From: Candidatus Moraniibacteriota bacterium
Lineage (GTDB): Bacteria; Patescibacteriota; Minisyncoccia; Moranbacterales; UBA1568
Length of the DNA: 46,204 nt
Direction: 5' to 3'
NCBI GenBank assembly: GCA_013334575.1
Contig: JAAXXG010000008.1
Span: 1-46,204 of the forward strand
In this document: piece after piece, positions 1-46,204 of the stretch
Layout: each line of letters starts with the position of its first letter
Position numbering within the stretch: the stretch's first letter is position 1
Position numbers and translations under genes: made by a program
Notes under the pieces: generated by a model
The model's database searches: none
What the model was told of the DNA's origin: nothing
Seen by the model: only the letters and a program-made list of their open reading frames with translations

Positions 1-368
<368 letters not shown>

Positions 369-603
369 TGGACCCGAAGGTCCGATACCGACTTTGATCC
401 TTCCCAAAGGAATATGTGGACCAACCGCAAAAAATTGCGATTGTCTGAATTTTCAAGGTTCGTCGCAGATATAAAAAAAGAAAATACCGTTTCCTTTTCC
501 TACGCTGCTTTCCCAGTATAGGGAGCGTTCCGAAACCTGTCAAGGGCCGCGCCTCGTACGTCGAAACGAAACGAAAGATAAAAAAATAAGGCTTTTAAAA
601 GCC

Positions 604-1152
604 TTATTTCGAACGTCTGTTCATGAGGAGCAATATGAGCAACGGCGCCGCGAGCCAAAGGAGTTCCGCAAGCGGGGTCCCGAAGTACCTGATCGGAATC
701 GGAATAGGCGAAAGTGCGACTGTCTTTCCCGGCAGAAGCCGGATCAATACGCTTGTCACCATGCCCGCCACCACGACGCCGGTCACCACGACACGCCACA
801 GCACATCCTGCGGAACCGACGGAACATGAATCTCGAACAGCGAACGATCGATCAGCGTCAACAGTACGAGCAACACCAGAAAGAGAGCCGCTTCGTCGAG
901 TGGAAACGACTTCGGAACGACTCCCTGCGCGGCCGCGGAAAACGCCATCGCCACATAGACGTTCATAACCACGTTCACGAGCCGGTTCCGACCGAGTAAA
1001 AATCCGATGCCGATACCGACGCCGACAAAGAGGACGAGAAAGACCGTCAGCGAGGCGGTTTCCGGCGTAACCGTCGTCGGAAACAGCGAGAGAATCGCGT
1101 TCATGGACGTTTCGTTTCGCATATGATACCATCCACGACCGGACATCGTCAA
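604..1152 (-). CDS. Hypothetical multi-pass membrane protein (start may be internal)
   Basis: 182-aa ORF with several hydrophobic segments (LTVFLVLFVGVGIGIGFLLG, LFLVLLVLLTLI, LLWLAAPLLILLLM). Confidence 0.6.
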   Translation of the reverse strand: MTMSGRGWYHMRNETSMNAILSLFPTTVTPETASLTVFLVLFVGVGIGIGFLLGRNRLVNVVMNVYVAMAFSAAAQGVVPKSFPLDEAALFLVLLVLLTLIDRSLFEIHVPSVPQDVLWRVVVTGVVVAGMVTSVLIRLLPGKTVALSPIPIPIRYFGTPLAELLWLAAPLLILLLMNRRSK

Positions 1153-1244
1153 AATACGCCTTGAAAAGGCATGTTTTTACACATCCGCCCGGAAACGAAG
1201 ACCCTCGCCAAACCAGATATCCCGTGCTATACTGATGCGGAATT

Positions 1245-2735
1245 ATGCAGCATCTCAATCGGCTCCACAACCTGGTCTTCTGGATCTTCCTCATCCTCTT
1301 CCTTACCACATCCGCGACGGTCCTCTTCTTCACGTTCGGATACCGGTTCAGCTTCGAACGCGGGATATTCGTCTACACGGGATCGATCACGATCAAAGCG
1401 AACCCTCGATCGGTAGCGATCGAAATCGACGGGAAATCGGTGCCGTCCGAAATGATTCACAACATCAACCAGTCCTACCACATCACTGGCCTTCCGCCCG
1501 GCGAACACCTGCTCCGGGTGAAAGCGGACGGTTTCCGACCCTGGGAAAAGAAGATCCGAGTCCAGAGCGGCATTTCAACGGAATTCTGGAACGTACTTCT
1601 CACACGCGAGACGTACGACCGGACCGTCGTCGCGACGGGGCCGTTTATAAAAGCGTTCCCGTCCTCGACCGGGCGGCACCTTGCCCTGCTGGCCGAATCC
1701 GACGAGGAAACGACCGTCTCGATACTGGACCGGAAAACCGGCGAGACGCAACAGGTTTTTTCGAGCCGCTCGTTCCTGTTCGACCACGAAGACCAGCGCA
1801 ACATCGAGTGGTCGAAGAGCGAGGATGAACTGCTCATTCCCGTCCGGGCACATGACGACGATGAGCGGACCGTCTTCCTCGTCCGACTCGAAACCGGCGC
1901 TGCCACGGATATCCGCGACATCTCTTCGATGCGGAATCCTGAAAACCCTCGCTGGCACCCCTCCGACGACGGATCGTTCTTCGTCATATCCGACGGAACG
2001 CTTTCGCTCATCCGACCAGACGCCAAGGATATCGGGCTACGGACGATTCCGATAGCGACCGATACCGCCGCATATGACCTCTCCTCGCGACTCATCATCC
2101 TTCTCGCCCGCGACGGATCCGTCGGCAGGCTTCCGGTGGGTGCAGACGTCGGAACCGCTCCCGAGACATTCGCAGGCCCGATTCCGAGTGCTTCCTCCTT
2201 CCGGAATCCGTTCCTTGTCGCCTATGACGAGCGTCGCGTCGCCGTATACGACCTCGGCGGGGCAGGTTATCTATACAATGACGACGGGAACGTGAAACCG
2301 GCCATCATTCCGCTCTTCCCTTCCGACATGCGCGGCATCCAGTTCTCCGACGATGGCAAGAAGCTGCTCTTCCGGTCCTCGACCGAGATTTCCATCGCGT
2401 TCACGCGTGACTGGGATGTCCAACCTGCGCGAAAAAGCGGAGACATACTGCAAATAGCACGTTTCTCGGCGTCATTGACGGACGTCCAATGGGCGAAGGA
2501 CTACGAACATGTCCTCCTGGTGCGTAGTGCCTCGATCGAGATCGCCGAACTCGACAATCGGGACCGGCGAAACATCGAAACGCTCATCCCCTCGCAGGAC
2601 GGAAATATCCGCCAGATCCTTCCGATACCGGCCGACAACGAGCTTCTCTTCCTCGCTACCACCGACATCGAAACAGCGGATACTGCCCTCTCGCTCGTCG
2701 GCTTTCCGGAACCGGTCGGTATCTTCGGACAATAG
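1245..2735 (+). CDS. PEGA-domain protein with N-terminal TM and likely beta-propeller C-terminus
   Basis: TM helix then GSITIKANPRSVAIEIDGKSVPS...ITGLPPGEHLLRVKADGFRPWEKKIRV, a typical PEGA pattern. Confidence 0.8.
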   Translation: MQHLNRLHNLVFWIFLILFLTTSATVLFFTFGYRFSFERGIFVYTGSITIKANPRSVAIEIDGKSVPSEMIHNINQSYHITGLPPGEHLLRVKADGFRPWEKKIRVQSGISTEFWNVLLTRETYDRTVVATGPFIKAFPSSTGRHLALLAESDEETTVSILDRKTGETQQVFSSRSFLFDHEDQRNIEWSKSEDELLIPVRAHDDDERTVFLVRLETGAATDIRDISSMRNPENPRWHPSDDGSFFVISDGTLSLIRPDAKDIGLRTIPIATDTAAYDLSSRLIILLARDGSVGRLPVGADVGTAPETFAGPIPSASSFRNPFLVAYDERRVAVYDLGGAGYLYNDDGNVKPAIIPLFPSDMRGIQFSDDGKKLLFRSSTEISIAFTRDWDVQPARKSGDILQIARFSASLTDVQWAKDYEHVLLVRSASIEIAELDNRDRRNIETLIPSQDGNIRQILPIPADNELLFLATTDIETADTALSLVGFPEPVGIFGQ

Positions 2736-2760
2736 CCATCCGACACATACGGACAGCGGA

Positions 2761-2790
2761 ATACCGGACCAGGGAAGGTCCGGTATTTCT
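2761..2790. terminator. Hairpin ATACCGGACC-AGGGAA-GGTCCGGTAT followed by T-rich tract
   Basis: Perfect 10-bp inverted repeat just after the PEGA-protein stop. Confidence 0.7.
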
Positions 2791-2813
2791 TTCATGTTCG
2801 CAATAAGCAGTAT

Positions 2814-3977
2814 CTATCGAAAAAGACTTTCAAGAAAGGCCTTATCACCAGCGGCTTTTTCTTGCGACGATACTATCTCCTTTTTTTCATTTTTCTTTTC
2901 AGGAGAAGCTCCTCTTCCGTCTTCCGCCTTCTTCTGAGACTGACCGGATACCGCGGATGACTCGCCTCCAGGAAGACTTTCCGATGATACGCCTTCGCGT
3001 ATGAACCGCTGACGAAACATCTGCTTAACAGCCTCATCCCGAACAAGATCGTTTCCAATCACTCTATCTTTCTTTTCGATGATCATCTCCAAATCCGTAT
3101 CTCCCGGTCGCACATTGACCCCATCGAGGATCGCGTGCGTTATCCTCGCATTGAAGGTATTCAGTCTCGCCTGTTCCGTAGCGACACGCATCCGATACTC
3201 ACGGTAGATTCGCGCCGCCTGCTCGTTCCGGGCCTTCGGATCGGAAAACGAAGAAATCGACCACCTCTCGAACTGCAGGTCGAATTCGTCGCATATCCGT
3301 TGGACCGCCATCTGATGTTCGGAACGGCCAACCCTGAAATCCTCCAGCGCCCGACGCGCACCGGCCTCGCGTTCCCGCTGACGGTCACGAGCCTGATTCC
3401 TCTCGTTCTCATCCTTCTGGCGCTCCTGCCTCACATCACGCAACGCATCAAGTGGCGTTCGCGATATATCATCGACGACTTCCTGACCGAAACGCGACAA
3501 GTTTCCGCCGACGATATCCTTTGCAACCCGCTGAAAATCCGCCTTCGCCTCCCTCGAGGTCGAAATGGTAAGGAGGAGGGCCGCTATGGGAACCGCGATC
3601 TTCGGGTGTTTCCGGATCCGATCCATCAGTCCAGCGACCGGATTATTTCTCCCGGCATCTTCCATAGCCGACTCCGACACACTGGCAATATCCGATTCCT
3701 CATTCGGAAGCGTTTTCAATACATAGGCAGCATCCTTCTCCAAGAAGCCTCCGTTCCGCACATCTTCAGCGAAGCCGGCCAGAAGGCCTCTTTGAAGATT
3801 TTGTCCTCTCTTTTCCGAAGACGACGATGCGGACGCTTCCGGAAGGACCGACTCCGGCATCCTCAACCGAGAAGATTCATCGCGAACAGAAAGCAGTGTC
3901 CCCTCTGGGGTTACATGAAGCTCCCCGTCCGGATGTTCGGCGGCATATCGCCCCGTTTCGAATCCTCCTCTGGTCAT
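2814..3977 (-). CDS. Hypothetical charged/coiled-coil protein with one hydrophobic segment
   Basis: 387-aa ORF; Arg/Glu-rich helical region and KIAVPIAALLLTIS segment. Confidence 0.65.
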   Translation of the reverse strand: MTRGGFETGRYAAEHPDGELHVTPEGTLLSVRDESSRLRMPESVLPEASASSSSEKRGQNLQRGLLAGFAEDVRNGGFLEKDAAYVLKTLPNEESDIASVSESAMEDAGRNNPVAGLMDRIRKHPKIAVPIAALLLTISTSREAKADFQRVAKDIVGGNLSRFGQEVVDDISRTPLDALRDVRQERQKDENERNQARDRQREREAGARRALEDFRVGRSEHQMAVQRICDEFDLQFERWSISSFSDPKARNEQAARIYREYRMRVATEQARLNTFNARITHAILDGVNVRPGDTDLEMIIEKKDRVIGNDLVRDEAVKQMFRQRFIREGVSSESLPGGESSAVSGQSQKKAEDGRGASPEKKNEKKEIVSSQEKAAGDKAFLESLFR

Positions 3978-3983
3978 ACGCGT

Positions 3984-4268
3984 CTAGTCGGCGGCTTTCA
4001 TAATCCCCGCGAAGTACGCCCGCTCTTCCTCCATGATCTCGTCGAGTTTTGCCTGGTCGCCGTGCGCGGCCGCACGCTTCCGCAGGTTCCCGGTGAAAAA
4101 TACGAGCAGGTCGCGGTCCTGGGAGAAGACATCCACGAACATACGCCGGACATACTCTCCGGCGTCGGCGAGCCGACCGCGCCACAGGCTGCGATCCTCT
4201 TCGGAAAGATCGGCCCGTTCGAACATGCGTTCGAGCTTGTCGTTGAATTCCTCCTCACTTATAAGCAT
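3984..4268 (-). CDS. Small hypothetical protein (MLISEEEFNDKLERMFERADLSEEDRSLW...)
   Basis: Internal ATG of ORF 3984..4433 gives a 94-aa helical protein; the upstream part overlaps the rpsI terminator hairpin. Confidence 0.6.
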   Translation of the reverse strand: MLISEEEFNDKLERMFERADLSEEDRSLWRGRLADAGEYVRRMFVDVFSQDRDLLVFFTGNLRKRAAAHGDQAKLDEIMEEERAYFAGIMKAAD

Positions 4269-4311
4269 ATGGAAAAAGTATACCACGATTTCGCATCTGT
4301 GAAAAAAGAAA

Positions 4312-4334
4312 CCCGACCGTATGGAACGGTCGGG
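4312..4334 (-). terminator. rpsI-side terminator CCCGACCGT-ATGGA-ACGGTCGGG
   Basis: Perfect stem with T-run on minus strand (TTTCTTTTTTC). Confidence 0.75.
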
Positions 4335-4356
4335 CCTTGGTGTCCGGAATGTCTTG

Positions 4357-4806
4357 CTAGCGCTTGGACCACTGAGGAGAGCGACGAGCCTTCTTAAGGC
4401 CCGGCTTCTTGCGTTCCACGGAGCGCGCGTCACGGGTCAGCAATCCTTCCGCACGGAGCGGCAGACGAAGCGCCTCATCGTGCTTGAGAAGCGCTCGGGC
4501 AACCCCGAGACGGATCGCTTCCGCCTGCGCGTTCACACCACCACCCTTGACCGTCGCCGAAACGACGAAGTCGCCGGATAGTCCGAGCGCCGACAATGGG
4601 GCGAGAAGCGTCGGCTGCAGCGCGACCGGAAAATACTCGGTATAATCCTTGCGGTTCACGACATGCTTGTCGTTTCCTTTGTCGGGATACAGGCGAACCT
4701 GTGCGACCGCCGTCTTGCGTCGGCCGACCGCATAAAGGTATCCGCCCGAAACAGACGCCTTCGTCGCCTTCTTCTCCTTCTCGATAATCGCGGTTTTCGT
4801 CGCCAT
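4357..4806 (-). CDS. rpsI: 30S ribosomal protein S9
   Basis: AVGRRKTAVAQVRLYPD...GGGVNAQAEAIRLGVARALL...RDARSVERKKPGLKKARRSPQWSKR. Confidence 0.97.
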   Translation of the reverse strand: MATKTAIIEKEKKATKASVSGGYLYAVGRRKTAVAQVRLYPDKGNDKHVVNRKDYTEYFPVALQPTLLAPLSALGLSGDFVVSATVKGGGVNAQAEAIRLGVARALLKHDEALRLPLRAEGLLTRDARSVERKKPGLKKARRSPQWSKR

Positions 4807-4810
4807 ACGC

Positions 4811-5227
4811 CTAGTCGTGTTTCACATGAATGGTCTTTTCCTCATGCTCGGCCCCCTTGTACAGTCGGAGTCGGGTAAGCGCCTGATCTCGGAGCTTGTT
4901 CTTCGGAAGCATCCCGTAGACTGCCTGATACAGGATCTTCCGGGAATCCTTCTTCATCTGGTCCTTGAAGGCGATGGAACGGATACCGCCCGGATAACCG
5001 CTGAAATGATGATAGATCTTGTCCTCGCGCTTATTGCCGGTGACCTGAAGCCCGTCCGTATTCACGACGACCACGAAGTCGCCGCCGTCTATATGCGGCG
5101 TATAGTCGACCTTCGTCTTTCCGGAGACGACTCCGGCGATCTCGGTCGCGAGCCGCCCGAGGACCTTGCCCTGGGCGTCGAACAAATGATATTTCCGGTT
5201 CACCTGCTTCATATCGGTTGTATGCAA
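4811..5227 (-). CDS. rplM: 50S ribosomal protein L13
   Basis: YHLFDAQGKVLGRLATEIA...GDFVVVVNTDGLQVTGNK..YHHFSGYPGG..AVYGMLPKNKLRDQALTRLRLYKGAEH. Confidence 0.97.
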   Translation of the reverse strand: MHTTDMKQVNRKYHLFDAQGKVLGRLATEIAGVVSGKTKVDYTPHIDGGDFVVVVNTDGLQVTGNKREDKIYHHFSGYPGGIRSIAFKDQMKKDSRKILYQAVYGMLPKNKLRDQALTRLRLYKGAEHEEKTIHVKHD

Positions 5228-5235
5228 ATCGGGGC

Positions 5236-5607
5236 TTAGGCGACGAACTCGATCACGGCCATCTCGGCGCCGTCGCCTTTTCGGGCACCGAGCTTCACGA
5301 CGCGGGTGTATCCGCTCGGCCGGTCCGAAAACCGGGCAACGAACTCCGGCGAGACAAGCGTCCTGACCGCCCCTTCCGGAAGCGACTTGGAGAGCTCTCT
5401 GATGGCGGCAACCCGCTTGCCGGCATCGATTGATCCGCGCTTCGCACGATTCACGATCGGATCGATCATGTTCTTGACCTCCTTCGCCTTAGCGAGCGTC
5501 GTCTCGATCCGCCCGTGCATGACAAGACTGCCGATAAGCGTCCGGAAAAGCGCGCGGCGCTGATTCCTGTTCCTGCTGAGTATCCGTCCGGATTTCCTGT
5601 GGTTCAT
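5236..5607 (-). CDS. rplQ: 50S ribosomal protein L17
   Basis: MNHRKSGRILSRNRNQRRALFRTLIGSLVMHGRIETTLAKAKEV. Confidence 0.97.
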   Translation of the reverse strand: MNHRKSGRILSRNRNQRRALFRTLIGSLVMHGRIETTLAKAKEVKNMIDPIVNRAKRGSIDAGKRVAAIRELSKSLPEGAVRTLVSPEFVARFSDRPSGYTRVVKLGARKGDGAEMAVIEFVA

Positions 5608-5638
5608 ACGAAAAGCCCCAAACTGTCCGTTGCTTACG

Positions 5639-6457
5639 CTACTCTTCCGATCCTCCCTCTTCCGCCTTCTCCTCCGCCTTCTTCGCAGCCGACTTCTTGG
5701 AAGTCTTCTTCGGTTCCTCCGCCGGCTCCTCGGAGATCTCTTCGCGGATGGCCGAGAACTGGTCGACGAGAATCTCGATCGCCTTCCCGAACGCTGCCTC
5801 CGGGGTCACGCTACCGTCGGTCACGACTTCGATCGACACCTTGTCGTAGTCGGTCCGCTTCCCGACGCGCATGTTCTCAACCTCGTAGTTCACACGGCGG
5901 ATCGGCGTATAGATCGCGTCGAGCGCGATCGTTCCGATCTCACGTTCCTCACTCTCGCGCGACTCGACCGGCACGTAGCCGATTCCCTTTCCGATCACGA
6001 GCTCCATCTCGAACTCGGCCTTCTTGTCGGTCAGCGTCGCGATCAGCTGATCGGGATTGACGATCTCTACCGAAGACGACGCCTTCAGATCGCCAGCCTT
6101 CACCTGGCCCTCGCCCTTCGCCTTTACCGAGACGGTGACCTCCTCGTCACCGTGGAGACGGAAGCGAAGCTGCTTGAGATTGAGCAGAATCTGCACGGCA
6201 TCCTCCATGACGCCGGGAATCGACGTGAACTCATGTGAGACGCCCTTGATCTTGACGGAACGGGCCGCCGCGCCCTCGAGAGAAGAAAGGAGAACGCGTC
6301 GGATGGCATTGCCGAGCGTCGCGCCGTATCCAGGATAGCATCCGAGAATCTCGAACTTGGCGACGTTCTCTCCGACCTGGGTGACCTTGGGTTTCTGGGG
6401 TACCGGAATCATAGGTTTTTTCCGAATGCCCGGCGGCGTCATGCGCCATCGGAACAT
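5639..6457 (-). CDS. rpoA: DNA-directed RNA polymerase subunit alpha (lacks recognisable alpha-CTD)
   Basis: ILGCYPGYGATLGNAIRRVLLSSLEGAAARSVKIKGVSHEFTSIPGVMEDAVQILLNLKQLRFRL; C-terminus is a Lys/Glu/Ala tail. Likely start at internal MIPVPQKPKV. Confidence 0.95.
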   Translation of the reverse strand: MFRWRMTPPGIRKKPMIPVPQKPKVTQVGENVAKFEILGCYPGYGATLGNAIRRVLLSSLEGAAARSVKIKGVSHEFTSIPGVMEDAVQILLNLKQLRFRLHGDEEVTVSVKAKGEGQVKAGDLKASSSVEIVNPDQLIATLTDKKAEFEMELVIGKGIGYVPVESRESEEREIGTIALDAIYTPIRRVNYEVENMRVGKRTDYDKVSIEVVTDGSVTPEAAFGKAIEILVDQFSAIREEISEEPAEEPKKTSKKSAAKKAEEKAEEGGSEE

Positions 6458-6479
6458 CCTCCTTCGGATTACTTACGGC

Positions 6480-7109
6480 TTACTTCGAGTAGTACTCGAC
6501 AACGAGCTGAGGATCGACATTCACCTCCACGTCCTCGCGACTCGGAAGCGATACGACTTTCCCTTCGAGCTTCGCGGCGTCGACCTCGAGCCACTTCGGC
6601 ACATCCTTCTTCGTGGCAAGCTTCTCGGGAAGTTCCTTGAAATAGTTTCGGTCGCGCTTTCCGTCCTTGACCGAGACGACATCCCCGGGACAGACCTCGA
6701 ACGACGGAACGTTCATACGACGTCCGTTCACGAAAAAGCAGTTGTGCGAGACGAGCTGACGGGCCTGCGCGCGCGACGGAGCGAACCCCATCCGATAAAC
6801 GACGTTATCGAGACGGCGTTCGAGACGGCCGAGCAGCTCGTTCCCGACGATACCCTTGCGCTTCGTGGCCTCCTCGAAGTGCCGACGAAACTGACGCTCC
6901 ATGACCCCGTAGACGCGCTTGATCCGCTGCTTCATGGCAAGCTGGCGACCGAACTCGCTTCCGGAGCGCGACGGCTTGGCTCCGTGCTGTCCGGGCGCGG
7001 TCGGGCGACGTACCATGGCGCACTTCTGCGAGAAACAACGATCCCCCTTGAGGAAGAGCTTCTCGCCGGCGCGTCGGCAGAGTCTGCATTTGTCCGTAAT
7101 TCGTGCCAT
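6480..7109 (-). CDS. rpsD: 30S ribosomal protein S4
   Basis: ARITDKCRLCRRAGEKLFLKGDRCFSQKCAMVRRPTAPGQHG and S4 domain RLDNVVYRMGFAPSRAQARQLVSHNCFFVNGRR. Confidence 0.97.
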   Translation of the reverse strand: MARITDKCRLCRRAGEKLFLKGDRCFSQKCAMVRRPTAPGQHGAKPSRSGSEFGRQLAMKQRIKRVYGVMERQFRRHFEEATKRKGIVGNELLGRLERRLDNVVYRMGFAPSRAQARQLVSHNCFFVNGRRMNVPSFEVCPGDVVSVKDGKRDRNYFKELPEKLATKKDVPKWLEVDAAKLEGKVVSLPSREDVEVNVDPQLVVEYYSK

Positions 7110-7132
7110 ATCGTTTCGATTCCTGTCCGTGA

Positions 7133-7582
7133 TTAGATTCTCCGAGGACGCTGCGGGCGGCAGCCGTTATGCGGGAGCGGAGTGATGTCCTTAATGGAAA
7201 GCAGGGTGAACCCGTTGTTCGCAAGCGCACGGACCGAGGCCTCGCGACCGCTGCCAACGCCCTTTACGAACACGTCAAGCTCCTGAAGGCCGAACTTCTT
7301 CACCTTCTCGGCAACCTCGGCCACGACCTGGGTAGCGGCGTACGGGGTCGACTTCTTGGCGCCCTTGAACCCGAGATGACCGGCGCTCGACCAGGCGAGC
7401 GTAGAACCGTTCTGATCGGTCAGGGTGACGATGGTATTGTTGTACGTGCACTGAACGCTCGCGCGTCCACGAAAGACGGACTTCTTGCCCTTCTTCTTTT
7501 TCTTGCCGGTCTCCGGCGCGGCGGAATCGGCGGCTTCCACCGCCTCCGTCGTCACGTTTTCCTTGATCGCTTCGTCTGCCAT
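7133..7582 (-). CDS. rpsK: 30S ribosomal protein S11
   Basis: ASVQCTYNNTIVTLTDQNGSTLAWSSAGHLGFKGAKKSTPYAATQVVAEVA...ITPLPHNGCRPQRPRRI. Confidence 0.97.
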   Translation of the reverse strand: MADEAIKENVTTEAVEAADSAAPETGKKKKKGKKSVFRGRASVQCTYNNTIVTLTDQNGSTLAWSSAGHLGFKGAKKSTPYAATQVVAEVAEKVKKFGLQELDVFVKGVGSGREASVRALANNGFTLLSIKDITPLPHNGCRPQRPRRI

Positions 7583-7644
7583 ATCCTTTGATGGTGATAT
7601 CGGTCCTTAGTCCGCTCCCGTCATCCGACGGGATGCGATCCGTC

Positions 7645-8034
7645 CTACGTCTTCTGTCCTTCCTTGCGGCGGCCGCTCCCCATAGTGCGACGCACGTTGC
7701 CGCGGACGGTCCGAGTATTCGTCTTCGTCCGCTGTCCCCGGGCAGGAAGTCCCTTCTGATGGCGGGTCCCCCGATAGCATCCGATCTCGCGCAGACGCTT
7801 GACGCTCATCTTCACCTGGTGCCGAAGCTCGCCTTCGACGCGATGTTTCTTCTCGATCGCCTCACGAAGCCGGTTCGCGTCGGCCGTCGGAAGATCCTTC
7901 GTCCTGACGGACGGATCGATTCCGAGCGACTCGAGAATCTTCCGGCTCGTGGCCGGACCGATGCCGTAGATATAGGTAAGCGACACGTCGATGCGCTTGC
8001 CGTCCGGGAGGTTGATGCCTGCGATTCGTACCAT
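7645..8034 (-). CDS. rpsM: 30S ribosomal protein S13
   Basis: MVRIAGINLPDGKRIDVSLTYIYGIGPATSRKILESLGID...GTRHQKGLPARGQRTKTNTRTVRG. Confidence 0.97.
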   Translation of the reverse strand: MVRIAGINLPDGKRIDVSLTYIYGIGPATSRKILESLGIDPSVRTKDLPTADANRLREAIEKKHRVEGELRHQVKMSVKRLREIGCYRGTRHQKGLPARGQRTKTNTRTVRGNVRRTMGSGRRKEGQKT

Positions 8035-8066
8035 AATCGGTTTCTCAGCGTTTGCTTACGGTCGTC

Positions 8067-8180
8067 CTAGCCCTGCCGCTGCTTATGTTTCGGATTCGTG
8101 CAGATGATGAACACCTTACCGCGACGGCGCACGATCTTGCAGCTTGCGCAGATTTTTTTTACCGATGCCCTTACTTTCAT
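8067..8180 (-). CDS. rpmJ: 50S ribosomal protein L36 (not in ORF track, too short)
   Basis: Hand translation: [37 protein letters not shown]. Confidence 0.96.
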
Positions 8181-8201
8181 ATCGTTTCACGTAAGCCTTA
8201 C

Positions 8202-8426
8202 CTACTGACGGAGCCGCTGGACGATCCGCCCCTTTGAGAGATCGTACGGACTCAGTTCGATGATGACCCGATCGCCGGGTAGGAGCCTGATGTAATGGAC
8301 CCGCATCTTTCCGGAAATGTGCCCGAGCACCTCGTGTCCGCTCGTTAGACGGATCTTGAAGGTCGCACTCGGAAGGGATTCGACGACCTCCCCTTCCATC
8401 CGCACCACGTCTTTCGTGTTTCCCAT
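8202..8426 (-). CDS. infA: Translation initiation factor IF-1
   Basis: [68 protein letters not shown]. Confidence 0.96.
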
Positions 8427-8684
8427 ATCGGGACTTTTCCTTAAGAAATGTCAGGACAACGCAAAAACAGAGAGCTCTTCCGCTGGACGACCGATCCAAA
8501 TTCCTGATGCCAGCCTGCGTCGCCTGCGCTCCGTGAAGAAGCTATTTTTCTGTGTGAACCCATTCTAAGAGAGTCGGCGGATTTTGTCAAACGTCCGGCC
8601 GCCGATACCTCGGACCCGCATGGAACGTTCCTTTCTTTTGTCGAATCGTCTTTCGATAGGTCAGAATAATTGGCTTTATGAAGC

Positions 8685-9413
8685 CTATTTCCCGTACCGA
8701 CGTTCCCGACGGGAGAACTCGTCCACCGCATCCGAAAGCGATTCCGCATCGAAATCCGGAAACAGCTTCTCCGAAAAGAACAGTTGCGAATCAGCGGTTT
8801 CCCACATCAGAAATCCTGCGGAAAGATGAGCGTCCCCTCCGGTCCGTATCAGAAGATCGACCGGCGCGACATCCCTCGAAAGAAGCACTCTCTTTACGGA
8901 TTCCTCGGTAACCTCCTCCGGTCGCATCCCGGAGCCGACTATCGAGCGGAACGCCGAAAGCATATCGTCCACACCGCTATAGGCGAGGAAGAAATTCAGA
9001 AAATGTCCATCATGCGACGCCGTCTTCTCTTCGAGATCGTTCAGCAGCCGTTTCAGAGGTGCCGGGAACTGTTCGCGCCACCGGCCGATAATCCGGACGC
9101 GGACCCGATCCTTCATGAGTTCCTCGCTTTCGGAAAGATCCCGGAACTGTTCCGAGTAGATTCGCAGGAGCTCCCGGCTCTCCTCCAAAGGTCGCTTCCG
9201 AAGGTTCTCGAGCGACGACCCCCAGATGGACAGTTCCCGCACGCCGAGATCGCGAGCCTTCCTGATAAGTTCCCGCATCGTCTTCGCGCCTTCCTCGTGC
9301 CCCTTCCACGGCTCCAGTCCGCGCGCACGCGCCCACCGACGGTTCCCGTCTGGAATGATGGCGACATGATTCGGTACGATGGCGACTGGCTCTGACATGA
9401 CTTTCCTGGTCAA
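8685..9413 (-). CDS. uppS: Isoprenyl transferase (undecaprenyl diphosphate synthase family)
   Basis: PNHVAIIPDGNRRWARARGLEPWKGHEEGAKTMRELIRKARDLGVRELSIWGSSLEN...LLIRTGGDAHLSAGFLMWETADSQLFFSEKLFPDF. Confidence 0.93.
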   Translation of the reverse strand: MTRKVMSEPVAIVPNHVAIIPDGNRRWARARGLEPWKGHEEGAKTMRELIRKARDLGVRELSIWGSSLENLRKRPLEESRELLRIYSEQFRDLSESEELMKDRVRVRIIGRWREQFPAPLKRLLNDLEEKTASHDGHFLNFFLAYSGVDDMLSAFRSIVGSGMRPEEVTEESVKRVLLSRDVAPVDLLIRTGGDAHLSAGFLMWETADSQLFFSEKLFPDFDAESLSDAVDEFSRRERRYGK

Positions 9414-9421
9414 TGATACGA

Positions 9422-10531
9422 TCAGAAATTCCGCTCGGATATGTAATCCGCCATGGATACGAGAAACCGTCTCGCATCCTCGGGGACACGGGGCGACGCG
9501 ATCGGTCGTTTCCCCTCACGGACCAATTCAAGCATGGAATCCGTCGTTAAATCAAGCGCACCGGTGTCCCGCAGGATAGAACGGAACCGTTCAAGATCGT
9601 CCGCATCGACACTCCCCGCAGACAGGATACGCTCAAGACCGGCGCGCTGAACCTTCGAAGCACGCTCGAGCGCGAAGAGGACGGGAAGTGTCCGTTTCCC
9701 CTCCTCTACGTCGGACCCGACCGGCTTCCCGAGTTTCTCTTCGGTCCCGAACGCGCCGAGGATGTCGTCCCTTATCTGGAATGCGACACCGATCGGAACC
9801 GCATAGGAACGGAGCGCCGCGATGAGTTCCTCGTCGCCGCCGGCAAGCAAGGCACCGAGCACGAGCGGCCCCTCGACCGTATACTTCGCGGTCTTGTATT
9901 CGTACATTCGAAGAACGTCTTCTCGCCCGATTCCGGAACGGAATTCGAAGGAGAGGTCCATCGCCTGACCGATTACGGTGTATGAGACGATGCGTTGCAG
10001 TTCGGAAAGCGCCCGAAAGACCCGTTCATTCGGAAATCCGGATCGGAACACGAGATCGTTACCGAGCGCGGCAACCAGGTCACCGACGATGATCGCGACC
10101 GAGTCGCCGAAATGCGCCGCATCCTCGGGTCGATGGAAGACCGATTTCCCGTATCGGGCATAGCGGGCATGTACGGTCTCGGTCCCATGCCGCAGGTCGT
10201 CGCGATCGATGACGTCGTCGTGCACGAGCAGAAACGCATGCACGAATTCCACGCTCATGGACGTCCGCAGTATCCGCTGTTCGTCGGTTCCTCCCGCCGC
10301 GAAATACCCCGCGCACATGAGTGCGGCACGGAGCCGCTTCCCACCAGCCAGTACCAGGTCCCGGACCGACCCGATCGCCTCCGCAACAAGCTCGTCCTCT
10401 TTGGCCGCCTCGGCGATAGCTGTGTCAAAATGCTCCCGGAGCAGCGGATTGATCCGGTCGCGGAACGCGGAAAGTCCCGTCTTCACGTCCGTCAGAAGCG
10501 CCTCGCGCAGCCCGATTCCGTTCGGTTCCAT
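9422..10531 (-). CDS. Polyprenyl synthetase family protein
   Basis: GGKRLRAALMCAG...VHDDVIDRDDLRHGTETVH (first Asp-rich motif) and AFQIRDDILGAFGTEEKLGKPVGSDVEEGKRTLPVL (second). Start at internal MEPNGIGL. Confidence 0.92.
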   Translation of the reverse strand: MEPNGIGLREALLTDVKTGLSAFRDRINPLLREHFDTAIAEAAKEDELVAEAIGSVRDLVLAGGKRLRAALMCAGYFAAGGTDEQRILRTSMSVEFVHAFLLVHDDVIDRDDLRHGTETVHARYARYGKSVFHRPEDAAHFGDSVAIIVGDLVAALGNDLVFRSGFPNERVFRALSELQRIVSYTVIGQAMDLSFEFRSGIGREDVLRMYEYKTAKYTVEGPLVLGALLAGGDEELIAALRSYAVPIGVAFQIRDDILGAFGTEEKLGKPVGSDVEEGKRTLPVLFALERASKVQRAGLERILSAGSVDADDLERFRSILRDTGALDLTTDSMLELVREGKRPIASPRVPEDARRFLVSMADYISERNF

Positions 10532-10544
10532 ACAGGTCCAGGAT

Positions 10545-11255
10545 TCAGAATGACAGATACTCGGCATACTTCCGGTACAGCTCGCCCGTCGCCCGGAGAT
10601 CACCGGCATTATACCGCGCGATATCGGCGTGCCGCCCCTCCCGGAAGAGCGTAGCCACGTCGTCGCCCGACACGCCGCCTGCCTTGGGACTCTCGATATC
10701 GAACGCGCGCGTCCACAGATGCAGGCTTCCTTTCCGCCGAACCGCCCCGTAAAAGGAAAGCTGTTCGAGCAGGTCGACATGTTTCGCGTCGCGCGGCTGC
10801 AGGTTGAGATACCGGTTCGCGACGAGGTTCTTGGAAGGCCGAACGCCGCGAATGGCGGAACGGACCATAAGGAACGGTGCGTCGAACGCACGTCCGTTGA
10901 ATGAGACGAACGTATCATAGCTTCGGGCGACATCCCAAAACTTCTCGAGCAGGGCGCGTTCCGTCATCGATTCGTACTTGAACGCCCCTTCCTCCTCGAC
11001 GATTCCCTCGGACCCGGGCGACTGATAGTACACCGCCCCTTTTTCACGCTCGAGATCGAGGATGCCGACTGCGACAATCTCGCCGGTCAACGGAGAGAAC
11101 CCGAGACCGTCCTTCACGTCGGCAAGCGCCGCGCGATATTCCTCTTCGTCCTTCGATTCTCGGCTGATCCACCGTGTCAGTGACTCCTGCGTCGTCTCAT
11201 CGAGGGAATCGAAGTCCTCCCCGACCGTCTCTATGTCGAATATGAGTGTAGCCAT
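10545..11255 (-). CDS. Predicted 3'-5' exonuclease (DnaQ/PolB-like ribonuclease H fold)
   Basis: MATLIFDIETVGEDF (ExoI DxE), DTFVSFNGRAFDAPFLMVRSAI (ExoII), HADIARYNAGDLRATGELYRKY (ExoIII). Confidence 0.85.
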   Translation of the reverse strand: MATLIFDIETVGEDFDSLDETTQESLTRWISRESKDEEEYRAALADVKDGLGFSPLTGEIVAVGILDLEREKGAVYYQSPGSEGIVEEEGAFKYESMTERALLEKFWDVARSYDTFVSFNGRAFDAPFLMVRSAIRGVRPSKNLVANRYLNLQPRDAKHVDLLEQLSFYGAVRRKGSLHLWTRAFDIESPKAGGVSGDDVATLFREGRHADIARYNAGDLRATGELYRKYAEYLSF

Positions 11256-11325
11256 AGCATACTGCGGACATCCCCCTCAGGATACCATGGAAGAATGTCC
11301 TCAGGAAGCGAATGGCCGACTTTCG

Positions 11326-11793
11326 TTACGGGCGCCCTTGCGCGCCGGGATCGTATATCGTCCCGCGCCGATAGCTCTCGATCACCTTCGCGGACGGAAA
11401 GAAAAGCGGGGATGGAAGATCCTCGAGCGGGAACCACCTCCATTCGGTTATCTCGTCGGGCTCCATGACCTTCGGCTCCCCTTCCGACGTTTCGGAAAGA
11501 AACCCGATCGTCACGAAATGCGCGTCCGGTACCCGGTCGTTCGCGAGGCTGATGACACGTATCGAGGAAGGATCGAGCACGATTCCCGTCTCCTCCGCCG
11601 TCTCCCGCACAGCCGATTCCTCGAAGGTCTCACCGAATTCCATCTTACCGCCCGGCATAGTCCATGTCGCTTCCCCGTGCAGTTCCGAATCCGCCTTCTC
11701 GGGATCCTCGTGACGCCGGCCAAGAAGGACCTTTCCATCCCGCAGGATCATGACCCCGAACCCGACTCCGACACGCCTCTTTTCATTCAACAT
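11326..11793 (-). CDS. NUDIX hydrolase
   Basis: Nudix box GGKMEFGETFEESAVRETAEETGI. Confidence 0.92.
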   Translation of the reverse strand: MLNEKRRVGVGFGVMILRDGKVLLGRRHEDPEKADSELHGEATWTMPGGKMEFGETFEESAVRETAEETGIVLDPSSIRVISLANDRVPDAHFVTIGFLSETSEGEPKVMEPDEITEWRWFPLEDLPSPLFFPSAKVIESYRRGTIYDPGAQGRP

Positions 11794-11855
11794 AACACTC
11801 TCCGATTATTGCGAATATCGCCCCCAGTATACCATCGGATATCACCGAAACCGAA

Positions 11856-11885
11856 AACACCCCGGCATATGCCGGGGTGTTTTCT
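11856..11885. terminator. Bidirectional terminator-like palindrome AAAACACCCCGGCATATGCCGGGGTGTTTT
   Basis: Perfect palindrome between the tRNA-Glu and NUDIX genes. Confidence 0.8.
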
Positions 11886-11887
11886 TC

Positions 11888-11963
11888 TGGTGACCTCTAC
11901 GGGACTCGAACCCGTGTTCCCACCGTGAGAGGGTGGTGTCCTAGACCGCTAGACGAAGAGGCC
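11888..11963 (-). tRNA. tRNA-Glu (anticodon CTC), CCA encoded
   Basis: GGCCTCTTCGTCTAGCGGTCTAGGACACCACCCTCTCACGGTGGGAACACGGGTTCGAGTCCCGTAGAGGTCACCA folds as cloverleaf. Confidence 0.93.
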
Positions 11964-11986
11964 GTGTTCTCACTGTTTCATACCGG

Positions 11987-12057
11987 CAGGAGCGGAGGGA
12001 ATCGAACCCCCGACCGCGGTTTTGGAGACCGCTGTTATACCATTTAACTACGCTCCC
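11987..12057 (-). tRNA. tRNA-Trp (anticodon CCA)
   Basis: GGGAGCGTAGTTAAATGGTATAACAGCGGTCTCCAAAACCGCGGTCGGGGGTTCGATTCCCTCCGCTCCT; anticodon loop CTCCAAA. Confidence 0.92.
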
Positions 12058-12121
12058 GTCCCGTCATCCGGTCCGGGAGCGGTGCCAGAGAGCCCCCGCG
12101 CCCCTCCCGAGGACGGCCCGT

Positions 12122-12283
12122 CTACTTGCTCTCATTGTGCGGCGTGTGCTTGCGGCAAAACTTGCAGAACTTGCTGAGCGAAAGCTTCTCCTTCACTTTC
12201 TTCTTGTTCCGCGTCGTATAGGTCGTGATACGCCCACATTCCGAGCACTTCATCTTAGCCATGTTGTCCTTGATCTTCCCCAT
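12122..12283 (-). CDS. rpmG: 50S ribosomal protein L33 (short; start could be 12262)
   Basis: Hand translation: MGKIKDNMAKMKCSECGRITTYTTRNKKKVKEKLSLSKFCKFCRKHTPHNESK*. Confidence 0.9.
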   Translation of the reverse strand: MGKIKDNMAKMKCSECGRITTYTTRNKKKVKEKLSLSKFCKFCRKHTPHNESK

Positions 12284-12354
12284 ATCGCCTCAAAAAATGT
12301 GACTGCTCCAGTGTACGGAAAAGACGGGATTCCGTCAATCCCAGTCCCTCGTGA

Positions 12355-12426
12355 GCCGTTGACCGGGCTTGAACCGGTGACCTTCTCCTTACCATGGAGA
12401 TGCTCTACCAACTGAGCTACAACGGC
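12355..12426 (-). tRNA. tRNA-Thr (anticodon GGT)
   Basis: GCCGTTGTAGCTCAGTTGGTAGAGCATCTCCATGGTAAGGAGAAGGTCACCGGTTCAAGCCCGGTCAACGGC. Confidence 0.94.
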
Positions 12427-12466
12427 GATATCATCGCGATCCACGGAATCCATGCGCTATGGATAT

Positions 12467-12740
12467 CGCTGTGGGCAGGGAGGGAGAAATCCCCTCCCGG
12501 GAGATTTCTCTCCTTCGGGCCGGAGCGCTGCGCACGCTCGCGCCCTTCTCATCCCTTCACTATTTTCAATAACGACTACCACACCCGACGTATGAAACGC
12601 TGAGCACGGTTTTCGCTGTGGGCAGGGAGGGATTCGCCCATTCGGGCCGGAGCGCTGCGCACGCTCGCGCCCTTCTCATCCCTTCACTATTTTCAATAAC
12701 GACTACCACGCCCGACGTATGAAACGCTGAGCACGGTTTT
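12467..12740. repeat. Tandem repeat derived from the tRNA-Tyr 3' end: units at 12467-12613 and 12614-12740, third partial unit entering tRNA-Tyr at 12741
   Basis: CGCTGTGGGCAGGGAGGGA...GCCGGAGCGCTGCGCACGCTCGCGCCCTTCTCATCCCTTCACTATTTTCAATAACGACTACCAC(A/G)CCCGACGTATGAAACGCTGAGCACGGTTTT occurs twice nearly verbatim; its left edge recurs a third time as the tRNA-Tyr tail. Confidence 0.93.
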
Positions 12741-12745
12741 CGCTG

Positions 12746-12829
12746 TGGGCAGGGAGGGATTCGAACCCCCGAAGGCACAAGGCCGGCAGATTTACAGTCT
12801 GCTCCGTTTGACCGCTCCGGCACCTACCC
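12746..12829 (-). tRNA. tRNA-Tyr (anticodon GTA), intact, long variable arm
   Basis: GGGTAGGTGCCGGAGCGGTCAAACGGAGCAGACTGTAAATCTGCCGGCCTTGTGCCTTCGGGGGTTCGAATCCCTCCCTGCCCA. Confidence 0.94.
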
Positions 12830-13087
12830 GTTATCAACTTCCAAACTCTCCCTCAGTCTTTTTCGAAGATCTTTCTTTCCGTCGCTTGTTTTCAGAAAAC
12901 GTTCCCGCCGTTCCGCTTCCGACTTGTAAGTATACGCTTCGTAGCACAGAAGCATGAGTGGTCGTCTCGATTTCGTCGATTCGACATTCCCGCTCCGATG
13001 CTCATCCATCCGCCTTTTCAGGTCTCCCGTCATTCCGACATAAAACTTCCCATCGTTCCCACTCCTCAAAATGTACACGTAATACAT
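12824..13087 (-). CDS. GIY-YIG nuclease domain protein (UPF0213-like), stop codon inside tRNA-Tyr
   Basis: MYYVYILRSGNDGKFYVGMTGDLKRRMDEHRSGNVESTKSRRPLMLLCYEAYTYKSEAERRERFLKTSDGKK; YVYIL...FYVGMT is the GIY-YIG core. ORF-track extension 13088-13207 is translated tRNA. Confidence 0.93.
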   Translation of the reverse strand: MYYVYILRSGNDGKFYVGMTGDLKRRMDEHRSGNVESTKSRRPLMLLCYEAYTYKSEAERRERFLKTSDGKKDLRKRLRESLEVDNG

Positions 13088-13109
13088 AAGAAGAACAAGG
13101 GATTCGCCC

Positions 13110-13148
13110 CGCATGCGCGGGGCGTCCGGCGCATGCCGGACGAACCCT
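13110..13148 (-). repeat. Double hairpin element splitting a tRNA T-arm: GGGTTCG-[TCCGGC ATGC GCCGGA]-C-[GCCCCGC GCAT GCGGGGC]-GAATCCC
   Basis: Two adjacent perfect hairpins flanked by the two halves of a tRNA T-stem, upstream of the GIY-YIG start. Confidence 0.85.
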
Positions 13149-13152
13149 AAAT

Positions 13153-13213
13153 CCGAAGGCACAAGGCCGGCAGATTTACAGTCTGCTCCGTTTGACCGCT
13201 CCGGCACCTACCC
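13153..13213 (-). pseudogene. Truncated tRNA-Tyr copy (5' 61 nt identical to intact gene)
   Basis: GGGTAGGTGCCGGAGCGGTCAAACGGAGCAGACTGTAAATCTGCCGGCCTTGTGCCTTCGG matches 12829 leftward, then diverges before the T-arm. Confidence 0.93.
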
Positions 13214-13235
13214 GAATATCTTTTCAACCACCTGA

Positions 13236-13307
13236 GCCGAAGGCCGGATTCGAACCGGCGACCGACGGTTTACAAAACCGTTGCTCTACCAGCTGAGCTA
13301 CTTCGGC
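13236..13307 (-). tRNA. tRNA-Thr (anticodon TGT)
   Basis: GCCGAAGTAGCTCAGCTGGTAGAGCAACGGTTTTGTAAACCGTCGGTCGCCGGTTCGAATCCGGCCTTCGGC. Confidence 0.94.
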
Positions 13308-13340
13308 ACTTCGGACCGACACTCCGACAGACAGTATATA

Positions 13341-14087
13341 TCATCGAGAGCGATCTTCAAACGCCTTCTCCAGTCTCCGGATCTTCACCTTCACGGCGCG
13401 ATTCGTCGGATGAAGCTTGAGCGCCTGCCGATAGCATTCCTTCGCGTCCTGAAGGTTCGATGACGCGAAGTAACAGTCGCCGAGCTCCTCGTACGCCGCC
13501 GCATCTCGCGGGTTCTCGACGATGCGGGCGATAAGCGATTCCTCCCGCGAACCGTCGGCACGGGAAACCGGGGCCGACTCGGGCCGAACGACCCGCTCGC
13601 GGAGCATCGGCCGAGACTCTGCGATTCCGTCGGTCGCGACCACCTTCCCGTTACCGCGAGCTCCCTCTTCTTCCGGAAACGCCTCCTCGAGAAACGCCTT
13701 GGAAGACGTCTCCACGCTTCCCGATTCGTTTCCAGCGGCCTTCCGGGAGAAGACCGAGGAACGTTCGCGTTTCACGGGCTGTTCTCCGAGACTCTTCCTC
13801 ATCGCATCGAGTTCCGTCCGACGTCGCCGCAACTGCTCCAGGGAAGACTGGAAGAAGTTATGAACCCGAAGCGTCGCCGTCTTGAATCTTGATGCGATCC
13901 GTTCGAGCATCTTAAGCAGGAATGCCCGACGAGAAAGGGCGCGGGAATGGGAGGTTGCCCCGGACGAACCGCTCATCGACGAGAGTTTCTCGGCGATATC
14001 GGCATCGCCCATCCTCCTCGAAAGGAACCAGAGGAGCGTTCCGAGCGCGATCACGATCACGAATGGCGGGACGATGAGATACCACAT
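13341..14087 (-). CDS. Membrane-anchored TPR-repeat protein
   Basis: N-terminal TM (WYLIVPPFVIVIALGTLLWFL) and C-terminal TPR (DAAAYEELGDCYFASSNLQDAKECYRQALKLHPTNRAV). Confidence 0.8.
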   Translation of the reverse strand: MWYLIVPPFVIVIALGTLLWFLSRRMGDADIAEKLSSMSGSSGATSHSRALSRRAFLLKMLERIASRFKTATLRVHNFFQSSLEQLRRRRTELDAMRKSLGEQPVKRERSSVFSRKAAGNESGSVETSSKAFLEEAFPEEEGARGNGKVVATDGIAESRPMLRERVVRPESAPVSRADGSREESLIARIVENPRDAAAYEELGDCYFASSNLQDAKECYRQALKLHPTNRAVKVKIRRLEKAFEDRSR

Positions 14088-14127
14088 GGGAGTTGGACGT
14101 TCCTTCGAAAGCGACGCGGTACGGGAA

Positions 14128-14712
14128 TCAGATCTCGTACCGGACGAAACCGCCTATCTGGATGTTCTCGCCGATCTTCTGCACGTTCTCCGAGAGGAGG
14201 TCGGCAACGGTCCGGTCCGGATCCTTCACGAACGGCTGCGTCAGGAGAGCGGACTCTTCCCGAAGCTTCCGTTCCTTCCCCTCGAGAATCTTCCCGATCA
14301 TCTCTTCAGGCTTGCCGGCGTTCCGAAGCTCTTCGGCCCAGACGGACCGCTCCGATTCGATCGTCGATCCGGAGACGTCCTCGGGACGGAGCACCGAGGG
14401 GTTCATCGCGGCGACGTGCATCGCGATGTCGCGCCCGAGCTCCTGAAAATCGCTGTTCCGAGCGACAAAGTCCGTCTCGCAGAAAAGCTTCACCATGGCG
14501 GCGACACGACCGTTCCCGTGAAGATAGGTCGCGATGACTCCCTCCTTCGCCTCGCGATCGGTCTTCTTTACAGCCTTCGCCGCACCGCGCTCGCGAAGGA
14601 TCCTGATAGCCCCCTCCTCGTCGCCCTCCGCTTCCTCAAGCGCCTTCTTCACCTCGACGATTCCGGCACCGGTCCGTTCGCGGAGAGCCTTGATCAGTTC
14701 CATGGAAATCAT
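14128..14712 (-). CDS. tsf: Elongation factor Ts
   Basis: IKALRERTGAGIVEVKKALEEAEGDEEGAIRILRERGAAKAVKKTDREAKEGVIATYLHGNGRVAAMVKLFCETDFVARN. Confidence 0.96.
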   Translation of the reverse strand: MISMELIKALRERTGAGIVEVKKALEEAEGDEEGAIRILRERGAAKAVKKTDREAKEGVIATYLHGNGRVAAMVKLFCETDFVARNSDFQELGRDIAMHVAAMNPSVLRPEDVSGSTIESERSVWAEELRNAGKPEEMIGKILEGKERKLREESALLTQPFVKDPDRTVADLLSENVQKIGENIQIGGFVRYEI

Positions 14713-14756
14713 AGGTTTGTTCTTGCGTCCGTTTACGACCGTCGCGAGCGGGACCG

Positions 14757-15548
14757 TTATCCCTTCATCGGGATCCCCTTCGTCTCGGCGACCGCCTTGC
14801 CGAGTGCTCCGAGCAGGAGCCGGAGCGACGACAGCGCGTCGTCGTTACCCGGAACCGGATACTCGACCTGCGTCGCATCCGCGTTCGTATCGATAATCGC
14901 AACGACCGGAATACCAAGCGCATGCGCCTCGCGGATCGCAAGCTTACCCTCTTTCCCGTCGGCAACCACGACCGCTCCGGGCAGCTCGCGCATCTCCTTG
15001 ATACCGCCCATGCGTTTACGCAGGCGCTCCACCTCCTCAAGCAGGCGCTGCCGCTCGAACTTGGTATACATCTGGAACTCACCCTTCTCGAGCTTCTCTT
15101 CCGTCTCGCGGAAATACCGCGTGCGGTTACGGATCACGGAATAGTTCGTCAGCGTGCCACCGAGCCAGCGCTCGATGACGTACGGTTCCCCAAGCCGCTT
15201 GGCGAGGGAAAGGACGAACGGATGCGTATGCTTCTTCATGCCGACGAACAAGATCGGCTTGCCGGCTTTCGCGGTCTCCGCAAGGAACTTCCCGGCACGT
15301 TCCAGATACTCGGACGTCTTGCCGAGATCGATGATATTGACGTTCTGCCGCGTCATGAAGACGAGCGGCCTCATCGAGGGGTGCAGGCGAGACTTGAGGT
15401 GTCCGAAATGGACGCCCGCCGCAAGCATCGCCTCGAAACCCGTGTCGAGCGCCGAAAAATCGAACGTTTCGAACGGGGCTTCCGACTGTCCGGTTTTTGC
15501 GGCCGGTACCGCCGAATCCTTCACGGATCCAGTCTGGCTCTTCGCCAT
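14757..15548 (-). CDS. rpsB: 30S ribosomal protein S2
   Basis: MLAAGVHFGHLKSRLHPSMRPLVFMTRQNVNIIDLGKT...ERWLGGTLTNYSVIRNR...AIREAHALGIPVVAIIDTNADATQVEYPVPGNDDA. Confidence 0.96.
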   Translation of the reverse strand: MAKSQTGSVKDSAVPAAKTGQSEAPFETFDFSALDTGFEAMLAAGVHFGHLKSRLHPSMRPLVFMTRQNVNIIDLGKTSEYLERAGKFLAETAKAGKPILFVGMKKHTHPFVLSLAKRLGEPYVIERWLGGTLTNYSVIRNRTRYFRETEEKLEKGEFQMYTKFERQRLLEEVERLRKRMGGIKEMRELPGAVVVADGKEGKLAIREAHALGIPVVAIIDTNADATQVEYPVPGNDDALSSLRLLLGALGKAVAETKGIPMKG

Positions 15549-15878
15549 ACGGTTCTTCTTCCTTATTTCGCTTACCCCCGGGAGCCCTCCTTCCCCTATC
15601 GCGGCCCCGGAAAGCCCGTCGCCCCGGAAAAACCGGAAGCGAAGGACGCATCACCTGTCTTCCTTTCGGACCGCACCCCGAAGGGAAGCGGGGCAGGAAC
15701 GGCCGGAAATCTCGGAAAACATGAATGATTCCCGTCTCCCGGATACCCGGAAAACGGTACTTGGAAGGATACCCGAAGCGTCGAGCCTTGTCAATTTCGA
15801 AGAGGCGTGATACGATGCCTCACGTTCGATACGGAACGCTTTTTTCGTAATAGTTAGAGCGCGAAAGCGCGAGCGGCT

Positions 15879-16163
15879 ATGAAACAGGGAATTCATCCGG
15901 CATACCACGACGACGCGGTCATCACCTGCGCCTGCGGAGAGACGTATGAGACGGGATCGGTAAAGAAGTCGATCGACATCGAGATCTGCGCCAGGTGTCA
16001 TCCGTTCTACACGGGCAAGCAGAAGTATGTCGACACGACCGGACGCGTCGAGCGCTTCAAGCAGCTCTCGGAACGGTCGAAGGCGCGACAGGCGACCATC
16101 GCCCCGAAGAAGGCCCGGATCAGGAAGTCCGCCGAGGACACGTCCGCAAAGAAGGCCGAGTAG
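15879..16163 (+). CDS. rpmE: 50S ribosomal protein L31
   Basis: [62 protein letters not shown]. Confidence 0.95.
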
Positions 16164-16272
16164 CCCCGGAACCGAAGAGGCGCGTCCCCGAAGGAAGCGC
16201 CTTTTCGTTTCCCTTCCGGAGTCCGTTCGTATATCATACGTGTGACCGGAGCCCCTCATCATCACACCCCTT

Positions 16273-17367
16273 ATGGATGAGCTCATCAGAAATATCGAGG
16301 AACAGGAGCGTCTGGTAGACGCCGAGCTTGCCGATCCGGAAACGCCGAAACGACCGAGCCGTCTCGCGGAACTCGGACGACGCAAGGCCGAACTCGCTTT
16401 CATCATGGAGAAAGCGGGAGAGTTCGCCTCGGTCGAAAACGCCATGCGGGACAATGCGACCCTCATGAAGGAAACCGATGAGGAAGAACTCAGATCGCTC
16501 GCGATCGAGGAAAACATAGGACTCTCCGCCCGCCGCGACATCCTCGAGAAAGAACTCCGTAAATTACTGCTTCCGCGCGACCCGAACGACGAGAAGGACG
16601 TGATCGTGGAAATCCGCGCCGGAGCCGGAGGCGACGAATCCAGCCTGTTCGCGGCGAACCTGTTCCGCATGTATTCGAGGTATGCCGAATCCGTCGGCTG
16701 GTCGGTCGTCGTCGTCCATTCCAACCAGACCGAAGTCGGCGGTTTCAAGGAAATCGTCTTCGAGGTGAACCGCGGACGGGCCGCGGTCCCCGTCTATCAG
16801 AAGCTCAAGTACGAATCCGGGGTTCATCGCGTTCAACGCGTTCCGGAAACCGAGAAGGCCGGACGCATCCACACCTCGACCGCGACGGTCGCCGTACTGC
16901 CGACAGCCGAAGAGGTCGAACTCGAGATCAATCCCACGGATCTGCGGATCGATACGTTCTGTTCGTCTGGTCCCGGCGGCCAGTCCGTGAATACCACCTA
17001 CAGCGCGGTCCGCATCACCCATCTCCCTTCGGGACTGGTCGTTTCCTGCCAGGACGAGAAGTCGCAGATCAAGAACAAGGAACGCGCCATGAAGGTTCTC
17101 CGTTCCCGACTCCTCCAACTCGAGGAAGAACGGCGGGCCAAGGAACTCGGTGACGCGCGACGCTCGCAGATCGGAACCGGAGACCGGAGCGAAAAGATCC
17201 GCACCTATAATTTCCCTCAGGACCGGATAACCGATCACCGGGTGAAGCTGTCATGGAGCGGCATAGAGCGCGTGCTTGGCGGAGGACTCGACGAGATCGC
17301 CACCGCTCTCGAAGAGGAGGATATCCGCCGAAAGCTCGGGGAAGACGCTCCGACGACGTCCGTATGA
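16273..17367 (+). CDS. prfA: Peptide chain release factor 1
   Basis: [95 protein letters not shown] (GGQ). Confidence 0.95.
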
Positions 17368-18266
17368 CGACGCTTTCCGACCTGTCGCGCGAATTCGGCG
17401 ACCGGGTCGACCGGACCGACTTCGCGATCCTCGCGGCGCATGCGGTCGGCAAACCGAAGGAATACGTATTCCGGGAACCGGGACACGTCCTCTCCGGAAC
17501 GGAAGAGACCGCGCTCCGGGAATCGCTCCGTCGCCGCTCGTCCCGAGAACCGGTCGCATACATCGTCGGCGAGAAGGAATTCTTCGGACTCCCCTTCGAA
17601 GTGACACGCGACACTCTCGTCCCGCGCCCCGAGACCGAACATCTGGTCGAAGAGGCACTCTCACTCCTCTCCGGAACGGATTCCGACACGACCGTCATCG
17701 ATATCGGCACCGGAAGCGGCGCGATTATCGTTCCGATCGCAAAAACGATCGGAACGACGGTCGCAAAAACGATCGACGAACCGAAAAAGATATCGTTCTT
17801 CGCCACAGACTTCTCTACCGGCGCGCTCGAAGTCGCAAGACGGAACGCGAAACGCCATGATGTCGGACATCGCATCGTCTTTCTCGAAGGAAATCTTCTT
17901 GATCCGGTTCCCGAAGACGCGTTCGACTCCGATCGGATCATCTTCCTCGCAAATCTCCCCTACCTCTCGGAAGAGATTTACTCGTCCGCCGATCGCGACG
18001 TCCGCGACTACGAACCGCGCTCCGCGCTCGTCGCCCAAGACGACGGACTCGCGCTCTACCTCCGCCTCCTCGACGACATCGCGCGCAGAAAGCACGACTC
18101 CTGGCCGGATATGCGGATCAACGGTCTTTTCGAGATCGGCCCGGAACAGCGTGACCGGATCTCGTCGGAATTCGAGAGACGCTTTCCGAACGACGAACAC
18201 TCGATCATCGACGACCTCTCCGGCCGCCCCCGAATCTTCCGGTTCCGGATTTCTCCGGAACGGTGA
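17364..18266 (+). CDS. prmC: Release factor glutamine N5-methyltransferase, ATGA overlap with prfA
   Basis: [78 protein letters not shown]. Confidence 0.92.
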
Positions 18267-18367
18267 CACGGTACCCCCTGGCTCCGACAACGCTTGACGC
18301 ACCCACATCATTTACGTATATTCTTTGAAAAAGAGTTTCTTTTTCAACCATAACCGGAGAATTTCCG

Positions 18368-19231
18368 ATGGACAGAACGAATGAAATCCCGCTTTTCCTG
18401 CGAACCGAATACGACCAGGCAGACGTAACCTTCCGTTTCATATTCAATCGTCATTCGATAGACATCCTCCGCTTCACGAGCTGGATGGAGTCCTTCACAA
18501 GAATAGAGGAACTCGAACGGTCCCTGAATTCCAAAAGGCCTATCGGCATAAACGGCTGCCTTATCCCGGATTCGCAGTTCACATACCGATACGAACTTCC
18601 ATGCCTCTACCGGGATCCGTACGAATGCCGGACATGCGGAGGCGCCGGCTACCGGTTCGGATGCGTATGCGCGAATTGTCGCGGAACCGGCACACAACGG
18701 GAAGACGATCCGAACGCCCGACAATCGTTCGATGATTTCTGTCGGACACTCCGTTTCACTACAGAGCTGTTCGAATCGGCAATAACCCTGCACGAGATTG
18801 CCGGAAGGGAGACGACCGAGTCCTTCCAGCAGACCGAAAGACAAACGATGCTGTATTTCTTCGACGACGAAACAGGATATGACTCAGCGATGCGGGGATG
18901 GTTAGAGAAAACCATCGTCGACTCGGCATCGTCATTCACGGAACCGGAACGACTCACCGTATCGGAATCCATGCGAAGCGTGAATGCGCGACTGTTCGCG
19001 GACCGGCAACGACACGAGGCATATGAGTTTCCGTTCTATAGCGCACCGCATTTCGAACTGCAGGTTCCCGGAAGTCACAGCGCTCTCGTGCTCGACAGGA
19101 AGGCCGGGCTTCTTCGAGAGGGATACCGGCTCAACAGCCACAACGTCGACGGAAGATCATCGCAGGTGATGCTTATCGCCGGACTCGCGACGATCGATCG
19201 CATCGCGCGGGAACGCCTTACGGGACGATAA
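18368..19231 (+). CDS. Hypothetical protein with DnaJ-like CxxCxGxG zinc-finger motifs
   Basis: ECRTCGGAGYRFGCVCANCRGTGTQ within a 287-aa ORF; independent gene flanked by terminators. Confidence 0.75.
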   Translation: MDRTNEIPLFLRTEYDQADVTFRFIFNRHSIDILRFTSWMESFTRIEELERSLNSKRPIGINGCLIPDSQFTYRYELPCLYRDPYECRTCGGAGYRFGCVCANCRGTGTQREDDPNARQSFDDFCRTLRFTTELFESAITLHEIAGRETTESFQQTERQTMLYFFDDETGYDSAMRGWLEKTIVDSASSFTEPERLTVSESMRSVNARLFADRQRHEAYEFPFYSAPHFELQVPGSHSALVLDRKAGLLREGYRLNSHNVDGRSSQVMLIAGLATIDRIARERLTGR

Positions 19232-19270
19232 ACAAAGCCGTCGTCCTTGCCGCGAGCAGGCAGGAAACGG

Positions 19271-19298
19271 AAAGCCTCATGTGAACACGTGAGGCTTT
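19271..19298 (+). terminator. Terminator AAAGCCTCA-hairpin-TGAGGCTTTT
   Basis: Stem-loop with T-run after 18368..19231. Confidence 0.7.
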
Positions 19299-19316
19299 TC
19301 CCGCTTCTCCCTCCAC

Positions 19317-19352
19317 AAGCAGAAAACCCGCATTACTGCGGGTTTTCTGCTT
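19317..19352. terminator. AAGCAGAAAACCCGCA-TTAC-TGCGGGTTTTCTGCTT bidirectional terminator
   Basis: Perfect 16-bp stem downstream of the histone-like gene. Confidence 0.8.
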
Positions 19353-19381
19353 GAAGAACCAAAAAAATCGGAGAAAGAAAA

Positions 19382-19561
19382 CTACTTCTTCTTGGCGACC
19401 TTCTTGGTGGCCTTCTTGGCGACCTTCTTGACCGCCTTCTTGGCGACCTTCTTGACCGCCTTCTTGGCGACCTTCTTGACCGCCTTCTTGGCGACCTTCT
19501 TCACCGCCTTCTTGGCGACCTTCTTGACGGACTTCTTCGCCGCCTTCTTCTTTGCTGCCAT
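19382..19561 (-). CDS. Histone H1-like Lys/Ala-rich DNA-binding protein with tandem KKVAKKAV repeats
   Basis: MAAKKKAAKKSVKKVAKKAVKKVAKKAV...; ~24-bp tandem repeat; SD GGAGGTGAACCAC upstream of ATG. Confidence 0.88.
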   Translation of the reverse strand: MAAKKKAAKKSVKKVAKKAVKKVAKKAVKKVAKKAVKKVAKKAVKKVAKKATKKVAKKK

Positions 19562-19652
19562 GTGGTTCACCTCCTTTCGTTTTTTCCGCGTATGCGGATG
19601 TGTTGCACGATGGAACGAATGATTCGTTGCACCGCTCCCTCCGTGCGTTGTT

Positions 19653-19686
19653 TATGTCGTATCGGAATTTTTTTCCGATACGTTTT
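19653..19686. promoter_or_regulatory. Inverted repeat CGTATCGGAA-(T)n-TTCCGATACG in the histone-like gene 5' region
   Basis: Perfect ~10-bp stem, AT-rich surroundings. Confidence 0.5.
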
Positions 19687-20229
19687 CATTATAATTTTTT
19701 TTTCAAAAAAATCAAAGTGATTTTTTTTCCTGTCAAGCGTTCATGATCGGCGATAAGAACACGATTTGAAAATCAATAACGCGATGACACCAAACGAATC
19801 GATGAACGAAGGATCGGTAACGAAGATACGTATCCGATATCATGATACCGAAACAGGAACGCCGCATGAACCTTCTTCATTCTTGTCGCAATGATTCATA
19901 ACGGAAGATTCCTTCGCGCCCGCCGTTCTTCGCCGACTCCGAAACGATCAGTTACGGACCCGAGAGACCTTCGCAACGGGGTTCCGATCGAACGTTTCCC
20001 TTCCGAGGCCCTTCTGATGCGCTCTTCCGCCACCGAAATATCGAAAAATGCCCATATAACGCAAGAAACCGGTCGTTTGTAAAGTTGACGCGCAGTCTCC
20101 GCGACCGTACCATGGGACATACAGGGGGTCGATCCGCCGCGGACCCGTCCGTCGGCGATATCGAGGATCAGGCTTCAACGCAAGCGGTTCCTTCCACAAT
20201 CAGTAATACTAGAAAGGAAGGTGAATCAC

Positions 20230-20808
20230 ATGGAAGAAGACAAGGACATGAGTTACGAAGAGGGAATGTCGGAAAAGGTGAAGACGTGGATTCAGGAAAA
20301 CCTTCGGGTCATCACGAGCGTCTTCATCGTCGCGGTCATCGCGTTCGGTATCTATTCGTATTCCGATCGCACGGTTCCGTCCGAGAACGCCGACCTGAAA
20401 AAGATAGAGTCATCCGAAACGGCGAAGGAGGAGACGTCGGGTGACACGGTATCGGAGGAAACGCAGCCGCAGAAGGAAGTACAGCCGACCGAAGCGAGCC
20501 AGGAAACGGAAGGATCCTTCATCGAGACCGCCGGTCGCGGTGACGGATTGACGCACCTCGCCCGCCGCGCCGCGGCCGATTACCTCGAAAAGAACGCGGA
20601 TTCGTCCGTCACGGTCGAACACCGCGTCTACATCGAGGACTATCTCCGCAAGAAGGTCGGGCACACCGGAGGAGTGAAGATGGGGACCAGTGTCGAATTT
20701 TCCAAGGACCTCATCCGCGAAGCCGTCGACGCGTCGAAGCGTCTCAACGATCGCCAGCTCGAGAATCTGAAGCGGTATTCCGCGCGCGTTTCCGAGTTTC
20801 GGAAATAG
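20230..20808 (+). CDS. Membrane-anchored protein with LysM-like C-terminal domain (shared with the giant protein at 23937-28232)
   Basis: TM (VITSVFIVAVIAFGIYSY) plus GRGDGLTHLARRAAADYLEKN...HRVYIEDYLRKKVGHTGGVKMGTSVEFSKDLIREAVDAS. Confidence 0.78.
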   Translation: MEEDKDMSYEEGMSEKVKTWIQENLRVITSVFIVAVIAFGIYSYSDRTVPSENADLKKIESSETAKEETSGDTVSEETQPQKEVQPTEASQETEGSFIETAGRGDGLTHLARRAAADYLEKNADSSVTVEHRVYIEDYLRKKVGHTGGVKMGTSVEFSKDLIREAVDASKRLNDRQLENLKRYSARVSEFRK

Positions 20809-20843
20809 CGGCTGAACCCGCACCACTTTAGTACCTTTTCTAC

Positions 20844-20873
20844 GGAAAAGCCCCGCAACTGCGGGGCTTTTCC
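20844..20873. terminator. GGAAAAGCCCCGC-AACT-GCGGGGCTTTTCC bidirectional terminator
   Basis: Perfect 13-bp stem between convergent genes. Confidence 0.88.
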
Positions 20874-20891
20874 GTTTCCTGCGGTTCGACG

Positions 20892-23426
20892 TCATCCGAG
20901 ACCGTGCGAACCGCGAACGAACTGGTTCACACGGGAGAGGATCTCGCGATTTACGATGTTCGCGTCCCGGCCGTACCGGAGACGGGAAAGCTCCTTGAGC
21001 GCGGCGGCAACCTCACGGTCCCCCGACGGAGACGGAAGCGTCTTCATGTTGAACGGCTTCGACTGTTCGCCGTTTATGAGCAATCTGGCGAATCCCTGCC
21101 GATTGTCGACATTCATGAGGTCGTTCGCCGTGAAGACCGGAGCGAACTGCTTCTCAAGAAATTCGGCGTCTTCGGGACCGACCCGCAGCGCGACCATCGA
21201 TCCGACGTTTCCGAACACCGCTTTCGAGATTTCCTCCTTCAGCTGACCGATGAACTGATGCACGATGATGAGGTCGAGCCGGTATTTTCGGGCTTCGGAC
21301 AGGATCTGCGCGATCGAGTTCGTCGTCACGTTCTGAAACTCGTCCATGTAGAGATAGAAGTCCCTGCGCTCGGACTCCGGCATGTCGACGCGGGAAAGCG
21401 CCGACATGAGAAGCTTCCCGACGATGACCATACCGAGAAGCCGGGCGTTGATTTCGCCGATCTTCCCCTTCGAGAGATTGACGAGCAGGATCTTCCCCTC
21501 GTCCATGACCTTCCGGAAATCGACACCCGATTCCTGCTGCGCGATGATCGGCCGCATGATATCGTTAGAGATGAACGCGGTAAGCTTGGAGGTGATGTAC
21601 GGCACCATGTTCGCGAGCGCCGCCTCGCCGCCCGCCTTTTCGGCTTCCTTGGTCCAGAAATCACGCACGATAGGATTCGCGCAATGGGACAGCTTCATCC
21701 TCCGGAAATCCTCGTCGGCCAGGACCCGGGATATCTCCATGAGCGTCGATCCGCTCTCCGGATGTTCCATGATGAGGAGCATCGCATTGCGCATGTACTG
21801 CTCGAACATCGGTCCTCCGGTCGACTTCAGGTCGTACAACTGGTCGAAGATGCCGATCATCTCGTTTATGACGAACGTCTTCTGTTCCGGGTGCTTCGGA
21901 TCGAACTCGAGCATATTGAGTCCGATCGGCCGTTCGGTGTCGGACGGATCGAAGAGGATCACGTCGTCAGCGCGCTCCCGCGGTATGGACGCAAGGATGT
22001 TCTCGATCGCGTCTCCGTGCGGATCGATGAAGCAGAATCCGTGCTTCTGCCGCGCGTCCCACTTCGCAAGACCCTCGATGAAATATGATTTTCCGGTCCC
22101 GGTCTGGCCGATGACGTACAGGTGTCGGCGACGGTCGTCGTCAGTAAGCCTGACCTCCGTCCGGATGCCGCGATAGTCGTTGTACCCGAGCGGCAGCCCC
22201 TCCTTCGGGATGTTGATCGGTGGCGCGGCCGCGCCTGCCTTGAGCCACTTGATCTTCGGAGTCTCCGTGACCGAGATCGGAAAATGAAAGACGCTCGCGA
22301 CCTCCTCGGTCGAGAGAAGCATCGCATGCTCGTCATCGTAGTTTCGAAAGATGTAATCGAACGCGGCCTGCCGGCTTTTCTTCCGTTTCTTCACCCGGAA
22401 CGAGTTCACGCCGGTATTGTCGAACTGGGTGAATGCGTTCTCGACGTGTGAAAGGATCTGTTCCGCCCGCTCCTCCGTCGAAGCCGACGCCAGCAGGCGG
22501 ACATTCACCCGGAAGGCGGGGAGATTTGATTTTCCCTCGATCGCCTTTATGAGCTCCTGCTCTTCCGGGGTGAGCGATACCGGAGCCTTTTCCGGCGACG
22601 GCACGTTCGGATTCGTCTTGGTCGTGCCGAAGGTGACCGTGGAAGCCGTCTCCTGAACGACCGACTTGGCGATACTGCGGGCGAACGACGATCGGGACGC
22701 GAGCGGACTCTCGATCGCCTGCTTGAGACGGGTCCCCTGCTGCATGCGCTGCGCCACCTCCTTACCGTGCCGTCGCCATTCGCTTCCCCTCACCGGAGCG
22801 AGTACGAGCTGGACGACCGCACCCTCGACATCGGTATCCATCTTACTCATCGCCGTCGCGATCTCGTCGAGCGAATCGGTTCCCATCATGCGGTAAGTCC
22901 GGAGCGGAAGAGCGGGTGCCGCCTTGAGATCGAGCACCGAGACCGCCGTGAAGCTTCCGGGAGTGAAAATGGTGTAGTCCGAGGCCTTCTCGATGACCGC
23001 ATCGGGAAAAAAGCTGTGGATCTGTTTCTCGATCCCGTCCCGAAAACGTTTCGGCATCGAGATGAAGAAGAGTATCTCCTCGCTCCCCGCCGGTTTGGCG
23101 ATCTCGAGCACGATGGTCGGTGCCTCGTAAAAAAAGCGCTTCACCGGATTGGTTTTCCGCTTGAAGAGCGCCATCGCCTCGAGAAGTTTTTCCATGACAA
23201 GCACTTCTTCCTTCCACGCCTCAGCCTGTCTCTGTTCGCCGGAACGTTCGGTCGGCTTGGCGACCCGCACCAACTCGACGTCCATAGCGATGGACTGGTT
23301 GACCTGCGAGCGGAATCTCATGAAGCTCCGCGCGACGAGCGCGCCGCCGGAAAGGATGGTACAAAGTCCCGAGAGAACGATGAGCGGCAGAAGCGCCGCA
23401 CTGTCGACCGCGAATGAGGTTTCCAT
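20892..23426 (-). CDS. VirD4/TraG/TraD-like type IV secretion ATPase
   Basis: Walker A YVIGQTGTGKSYFIEGLAKW; FCFIDPHGDAIENIL; FYLYMDEFQNVTTNSIAQILSEARKYRLDLIIVHQFIGQL. Confidence 0.9.
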   Translation of the reverse strand: METSFAVDSAALLPLIVLSGLCTILSGGALVARSFMRFRSQVNQSIAMDVELVRVAKPTERSGEQRQAEAWKEEVLVMEKLLEAMALFKRKTNPVKRFFYEAPTIVLEIAKPAGSEEILFFISMPKRFRDGIEKQIHSFFPDAVIEKASDYTIFTPGSFTAVSVLDLKAAPALPLRTYRMMGTDSLDEIATAMSKMDTDVEGAVVQLVLAPVRGSEWRRHGKEVAQRMQQGTRLKQAIESPLASRSSFARSIAKSVVQETASTVTFGTTKTNPNVPSPEKAPVSLTPEEQELIKAIEGKSNLPAFRVNVRLLASASTEERAEQILSHVENAFTQFDNTGVNSFRVKKRKKSRQAAFDYIFRNYDDEHAMLLSTEEVASVFHFPISVTETPKIKWLKAGAAAPPINIPKEGLPLGYNDYRGIRTEVRLTDDDRRRHLYVIGQTGTGKSYFIEGLAKWDARQKHGFCFIDPHGDAIENILASIPRERADDVILFDPSDTERPIGLNMLEFDPKHPEQKTFVINEMIGIFDQLYDLKSTGGPMFEQYMRNAMLLIMEHPESGSTLMEISRVLADEDFRRMKLSHCANPIVRDFWTKEAEKAGGEAALANMVPYITSKLTAFISNDIMRPIIAQQESGVDFRKVMDEGKILLVNLSKGKIGEINARLLGMVIVGKLLMSALSRVDMPESERRDFYLYMDEFQNVTTNSIAQILSEARKYRLDLIIVHQFIGQLKEEISKAVFGNVGSMVALRVGPEDAEFLEKQFAPVFTANDLMNVDNRQGFARLLINGEQSKPFNMKTLPSPSGDREVAAALKELSRLRYGRDANIVNREILSRVNQFVRGSHGLG

Positions 23427-23458
23427 AACGTTCGTGTTCGTGTTCGTGTTCGTGTTGC
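23427..23458. repeat. Hexanucleotide microsatellite (GTGTTC)n, ~4 units
   Basis: AACGTTCGTGTTCGTGTTCGTGTTCGTGTTGC abutting the ATPase start codon. Confidence 0.85.
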
Positions 23459-23473
23459 TTCCGCCTCTCCGTC

Positions 23474-23914
23474 TCAGTCGCGACCGATGACCCCCTTCGC
23501 GACGAGCGCGTCATAAAATCGCTCCGCGAGGGCATCATGCATCCGATCGAGCGCGTAATAATCGTTCAGATGAAGCGCTACCTTGACCGCATATTCCGGC
23601 CCCTTGGCCTCGACAAGCGAAAGCAGCTTGGAAACCCGCGCCTCCTCGTCGACCTCACCGAAAACGGCTTCCGCGTCTACCGCGACGGCAGCCGTATCGT
23701 CCTCGTCGTCCGATGCGGGAGAAACCGTCCGAGACGGCATCTTCGAGAGTATCTCGGAAAACGTCTCCCGCGCCCGCTCCTGTGACCGCTCAACCGCCTG
23801 CGCGGCAGGCCGTTCCATATCGGTCATGACGATCTCCTCCCGTCCCGACCGAACCGATCCTGCCGCATCCTCGAAGGATCCTCCTTCCACCGGAACGTTC
23901 ATATCCTGTGCCAT
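23474..23914 (-). CDS. Hypothetical protein, cotranscribed with the ATPase
   Basis: 146-aa ORF; SKLLSLVEAKGPEYAVKVALHLNDYYALDRMHDALAERFYDALVAKGVI. Confidence 0.75.
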   Translation of the reverse strand: MAQDMNVPVEGGSFEDAAGSVRSGREEIVMTDMERPAAQAVERSQERARETFSEILSKMPSRTVSPASDDEDDTAAVAVDAEAVFGEVDEEARVSKLLSLVEAKGPEYAVKVALHLNDYYALDRMHDALAERFYDALVAKGVIGRD

Positions 23915-23936
23915 ATCCCGTTTCTCTTACCGATTA

Positions 23937-26900
23937 TCAGTTTTTCGCCACTGCGTTACCCGCCGTCTTCGACGCCTCCAACGCCGCCTTCGCGAACGAA
24001 TCAAGCTCCTTATCGGAAACCGATGAGATCTGAGTCGCCGGATCGAGTCCCTTCTTTGCCATTTCGACCGATATCCGCTCAAAATAGGCGCGGAACGTCT
24101 CAGTCGATCCGATCGTCTCCGGCGATACCTCGCTTCGACGGGCCGCGATCAGGAATTTCCCGAGCCTTCTCATTCCTTCTTCGTTCATTCCCGACGAAGC
24201 GTCGAGCCGTTCGGGCTGCGCGACCGCAAGCAGGCAATCACGATAGACACCCTTCGAGGACTGCTTTGCGAATTTCAGAAACATGTCGTTATTCACGCCC
24301 CCGCCGGTCGCAGGAAACAGTTCCCGAGCCGACGCTGACGCAGCCTTCCGAAAACGCTCGAGACTGACGGAGTCGACCAGGTATTTTTTTGCATCTTTCG
24401 ATATGACGGAACTCCTCATCGAAACGAGTTTCGGATCCGCAGCGACCGTCTCCGTCGCAGCCGTTTTCGCTCCATCGGCAGCCGCAGATACGCCGGCATC
24501 TTTCCCTGCGAATCCACCGTCTTTCATGCCCTGACGATCGGCCTCAGCACCCGAAACGCTCTTTTCCACGACAGGCGAACGAGCCTCCGGAGCCACATTT
24601 GAGCTTCCGTTTCCGGCGACTGCTTCGGCGGACGCGGCACCGGATCCCGAACCGGGCGTTGCCGTAGCACCTTCCGGTTGAAACTCACTCACCCGATCCG
24701 CATACGTTCTCAGTCCCTCTACCTGCGTCGCACTCAGTCCGTTCGCTTTCGCGGCCGCCTCCTTCATCATCTCATCGGAAAACTCGATCTTGTCACCGAC
24801 ATTCAGAGCGCCCGAATGTCCGACCTTCTTGCTCAGATAATCCTCGACATACACCTTCTGCTCCGCGGAAAGCCCCTTCAATTCCGGCGTCCTCGCGGCA
24901 TACTCCGCAAACGCGCGCCGGGCGAGATGAGTCACTCCATCGCCGCGACGAGCCTCCTCAACGACGTTCCCCGCGGACCGAACGACACCGGGAACAGCCC
25001 CCCTCGTCTCAGCGACTACCTTTGCCGCGGCTTCGGAGCCGCGTCCGCTCCCGCTTGCGACACGCTCGACGGCACTGCGAACCGCACCCGCCGATCGCGA
25101 CGCCCCCTTCGTCTCAACAGTTCCCTTTGCCGCCATCTCAGCCCCTTGTCCGCTTCCACCCGATACCTGCCGGGCGGCATCGCTAACCGCATTGCCACCC
25201 ATCGACTGACCCGAGCCCGCCTCCTCCCCGTAAATCCGATCGAGGTGTTCCCTTGCCGACATCGCCCCGTGACTCGGGCCGGACGACGGAAATTCCGGCT
25301 GTATCTCCGAAAAGAACCTGACAGCTCCAAGAATCCGTTTCGCCCCCTCAACTGTCCCCATACCAAGCATGGCGATCGTACCGGACACCACCATCCCGTT
25401 CTGCATCTCTTTCCAGCGATACGACTTTCTCTTGTCCTGAGTCTCGGTCTCCTCCCGCTTCAGGCGCGTACCGAATCGATTATCGATCGCGTGGCGATGC
25501 TCCGCATCAGAAAATAATCCGAGACTCATCTCCGCCCTCGCAAGCGCCTCCATGAGCGCGACACGGGCACGCACACCCTCAGCACCATCACCGAACTTAA
25601 CGGCGTCCGTCTTCAGTCGCTCCTTTACGTATTCGACTCGTGACTGAAGTGCAGCAAGTGCCCGTTCCGACTGCACGCTATCGGGCTCCGCGACCCGGAC
25701 CTGTTCACTGATATCATCGAGACGTTCCGCAAGTCCGCGTTTCCCTCGGTCTCCACTCATCTCCTCCAAGGACGCGGATGCTCTCACCATTCTCCGCTTC
25801 CCCGCGACTAGTCGTTCCTCGGATTTCCGACTCGGAACAGTCATAAGCTTCCGGAACCATCCTGTATCAGACGGAACGTCTTTCACGACGGGATCCATAC
25901 CTCGACGCGCGCGCCTATCCTGTTCAGCCAGCGACTCCTCCGCGCGGCGATATGCCATGACTCCGCCGGAAACCATCGAAACCAGGGGAGCGACCGCGAG
26001 TCCGAGAGTCCCGGCGACACCCATAGCCGTCGCCGCCGCCATTCCTGCCGCCCGTGCTCCGGCACCGCCGACGAAATACGCCGCACGTTCCGCAGCAACC
26101 GTTCGGAAGAACGATTTTACCGGTGACCAACGACTCGTGTCCGTTGCCTCATCGAGATAATCCTCCACCTCCGGATGCGCCTGCAGATATCGCATGAGTC
26201 GAACGCGATTATCCGCGATCCGAAGCGCCACGTGTTCGTCGCGAAGCGTTCCGTACTCGGCCGGATGTTCACGTTCACGGTCGATATACCCTTCCAGCCG
26301 CTCCACTGCCGCATCGTATACCGCCTTCGCCTCCTCGTATCGCTTCCGATCCCGCTTCGTCGCACCGGGAAGTCCCCACTCCTGCGGGATATTCGCGAAC
26401 TGAAAAGCCGCGCCATTGAACGCGTCCCATTCCGACTTCGCCGTCTCGTCATCCTTCAACGCCTCAACCGGAGAAAGGAACCGGATGTCGAATCTTCCGG
26501 TTTCCGCGTTTCGCGATACATCCAAGCCGCTCATCGTCACCCAACGTGAGAGTTGCTCGATATCGGCACGATACTCCTCGATGCCGCCACTCAGCACAGT
26601 TTCAGCCACGTCGCGTCTCGCGCGCGTCAATCTGAAGTTCCGCATTGCCCCCAGCGCGACGGTGTCATGCGCCCGATCCTCGATCTTCCGGGCAGCCGAC
26701 TGCCGAAGCATCTCGGCGACGAACACCTGCTGACCCTCCGTAAGTTCGGAAAGCCCCGGGATGGCATGAAGCTCGGACGCGTCTATCCCGAACCGTTCAA
26801 ATCGCTTGCACACCTCCGCGGAAAAAGTCAGGGCATCGGGATCTCCGTTTCCCTTAACCTCGGGCCGCAAAGAATCCGCCTTCTCATCCGAAAAGGCTTC

Positions 26901-28265
26901 CTCGGGAACTTCCCCTGTCAGATCGTACAGTTCCCACTTCAGACGGGAAAGATCTTCTTCCAGAGATTTCATTCTCGCTTCGAGAGCCCCGACTTCCTCG
27001 TCGAGCTTCTTTCTAACGTCATCGGTATGAGCCAAAGAGCCGAAAGCGTCGGCAACGGAACGCATACCCCCTTTGAAAGCATGTCTCTTCCGATCCAATT
27101 CACTCTCGATCATCCGCAACTCCTCTTCGAGTTCGGCGATTTTCCGCTTTTTCGCCTCGATACCTTTTTCCGGAATCGACCCGCCCGAATCGGCTTCCGA
27201 AGTCAGTCGTTCGGATTTGGAATCATAATCGTGACCAATCGGAATCGGCCGATCATAGAATGCCGCTGACACGAGCGCCTCCGAAGAGGCCGGAGCGGCC
27301 GGCTCAGGTTCTCTCGATCCCTGAACCGTGATCGGATCGGCCGCGGCATCGGCTACACCTCCTGTCGCATCCGCTCCGGCATGGCCTGGTTCCACTGTCA
27401 CGGATGAGTCCGCCGGCTCATCAATCCCCGGTTCCGTGCCGACCGGATTCGCGTCTTTCCTGTCGATCTTGTCGAATGAGACGGCGTTCAGCATCCCGAT
27501 GATTTCGTTCCGCGCCGTTTCGAGCGCCGGTACCTCGGTCAATGCGGTCGCATCTTTCCGGCTCCGTACGTACAGATCATTTATCCGTTTTCCCAACGTC
27601 TTCTGAATGCGATCAAGTCGCTCCCGAATCGGCTTCAATGCCAGGAGAAGTTCGGACCGTTTCTTCTTTTCCTCCTCGAGTTCCTTGCAATCCCTCTCAA
27701 ACTGGACCTCATCATCCCCCTTCGCCCTCCCTTTTCTGGATCCGGGAACGTACTCCGAAGACTCGATCCTCCTCCATAGATCTCTTATATGACTCCTGAC
27801 ATCCCGCAAACTCCGCACGTCCAACGTCAATTCCTCGAGAGAGCGCACCTCTCCATCAGGGGAGACCACGCCAAGATCCTTCTCGGCGACGACCTCCGGA
27901 TACCTTCTCAGGACCTCAAGAATCTCCGGTCCGCCTGGGATCTCCTCTTCCTCAAAATCCCGCTCGCGGAACAACGCCTCGGCATAACGGATTTTCGTCC
28001 TGATACTCTTTTTCCACGCCTTTTCATTCTTACCCAAGACGGCATCATCGCGGTCAAGCTCCTGCATCTTCGTCAGGAGCGCATCATGAAGACTCCTGCA
28101 TTCCTTTCCGGAAAGACGGCTGAGATACCAGACGAATTCCGACTGCCCGAAATTGAGCACATCCTCCAACGGACGCACCGACCCGGCCTCAAAAGTCCTC
28201 CTCGTCTTGTCCGGTTGAACCTTCCTATCCATACGAAGAATCCGTGCACGGCAACTCCCACGCAT
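23937..28265 (-). CDS. Giant (~1430-1442 aa) coiled-coil membrane protein with C-terminal LysM-like domain
   Basis: Long Glu/Lys/Arg coiled coil; Gly/Ala TM region (YFVGGAGARAAGMAAATAMGVAGTLGLAVAPLVSMVSGGVMAY); RRGDGVTHLARRAFAEYAARTPE...QKVYVEDYLSKKVGHSGALNVGDKIEFSDEMM. Start uncertain (28265 or 28232). Confidence 0.82.
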   Translation of the reverse strand: MRGSCRARILRMDRKVQPDKTRRTFEAGSVRPLEDVLNFGQSEFVWYLSRLSGKECRSLHDALLTKMQELDRDDAVLGKNEKAWKKSIRTKIRYAEALFRERDFEEEEIPGGPEILEVLRRYPEVVAEKDLGVVSPDGEVRSLEELTLDVRSLRDVRSHIRDLWRRIESSEYVPGSRKGRAKGDDEVQFERDCKELEEEKKKRSELLLALKPIRERLDRIQKTLGKRINDLYVRSRKDATALTEVPALETARNEIIGMLNAVSFDKIDRKDANPVGTEPGIDEPADSSVTVEPGHAGADATGGVADAAADPITVQGSREPEPAAPASSEALVSAAFYDRPIPIGHDYDSKSERLTSEADSGGSIPEKGIEAKKRKIAELEEELRMIESELDRKRHAFKGGMRSVADAFGSLAHTDDVRKKLDEEVGALEARMKSLEEDLSRLKWELYDLTGEVPEEAFSDEKADSLRPEVKGNGDPDALTFSAEVCKRFERFGIDASELHAIPGLSELTEGQQVFVAEMLRQSAARKIEDRAHDTVALGAMRNFRLTRARRDVAETVLSGGIEEYRADIEQLSRWVTMSGLDVSRNAETGRFDIRFLSPVEALKDDETAKSEWDAFNGAAFQFANIPQEWGLPGATKRDRKRYEEAKAVYDAAVERLEGYIDREREHPAEYGTLRDEHVALRIADNRVRLMRYLQAHPEVEDYLDEATDTSRWSPVKSFFRTVAAERAAYFVGGAGARAAGMAAATAMGVAGTLGLAVAPLVSMVSGGVMAYRRAEESLAEQDRRARRGMDPVVKDVPSDTGWFRKLMTVPSRKSEERLVAGKRRMVRASASLEEMSGDRGKRGLAERLDDISEQVRVAEPDSVQSERALAALQSRVEYVKERLKTDAVKFGDGAEGVRARVALMEALARAEMSLGLFSDAEHRHAIDNRFGTRLKREETETQDKRKSYRWKEMQNGMVVSGTIAMLGMGTVEGAKRILGAVRFFSEIQPEFPSSGPSHGAMSAREHLDRIYGEEAGSGQSMGGNAVSDAARQVSGGSGQGAEMAAKGTVETKGASRSAGAVRSAVERVASGSGRGSEAAAKVVAETRGAVPGVVRSAGNVVEEARRGDGVTHLARRAFAEYAARTPELKGLSAEQKVYVEDYLSKKVGHSGALNVGDKIEFSDEMMKEAAAKANGLSATQVEGLRTYADRVSEFQPEGATATPGSGSGAASAEAVAGNGSSNVAPEARSPVVEKSVSGAEADRQGMKDGGFAGKDAGVSAAADGAKTAATETVAADPKLVSMRSSVISKDAKKYLVDSVSLERFRKAASASARELFPATGGGVNNDMFLKFAKQSSKGVYRDCLLAVAQPERLDASSGMNEEGMRRLGKFLIAARRSEVSPETIGSTETFRAYFERISVEMAKKGLDPATQISSVSDKELDSFAKAALEASKTAGNAVAKN

Positions 28266-28290
28266 CGGCGTGAACGCTTCCGCCTCCTTT

Positions 28291-28310
28291 TATGGTATAA
28301 TCCTACCATA
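28291..28310. promoter_or_regulatory. Divergent promoter/operator palindrome TATGGTA-TAATCC-TACCATA containing TATAAT -10
   Basis: Perfect 7-bp inverted repeat between divergent genes; TATAAT lies inside it. Confidence 0.6.
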
Positions 28311-28331
28311 TCGGAACCGAAAGAAAAACAT

Positions 28332-29963
28332 ATGAGGAGCATCCTCCTGCGTTCGCGCATCGTCTTCTGGTCGGCACTCGTCCTTATCACCCTCGGGGCG
28401 TTCGCCATCCGGAACTACCGCATCGAATCGGTACCGTCCGGACTTTACCCCGACGAGGCGATGAACGGCGTCGACGCACTCGTCGCGAACGAGACCGGAG
28501 ACTACAAGCTGTTCTATCCGAACAACTACGGACGGGAGGGCCTTTTCATCAATCTCCAGGCACTTTCCATCAAGGCGTTCGGCAACACCATTCCCGCACT
28601 CAAGATCTGGTCCGAGATTTTCGGCGCCCTCACCGCGCTCGGCATCGGCCTCTTGGCCTGGGAAGTCTTCCGAAGCCGGTACGCCGCACTCTCCGCTTCG
28701 TTCCTCACCGCCACCTCGTTCTGGACGATCAACTTCTCGCGCATCGGCTTCCGGGCCATCATGATGCCGCTCCTCCTTTCCTTTTCCTTCTTTTTCTTCT
28801 TCCGCGGCCTTCGAACCCGCAGATTCCTTCCCTTCGCACTCTCCGGATTCCTCTTCGGTCTCGGGCTCCATACCTACGTCGCGTTCCGGCTCGCGCCACT
28901 GATCCTCATCCTCCTGCTACCGTTCCTCCTCCTCTCGTACCGTTCGTTCCTCGCCCGATACTGGAAGCACGGGCTTACCTTCGTCCTGTTCGCCACACTC
29001 TCCGCCGCGCCGATGTTCTACGAATTCGCGACGCACCCGGAAATCTTCTCCTCGCGCTCGGCCGCGGTATCCATCCTCTCTCCCGAGATCAACAAAGGGA
29101 ACCTTGCGGGAACCTTCGCGAAGACGCTCGGACTCTCCCTCATCAAATACAATTTCTTCGGCGATCAGAACTGGCGGCACAACTATCCGCCCTATCCGAT
29201 TCTCGACCCGATCGTCGGCATGTTCTTCCTCGCCGGATTCGTTTTCTCGATCGGAATGTTCGTCCGCATCCTTTCCGAGCGGATCCGCTCCGGCCATCCG
29301 GACACCGAACTGGCGACACATGCGTTCCTTCTCATCGGATTCGCCTCCATGCTCGCTCCCGAGTTCCTTACCGAGGAAGGCCTTCCGCATGCCCTGCGGG
29401 CGATCGGGACCCAGCCGTTCGTCTTCCTCTTCGCGACCATCCCGCTCGTCTTCCTGTTCCGTAAGCTTCGGCGATCGAAGGGCGGAACCGGCGTCGCCCT
29501 CTCGGTTTTCCTCCTCATCGCCCTCCTCGGCTCCGCCTCATTCAATCTCGTCAAATACTTCGTCTCATACCGGGACAACCCCAATCAGCACGGCGCCTTC
29601 GATGAGCGGACGACGAACATGGCCCGCTACCTCGTCTCCCTTCCCGCCGAAACGCGCAAGTACGTATATGCGAACGCAGGCGGTCAGAAGATAGATAACG
29701 GCCTCCCTATCACGGCCCAGCCGATCGTCTTCCTTACGCACGGCAAGGCGGACAACCTCGAGTTCCTCGGTCCCGATTCGGTCGTCACCATCCCGGCCGT
29801 CATAATCCCCATGAACGACGAACCGAGGATATTCGACCGCATCAGACAGCTCGTTCCGGACGCATACGAAGCGGTCATAGATCTCGACCCGGGTACGGGA
29901 ACGGCCTTCACGGCGATCATCATACCGGAAGGGAGTCCCGGAGAAACGGGACCGACGGAATAA
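28332..29963 (+). CDS. GT39/PMT-like membrane glycosyltransferase
   Basis: RIESVPSGLYPDEAMNGVDALVANETGDYKLFYPNNYGREGLFINLQALSIKAFGNTIPALKIWS; multiple TMs. ORF-track 5' extension is antisense to the giant protein. Confidence 0.82.
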   Translation: MRSILLRSRIVFWSALVLITLGAFAIRNYRIESVPSGLYPDEAMNGVDALVANETGDYKLFYPNNYGREGLFINLQALSIKAFGNTIPALKIWSEIFGALTALGIGLLAWEVFRSRYAALSASFLTATSFWTINFSRIGFRAIMMPLLLSFSFFFFFRGLRTRRFLPFALSGFLFGLGLHTYVAFRLAPLILILLLPFLLLSYRSFLARYWKHGLTFVLFATLSAAPMFYEFATHPEIFSSRSAAVSILSPEINKGNLAGTFAKTLGLSLIKYNFFGDQNWRHNYPPYPILDPIVGMFFLAGFVFSIGMFVRILSERIRSGHPDTELATHAFLLIGFASMLAPEFLTEEGLPHALRAIGTQPFVFLFATIPLVFLFRKLRRSKGGTGVALSVFLLIALLGSASFNLVKYFVSYRDNPNQHGAFDERTTNMARYLVSLPAETRKYVYANAGGQKIDNGLPITAQPIVFLTHGKADNLEFLGPDSVVTIPAVIIPMNDEPRIFDRIRQLVPDAYEAVIDLDPGTGTAFTAIIIPEGSPGETGPTE

Positions 29964-29997
29964 TCCGCATCCGGAAAACCGATAAGCACCGACCGAT

Positions 29998-31872
29998 ATG
30001 GACCACATCAAGAAGCATGCCGGACTGATTGCCGGAGCGATGCTCGCCCTCCTCTTCGCAGTCTCACTCGCCGTCTCCTGGCAGGAATCGACGATCATGG
30101 ACGAGAAGGCGCATATCCCCGCCGGCTATTCCTATGTACGATTCGGAGATATGCGGCTCAATCCGGAGCATCCGCCGCTTCTCAAGGACCTTGCCGGGCT
30201 CGCGCTCCTGCCGCTTCAGCCCGCCTTTCCGACCGATTCGCCGCTCTGGCAGGAAGGAACGAACGAACAATGGACGATCGGCGACCGACTCCTCGCCGAT
30301 AACGATACCGAAACCGTCACCTTCGTCGCCCGCATCCCGATCATCCTCCTCGCACTCCTGCTCGGCTTCGTCATCTTTCGGTGGACCAAGGAACTCGCCG
30401 GCTCCGTAGCGGCCCTCTTCGCGCTCCTCCTCTACGCAGCCGACCCGAACATCATCGCTCATGACCACTACGTGACGACGGATCTCGGTATCGCCGCCGT
30501 CATCTTCTTCGCCTTCTGGAGCTTCATGCGGTTCCTGAAACGACCCGGATTCCGTTCCGTCGTTCTCTTCGGCGTCCTGCTCGGCATCGCTCAGCTCACC
30601 AAGTTTTCGGCAGTACTCCTCTTCCCGTATTTCGGCCTCGTCGCGACAGTCTATGCGCTCACGGCATCGAAACCGGACCAGGTCGCCGGATCCGTCGCGG
30701 GATACCGATTCCGTTCGCTTCTTTCGGTCCTCCTTCGATACGCCGGAGCAGTCCTCGTCTGCTTCGCGCTCATCTACGCGGTCTACGTCCCGCATGTCAT
30801 GAACATGCCCGGCGAGAAGCTCCCCGCGATCGCCCGGATGATGATCAACCAGGATATCGCCATCGGCAGATTCGCGGTAAACTTTGTCGACATTACCAGC
30901 AAGAGCGCCGTTCTCAAGCCATATTCCGAATACTTCCTCGGGGTCTTCATGGTCTTCGCCCGCGTCGCCGGCGGGAATACCTTCTACTTCTTCGGCAACG
31001 TAAGCAATCACGCCAATCCCTGGTACTTCCCGGCAGTCTTCGCCCTCAAGGAAACCATTCCGCTTCTCTTTCTCATCGTCTCAACCTCGTTCTATTCGCT
31101 CTACCGAATCATCCGATACCTCTTCCGCCGCCCGGTGCGCGGCTGGTGTCGGACATTCGCACATTCCTTCCAGGGCCACACGACGCAGTACGCCATGTTC
31201 GGCTTCATCGCGCTCTATGCCTTCGTAAGCATCACGGGCAACCTTAACATCGGATTCCGACACCTGTTCCCGATCCTCCCGCTCACCTACGTCCTGATCG
31301 CCAAGACGGTCTTCGACTTCATCCGCCACGAGGACTTCCGCGGCGAGAAGGCCGCCAAAGCCGTCCTCGTCGTCCTTTCGCTCTGGATCGCCGCCATCCC
31401 CGTCCTCACGTACCCCTCGTACCTCTCATACTTCAACGAAGCGGCCGGCGGACACGGGAACGGATACCGCTACGTGACCGATTCCAACTACGACTGGGGG
31501 CAGGATCTCAAGCGGCTCCGGTCGTTCGTGGACGGTTTCGACGCGTGCAAGTCGGGCGCCGCACTCGGCGACGACTGCGCGGCCTATTCGGGACTCATGC
31601 AATACCCGGCGATCGAAACGATCAAGGTCGACTACTTCGGCGGCGACAACCCGAAACATTATCTCGGCGACCGATTCGTCGGCGGAAACGACGGACAGGG
31701 CTGGGCGCCGGGCTGGTACGCCATCTCCGTCGGCTTCTTCCAGGAAAGCATCCATAAGACGGTCGCCCCCGGAACCTCGACGTACCGCTGGCTCGTCGAC
31801 GGCGGATACCGTCCGGTCGCCCGCGCCGGCGACTCGATCCTCATCTTCTACGTCCCCCCGATCGAGGACTGA
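29998..31872 (+). CDS. GT39/PMT-like membrane glycosyltransferase
   Basis: STIMDEKAHIPAGYSYVRFGDMRLNPEHPPLLKDLAGLALL; many TM helices. Confidence 0.82.
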   Translation: MDHIKKHAGLIAGAMLALLFAVSLAVSWQESTIMDEKAHIPAGYSYVRFGDMRLNPEHPPLLKDLAGLALLPLQPAFPTDSPLWQEGTNEQWTIGDRLLADNDTETVTFVARIPIILLALLLGFVIFRWTKELAGSVAALFALLLYAADPNIIAHDHYVTTDLGIAAVIFFAFWSFMRFLKRPGFRSVVLFGVLLGIAQLTKFSAVLLFPYFGLVATVYALTASKPDQVAGSVAGYRFRSLLSVLLRYAGAVLVCFALIYAVYVPHVMNMPGEKLPAIARMMINQDIAIGRFAVNFVDITSKSAVLKPYSEYFLGVFMVFARVAGGNTFYFFGNVSNHANPWYFPAVFALKETIPLLFLIVSTSFYSLYRIIRYLFRRPVRGWCRTFAHSFQGHTTQYAMFGFIALYAFVSITGNLNIGFRHLFPILPLTYVLIAKTVFDFIRHEDFRGEKAAKAVLVVLSLWIAAIPVLTYPSYLSYFNEAAGGHGNGYRYVTDSNYDWGQDLKRLRSFVDGFDACKSGAALGDDCAAYSGLMQYPAIETIKVDYFGGDNPKHYLGDRFVGGNDGQGWAPGWYAISVGFFQESIHKTVAPGTSTYRWLVDGGYRPVARAGDSILIFYVPPIED

Positions 31873-31888
31873 GGATTCGAACATCGAT

Positions 31889-31920
31889 AAAAAAGACCGG
31901 CCCGGAGCCGGTCTTTTTTT
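31889..31920 (+). terminator. AAAAAGACCGGC-CCGGA-GCCGGTCTTTTTTT
   Basis: Stem-loop with T-run. Confidence 0.85.
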
Positions 31921-31930
31921 GGGCGGATCT

Positions 31931-32167
31931 TCAGTCGGCGGATTCCCAAACGTCGTCGTCCGGACCGAGCGGCCCTCCGTCGGATCCGGCACGACAGGAC
32001 GGACACGACGAGAACATGATCCCCTCATCGGCGTCGTCTTCCGAGAATCCGACTTCGTTTCCGCAATTGGCGCATCGGTACCGTCCCGCGGCCGGCACCC
32101 GGTCCCCCACCGTATACGTCGTTCCCATATGGCGACAAAGACGGATTACGCCATCATTATACGCCAT
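31931..32167 (-). CDS. Small zinc-ribbon protein
   Basis: TYTVGDRVPAAGRYRCANCGNEVGFSEDDADEGIMFSSCPSCRAG: two CxxC pairs. Start uncertain. Confidence 0.7.
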   Translation of the reverse strand: MAYNDGVIRLCRHMGTTYTVGDRVPAAGRYRCANCGNEVGFSEDDADEGIMFSSCPSCRAGSDGGPLGPDDDVWESAD

Positions 32168-32233
32168 CGACCGATCACATTCCACTATGGAAAACGGGCC
32201 GACCCTTTCGGATCGACCCGCACACGCATATAT

Positions 32234-32461
32234 TCACGGTCCATCTTTCCGTTGATTGCAGATGACCGCCGGAATAGTGATCGCCAGAACCAAAAAGATT
32301 CCAAAGATGCACAGATATTCCAGAGATCCCAAGGCGTATCCTCCGACTTCGACCGCACCGATCCGCGCCATGGCGGTCGCTTCGGACGCATTGACACAAT
32401 CCGGCGCCGTAACCCAGGCAAGGCACGAGAAAAACACGCCGGTTACGAATGTTTTCTTCAT
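32234..32461 (-). CDS. Small exported/membrane protein (2 hydrophobic segments)
   Basis: MKKTFVTGVFFSCLAWVTAPDCVNASEA...YLCIFGIFLVLAITIPAVICNQRKDGP. Confidence 0.65.
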   Translation of the reverse strand: MKKTFVTGVFFSCLAWVTAPDCVNASEATAMARIGAVEVGGYALGSLEYLCIFGIFLVLAITIPAVICNQRKDGP

Positions 32462-32620
32462 CGTTCGTTTCCGTTTAATTTGTTTCGTAATTCGTAAGGA
32501 AAGCGTCTCCGTTATACGATATGCGGAATAAAACGTCAATATGAAATAAAGACCGGCGCATCCGTATCGGATACGCCGCTGAGGCATACTCGGCAACCGG
32601 TCCGAGAACCGGCCGGACCG

Positions 32621-32941
32621 CTATCGCTCCTTCGCCTCACCGCGGAAGAGTGCCGCGGTCCATTCCATCTCCTCGTCGAAGGCCCGGTCGAAATCCGGCA
32701 CAAGCGTGCGGATCGTATCGAGGAACGACTCGAGCGTCACCCCTTCGACCGCGAGCGCCTGCCGCACTTCTTCCGTCCTCTCCTCCGGGACGCGCAGAAG
32801 CAACCGCTTCGTCACGATGTCGGCGAACTTTCCCGTAAGCAGCAGCTGATCATCGAGCGACGCCGCGTCGACTCCCAGTAAGTCCACGATCTTTTCCGCG
32901 CTCATCGCGAGCGCGATCCTTTCCTTGATATCGTTCGTCAT
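32621..32941 (-). CDS. Hypothetical protein, ATGA overlap with upstream gene
   Basis: MTNDIKERIALAMSAEKIVDLLGVDAASLDDQLLLTGKFADIVTKRLLLRVPEE. Confidence 0.7.
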   Translation of the reverse strand: MTNDIKERIALAMSAEKIVDLLGVDAASLDDQLLLTGKFADIVTKRLLLRVPEERTEEVRQALAVEGVTLESFLDTIRTLVPDFDRAFDEEMEWTAALFRGEAKER

Positions 32942-33588
32942 ACGATTGCCAGTTCCGGATAATCCCCTTCGTCCTCCCTGAGAGAGGAAGCGTCCCCTTC
33001 GACAGTCCCGGCGCCGCGCTCCGCCGCCCATCGCGCGGAGTTCCGACTCCACAGGACGACTCCCGGAACAAGAAGCAGAGAACCGAACGGAGGCGGAAGA
33101 GGCATACTGGCGGAAACGAGCGTTCCGGAAACGATCGCCGTCGCAAGTCGGGACTTCGGAAGCGGGATTCGATGCTCTTCCATCCAATTAAAAGCAGATT
33201 CACCTTTCTTCAGATGCGGAGAGATCGACTTCTCGACCATTCCGCGAACCTTTCGCATGAATTCCGCGCCGAACCGCTCCACGATCCGTATCTCGAGTTC
33301 GGAGCCGAACTTTTCCGCCTTCAGAATCATCTCATCGATCTTCTGTTCGATTCCGGACAACTCCACGGATTCCCGATTTCCCGACATCCGGGCAACTTCA
33401 TCTGTCGAATTCTCAAGAGACGGTTCGACCGAAACGGGATCGATGTCGGGCGATTCCGTCGTTGACAAGGCGTGCTCATCGTTCTCGGTCACCACCGTAC
33501 CGTCCGAAACGGAAAGCTCCGTTTCCGCACCGGGCAGAATCGTATGATTGTCGCCACCAAGCGGAATATCGAATCTCGGAAGTCTCAT
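32938..33588 (-). CDS. Hypothetical membrane protein
   Basis: MRLPRFDIPLGGDNHTILPG...SRLATAIVSGTLVSASMPLPPPFGSLLLVPGVVLW. Confidence 0.65.
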   Translation of the reverse strand: MRLPRFDIPLGGDNHTILPGAETELSVSDGTVVTENDEHALSTTESPDIDPVSVEPSLENSTDEVARMSGNRESVELSGIEQKIDEMILKAEKFGSELEIRIVERFGAEFMRKVRGMVEKSISPHLKKGESAFNWMEEHRIPLPKSRLATAIVSGTLVSASMPLPPPFGSLLLVPGVVLWSRNSARWAAERGAGTVEGDASSLREDEGDYPELAIV

Positions 33589-33670
33589 AGTCCGGTCATA
33601 TTTATAACCGCCTCCCATTATCCCGCATCCGGACGAACCTGGCAACCGAACCACCCCTTTTATACGACTT

Positions 33671-34345
33671 TTATACGACGGCCTTCCAAAGCCCCTTTGT
33701 GAGCGAAAACAGACGCGAGACGTTTCCAAGCAGCAAAGACACGATACCCAGATAGACCGTCACGGTAGCGATCCATGAGGAAGACGCGAGCTTAAGCGCG
33801 CTCCCGAGCGACCGGCTCGGCAGAAGACGATGTCCGTGAAAATCGACCGCCGCATAGGCCTCGTCGAGGACGAGATGAGCCAGGTAACCGAGTAAAGCCG
33901 CCGTTCCGAGCAGGAACGCGTCACCCTCCCCGTACGAGAGCGTTCCCCCGACGAAGAACACGGACAACCCTGCAAGGAGCGCGGCCGGAAGCGAGTGCGC
34001 CATGCCGCGGTGCGTCGTGAGCCGTTTGAAGATCCCGCCGACGACTATCCAGACCGCGGCAGCCGTCCCGACACCGAACAGCGCCGCCTCATTCCATGCA
34101 GTCCCCTTCGATATCTGCGCCGACCAGACCGCTCCCCCTGCGATGATCGACAGTGCTCCGAACGCGACATGAAACGGCACACCGGAATCGCTGTCGATAT
34201 CGGGCGCCATCGCGCCGAGCGCGGCAACGAAGAATATCGGGACGAGGATCATCGGTCCCGATACGAGTCCGAGCGTCGCGGCGACGGCCGACACGGCCGC
34301 CCCGAGCCCGACACCGAACGCCGCATGCGTCCTGAAATCCGCCAT
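33671..34345 (-). CDS. YdjM/DUF457-like membrane-bound metal-dependent hydrolase
   Basis: DFRTHAAFG...ALGAMAPDIDSDSG...LTTHRGMAHSLPAALLAG...GYLAHLVLDEAYAAVDFHG. Confidence 0.82.
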   Translation of the reverse strand: MADFRTHAAFGVGLGAAVSAVAATLGLVSGPMILVPIFFVAALGAMAPDIDSDSGVPFHVAFGALSIIAGGAVWSAQISKGTAWNEAALFGVGTAAAVWIVVGGIFKRLTTHRGMAHSLPAALLAGLSVFFVGGTLSYGEGDAFLLGTAALLGYLAHLVLDEAYAAVDFHGHRLLPSRSLGSALKLASSSWIATVTVYLGIVSLLLGNVSRLFSLTKGLWKAVV

Positions 34346-34469
34346 AGAGGATGTGCTTCATTCGCATTATACACCGGTTCCCGTCACGGCGCCCCTGAGT
34401 TGCGTCACGAACCGACGCGTGCTATAACACCGGAACCCTTTACCAACCCCGAAAAACAGGAGCCTGACC

Positions 34470-34847
34470 ATGCAGATCAATATCACCATGCCGCATCAGC
34501 TTGAAACCACGTCCCGGGAAAAAATCGAAACACTCCTCCTTGAGCTCTCGGGCTACTCGACGGAATACGTCGAGATCGAACTTGGAGAAACCGAAAGGTC
34601 CGTTCCGATCTATCGGATTACGGTCGCAAGAGCCCTTTCCGACATGCGGCTCGTCCTCCATCCGGACGAACTCCTGATCGGACGATTCCACGATAACGGC
34701 CGGATCGACTGGTATTACCCGGAAAAGATCCGGAGCATGCGAAGATCGCTCTTCGCCGGCAGTCGCCAAGCCGACGACGGCTACGTCCGGTCGCAGATAA
34801 CCCGAGTCACTATCGCTGGGAGAAAAATGGAAAAGCCGCCCGAATAA
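34470..34847 (+). CDS. Hypothetical protein
   Basis: 125-aa ORF with a following terminator AAAAGCCGCCCGAATAAGAGCGGCTTTTTTTC. Confidence 0.6.
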   Translation: MQINITMPHQLETTSREKIETLLLELSGYSTEYVEIELGETERSVPIYRITVARALSDMRLVLHPDELLIGRFHDNGRIDWYYPEKIRSMRRSLFAGSRQADDGYVRSQITRVTIAGRKMEKPPE

Positions 34848-34921
34848 GAGCGGCTTTTTTTCTTTTCATTCCCTCGTCTTCACTTTCACAGAAAAAACAA
34901 GGCTTATCCGAGCCTTAAAAA

Positions 34922-35470
34922 TCAGCCTCTTTCATGTTCGGATCCACGGACAGCATTTCGGCCCTCCTTGCCATCCCCGTGTCCCGGAATACAGATATCC
35001 CCGATGGTCTCCCTTCCGTGATTCTTCCCTTCCCATTCTTTCCGGTCTCCGTACGCGGCAAATTCGTCGTAAAAACGGTGCGGCGCGATCGGACGCCTCG
35101 TCGCCTTGATCGGACACCAGTACCGTTCGGTCCGCGCGCCGACCTCGACAAAGTACGCGAACAGCCCGTTGAGGTAGCTGCAATACCAGCAGTTGAGCCG
35201 CTGCACGGGCCCGAGATACCGCAGGTGCCGCCGCTCGAACACGACATAGTCCGAACGCCGGACGACCGGCAGCCCGTAGAGCGGGAACGCCGCGACGTTG
35301 TACAGCGTAACGAAGAGGTCCATGAGGACCGCCGGGAAGAACAGTGCGTAGATGAACGGGATCGACAGGCAGTGCCGCACGTACTGCAAGACGCTGCCGA
35401 AGGCAGCAGCACCGGACGACGCCGATGCGTCATCGGTCGCCGCGTCACCGTAAAAAGAGACATCCGCCAT
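34922..35470 (-). CDS. Conserved-looking membrane protein with Cys-rich motif LNCWYCSYLNG
   Basis: IPFIYALFFPAVLMDLFVTLYNVAAFPLYGLPVVRRSDYVVFERRHLRYLGPVQRLNCWYCSYLNGLFAYFVEVGARTERYWCPIK. Confidence 0.72.
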   Translation of the reverse strand: MADVSFYGDAATDDASASSGAAAFGSVLQYVRHCLSIPFIYALFFPAVLMDLFVTLYNVAAFPLYGLPVVRRSDYVVFERRHLRYLGPVQRLNCWYCSYLNGLFAYFVEVGARTERYWCPIKATRRPIAPHRFYDEFAAYGDRKEWEGKNHGRETIGDICIPGHGDGKEGRNAVRGSEHERG

Positions 35471-35654
35471 AGTCGAAAGAAAAGCCCGGTTATTCCCGTC
35501 ACCGGACCAGTATACGCGAAACGAAGACCCTTTGCCATCATCCCTCCCAACACGACTATCCGATCAAACAGAGTCGAAGATGCGAAAAGCGGGCCTACAT
35601 GGGCCCGCTTATCGTCTTCCGTCCCCCTCTCTCAACCGCAGGACCGGTAATTTC

Positions 35655-35915
35655 CTACTGTTCCCTTTCGCCGTCGGAACACTCTCCTGAAACGTCTTCG
35701 GACGTTTTTTTGCGCGTCAAAGAGGCCTCGCTGGTGTGGCCGTCGGATTCTCGACGCGCCACCGACCGCTCTATGAACTCCGTTTCGTTCGGTTCGGGCA
35801 GAGCGGAAGAATCCCCGAGCATCCCGTCTCGCTGGTCCGCGGGGTCCTTTCCGATCTGATCCCGCTCGTCCACGGAATCCGACCCGTATTCAGTTTCGGA
35901 TTCGACCCGTTTCAT
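35655..35915 (-). CDS. Hypothetical acidic protein
   Basis: 86-aa acidic ORF with hairpin AAGCGGGCC...GGCCCGCTT downstream; weak start signal. Confidence 0.35.
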   Translation of the reverse strand: MKRVESETEYGSDSVDERDQIGKDPADQRDGMLGDSSALPEPNETEFIERSVARRESDGHTSEASLTRKKTSEDVSGECSDGEREQ

Positions 35916-35950
35916 AGGTAATTACGAACGGCTTTTTCGCGAAACCCATT

Positions 35951-36526
35951 TTATTCCCGGGTATGCCCTCTGTCAAACCAGCCGTGATATTGCCTCGTTA
36001 TAGAACACTTTCCGGTCGGTTTCATCACGCCCTTGTCGCCACCCGACGCGCTTCCCGACCAGGAAGCGAGCGCCAGTATGACGACTCCCGATACGAGCAA
36101 TAGGACGGCCGTCTTGTATAGGCTTCCTTTTTTCTCCGTAAGCTGGACATTTTTCTCCATGGCAGCCTCGAGATCGCTCAGCAGCTGCGCGCCCAGCCCG
36201 GACGCATTATCGGAGACCAGATACTTCTCCCCGACCCCTTGCCTGAACGAGACGGAGGAATAATAGCTCCGGCGCGGCCAATTGATGCGGATAAGGATCG
36301 CGAGCGCGATAACGATCACGAGCAGCGCCGCCGAACTCGCAACGAACGCCACCCCCTCGAGATCTTCTCTCACAAGGAAGACATACCCAGTAAAAACGGT
36401 AATGCCGAACCCGAGCAGACTCCCGGCCTTCTGGTCCAACGCGGCATCCGCCGATACAACCGCATCGAAACGGCTTCTGGCGGCATCCAACAGCAACGAA
36501 TATCTTTCCGCATCCATCCCGTCCAT
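35951..36526 (-). CDS. Membrane protein with DQKAGSLLGF motif; possibly related to SLATT/PycTM-type effector membrane domains
   Basis: ADAALDQKAGSLLGFGITVFTGYVFLV + second TM + C-terminal TM (LYKTAVLLLVSGVVILALASW). Confidence 0.6.
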   Translation of the reverse strand: MDGMDAERYSLLLDAARSRFDAVVSADAALDQKAGSLLGFGITVFTGYVFLVREDLEGVAFVASSAALLVIVIALAILIRINWPRRSYYSSVSFRQGVGEKYLVSDNASGLGAQLLSDLEAAMEKNVQLTEKKGSLYKTAVLLLVSGVVILALASWSGSASGGDKGVMKPTGKCSITRQYHGWFDRGHTRE

Positions 36527-36538
36527 ACGTGTCCCATT

Positions 36539-37018
36539 TCAGAATTTATCACCTCCGTTCATCCGCCAGACGGCGAGATTCAGGAAGGACGCGAAGGAGA
36601 CCCAGGCGATATACGGGAGCATGAGCATCCCTGCCCGCGAGTCGATCCGGAAGAAGAGCGCCGTCGTTACGACGATCGCGACGAGCAACGCGAGGATCTC
36701 GAGATACGCCAGGTCCGGCCGACGAAAACCGAAGAAGAGCACCGACCAGAACACGTTGAGCAGGAGCTGGACCGCGTACGCCGAGAGCGCGAGCGTCGCG
36801 CCCGGTATCGCTCGTTTCTCCCACACCAGTCCCGCCGCGATCCCCATGAGCGCGAAGAGTACCGTCCACACCGGACCGAAGAGCCAGCCCGGCGGCGTCC
36901 ACGACGGTTTGGAAAGCGTCGCGTACCAGCCCGACACGCTCCGCGCAGTGAAGACCGACCCAAGTATCCCAGCCCCTTCCGCGATCACGACCGAAACGAC
37001 GTATGGAACGAGATTCAT
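36539..37018 (-). CDS. tspO: TspO/MBR family protein
   Basis: WYATLSKPSWTPPGWLFGPVWTVLFALMGIAAGLVWEK...LLLNVFWSVLFFGFRRPDLAYLEI...FASFLNLAVWRMN. Confidence 0.92.
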   Translation of the reverse strand: MNLVPYVVSVVIAEGAGILGSVFTARSVSGWYATLSKPSWTPPGWLFGPVWTVLFALMGIAAGLVWEKRAIPGATLALSAYAVQLLLNVFWSVLFFGFRRPDLAYLEILALLVAIVVTTALFFRIDSRAGMLMLPYIAWVSFASFLNLAVWRMNGGDKF

Positions 37019-37019
37019 A
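36973..37019. repeat. 47-bp direct repeat, copy 1 (first codons of tspO)
   Basis: CCCCTTCCGCGATCACGACCGAAACGACGTATGGAACGAGATTCATA identical at 38643-38689. Confidence 0.97.
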
Positions 37020-37286
37020 AGCATAGTCCTTATCTTTTCAGTATACCCCGATTTCCGATTTTTCCCCCTCGCCAGCATCGCGAATCGCCGAAGATTCTCT
37101 TAAGAAGTCAAGGATCCGAGACGCTCTCTCAATAGGCCGCCGAAAGCAGGAAGTGTCGCCTTCAGTCCAACCCCTTCCACTCCCTCATCGAGCGGAATAT
37201 TGACTAAATAAGTTTCATATTGTATAATAGACGGTCAATGGATCTTTCAAACCACTCTTCCGACTTCAACATCAAACATACCCACC

Positions 37287-37739
37287 ATGAAAACCGACTC
37301 ATTCCCCGAATACCCCAGCCCGCTCGAGGTCAGCAACATACTCAACGGGTATCCCTATCTTCCGGAGCAGGAATCCCCGGAAGAGGTCTCTGCCATAAGA
37401 CGGCATCTGACCGTCCTTCTGACCGTCGCCTTCCTGGCAAGACTCAGGGAAAACCGATGGGACGCGTGGATTTCCGTCGGGGAACTGCGTGAGGCCTCTA
37501 TCAACCTGGCATTGATCGATCCGTGCCCGATGATCTCCGTCGTCATAAAACAGCAGCTCGAATATCACATCTTTCCCGAGCTGGAAGTCATGGCGGACGA
37601 AGGCCTCCTCCGAAAGATCGATTCGGAACATCCGGATAGGACCGTCTACGAGACAGGCGAACCGCTCGCAAGCTATTGCGAATTTATGACATCCGTCCTG
37701 CTCGTAAGCTCCGAGCAGACCGAGAAAGCCGCTTCATAA
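37287..37739 (+). CDS. Hypothetical protein, paralogue of 38889..39293
   Basis: EVSNILNGYPYLPEQESPEEV...LTVAFLARLRENRWDAWISVGEL...FPELEVMADEGLLRKIDSE..YETGEPLASYCEF. Confidence 0.72.
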   Translation: MKTDSFPEYPSPLEVSNILNGYPYLPEQESPEEVSAIRRHLTVLLTVAFLARLRENRWDAWISVGELREASINLALIDPCPMISVVIKQQLEYHIFPELEVMADEGLLRKIDSEHPDRTVYETGEPLASYCEFMTSVLLVSSEQTEKAAS

Positions 37740-37782
37740 TGGGCGGCTTTTTCCTTTTCATTTTCATTCAGACATTCCGGAA

Positions 37783-37850
37783 CCGATTTCGTCCGAAAAA
37801 TGCCCACTCGGAGAAGCCTCAAAAATAGACCGGGGCGGTTTCATTTCTCA
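37783..37850 (+). repeat. Dispersed palindromic repeat family, copy A
   Basis: CCGATTTCGTCCGAAAAATGCCCACTCGGAGAAGCCTCAAAAATAGACCGG. Confidence 0.85.
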
Positions 37851-37950
37851 CATCCGGTTTCAACCGGAATCATTTGCGGACAAAAAAAGCCGCCCCGATT
37901 CGTTTCCGGGACGACCTTGTTCGTTTGCTTGCCTCATTGCCGGTGACGAC

Positions 37951-38517
37951 TCATGAGGTCCGCTTCAGCTTCAGCGCTTCGATATAGTCGGAGTATTCAT
38001 ATGACTCGCATGTTCCGCGAAACAGCTCCTCCGCGAGAGTCGGCGACTTCCACACGCAGCGTTGCATCGATTTCAGATATGCTATCTGAACCGGGTCCGC
38101 ACATTCCGATATCTGCGCGGAAAGTATGAACCCCAGTAACTCGGTGTCGCTCGTATCGTACCCGCGCATGTCACCTTCGGCCAGAGTGACGAACGAAAGG
38201 ACGCTACAGGCGTTTTCGAACACGGTGTCAAAGGAGAGTCCGCCTGTACGCAACATCGCAAGGATCAACGAGACAATCTGCGGCACATATTCTTCTATGA
38301 CGGAGCTCAGCCCTTTACCATCGCCGAGCCTTTTCTGAACCACCGCGTCCGCCGCATCGTATTCTTCGGGCCCCAGCTGCGACAGGGCATTAAAGCACAT
38401 CCACACCTCCGGAAACACGATCTGTCCCCCGCCCACCCCTTCACAGGCAAAAGGCAACTTCCCCTCAACGAGTCGACACAACGTGTCGACCATCTCTTCA
38501 TTCACGTGTACGGTCAT
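37951..38517 (-). CDS. Hypothetical protein
   Basis: 188-aa ORF with AAGGAGGTCTCAC SD upstream of ATG and terminator downstream (GTCCCGGAAACGAATCGGGGCGGCTTTTTTT). Confidence 0.72.
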   Translation of the reverse strand: MTVHVNEEMVDTLCRLVEGKLPFACEGVGGGQIVFPEVWMCFNALSQLGPEEYDAADAVVQKRLGDGKGLSSVIEEYVPQIVSLILAMLRTGGLSFDTVFENACSVLSFVTLAEGDMRGYDTSDTELLGFILSAQISECADPVQIAYLKSMQRCVWKSPTLAEELFRGTCESYEYSDYIEALKLKRTS

Positions 38518-38642
38518 GTGAGACCTCCTTGGTCTTATGGTTATTGTTTCATTTTAAATTGCACGAAGAAATATTGTAGATCATAGTTAAATATTTGTCA
38601 ACCGTAAGAAATAACCGGGTTCGATTTTACCGAGCATACAGA

Positions 38643-38689
38643 CCCCTTCCGCGATCACGACCGAAACGACGTATGGAACGAGATTCATA
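38643..38689. repeat. 47-bp direct repeat, copy 2
   Basis: Identical to 36973-37019. Confidence 0.97.
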
Positions 38690-38888
38690 GGGTTCGAACC
38701 GTCATGAATATCCCTCGTACTCCCTCATGATACCGGAATCTCCGCGCCATTCACCTCGTTTCCACCGGGCCCTGCGCGCCGCATCAAGGTGCTGGCTTTG
38801 ACGCAAAAAGAGATTGACAATATTGGATACATGTAGTATTTTATGAGGTCGAAACAAAGCCGCTTACCAATATCAAACATACCGACTC

Positions 38889-39293
38889 ATGACACACAAA
38901 ACTTTCTCCGTGGCCGTGAATCCGTCCGGCATCTACGCTATTCTCGAGAGGTATATCCCCGCCGAAGAAGTCGAGGGCATAGACGCGTTTCTGGCGACCT
39001 TCATGCTCACAGCCTACCTGGCGGAGTTCAACGGAAACCGGTGGGAGGCACAGATCTCCACCCGAGACTTGTCCATACGCTTTACGGAAGAGTGGGTCCG
39101 AGAACCTGATCCGCCCGCCTTCGTCGCCGCGATGAGGAAATTCAATCGCGATATCCTCCCGGAACTCGAAGTCATGTCACAAGAGGGCTCACTCCTAAAG
39201 CTCGAAGAAAATCCGGATGAGAGAATCTACGAGACGGGCGAATGGTTCGCAAGATGGTGTGCCCTTCTAGCAGGCAGGCTACTGATAGACTGA
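38889..39293 (+). CDS. Hypothetical protein; near-identical partial duplicate at 43260-43609
   Basis: YAILERYIPAEEVEGIDAFLATFMLTAYLAEFNGNRWEAQISTRDLSIRFTEEWVREPDPPAFVAAMRKFNRDILPELEVMSQEG. Confidence 0.75.
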   Translation: MTHKTFSVAVNPSGIYAILERYIPAEEVEGIDAFLATFMLTAYLAEFNGNRWEAQISTRDLSIRFTEEWVREPDPPAFVAAMRKFNRDILPELEVMSQEGSLLKLEENPDERIYETGEWFARWCALLAGRLLID

Positions 39294-39359
39294 TCATTAT
39301 AACGATCGAAAAGCCGCTCCATGCAAATACAGGAGCGGTTTTTTATTTCGCGCTCCAAC

Positions 39360-39413
39360 ATCCGATTTCGTCCGAAAAATGCCCACTCGGAGAAGCCTCA
39401 GAAATAGACCGCG
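39360..39413 (+). repeat. Dispersed palindromic repeat family, copy B
   Basis: ATCCGATTTCGTCCGAAAAATGCCCACTCGGAGAAGCCTCAGAAATAGACCG. Confidence 0.88.
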
Positions 39414-39534
39414 CCAGGCTTTGATGCTCCGGGTCAGAATTCGCCCGCACCCACTCAAAAGGAACACCCTCGACTCCCCACTGATATCCGTTCCCGGTCA
39501 CATCGACCCGGCAAAAGGCAAGGCGAGCATACTA

Positions 39535-39569
39535 AAACGCGTGACGGCAACGAAGCACATCACGCGTTT
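39535..39569 (-). terminator. AAACGCGTGA-loop-TCACGCGTTT
   Basis: 10-bp stem downstream of the ClpP-like gene. Confidence 0.6.
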
Positions 39570-39587
39570 CATTCTTTTTCCCTCGCC

Positions 39588-40211
39588 TCATACGACGATG
39601 AGGTCCGGAGAGATGACGTCATCCACGAAACCGTACAGCAAGGCTTCACACAGAGAAAGACAAGTCCCTTCGCCATCCATCAACTCCATCACGCGATCTG
39701 CCTCGAGCCTGGTTCTCGATGCGATGAGGCGCGCGCAGATGATGTCGATCTCGGACATCGTCCGAGCATAGGAGAGGCTCTCGGAGGCACTCAGAGGCTG
39801 ATTATCGTGCCTGAAGATTTCGGCGAGCATGAAAGCCTCGCGAGCGCGGACCTTCCGACCACCATGCTCGTATGAAGCCCGATGGAAGAAGAACTTCGAA
39901 TCGGGGATGGCAAGCCTTTTGCTCCCCATCAGGAAGATGTCCAGGGCGGCCGACGATACCGGACCGTCTCCTATAGTCGTAATATCTCTTCCACGGAAAA
40001 GCGGTCCCACCACGAACAAGGCCTCGGCCGTACCACCCGAAGAAGATATGACCACGTTCGACTTCCCGCCGCGGACCTCTTCGGACAGGCGGCACAATTC
40101 ATAGGCGCCGATGTTGTTCCCCACTACAAAGGCGCTGTTGTACTCCGTATACATATTACCTCCCGGTCTATCGTTGGAATAGAATGTCGGTTCGCTCTCC
40201 CTCTCCGACAC
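39588..40211 (-). CDS. Divergent ClpP/SppA-like serine peptidase fold protein
   Basis: VVISSSGGTAEALFVVGPLFRGRDITTIGDGPVSSAALDIFLMGSKRLAIPDSKFFFHRAS...CLSLCEALLYGFVDDVI parallels ClpP INSPGG / S / H / EA..YGLVD motifs. Confidence 0.78.
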   Translation of the reverse strand: MSERESEPTFYSNDRPGGNMYTEYNSAFVVGNNIGAYELCRLSEEVRGGKSNVVISSSGGTAEALFVVGPLFRGRDITTIGDGPVSSAALDIFLMGSKRLAIPDSKFFFHRASYEHGGRKVRAREAFMLAEIFRHDNQPLSASESLSYARTMSEIDIICARLIASRTRLEADRVMELMDGEGTCLSLCEALLYGFVDDVISPDLIVV

Positions 40212-40339
40212 ATGTAAAAGAAAGTAATATTATAATTCATTAACATTTTCTTGTCAAACGAACATACCACGATAGCGCCCACTCCAACAGGACGAAAAAA
40301 CAGACATCCGGACGCCTGTTTCCCCTTTCCGACCTCAAA

Positions 40340-40405
40340 ATCCGATTTCGCCCAAAAAATATCCCTCGGATAAGGCCTAAAAATCGGACGAATTCGATTT
40401 CAACC
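40340..40405 (+). repeat. Dispersed palindromic repeat family, copy C
   Basis: ATCCGATTTCGCCCAAAAAATATCCCTCGGATAAGGCCTAAAAATCGGACGAATTCGATTTCAACC. Confidence 0.85.
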
Positions 40406-40465
40406 GCGAATATCCCATTGGCATTGATTCGATCCATTCCAGCAATTCAGAATGAAAGAGAATAG

Positions 40466-40498
40466 ATAAAGCCTGACTGTTTGCCAGCCAGGCTTTAT
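40466..40498. terminator. ATAAAGCCTGACTG-TTTGC-CAGCCAGGCTTTAT
   Basis: Long stem just downstream of 40517..42346. Confidence 0.8.
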
Positions 40499-40516
40499 TG
40501 GTTCGATTGCCCTCCT

Positions 40517-42346
40517 TCAGTTCGCAGGAATGGTCTTCATAAGTCTCTCCCGTTGTTCCGGGGTAAGCCTATTGAAGCGCTGATTCACCGTTGAACTGTC
40601 CCGTAAGACCCGTTGTTCGTTGTAATTCTTCCGAATCCGCTCATTCAGCTTCCTTTCGTTCTCGGTCTGCTTAAGCTGAATCGACTGATTGTCGAACGAG
40701 ACGATCGGCAACACGCTTTCTCCCGTATCGTAGTAACCGATGGTCACCACGTCACCGGAATCCGTATTCTCGATCTTCGGAGAAACGACCCTGGTACATG
40801 TGAACAGATGAGGGATGCCGGCCTTGGGATAGATATAGAAATTACCATCTTTGGCATCCTGATGGATCCTTCCGACAATAAACTGGACCGTTTTCATGTC
40901 CGTCCCTTTTTCCAAGGCAGCGAGCGCCCTTTTTCCCATCATGCCCTGATATACCCCGAGTGCTTCCGTCAAATCGTTTCCGATTGCGACTTTCTGGATT
41001 TCCAGCACGTTCACGATCGCGACGCCCTGACGGGCATGCGAATCATTCAGGAGCGGCATCACGGATACCATGTTTCCGTACAGATTGTAAATCTGCGGAT
41101 GAACGGGATGCAACTTCTTGTAACTCACATCCTTGTTGTTCAGCACGGCATTCTCGATGGCACTGTTCGTGCTACCGCCGTTGGTCAGGTAGTAGGTCGT
41201 CTTCCCGGTCCGCGAATTCACATACACCATAGCGAACAAAGAAGTGTCTTTCTGACTTGTTGAAGTCATGCTGACGACCCAGTAGAGATCTCCGTCGGAT
41301 CCATAAACCATGATGGGATCTTCGGGCTCAAGAAGGCTCAATGTTCCCCACCAGCTGTTCCACCAGCCACCCTTCAGTTCCCCCCACCACTTCAGATTCT
41401 GCTTGACATTGTCTTTTGGCATGACGCGGTCCACCCAGCTCGGAACGCTTCCCAGCGGATACGGCTTCGCGGCACCGGTAACGGGATCGACGATCACGAC
41501 ACCGGTCACTTTCTCGCCGTCGAAAACGATAGTCGGCTGATACGTGGTGACCACCCACCATGCCTTACCGTGCTCATCAACCTCCAGGGTATAATCTTTA
41601 AGACCGACAGAAAGGTATCCGTTCTCTCTCAGGTGCCTTTCCAGATTGTGACCGAAGAATGCGCCGGGAGTGTACTTGAATCCCTCCCCATCGCCAAGCA
41701 CCACGAACTTCGGTTCGACTTCATCATCCTCGGCACTGACCATGATGTAGCCCGGCACGGCTCCAGCACTGCTCCATACGCTGTAACTGTCCCTGTAATC
41801 GAGCGGCACCACATACCAGTATTCGCCGTTCACCTTCTGCAACGTGACCGCCGACTCAAGCACTTCGAACTGGCTGCCATAGTTCCTGCCGTTCAGGGTC
41901 AGATGGTTCTTTGCCTGATAGATTGCGTTCTCCTGGCTGGACAAACGGATATGCTGCGGATTCGTCGGCTGTATGTCCTGACTCCACGTCCTGGTCTGCA
42001 TGGGACCAACGATGGCGGCATACTCGTCGGACCGCAACATCGTACTGCCGAAAAACACCATTACCAGTGCCACAATCAACAGGCCGGCTGGAAAAGCTAT
42101 AAGGACGGATAAGCCTTCATTCGACGCGAAGTCGATCCCCGCCGAAATACACCACAGGATGAGCACAAAGAATCCGCACAATCCGAAAGTTGGACCGACC
42201 GTCGACGCAGTCGTGAGCCAGAATACAAACCAGAGCAACAGCTGAGCGGGCACAAAGACCCCGGCCGCCCAAGCGAATTGCCTCTTCAGCAGAAGCGGGA
42301 TTATACCTAAGCCGGCGCAGATAAGCGCCATGAAAAAGTAAGTCAT
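40517..42346 (-). CDS. Large membrane protein, N-terminal TMs and long soluble C-terminus
   Basis: 609-aa ORF; FFMALICAGLGIIPLLLKRQFAWAAGVFVPAQLLLWFVFWL then a Trp/Tyr-rich domain. Confidence 0.8.
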   Translation of the reverse strand: MTYFFMALICAGLGIIPLLLKRQFAWAAGVFVPAQLLLWFVFWLTTASTVGPTFGLCGFFVLILWCISAGIDFASNEGLSVLIAFPAGLLIVALVMVFFGSTMLRSDEYAAIVGPMQTRTWSQDIQPTNPQHIRLSSQENAIYQAKNHLTLNGRNYGSQFEVLESAVTLQKVNGEYWYVVPLDYRDSYSVWSSAGAVPGYIMVSAEDDEVEPKFVVLGDGEGFKYTPGAFFGHNLERHLRENGYLSVGLKDYTLEVDEHGKAWWVVTTYQPTIVFDGEKVTGVVIVDPVTGAAKPYPLGSVPSWVDRVMPKDNVKQNLKWWGELKGGWWNSWWGTLSLLEPEDPIMVYGSDGDLYWVVSMTSTSQKDTSLFAMVYVNSRTGKTTYYLTNGGSTNSAIENAVLNNKDVSYKKLHPVHPQIYNLYGNMVSVMPLLNDSHARQGVAIVNVLEIQKVAIGNDLTEALGVYQGMMGKRALAALEKGTDMKTVQFIVGRIHQDAKDGNFYIYPKAGIPHLFTCTRVVSPKIENTDSGDVVTIGYYDTGESVLPIVSFDNQSIQLKQTENERKLNERIRKNYNEQRVLRDSSTVNQRFNRLTPEQRERLMKTIPAN

Positions 42347-42487
42347 TCAGATTCTCCTTCATTTTATTGTTATAGAGCTGCGTCCGCATTTCGGACTTTA
42401 TATTCTAACACATTAAATAAAACGAGTCAATATCCTCCGAACGTAATATCAATAAATATCAGACGAATTCCGCACTCCAGGCCCCAC

Positions 42488-42551
42488 ATCCGATTTCGTC
42501 CGAAAAATATCCCCGGGATAAGCCTCGAAAATCGACCGGATTCTATTTCAA
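42488..42551 (+). repeat. Dispersed palindromic repeat family, copy D
   Basis: ATCCGATTTCGTCCGAAAAATATCCCCGGGATAAGCCTCGAAAATCGACCGGATTCTATTTCAA. Confidence 0.9.
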
Positions 42552-42703
42552 TGGCTGAGACCGAATTTCAACTTTCTCCACTTCCGATATGTCCGTACGA
42601 CAAGACCCTTGGCAATAAGCACGAGAATTATGACCGCAACCAAAACTAGTAGGTACGAATCGATAAAGAACGCCTTCAAAAGTGGAAACCACTCGAGTTT
42701 CAT
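42548..42703 (-). CDS. 51-aa single-pass membrane protein (not in ORF track); stop lies inside repeat copy D
   Basis: Hand translation: MKLEWFPLLKAFFIDSYLLVLVAVIILVLIAKGLVVRTYRKWRKLKFGLSH*. Confidence 0.6.
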   Translation of the reverse strand: MKLEWFPLLKAFFIDSYLLVLVAVIILVLIAKGLVVRTYRKWRKLKFGLSH

Positions 42704-42706
42704 AGA

Positions 42707-43009
42707 TTAATTCTCCTTAAAGAAGTCCTCGTCGACCCGTTTGATATCGTAGGTCGTCTCCACCTGCACGCCGACATCGTAGCGGATCATGAGGTCGACC
42801 AGCTTCTTGCCGTCGATCAGGATGATCTTATGCGCGGCCGTCTCGGCCTTCCGTACTGCACCCGCATCAAATGACGAGGTCGTCACGAAAATACCCTTGT
42901 TCGTGTCACCGCTCATCGCGCCGATGAAATCCCTGATATGCGGCTCGTAGGCCGGCTTCTCGTGGGTCGCATGCAAAACGCCTCGGTCGATCGGAATAAC
43001 GATCCGCAC
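42707..43009 (-). pseudogene. Mrr-type restriction endonuclease C-terminal fragment (GTG start if expressed)
   Basis: HIRDFIGAMSGDTNKGIFVTTSSFDAGAVRKAETAAHKIILIDGKKLVDLMIRYDVGVQVETTYDIKRVDEDFF resembles the end of Mrr proteins; catalytic N-terminal half absent. Confidence 0.72.
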
Positions 43010-43011
43010 CG

Positions 43012-43248
43012 TTACCTACTCCCTTCCACCCTATCCCGAATCAAATCGATGTTTCTCAAGGCTTTCCCGACATCGTGCCGCTCGCTCCAAATGAAATCCC
43101 GATCGATGACGGTCATCTCATCGGACATACCCGGCAGAGTATTTTTCGCATCCGGCATCAGCACCGAGTCGACGGACCGGTCGATCAGCTTTCCGGCAAG
43201 ATACCGCGCTTGTGCCTCTATCTCCTCTTGGGAAAGCCGTTCCTGCAT
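43012..43248 (-). CDS. Small hypothetical protein
   Basis: MQERLSQEEIEAQARYLAGKLIDRSVDSVLMPDAKNTLPGMSDE; immediately upstream of Mrr fragment. Confidence 0.55.
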   Translation of the reverse strand: MQERLSQEEIEAQARYLAGKLIDRSVDSVLMPDAKNTLPGMSDEMTVIDRDFIWSERHDVGKALRNIDLIRDRVEGSR

Positions 43249-43259
43249 CGGCTACATTC

Positions 43260-43609
43260 TCGAGAGGTATATCCCCGCCGAAGAAGTCGAGGGCATAGAC
43301 GCCTTTCTGGTGACCTTCATGCTCACAGCCTACCTGGCGGAGTTCAACGGAAACCGGTGGGAGGCACAGATCTCCACCCGAGACTTGTCCATACGCTTTA
43401 CGGAAGAGTGGGTCCGAGAACCTGATCCGCCCGCCTTCGTCGCCGCGATGAGGAAATTCAATCGCGATATCCTCCCGGAACTCGAAGTCATGTCACAAGA
43501 GGGCTCACTCCTAAAGCTCGAAGAAAATCCGGATGAGAGAATCTACGAGACGGGCGAATGGTTCGCAAGATGGTGTGCCCTTCTAGCAGGCAGGCTACTG
43601 ATAGACTGA
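43260..43609 (+). pseudogene. 5'-truncated near-identical duplicate of 38889..39293
   Basis: ILERYIPAEEVEGIDAFLVTFML... ; two base differences seen over ~345 bp; no in-frame start equivalent. Confidence 0.85.
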
Positions 43610-43672
43610 TCATTATAACGATCGAAAAGCCGCTCCATGCAAATAAGAGCGGTTTTTAATTTTCATATTTCC

Positions 43673-44653
43673 TCATTCTCCTCCCCCCGATACCGGAGAG
43701 GTCGCCGGACCGCGATCTTCAGTGTTCCCCCGACCGGAAGCGGAGTCTTCCGAGAAAAGAACGATTCCCATCTCGAGCGCCTCCAGCATAAGAGCCGACT
43801 TCTCGTCATTCAAAGCGAGGAGTCTTTCACGCGGCTTATCCCGCCTCCTCAACAACCCTATCTGTTCCGATGTCGACAGTCCGGCGCCGGAAGCCTCCTC
43901 GTACCGTTTTTCGAGGTCATCCAGTTCCAGTCGCAGCAGTCCCTCTTCTTCTTCGATTTCCATCGTCCGTTTCCTTATATCTTCCCCTCTTCGAATATCT
44001 TTTCCGATATCCGGGTTTTTCGGCCGAATGTGAAACGCGTACTTTCCTTCGAAAGCCTTCTTCATATTCTTCATGGTCGCGACTATCAGCTTTCCTGCAT
44101 TTCCGAACTTACTCAGATACAACCCTTCACCGAGATACAGGGCGAGGTGCGTGACGTTCATATGTTCGCGGTCCTTCGAGATCATGACCGAATCCCCGGG
44201 AGCCAGTGTTCCCTCGTCGAAATCCGAAACATCCCATTTCGATATGACCATGGAACCGAACTCGTGCGGGATTCCGTTCGCGAGATGAACGAACGACGAG
44301 CAGTCGAATTTCCCCTCTCTCCGATGGTCCTCACGGATAAACGCAGCGATCTTTCCGAGCATCTCCTCGGGGAGATCGATATCCCGAGTCCCGTTCCGGT
44401 CCCGCATAGATATCTCGATCCGGTCCGTATTCGAAAGGTCGGAGAGCTTATAATAGCTCGCGGATCCGTCCGGGTTGTTCCGTCCCACGCGTATCTGATG
44501 AACCTTGAACAGGCTCCCCGAATCCTGATTCTCCGCATCATGTTTCTTCCCCTTTTCGATGATGAACCTGGTCGCCGGACGATGGTTCCGCTCGGCTTCC
44601 GATTCCCGATCGGGCCGCAGTTCCGCACTCTTTGGAGGCATCTCGAGATTCAT
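43673..44653 (-). CDS. NlpC/P60- or papain-like Cys/His protein without visible signal peptide
   Basis: EGKFDCSSFVHLANGIPHEFG (Cys), LAPGDSVMISKD, THLALYLGEGLYLSKFGNAG (His). Confidence 0.68.
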   Translation of the reverse strand: MNLEMPPKSAELRPDRESEAERNHRPATRFIIEKGKKHDAENQDSGSLFKVHQIRVGRNNPDGSASYYKLSDLSNTDRIEISMRDRNGTRDIDLPEEMLGKIAAFIREDHRREGKFDCSSFVHLANGIPHEFGSMVISKWDVSDFDEGTLAPGDSVMISKDREHMNVTHLALYLGEGLYLSKFGNAGKLIVATMKNMKKAFEGKYAFHIRPKNPDIGKDIRRGEDIRKRTMEIEEEEGLLRLELDDLEKRYEEASGAGLSTSEQIGLLRRRDKPRERLLALNDEKSALMLEALEMGIVLFSEDSASGRGNTEDRGPATSPVSGGGE

Positions 44654-44705
44654 ATGTCATTTTTACAATCGCACGACCGGAACTCATACCCCTCCTATCT
44701 TCTCA

Positions 44706-44771
44706 AATCCGATTTCGTCTGAAAAATATCCCTTTAATAAGCCCTAAAAATCGACCGGATTCTATTTCGAT
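44706..44771 (+). repeat. Dispersed palindromic repeat family, copy E
   Basis: ATCCGATTTCGTCTGAAAAATATCCCTTTAATAAGCCCTAAAAATCGACCGGATTCTATTTCGA. Confidence 0.88.
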
Positions 44772-45337
44772 ATTTCTGGCCTGGTTTTGTTATTTTCTAC
44801 GGAAACCGCTCCCGTCTTTTCCCGAAGAATAGACCCTATCGCCTCGGTCTCGGCATAGAAATCGCTTCCGACCTTCACCCGATAGAACGGCAAACCGACA
44901 GACTTATAGAGTTCTACGACGAAAACATCGCGCTTCATTCGATCGGCACGCCGGTGAGACCTCCCGTCCAACTCGATGGAAAGAAGCGGCGCAGTGGTTA
45001 CGCGATCACATATCAGAAAGTCGACATGATTTGACTTGATCCGGTTCCTCAAGCCTTGTTTCCGCCCATACATTAGCCCCGCCTCCTTCACCTCCACGAA
45101 ATCCTCGACCCGAACCTTCGGGAAAACGAGATACTCTTCCCCGAGTGTCCGCCGAAGATTCACGAAAAACGCAAGCTCCGAATCATTCATGAGCCGGCTC
45201 TTCTTCTTATACAAGGAAGCATCCGATCCATCCCCGAACTTTTTCTCCAAGAAATACTTCAGCGCGAGAAATCCCATTAGAATTACAACCGCGCCAATAA
45301 AAGAAAGATAGTTCATAACTAGATATTTTTCTTTCAT
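44762..45337 (-). CDS. TM-anchored DUF2726-like (restriction-endonuclease-fold) protein; stop inside repeat copy E
   Basis: NYLSFIGAVVILMGFLALKYFL TM; LMNDSELAFFVNLRRTLGEEYLVFPKVRVEDFV...NRIKSNHVDFLICDRVTTAPLLSIELDGRSHRRADRMKRD...LPFYRVKV. Confidence 0.8.
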   Translation of the reverse strand: MKEKYLVMNYLSFIGAVVILMGFLALKYFLEKKFGDGSDASLYKKKSRLMNDSELAFFVNLRRTLGEEYLVFPKVRVEDFVEVKEAGLMYGRKQGLRNRIKSNHVDFLICDRVTTAPLLSIELDGRSHRRADRMKRDVFVVELYKSVGLPFYRVKVGSDFYAETEAIGSILREKTGAVSVENNKTRPEISK

Positions 45338-45930
45338 TCTTCATTTGCTTCCATTCGTTTCCGACGCTCATCAAGCGTCTCACCATCATACATCCAATAC
45401 GCTGGACCCTGAACTCCGTAACTTAGTCCAAGAATTTTTTGAGCTGCGCGAGAAAGCGTAATTATCTCTCCATTAAAATTGATCTGTCCGTTTTCCAAAA
45501 CCGTCGCTTTAATACTCTTGTCTCTCGAAAATTCCAGCTCCGCACCAACAGGAATATCAACCATCTTAAACCTAAAGTCTGGCCTCCGCGCCCGAGCTTG
45601 ATTGAGTGCTTGCTGATCCTCGATCGTTTCCACAATATCCTTTTTCGGCGTAACATTTTCAACCTCAGCCAATCGCAACGCTGCAACCGCCCGTTCCGGT
45701 GCAATCTCGAAAAACTCCCGCGATGAGCGAACCCGATGGTCCATGAACGCATCATGTAACTGCCCCTCGACAAATCCCGCGTCCTTTACCGTGCAAGCAT
45801 AGAAACACTCAAATGGAAGTGGTACACCCGTCGTATCGAGCGACCGGATCCGCTGTTCCAGGTTCGTCGTCCGGCCGATCTTCACATACCCCGGCATTGC
45901 CTCGTTGATCAGGATGTAGATGATTTCCAT
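45334..45930 (-). CDS. GIY-YIG (T5orf172/MUG113-like) nuclease with C-terminal RAMA/DUF4357-like domain
   Basis: MEIIYILINEAMPGYVKIGRTTNLEQRIRSLDTTGVPLPFECFYACTVKDAGFVEGQLHDAF; C-term VDIPVGAELEFSRDKSIKATVLENGQINFNGEIITLSRAAQKILG. Confidence 0.82.
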   Translation of the reverse strand: MEIIYILINEAMPGYVKIGRTTNLEQRIRSLDTTGVPLPFECFYACTVKDAGFVEGQLHDAFMDHRVRSSREFFEIAPERAVAALRLAEVENVTPKKDIVETIEDQQALNQARARRPDFRFKMVDIPVGAELEFSRDKSIKATVLENGQINFNGEIITLSRAAQKILGLSYGVQGPAYWMYDGETLDERRKRMEANEE

Positions 45931-45941
45931 AGAGCTTTGCG

Positions 45942-46204
45942 CTAATCCGTCCACTCATCCGCGAGCATTTCCGCCTGTTTGAGCACATTCTCGGTCGCGA
46001 TCTTTTGCATATCCGGCGGATAACCATACTGTCGGAGTGTTCGTCGAACCAGCACTCGAAGTTTTGCCCGGACACTTTCCTTCACGGTCCAGTCGATCGT
46101 CGCATTCGTACGCACTCGCTCAACAAGCACCCGCGCCAGAGCACGCAATTGCTCATCTCCAAGAACCGCCTGCGCACTCGGATTGTCAGCCAGCGCATCA
46201 TAGA
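45942..46204 (-). CDS. hsdR: Type I restriction enzyme R subunit, C-terminus (runs off window)
   Basis: [84 protein letters not shown] matches typical HsdR C-terminal helical region. Confidence 0.87.

Follow-up and report, generated by a model that had tools for sequence, protein, structure and literature searches.

We describe a very small genetic element that appears to have repeatedly entered tRNA genes in many bacterial groups and that is quite probably a selfish element of the homing type with tRNA genes as its specific target, made up of a one-domain GIY-YIG open reading frame (ORF), at least one GC-rich junction palindrome and a copy of the target tRNA. Such an element would survive because it replaces the essential tRNA that it breaks. 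If this reading is true, the element ranks among the smallest complete mobile elements known (~300-500 bp), invading essential genes with a working substitute. It would also offer a concrete mechanism for the horizontal replacement of bacterial tRNA genes, as seen at tRNA-Ala between sister species, and would account for the numerous small GIY-YIG genes and tRNA fragments found in Patescibacteria. The analysis is centered on the window, the whole 46,204-nt stretch of DNA from a Candidatus Moraniibacteriota bacterium, and extends to 57 genomes of the same order and to named genomes from other phyla.

Architecture of the tRNA-Tyr locus

Read on the minus strand, the locus comprises a tRNA-Thr(TGT), the 5′ part of a broken tRNA-Tyr, a T-arm split by hairpins, a GIY-YIG ORF and an intact tRNA-Tyr, so that all four parts of the tRNA-Tyr architecture outlined in the first-pass annotation could be located. 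The broken 5′ part (nt 1-61; 13153..13213, minus strand) shows 100% identity with 12769-12829. The match, previously put at 61 nt, extends over 62 identical nt when one flanking base (13214) is included (13214-13153 against 12830-12769), and the broken copy aligns with a score of 61 versus a null maximum of 10 for shuffled tRNA. The 5′ half of the split T-arm (AGGGTTCG; 13141..13148, minus strand), assigned by sequence and by block alignment to tRNA-Tyr nt 62-66, is followed within the T-loop by two perfect palindromes, hairpin 1 (TCCGGCATGCGCCGGA; 13125..13140, minus strand) and hairpin 2 (CGCCCCGCGCATGCGGGGCG; 13105..13124, minus strand), and then by the 3′ half of the T-arm (AATCCCT; 13098..13104, minus strand), aligned to tRNA-Tyr nt 67-75. 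The outer pair of hairpin 1 is altered on both sides in the related genomes G001 and G005, from T-A to C-G. The ORF (12824..13087, minus strand) encodes a UPF0213-like GIY-YIG nuclease of 87 aa, and its TAG stop falls inside the 5′ end of the intact tRNA-Tyr(GTA) (12745..12829, minus strand; ARAGORN; Rfam 54.9 bits), the functional or replacement copy.

Beyond the intact copy, the tRNA-Tyr 3′ end, from the T-loop onwards (nt 67-85), recurs at 12618..12636 on the minus strand (score 19 versus a null maximum of 10), preceded by a GC-rich stretch. A 127-bp unit carrying a tRNA-Tyr 3′ end plus flank is present in two tandem copies (97%) at 12506..12759 (minus strand), and an additional copy of the acceptor 3′ end (CCCTCCCTGCCCAC; 12471..12484, minus strand), identified by sequence and belonging to repeat family D4, is possibly the resident 3′ end. 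Because the 3′ end recurs 3′ of the intact copy, the broken tRNA-Tyr has 3′ remnants too, and the GIY-YIG gene and the intact tRNA-Tyr are flanked by pieces of the broken gene, with its 5′ half on one side and 3′ pieces on the other. A stretch resembling the 127-bp repeat (gggatgagaagggc...) also lies 3′ of tRNA-Tyr in G004, without a GIY-YIG gene there.

The whole arrangement is found with diverged sequence in two other assemblies (G001, locus L065, and G005, locus L076), and an assembly artefact, which had been named as a possible source of the 61-nt copy, is therefore unlikely. In G002 (L069) the GIY-YIG gene and the intact tRNA-Tyr lie at a contig end. The gene thus occupies the tRNA-Tyr site in the window's genome, G001, G002 and G005, and is absent from it in G004. 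Within the genus, the divergence of the GIY-YIG gene equals that of a neighboring host gene (pS 0.81 versus 0.75), and we accept vertical inheritance for the tRNA-Tyr element there. The two tRNA-Tyr 5′ copies are identical within each of the window's genome, G001 and G005 and differ between the window's genome and G001, a pattern that suggests gene conversion between them; taken by itself, the identity of the copies in the window is compatible with recent duplication or with gene conversion.

A single-domain nuclease

The window protein matches the PF01541 profile at 61.6 bits, against a cut-off of 22.6. Profile searches with the window-linked protein yielded PF01541 and PF10544 only, with no Y1 (HUH) transposase. 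Residues Y5, Y16, R26, H30 and E62, which we take to be the catalytic Tyr, Tyr, Arg, His and Glu of I-TevI, are invariant in 26 tRNA-linked proteins, and purifying selection acts on the nuclease gene (dN/dS 0.035-0.14 for those related pairs where it could be measured). An AlphaFold2 model (pLDDT 87) searched with Foldseek gave 1zg2 (UPF0213) as best match, followed by Slx1 and the catalytic domain of I-TevI. Both the sequence and the model describe the 87 aa as a single domain, with no separate DNA-binding domain.

GIY-YIG genes in the window's genome and order

The window's genome (1.13 Mb, 99% complete) encodes four small GIY-YIG proteins and a further GIY-YIG domain within a reading frame of 463 aa that we take for UvrC. 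Three of the four small genes lie at tRNAs: tRNA-Tyr, tRNA-Glu(TTC), where the layout is like that of tRNA-Tyr with the break in the anticodon loop, and tRNA-Ser(GGA), with split pieces on either side. The fourth (L003, contig C16) belongs with about 12 relatives to a clade surrounded by REP-like repeats of several types, GTCATTCCGACCGAG...GGGATGACA being one, which suggests a partnership between nuclease and palindrome. Partial same-strand copies occur within 600 nt of 11 of the 40 tRNA genes examined in this genome, most of them without a GIY-YIG gene, which is present at only 3 of those 11.

For the survey, 57 genomes of the order were searched with PF01541 and loci were chosen by domain score, regardless of tRNA proximity. 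The expectation that relatives of the gene would lie next to tRNAs held for about half of the small GIY-YIG loci: 61 of 119 distinct small genes have a same-strand tRNA (60) or tmRNA (1) no more than 350 nt away. In 47 of the 119 an intact same-strand RNA gene starts within 350 nt downstream (46 tRNA, 1 tmRNA), and in 14 a tRNA lies upstream. The GIY-YIG stop codon falls between -39 and +12 nt of tRNA nt 1 in 39 genes, and all 79 tRNAs near the surveyed genes are on the same strand, with 0 on the opposite one. None of 30 genes of the control family GT2 lay near a tRNA, and 4 of 25 HNH control genes did, all in one conserved tRNA-Leu(TAA) arrangement. This HNH ORF (L307, L310, L311 and L312 in G052, G046, G010 and G020, respectively) sits between tRNA-Cys and tRNA-Leu(TAA) in the three loci that were read; it stops a few nt short of the first nt of tRNA-Leu, and in L310 a 3′ fragment of tRNA-Leu follows downstream. 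These ORFs possibly represent an HNH counterpart of the GIY-YIG element.

Block alignment revealed tRNA half-copies at 40 of the 61 linked GIY-YIG genes, although these sites are not all independent because some are shared by clades. Upstream halves start exactly at tRNA nt 1 in 30 of 35 cases, and inserted hairpins lie mostly within or beside the D-loop, the anticodon loop or the T-loop. The T-loop of tRNA-Tyr, initially read as the target, is indeed the one split in the window, but it does not delimit the range of the group, which extends to many isotypes, broken at the D-loop, the anticodon loop or the T-loop, as well as to tmRNA and rRNA. The hairpins first noticed in the window T-arm are likewise present there, and have to be seen as a regular part of the arrangement.

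In these genomes, half of the small GIY-YIG genes lie off tRNAs, at other targets or REP-like repeats. Rfam searches of the 58 unlinked genes placed three further genes at tmRNA and one inside 16S rRNA, with two contigs giving a location inside 23S rRNA, and just three weak tRNA-fragment matches were found at these 58 loci. The ORFs inside rRNA are on the sense strand (L052 in 16S; L079 and L094 in 23S), and the two 23S proteins (L079.0 and L094.0) are sisters from different genera. Small same-strand GIY-YIG genes about 100-200 nt from tmRNA (L061, L080, L099, L125 and, from named genomes, L180, L188, L228, L242, L244) span several phyla, and three of them form one clade. Another clade (L063, L082, L115, L133, L137, L142, L143) has a common upstream stretch around GTTAAATAATTTTAAA in unrelated hosts and possibly targets a protein gene at its 3′ end, and a further one (L038, L053, L085, L121) has the common upstream motif GTAGTGAAA(A/C)TTC.

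Empty and occupied sites

Relatives lacking the insertion, whose existence the first-pass annotation had proposed checking, were found: the positions occupied at tRNA-Trp and tRNA-Ala are empty in sister species, and G004 lacks the gene at tRNA-Tyr. Five species of the genus share an identical (75/75) tRNA-Ala(TGC) gene. The sixth species, G001, has a single full-length tRNA-Ala at the site, 91% identical to the resident gene, within syntenic flanks whose identity to those of G005 is 96.4% (1386 nt) and 92.5% (1407 nt). The G001 site reads as resident nt 1-36, a 424-bp insert and resident nt 53-75, the insert containing the GIY-YIG gene, a full foreign tRNA-Ala, flank and a hairpin. The intact tRNA-Ala of G001 is foreign and was therefore, as far as these alignments indicate, brought by the element, which supports the initial proposal that a small homing-type nuclease element entered a tRNA and brought or regenerated a complete copy; tRNA-Ala is the only site showing a foreign replacement. 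In the window's genome, a 3′ remnant of the foreign tRNA-Ala type (GGAGGTCACCGGTTCGAATCCGGTAGGGTCCACCA; C22:23282-23315, L351) lies just downstream of the resident tRNA-Ala and is likely the footprint of a lost element.

At tRNA-Trp, the alignment of empty G003 with occupied G004 runs to tRNA nt 36 and resumes from nt 1, leaving in G004 an insert of ~297 bp with nt 1-36 repeated; the left breakpoint is the same when G002 is compared with G005. Occupied G004 has an intact copy that equals the tRNA-Trp of empty G003, loop included. Protection of the element through a recoded intact tRNA is hence unsupported, and self-immunity is not explained by recoding.

These alleles also bear on an addiction module, in which the GIY-YIG protein would destroy the resident tRNA, or the gene encoding it, and the intact tRNA linked to the nuclease would be a resistant replacement, in the manner of a toxin and its antidote. 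The physical linkage of an isotype-specific nuclease to an intact tRNA, and the foreign, diverged tRNA at Ala, would fit such a module, yet the linked tRNA can equal an unlinked resident (tRNA-Trp in G003 and G004) or the broken copy (in the window), and the GIY-YIG enzymes of known function are, to our knowledge, cutters of DNA. We regard this explanation as very improbable.

Target choice on the nuclease tree

Mapping tRNA isotype onto a maximum-likelihood tree of 54 tRNA-linked proteins required 22 changes, versus a mean of 39.2 (minimum 34 of 300) for shuffled labels, and mapping host family onto the same tree required 24, versus 24.3. For the 33 proteins with an assigned loop, some of these labels having been assigned by eye from block alignments, the invaded loop changes 3 times (the minimum possible being 2) against a shuffled mean of 11.0 (minimum 8), and host family 14 times against 14.5. 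The phylogeny of the nuclease therefore tracks tRNA isotype and loop, not host family. Three tRNA-Glu elements from three host families, for instance, have nucleases in a common clade, a site after nt 35 in the anticodon loop and similar double hairpins. These comparisons document target fidelity and spread between host families at the sequence level. Vertical inheritance alone was rejected for the group as a whole, since the host-family signal is absent from the nuclease tree.

The L127 protein (G024) resembles the Ser D-loop clade in its N-terminal half and the T-loop clade in its C-terminal half, and its insertion is in a D-loop. It looks chimeric, hinting that target choice may reside in the N-terminal half. 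Clade-specific choice of tRNA and loop makes the group a natural series for studying site selection by a single-domain GIY-YIG enzyme.

Palindromes at the junctions

Double palindromes occur at the Tyr, Glu and Ser sites. One 20-nt palindrome, CCTGCCTGCCGGCAGGCAGG, was found at 42 sites in 19 of the 57 genomes, and its reversed control at 0; 11 of 19 sampled sites are near a tRNA (≤600 nt). Its loci include L100, L128, L238, L211 and L275-L293, with a one-base variant in L110. It lies in the D-loops of tRNA-Leu, -Asn and -Ser, and is identical in a tRNA-Arg of Maribacter (Bacteroidota). Hairpins also occur beside tRNAs without a GIY-YIG gene, at Thr(ggt) in G003 and G004 and at Leu in L277 (G033), where a near-full-length tRNA-Leu copy with the palindrome in its D-loop comes after an intact tRNA-Leu(TAG), the nuclease being absent.

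The palindromes may protect the split copy, may be products of repair or may be mobile in their own right. The third possibility is the main rival explanation: the true mobile unit would be the palindromes (REP- or double-hairpin-like), mobilized by GIY-YIG proteins that would act on DNA in hairpin or cruciform form, much like Slx1 on branched DNA, and tRNA loops would be favored landing sites at which survivors keep one intact tRNA. The GIY-YIG-free hairpins at Thr(ggt) and Leu, the partial copies at 11 of 40 tRNA genes in the window's genome for only 3 GIY-YIG genes, the dispersal of a single 20-nt palindrome over 42 sites and several tRNAs up to that of Maribacter, the GIY-YIG clade living among REP-like repeats and the presence of Slx1 among the fold neighbors are all in its favor. 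It leaves unexplained, however, why nuclease clade predicts tRNA isotype, why the orientation is invariably sense and why a complete foreign tRNA is carried, and at some occupied sites, such as L066, no clear hairpin separates the gene from the 5′ half. On balance we consider it improbable that the palindromes are the mobile unit.

Distribution beyond the order

Using a narrower GIY-YIG alignment as query against named genomes, we found tRNA- or tmRNA-linked relatives in many Patescibacteria and in Omnitrophota, Cloacimonadota, Ignavibacteriota, Bacteroidota, Kiritimatiellota, Marinimicrobia and a Clostridia bin, with 105 tRNA or tmRNA genes within 200 nt on the same strand and 2 on the opposite one. 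In the isolate Maribacter huludaoensis M208, an intact tRNA-Arg and its terminator are followed by the GIY-YIG gene, the 3′ part of tRNA-Arg, into which two hairpins are inserted, and a repeat of the terminator; carrying its own version of the element, M208 makes the system testable in a named isolate. An uncultured Flavobacteriaceae locus (L243) has three consecutive GIY-YIG genes around a split and an intact tRNA-Arg, apparently nested insertions. A phage vehicle was rejected, with only 2 relatives in 2.9 million viral contigs and 4 weak phage matches.

It could be argued that no mobile element is involved, and that the loci are decaying tandem tRNA duplications with a hitch-hiking GIY-YIG gene, or misassemblies, given that tRNA clusters readily duplicate and that the data are almost all metagenome assemblies. 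This we hold to be extremely improbable: breakpoints cluster at loops, the nuclease phylogeny follows the target across host families, and a foreign tRNA-Ala lies between two resident halves. Misassembly in particular was rejected, as the arrangement recurs, diverged, in other assemblies and in the isolate M208.

Proposed mechanism

For a homing-type element, we propose that the putative nuclease would cut or nick one loop of the resident tRNA gene, be it the T-loop, the anticodon loop or the D-loop, the choice presumably being constant per nuclease clade, and that the break would be repaired, by homology, from the element-bearing copy. The resident tRNA would be left split, with its 5′ half upstream and often its 3′ half downstream; the intact tRNA of the element would take over its function, and the insertion would therefore be tolerated. 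Hairpins may mark or protect the split copy. If insertion is templated by tRNA homology, the constant sense orientation would follow. Against homing speak the size of the protein (~87 aa), which, unlike Seg or Tev enzymes, lacks a DNA-binding domain of its own beside the nuclease (Seg enzymes carry an additional DNA-binding part), the conservation of the same loop in the intact tRNA and the fact that standard homing requires no hairpins. The half of the small GIY-YIG genes lying off tRNAs, and the restriction of a foreign replacement to tRNA-Ala, also count against it.

More tentatively, and rather less likely than not, these loci could define a class of bacterial elements in which a minimal GIY-YIG protein recognizes a particular tRNA gene by its loop, perhaps via tRNA-like folded or cruciform DNA, with palindromes as a working part and replacement of the host tRNA gene as outcome. 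Such a class would drive turnover of tRNA (and tmRNA or rRNA) genes in Patescibacteria, Bacteroidota, Omnitrophota and others without integrase, transposase or intron.

Comparison with known systems

A search of mostly open papers on GIY-YIG proteins with CPR and tRNA, REP or palindromic repeats returned no bacterial precedent, and novelty is accordingly provisional. A REP/RAYT system was rejected, as the linked protein does not match a Y1 (HUH) transposase. Group I and II introns were also rejected: at the gathering threshold, Rfam returned only tRNAs and no intron at L001, L002 and L004, as expected for a free-standing gene. Integrative islands that target tRNAs through tyrosine integrases similarly restore an intact tRNA after insertion, but the element described here has no integrase, spans less than 500 bp, breaks tRNAs at several loops and carries a complete tRNA; between the tRNA copies of the window there is no integrase-sized ORF, the GIY-YIG gene being the only family match. 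UPF0213 proteins (PDB 1zg2, 1ywl) are nearest to the window protein in sequence and fold, yet the solved members are named hypothetical proteins, and we know of no link between UPF0213 and tRNA.

Short double palindromes in structured RNA genes and spacers also occur in the mitochondria of fungi and sponges, as double-hairpin and repetitive hairpin-forming elements (PMC2800124). Likened here by description only, these elements lack a nuclease gene and a replacement tRNA and reside in another compartment. A 2024 survey of CPR rRNA insertions reported GIY-YIG ORFs in non-intron insertions (PMC11270868), that is, the same domain in a structured RNA gene of the same bacterial group, again without an intron. 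That paper places them outside homing spread and tRNA has 0 occurrences in it, whereas the present elements involve tRNA genes, target fidelity and a replacement tRNA.

The architecture had at first been considered to lack nameable kin, but a relative in behavior exists in SegB, a free-standing GIY-YIG homing endonuclease of T-even phages encoded in the phage tRNA cluster (PMC13096335; PMC2988022; Brok-Volchanskaya 2008). SegB resembles our element in lying beside tRNA genes, cutting inside them, favoring inheritance of its own tRNA region and driving tRNA duplication. Read as its reverse complement, the SegB cleavage motif RAWTSGAAC (PMC13096335) gives GTTCSAWTY, the T-loop sequence, and it is at this position that the tRNA-Tyr of the window is split. 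As a GIY-YIG enzyme shown to cut within tRNA genes, SegB lends independent support to homing. It differs in being a phage enzyme that sits between tRNA genes instead of splitting one and supplying a replacement, with many cleavage sites rather than one isotype, and these sources are not known to describe palindromes at its junction; donor alleles of free-standing GIY-YIG enzymes are reportedly cut poorly (PMC13096335), which may bear on why the intact copy would escape cutting. Occupied and empty alleles of one site, as in homing, are documented here at Ala and Trp.

Fungal mitochondrial mORFs replace gene ends, as in Allomyces atp6 and Glomus atp6, atp9, cox2 and nad3 (PMC3630166). They too combine an endonuclease gene, GIY-YIG in one case (atp9), with a foreign piece replacing the disrupted part of the target, a resident remnant persisting beyond the insert (PMC3630166). 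Foreign replacement sequence within the insert is seen in the tRNA-Ala of G001, the tRNA-Tyr copies of the window being identical. The mORFs differ in affecting mitochondrial protein genes and replacing only their 3′ part, whereas here a whole tRNA copy is supplied to bacterial chromosomal tRNA genes, with hairpins at the break. The element works like a Seg-type free-standing homing endonuclease combined with mORF-like gene-end replacement, and is a member of neither group as defined, because it has no second DNA-binding domain and targets bacterial tRNA genes with a whole replacement gene.
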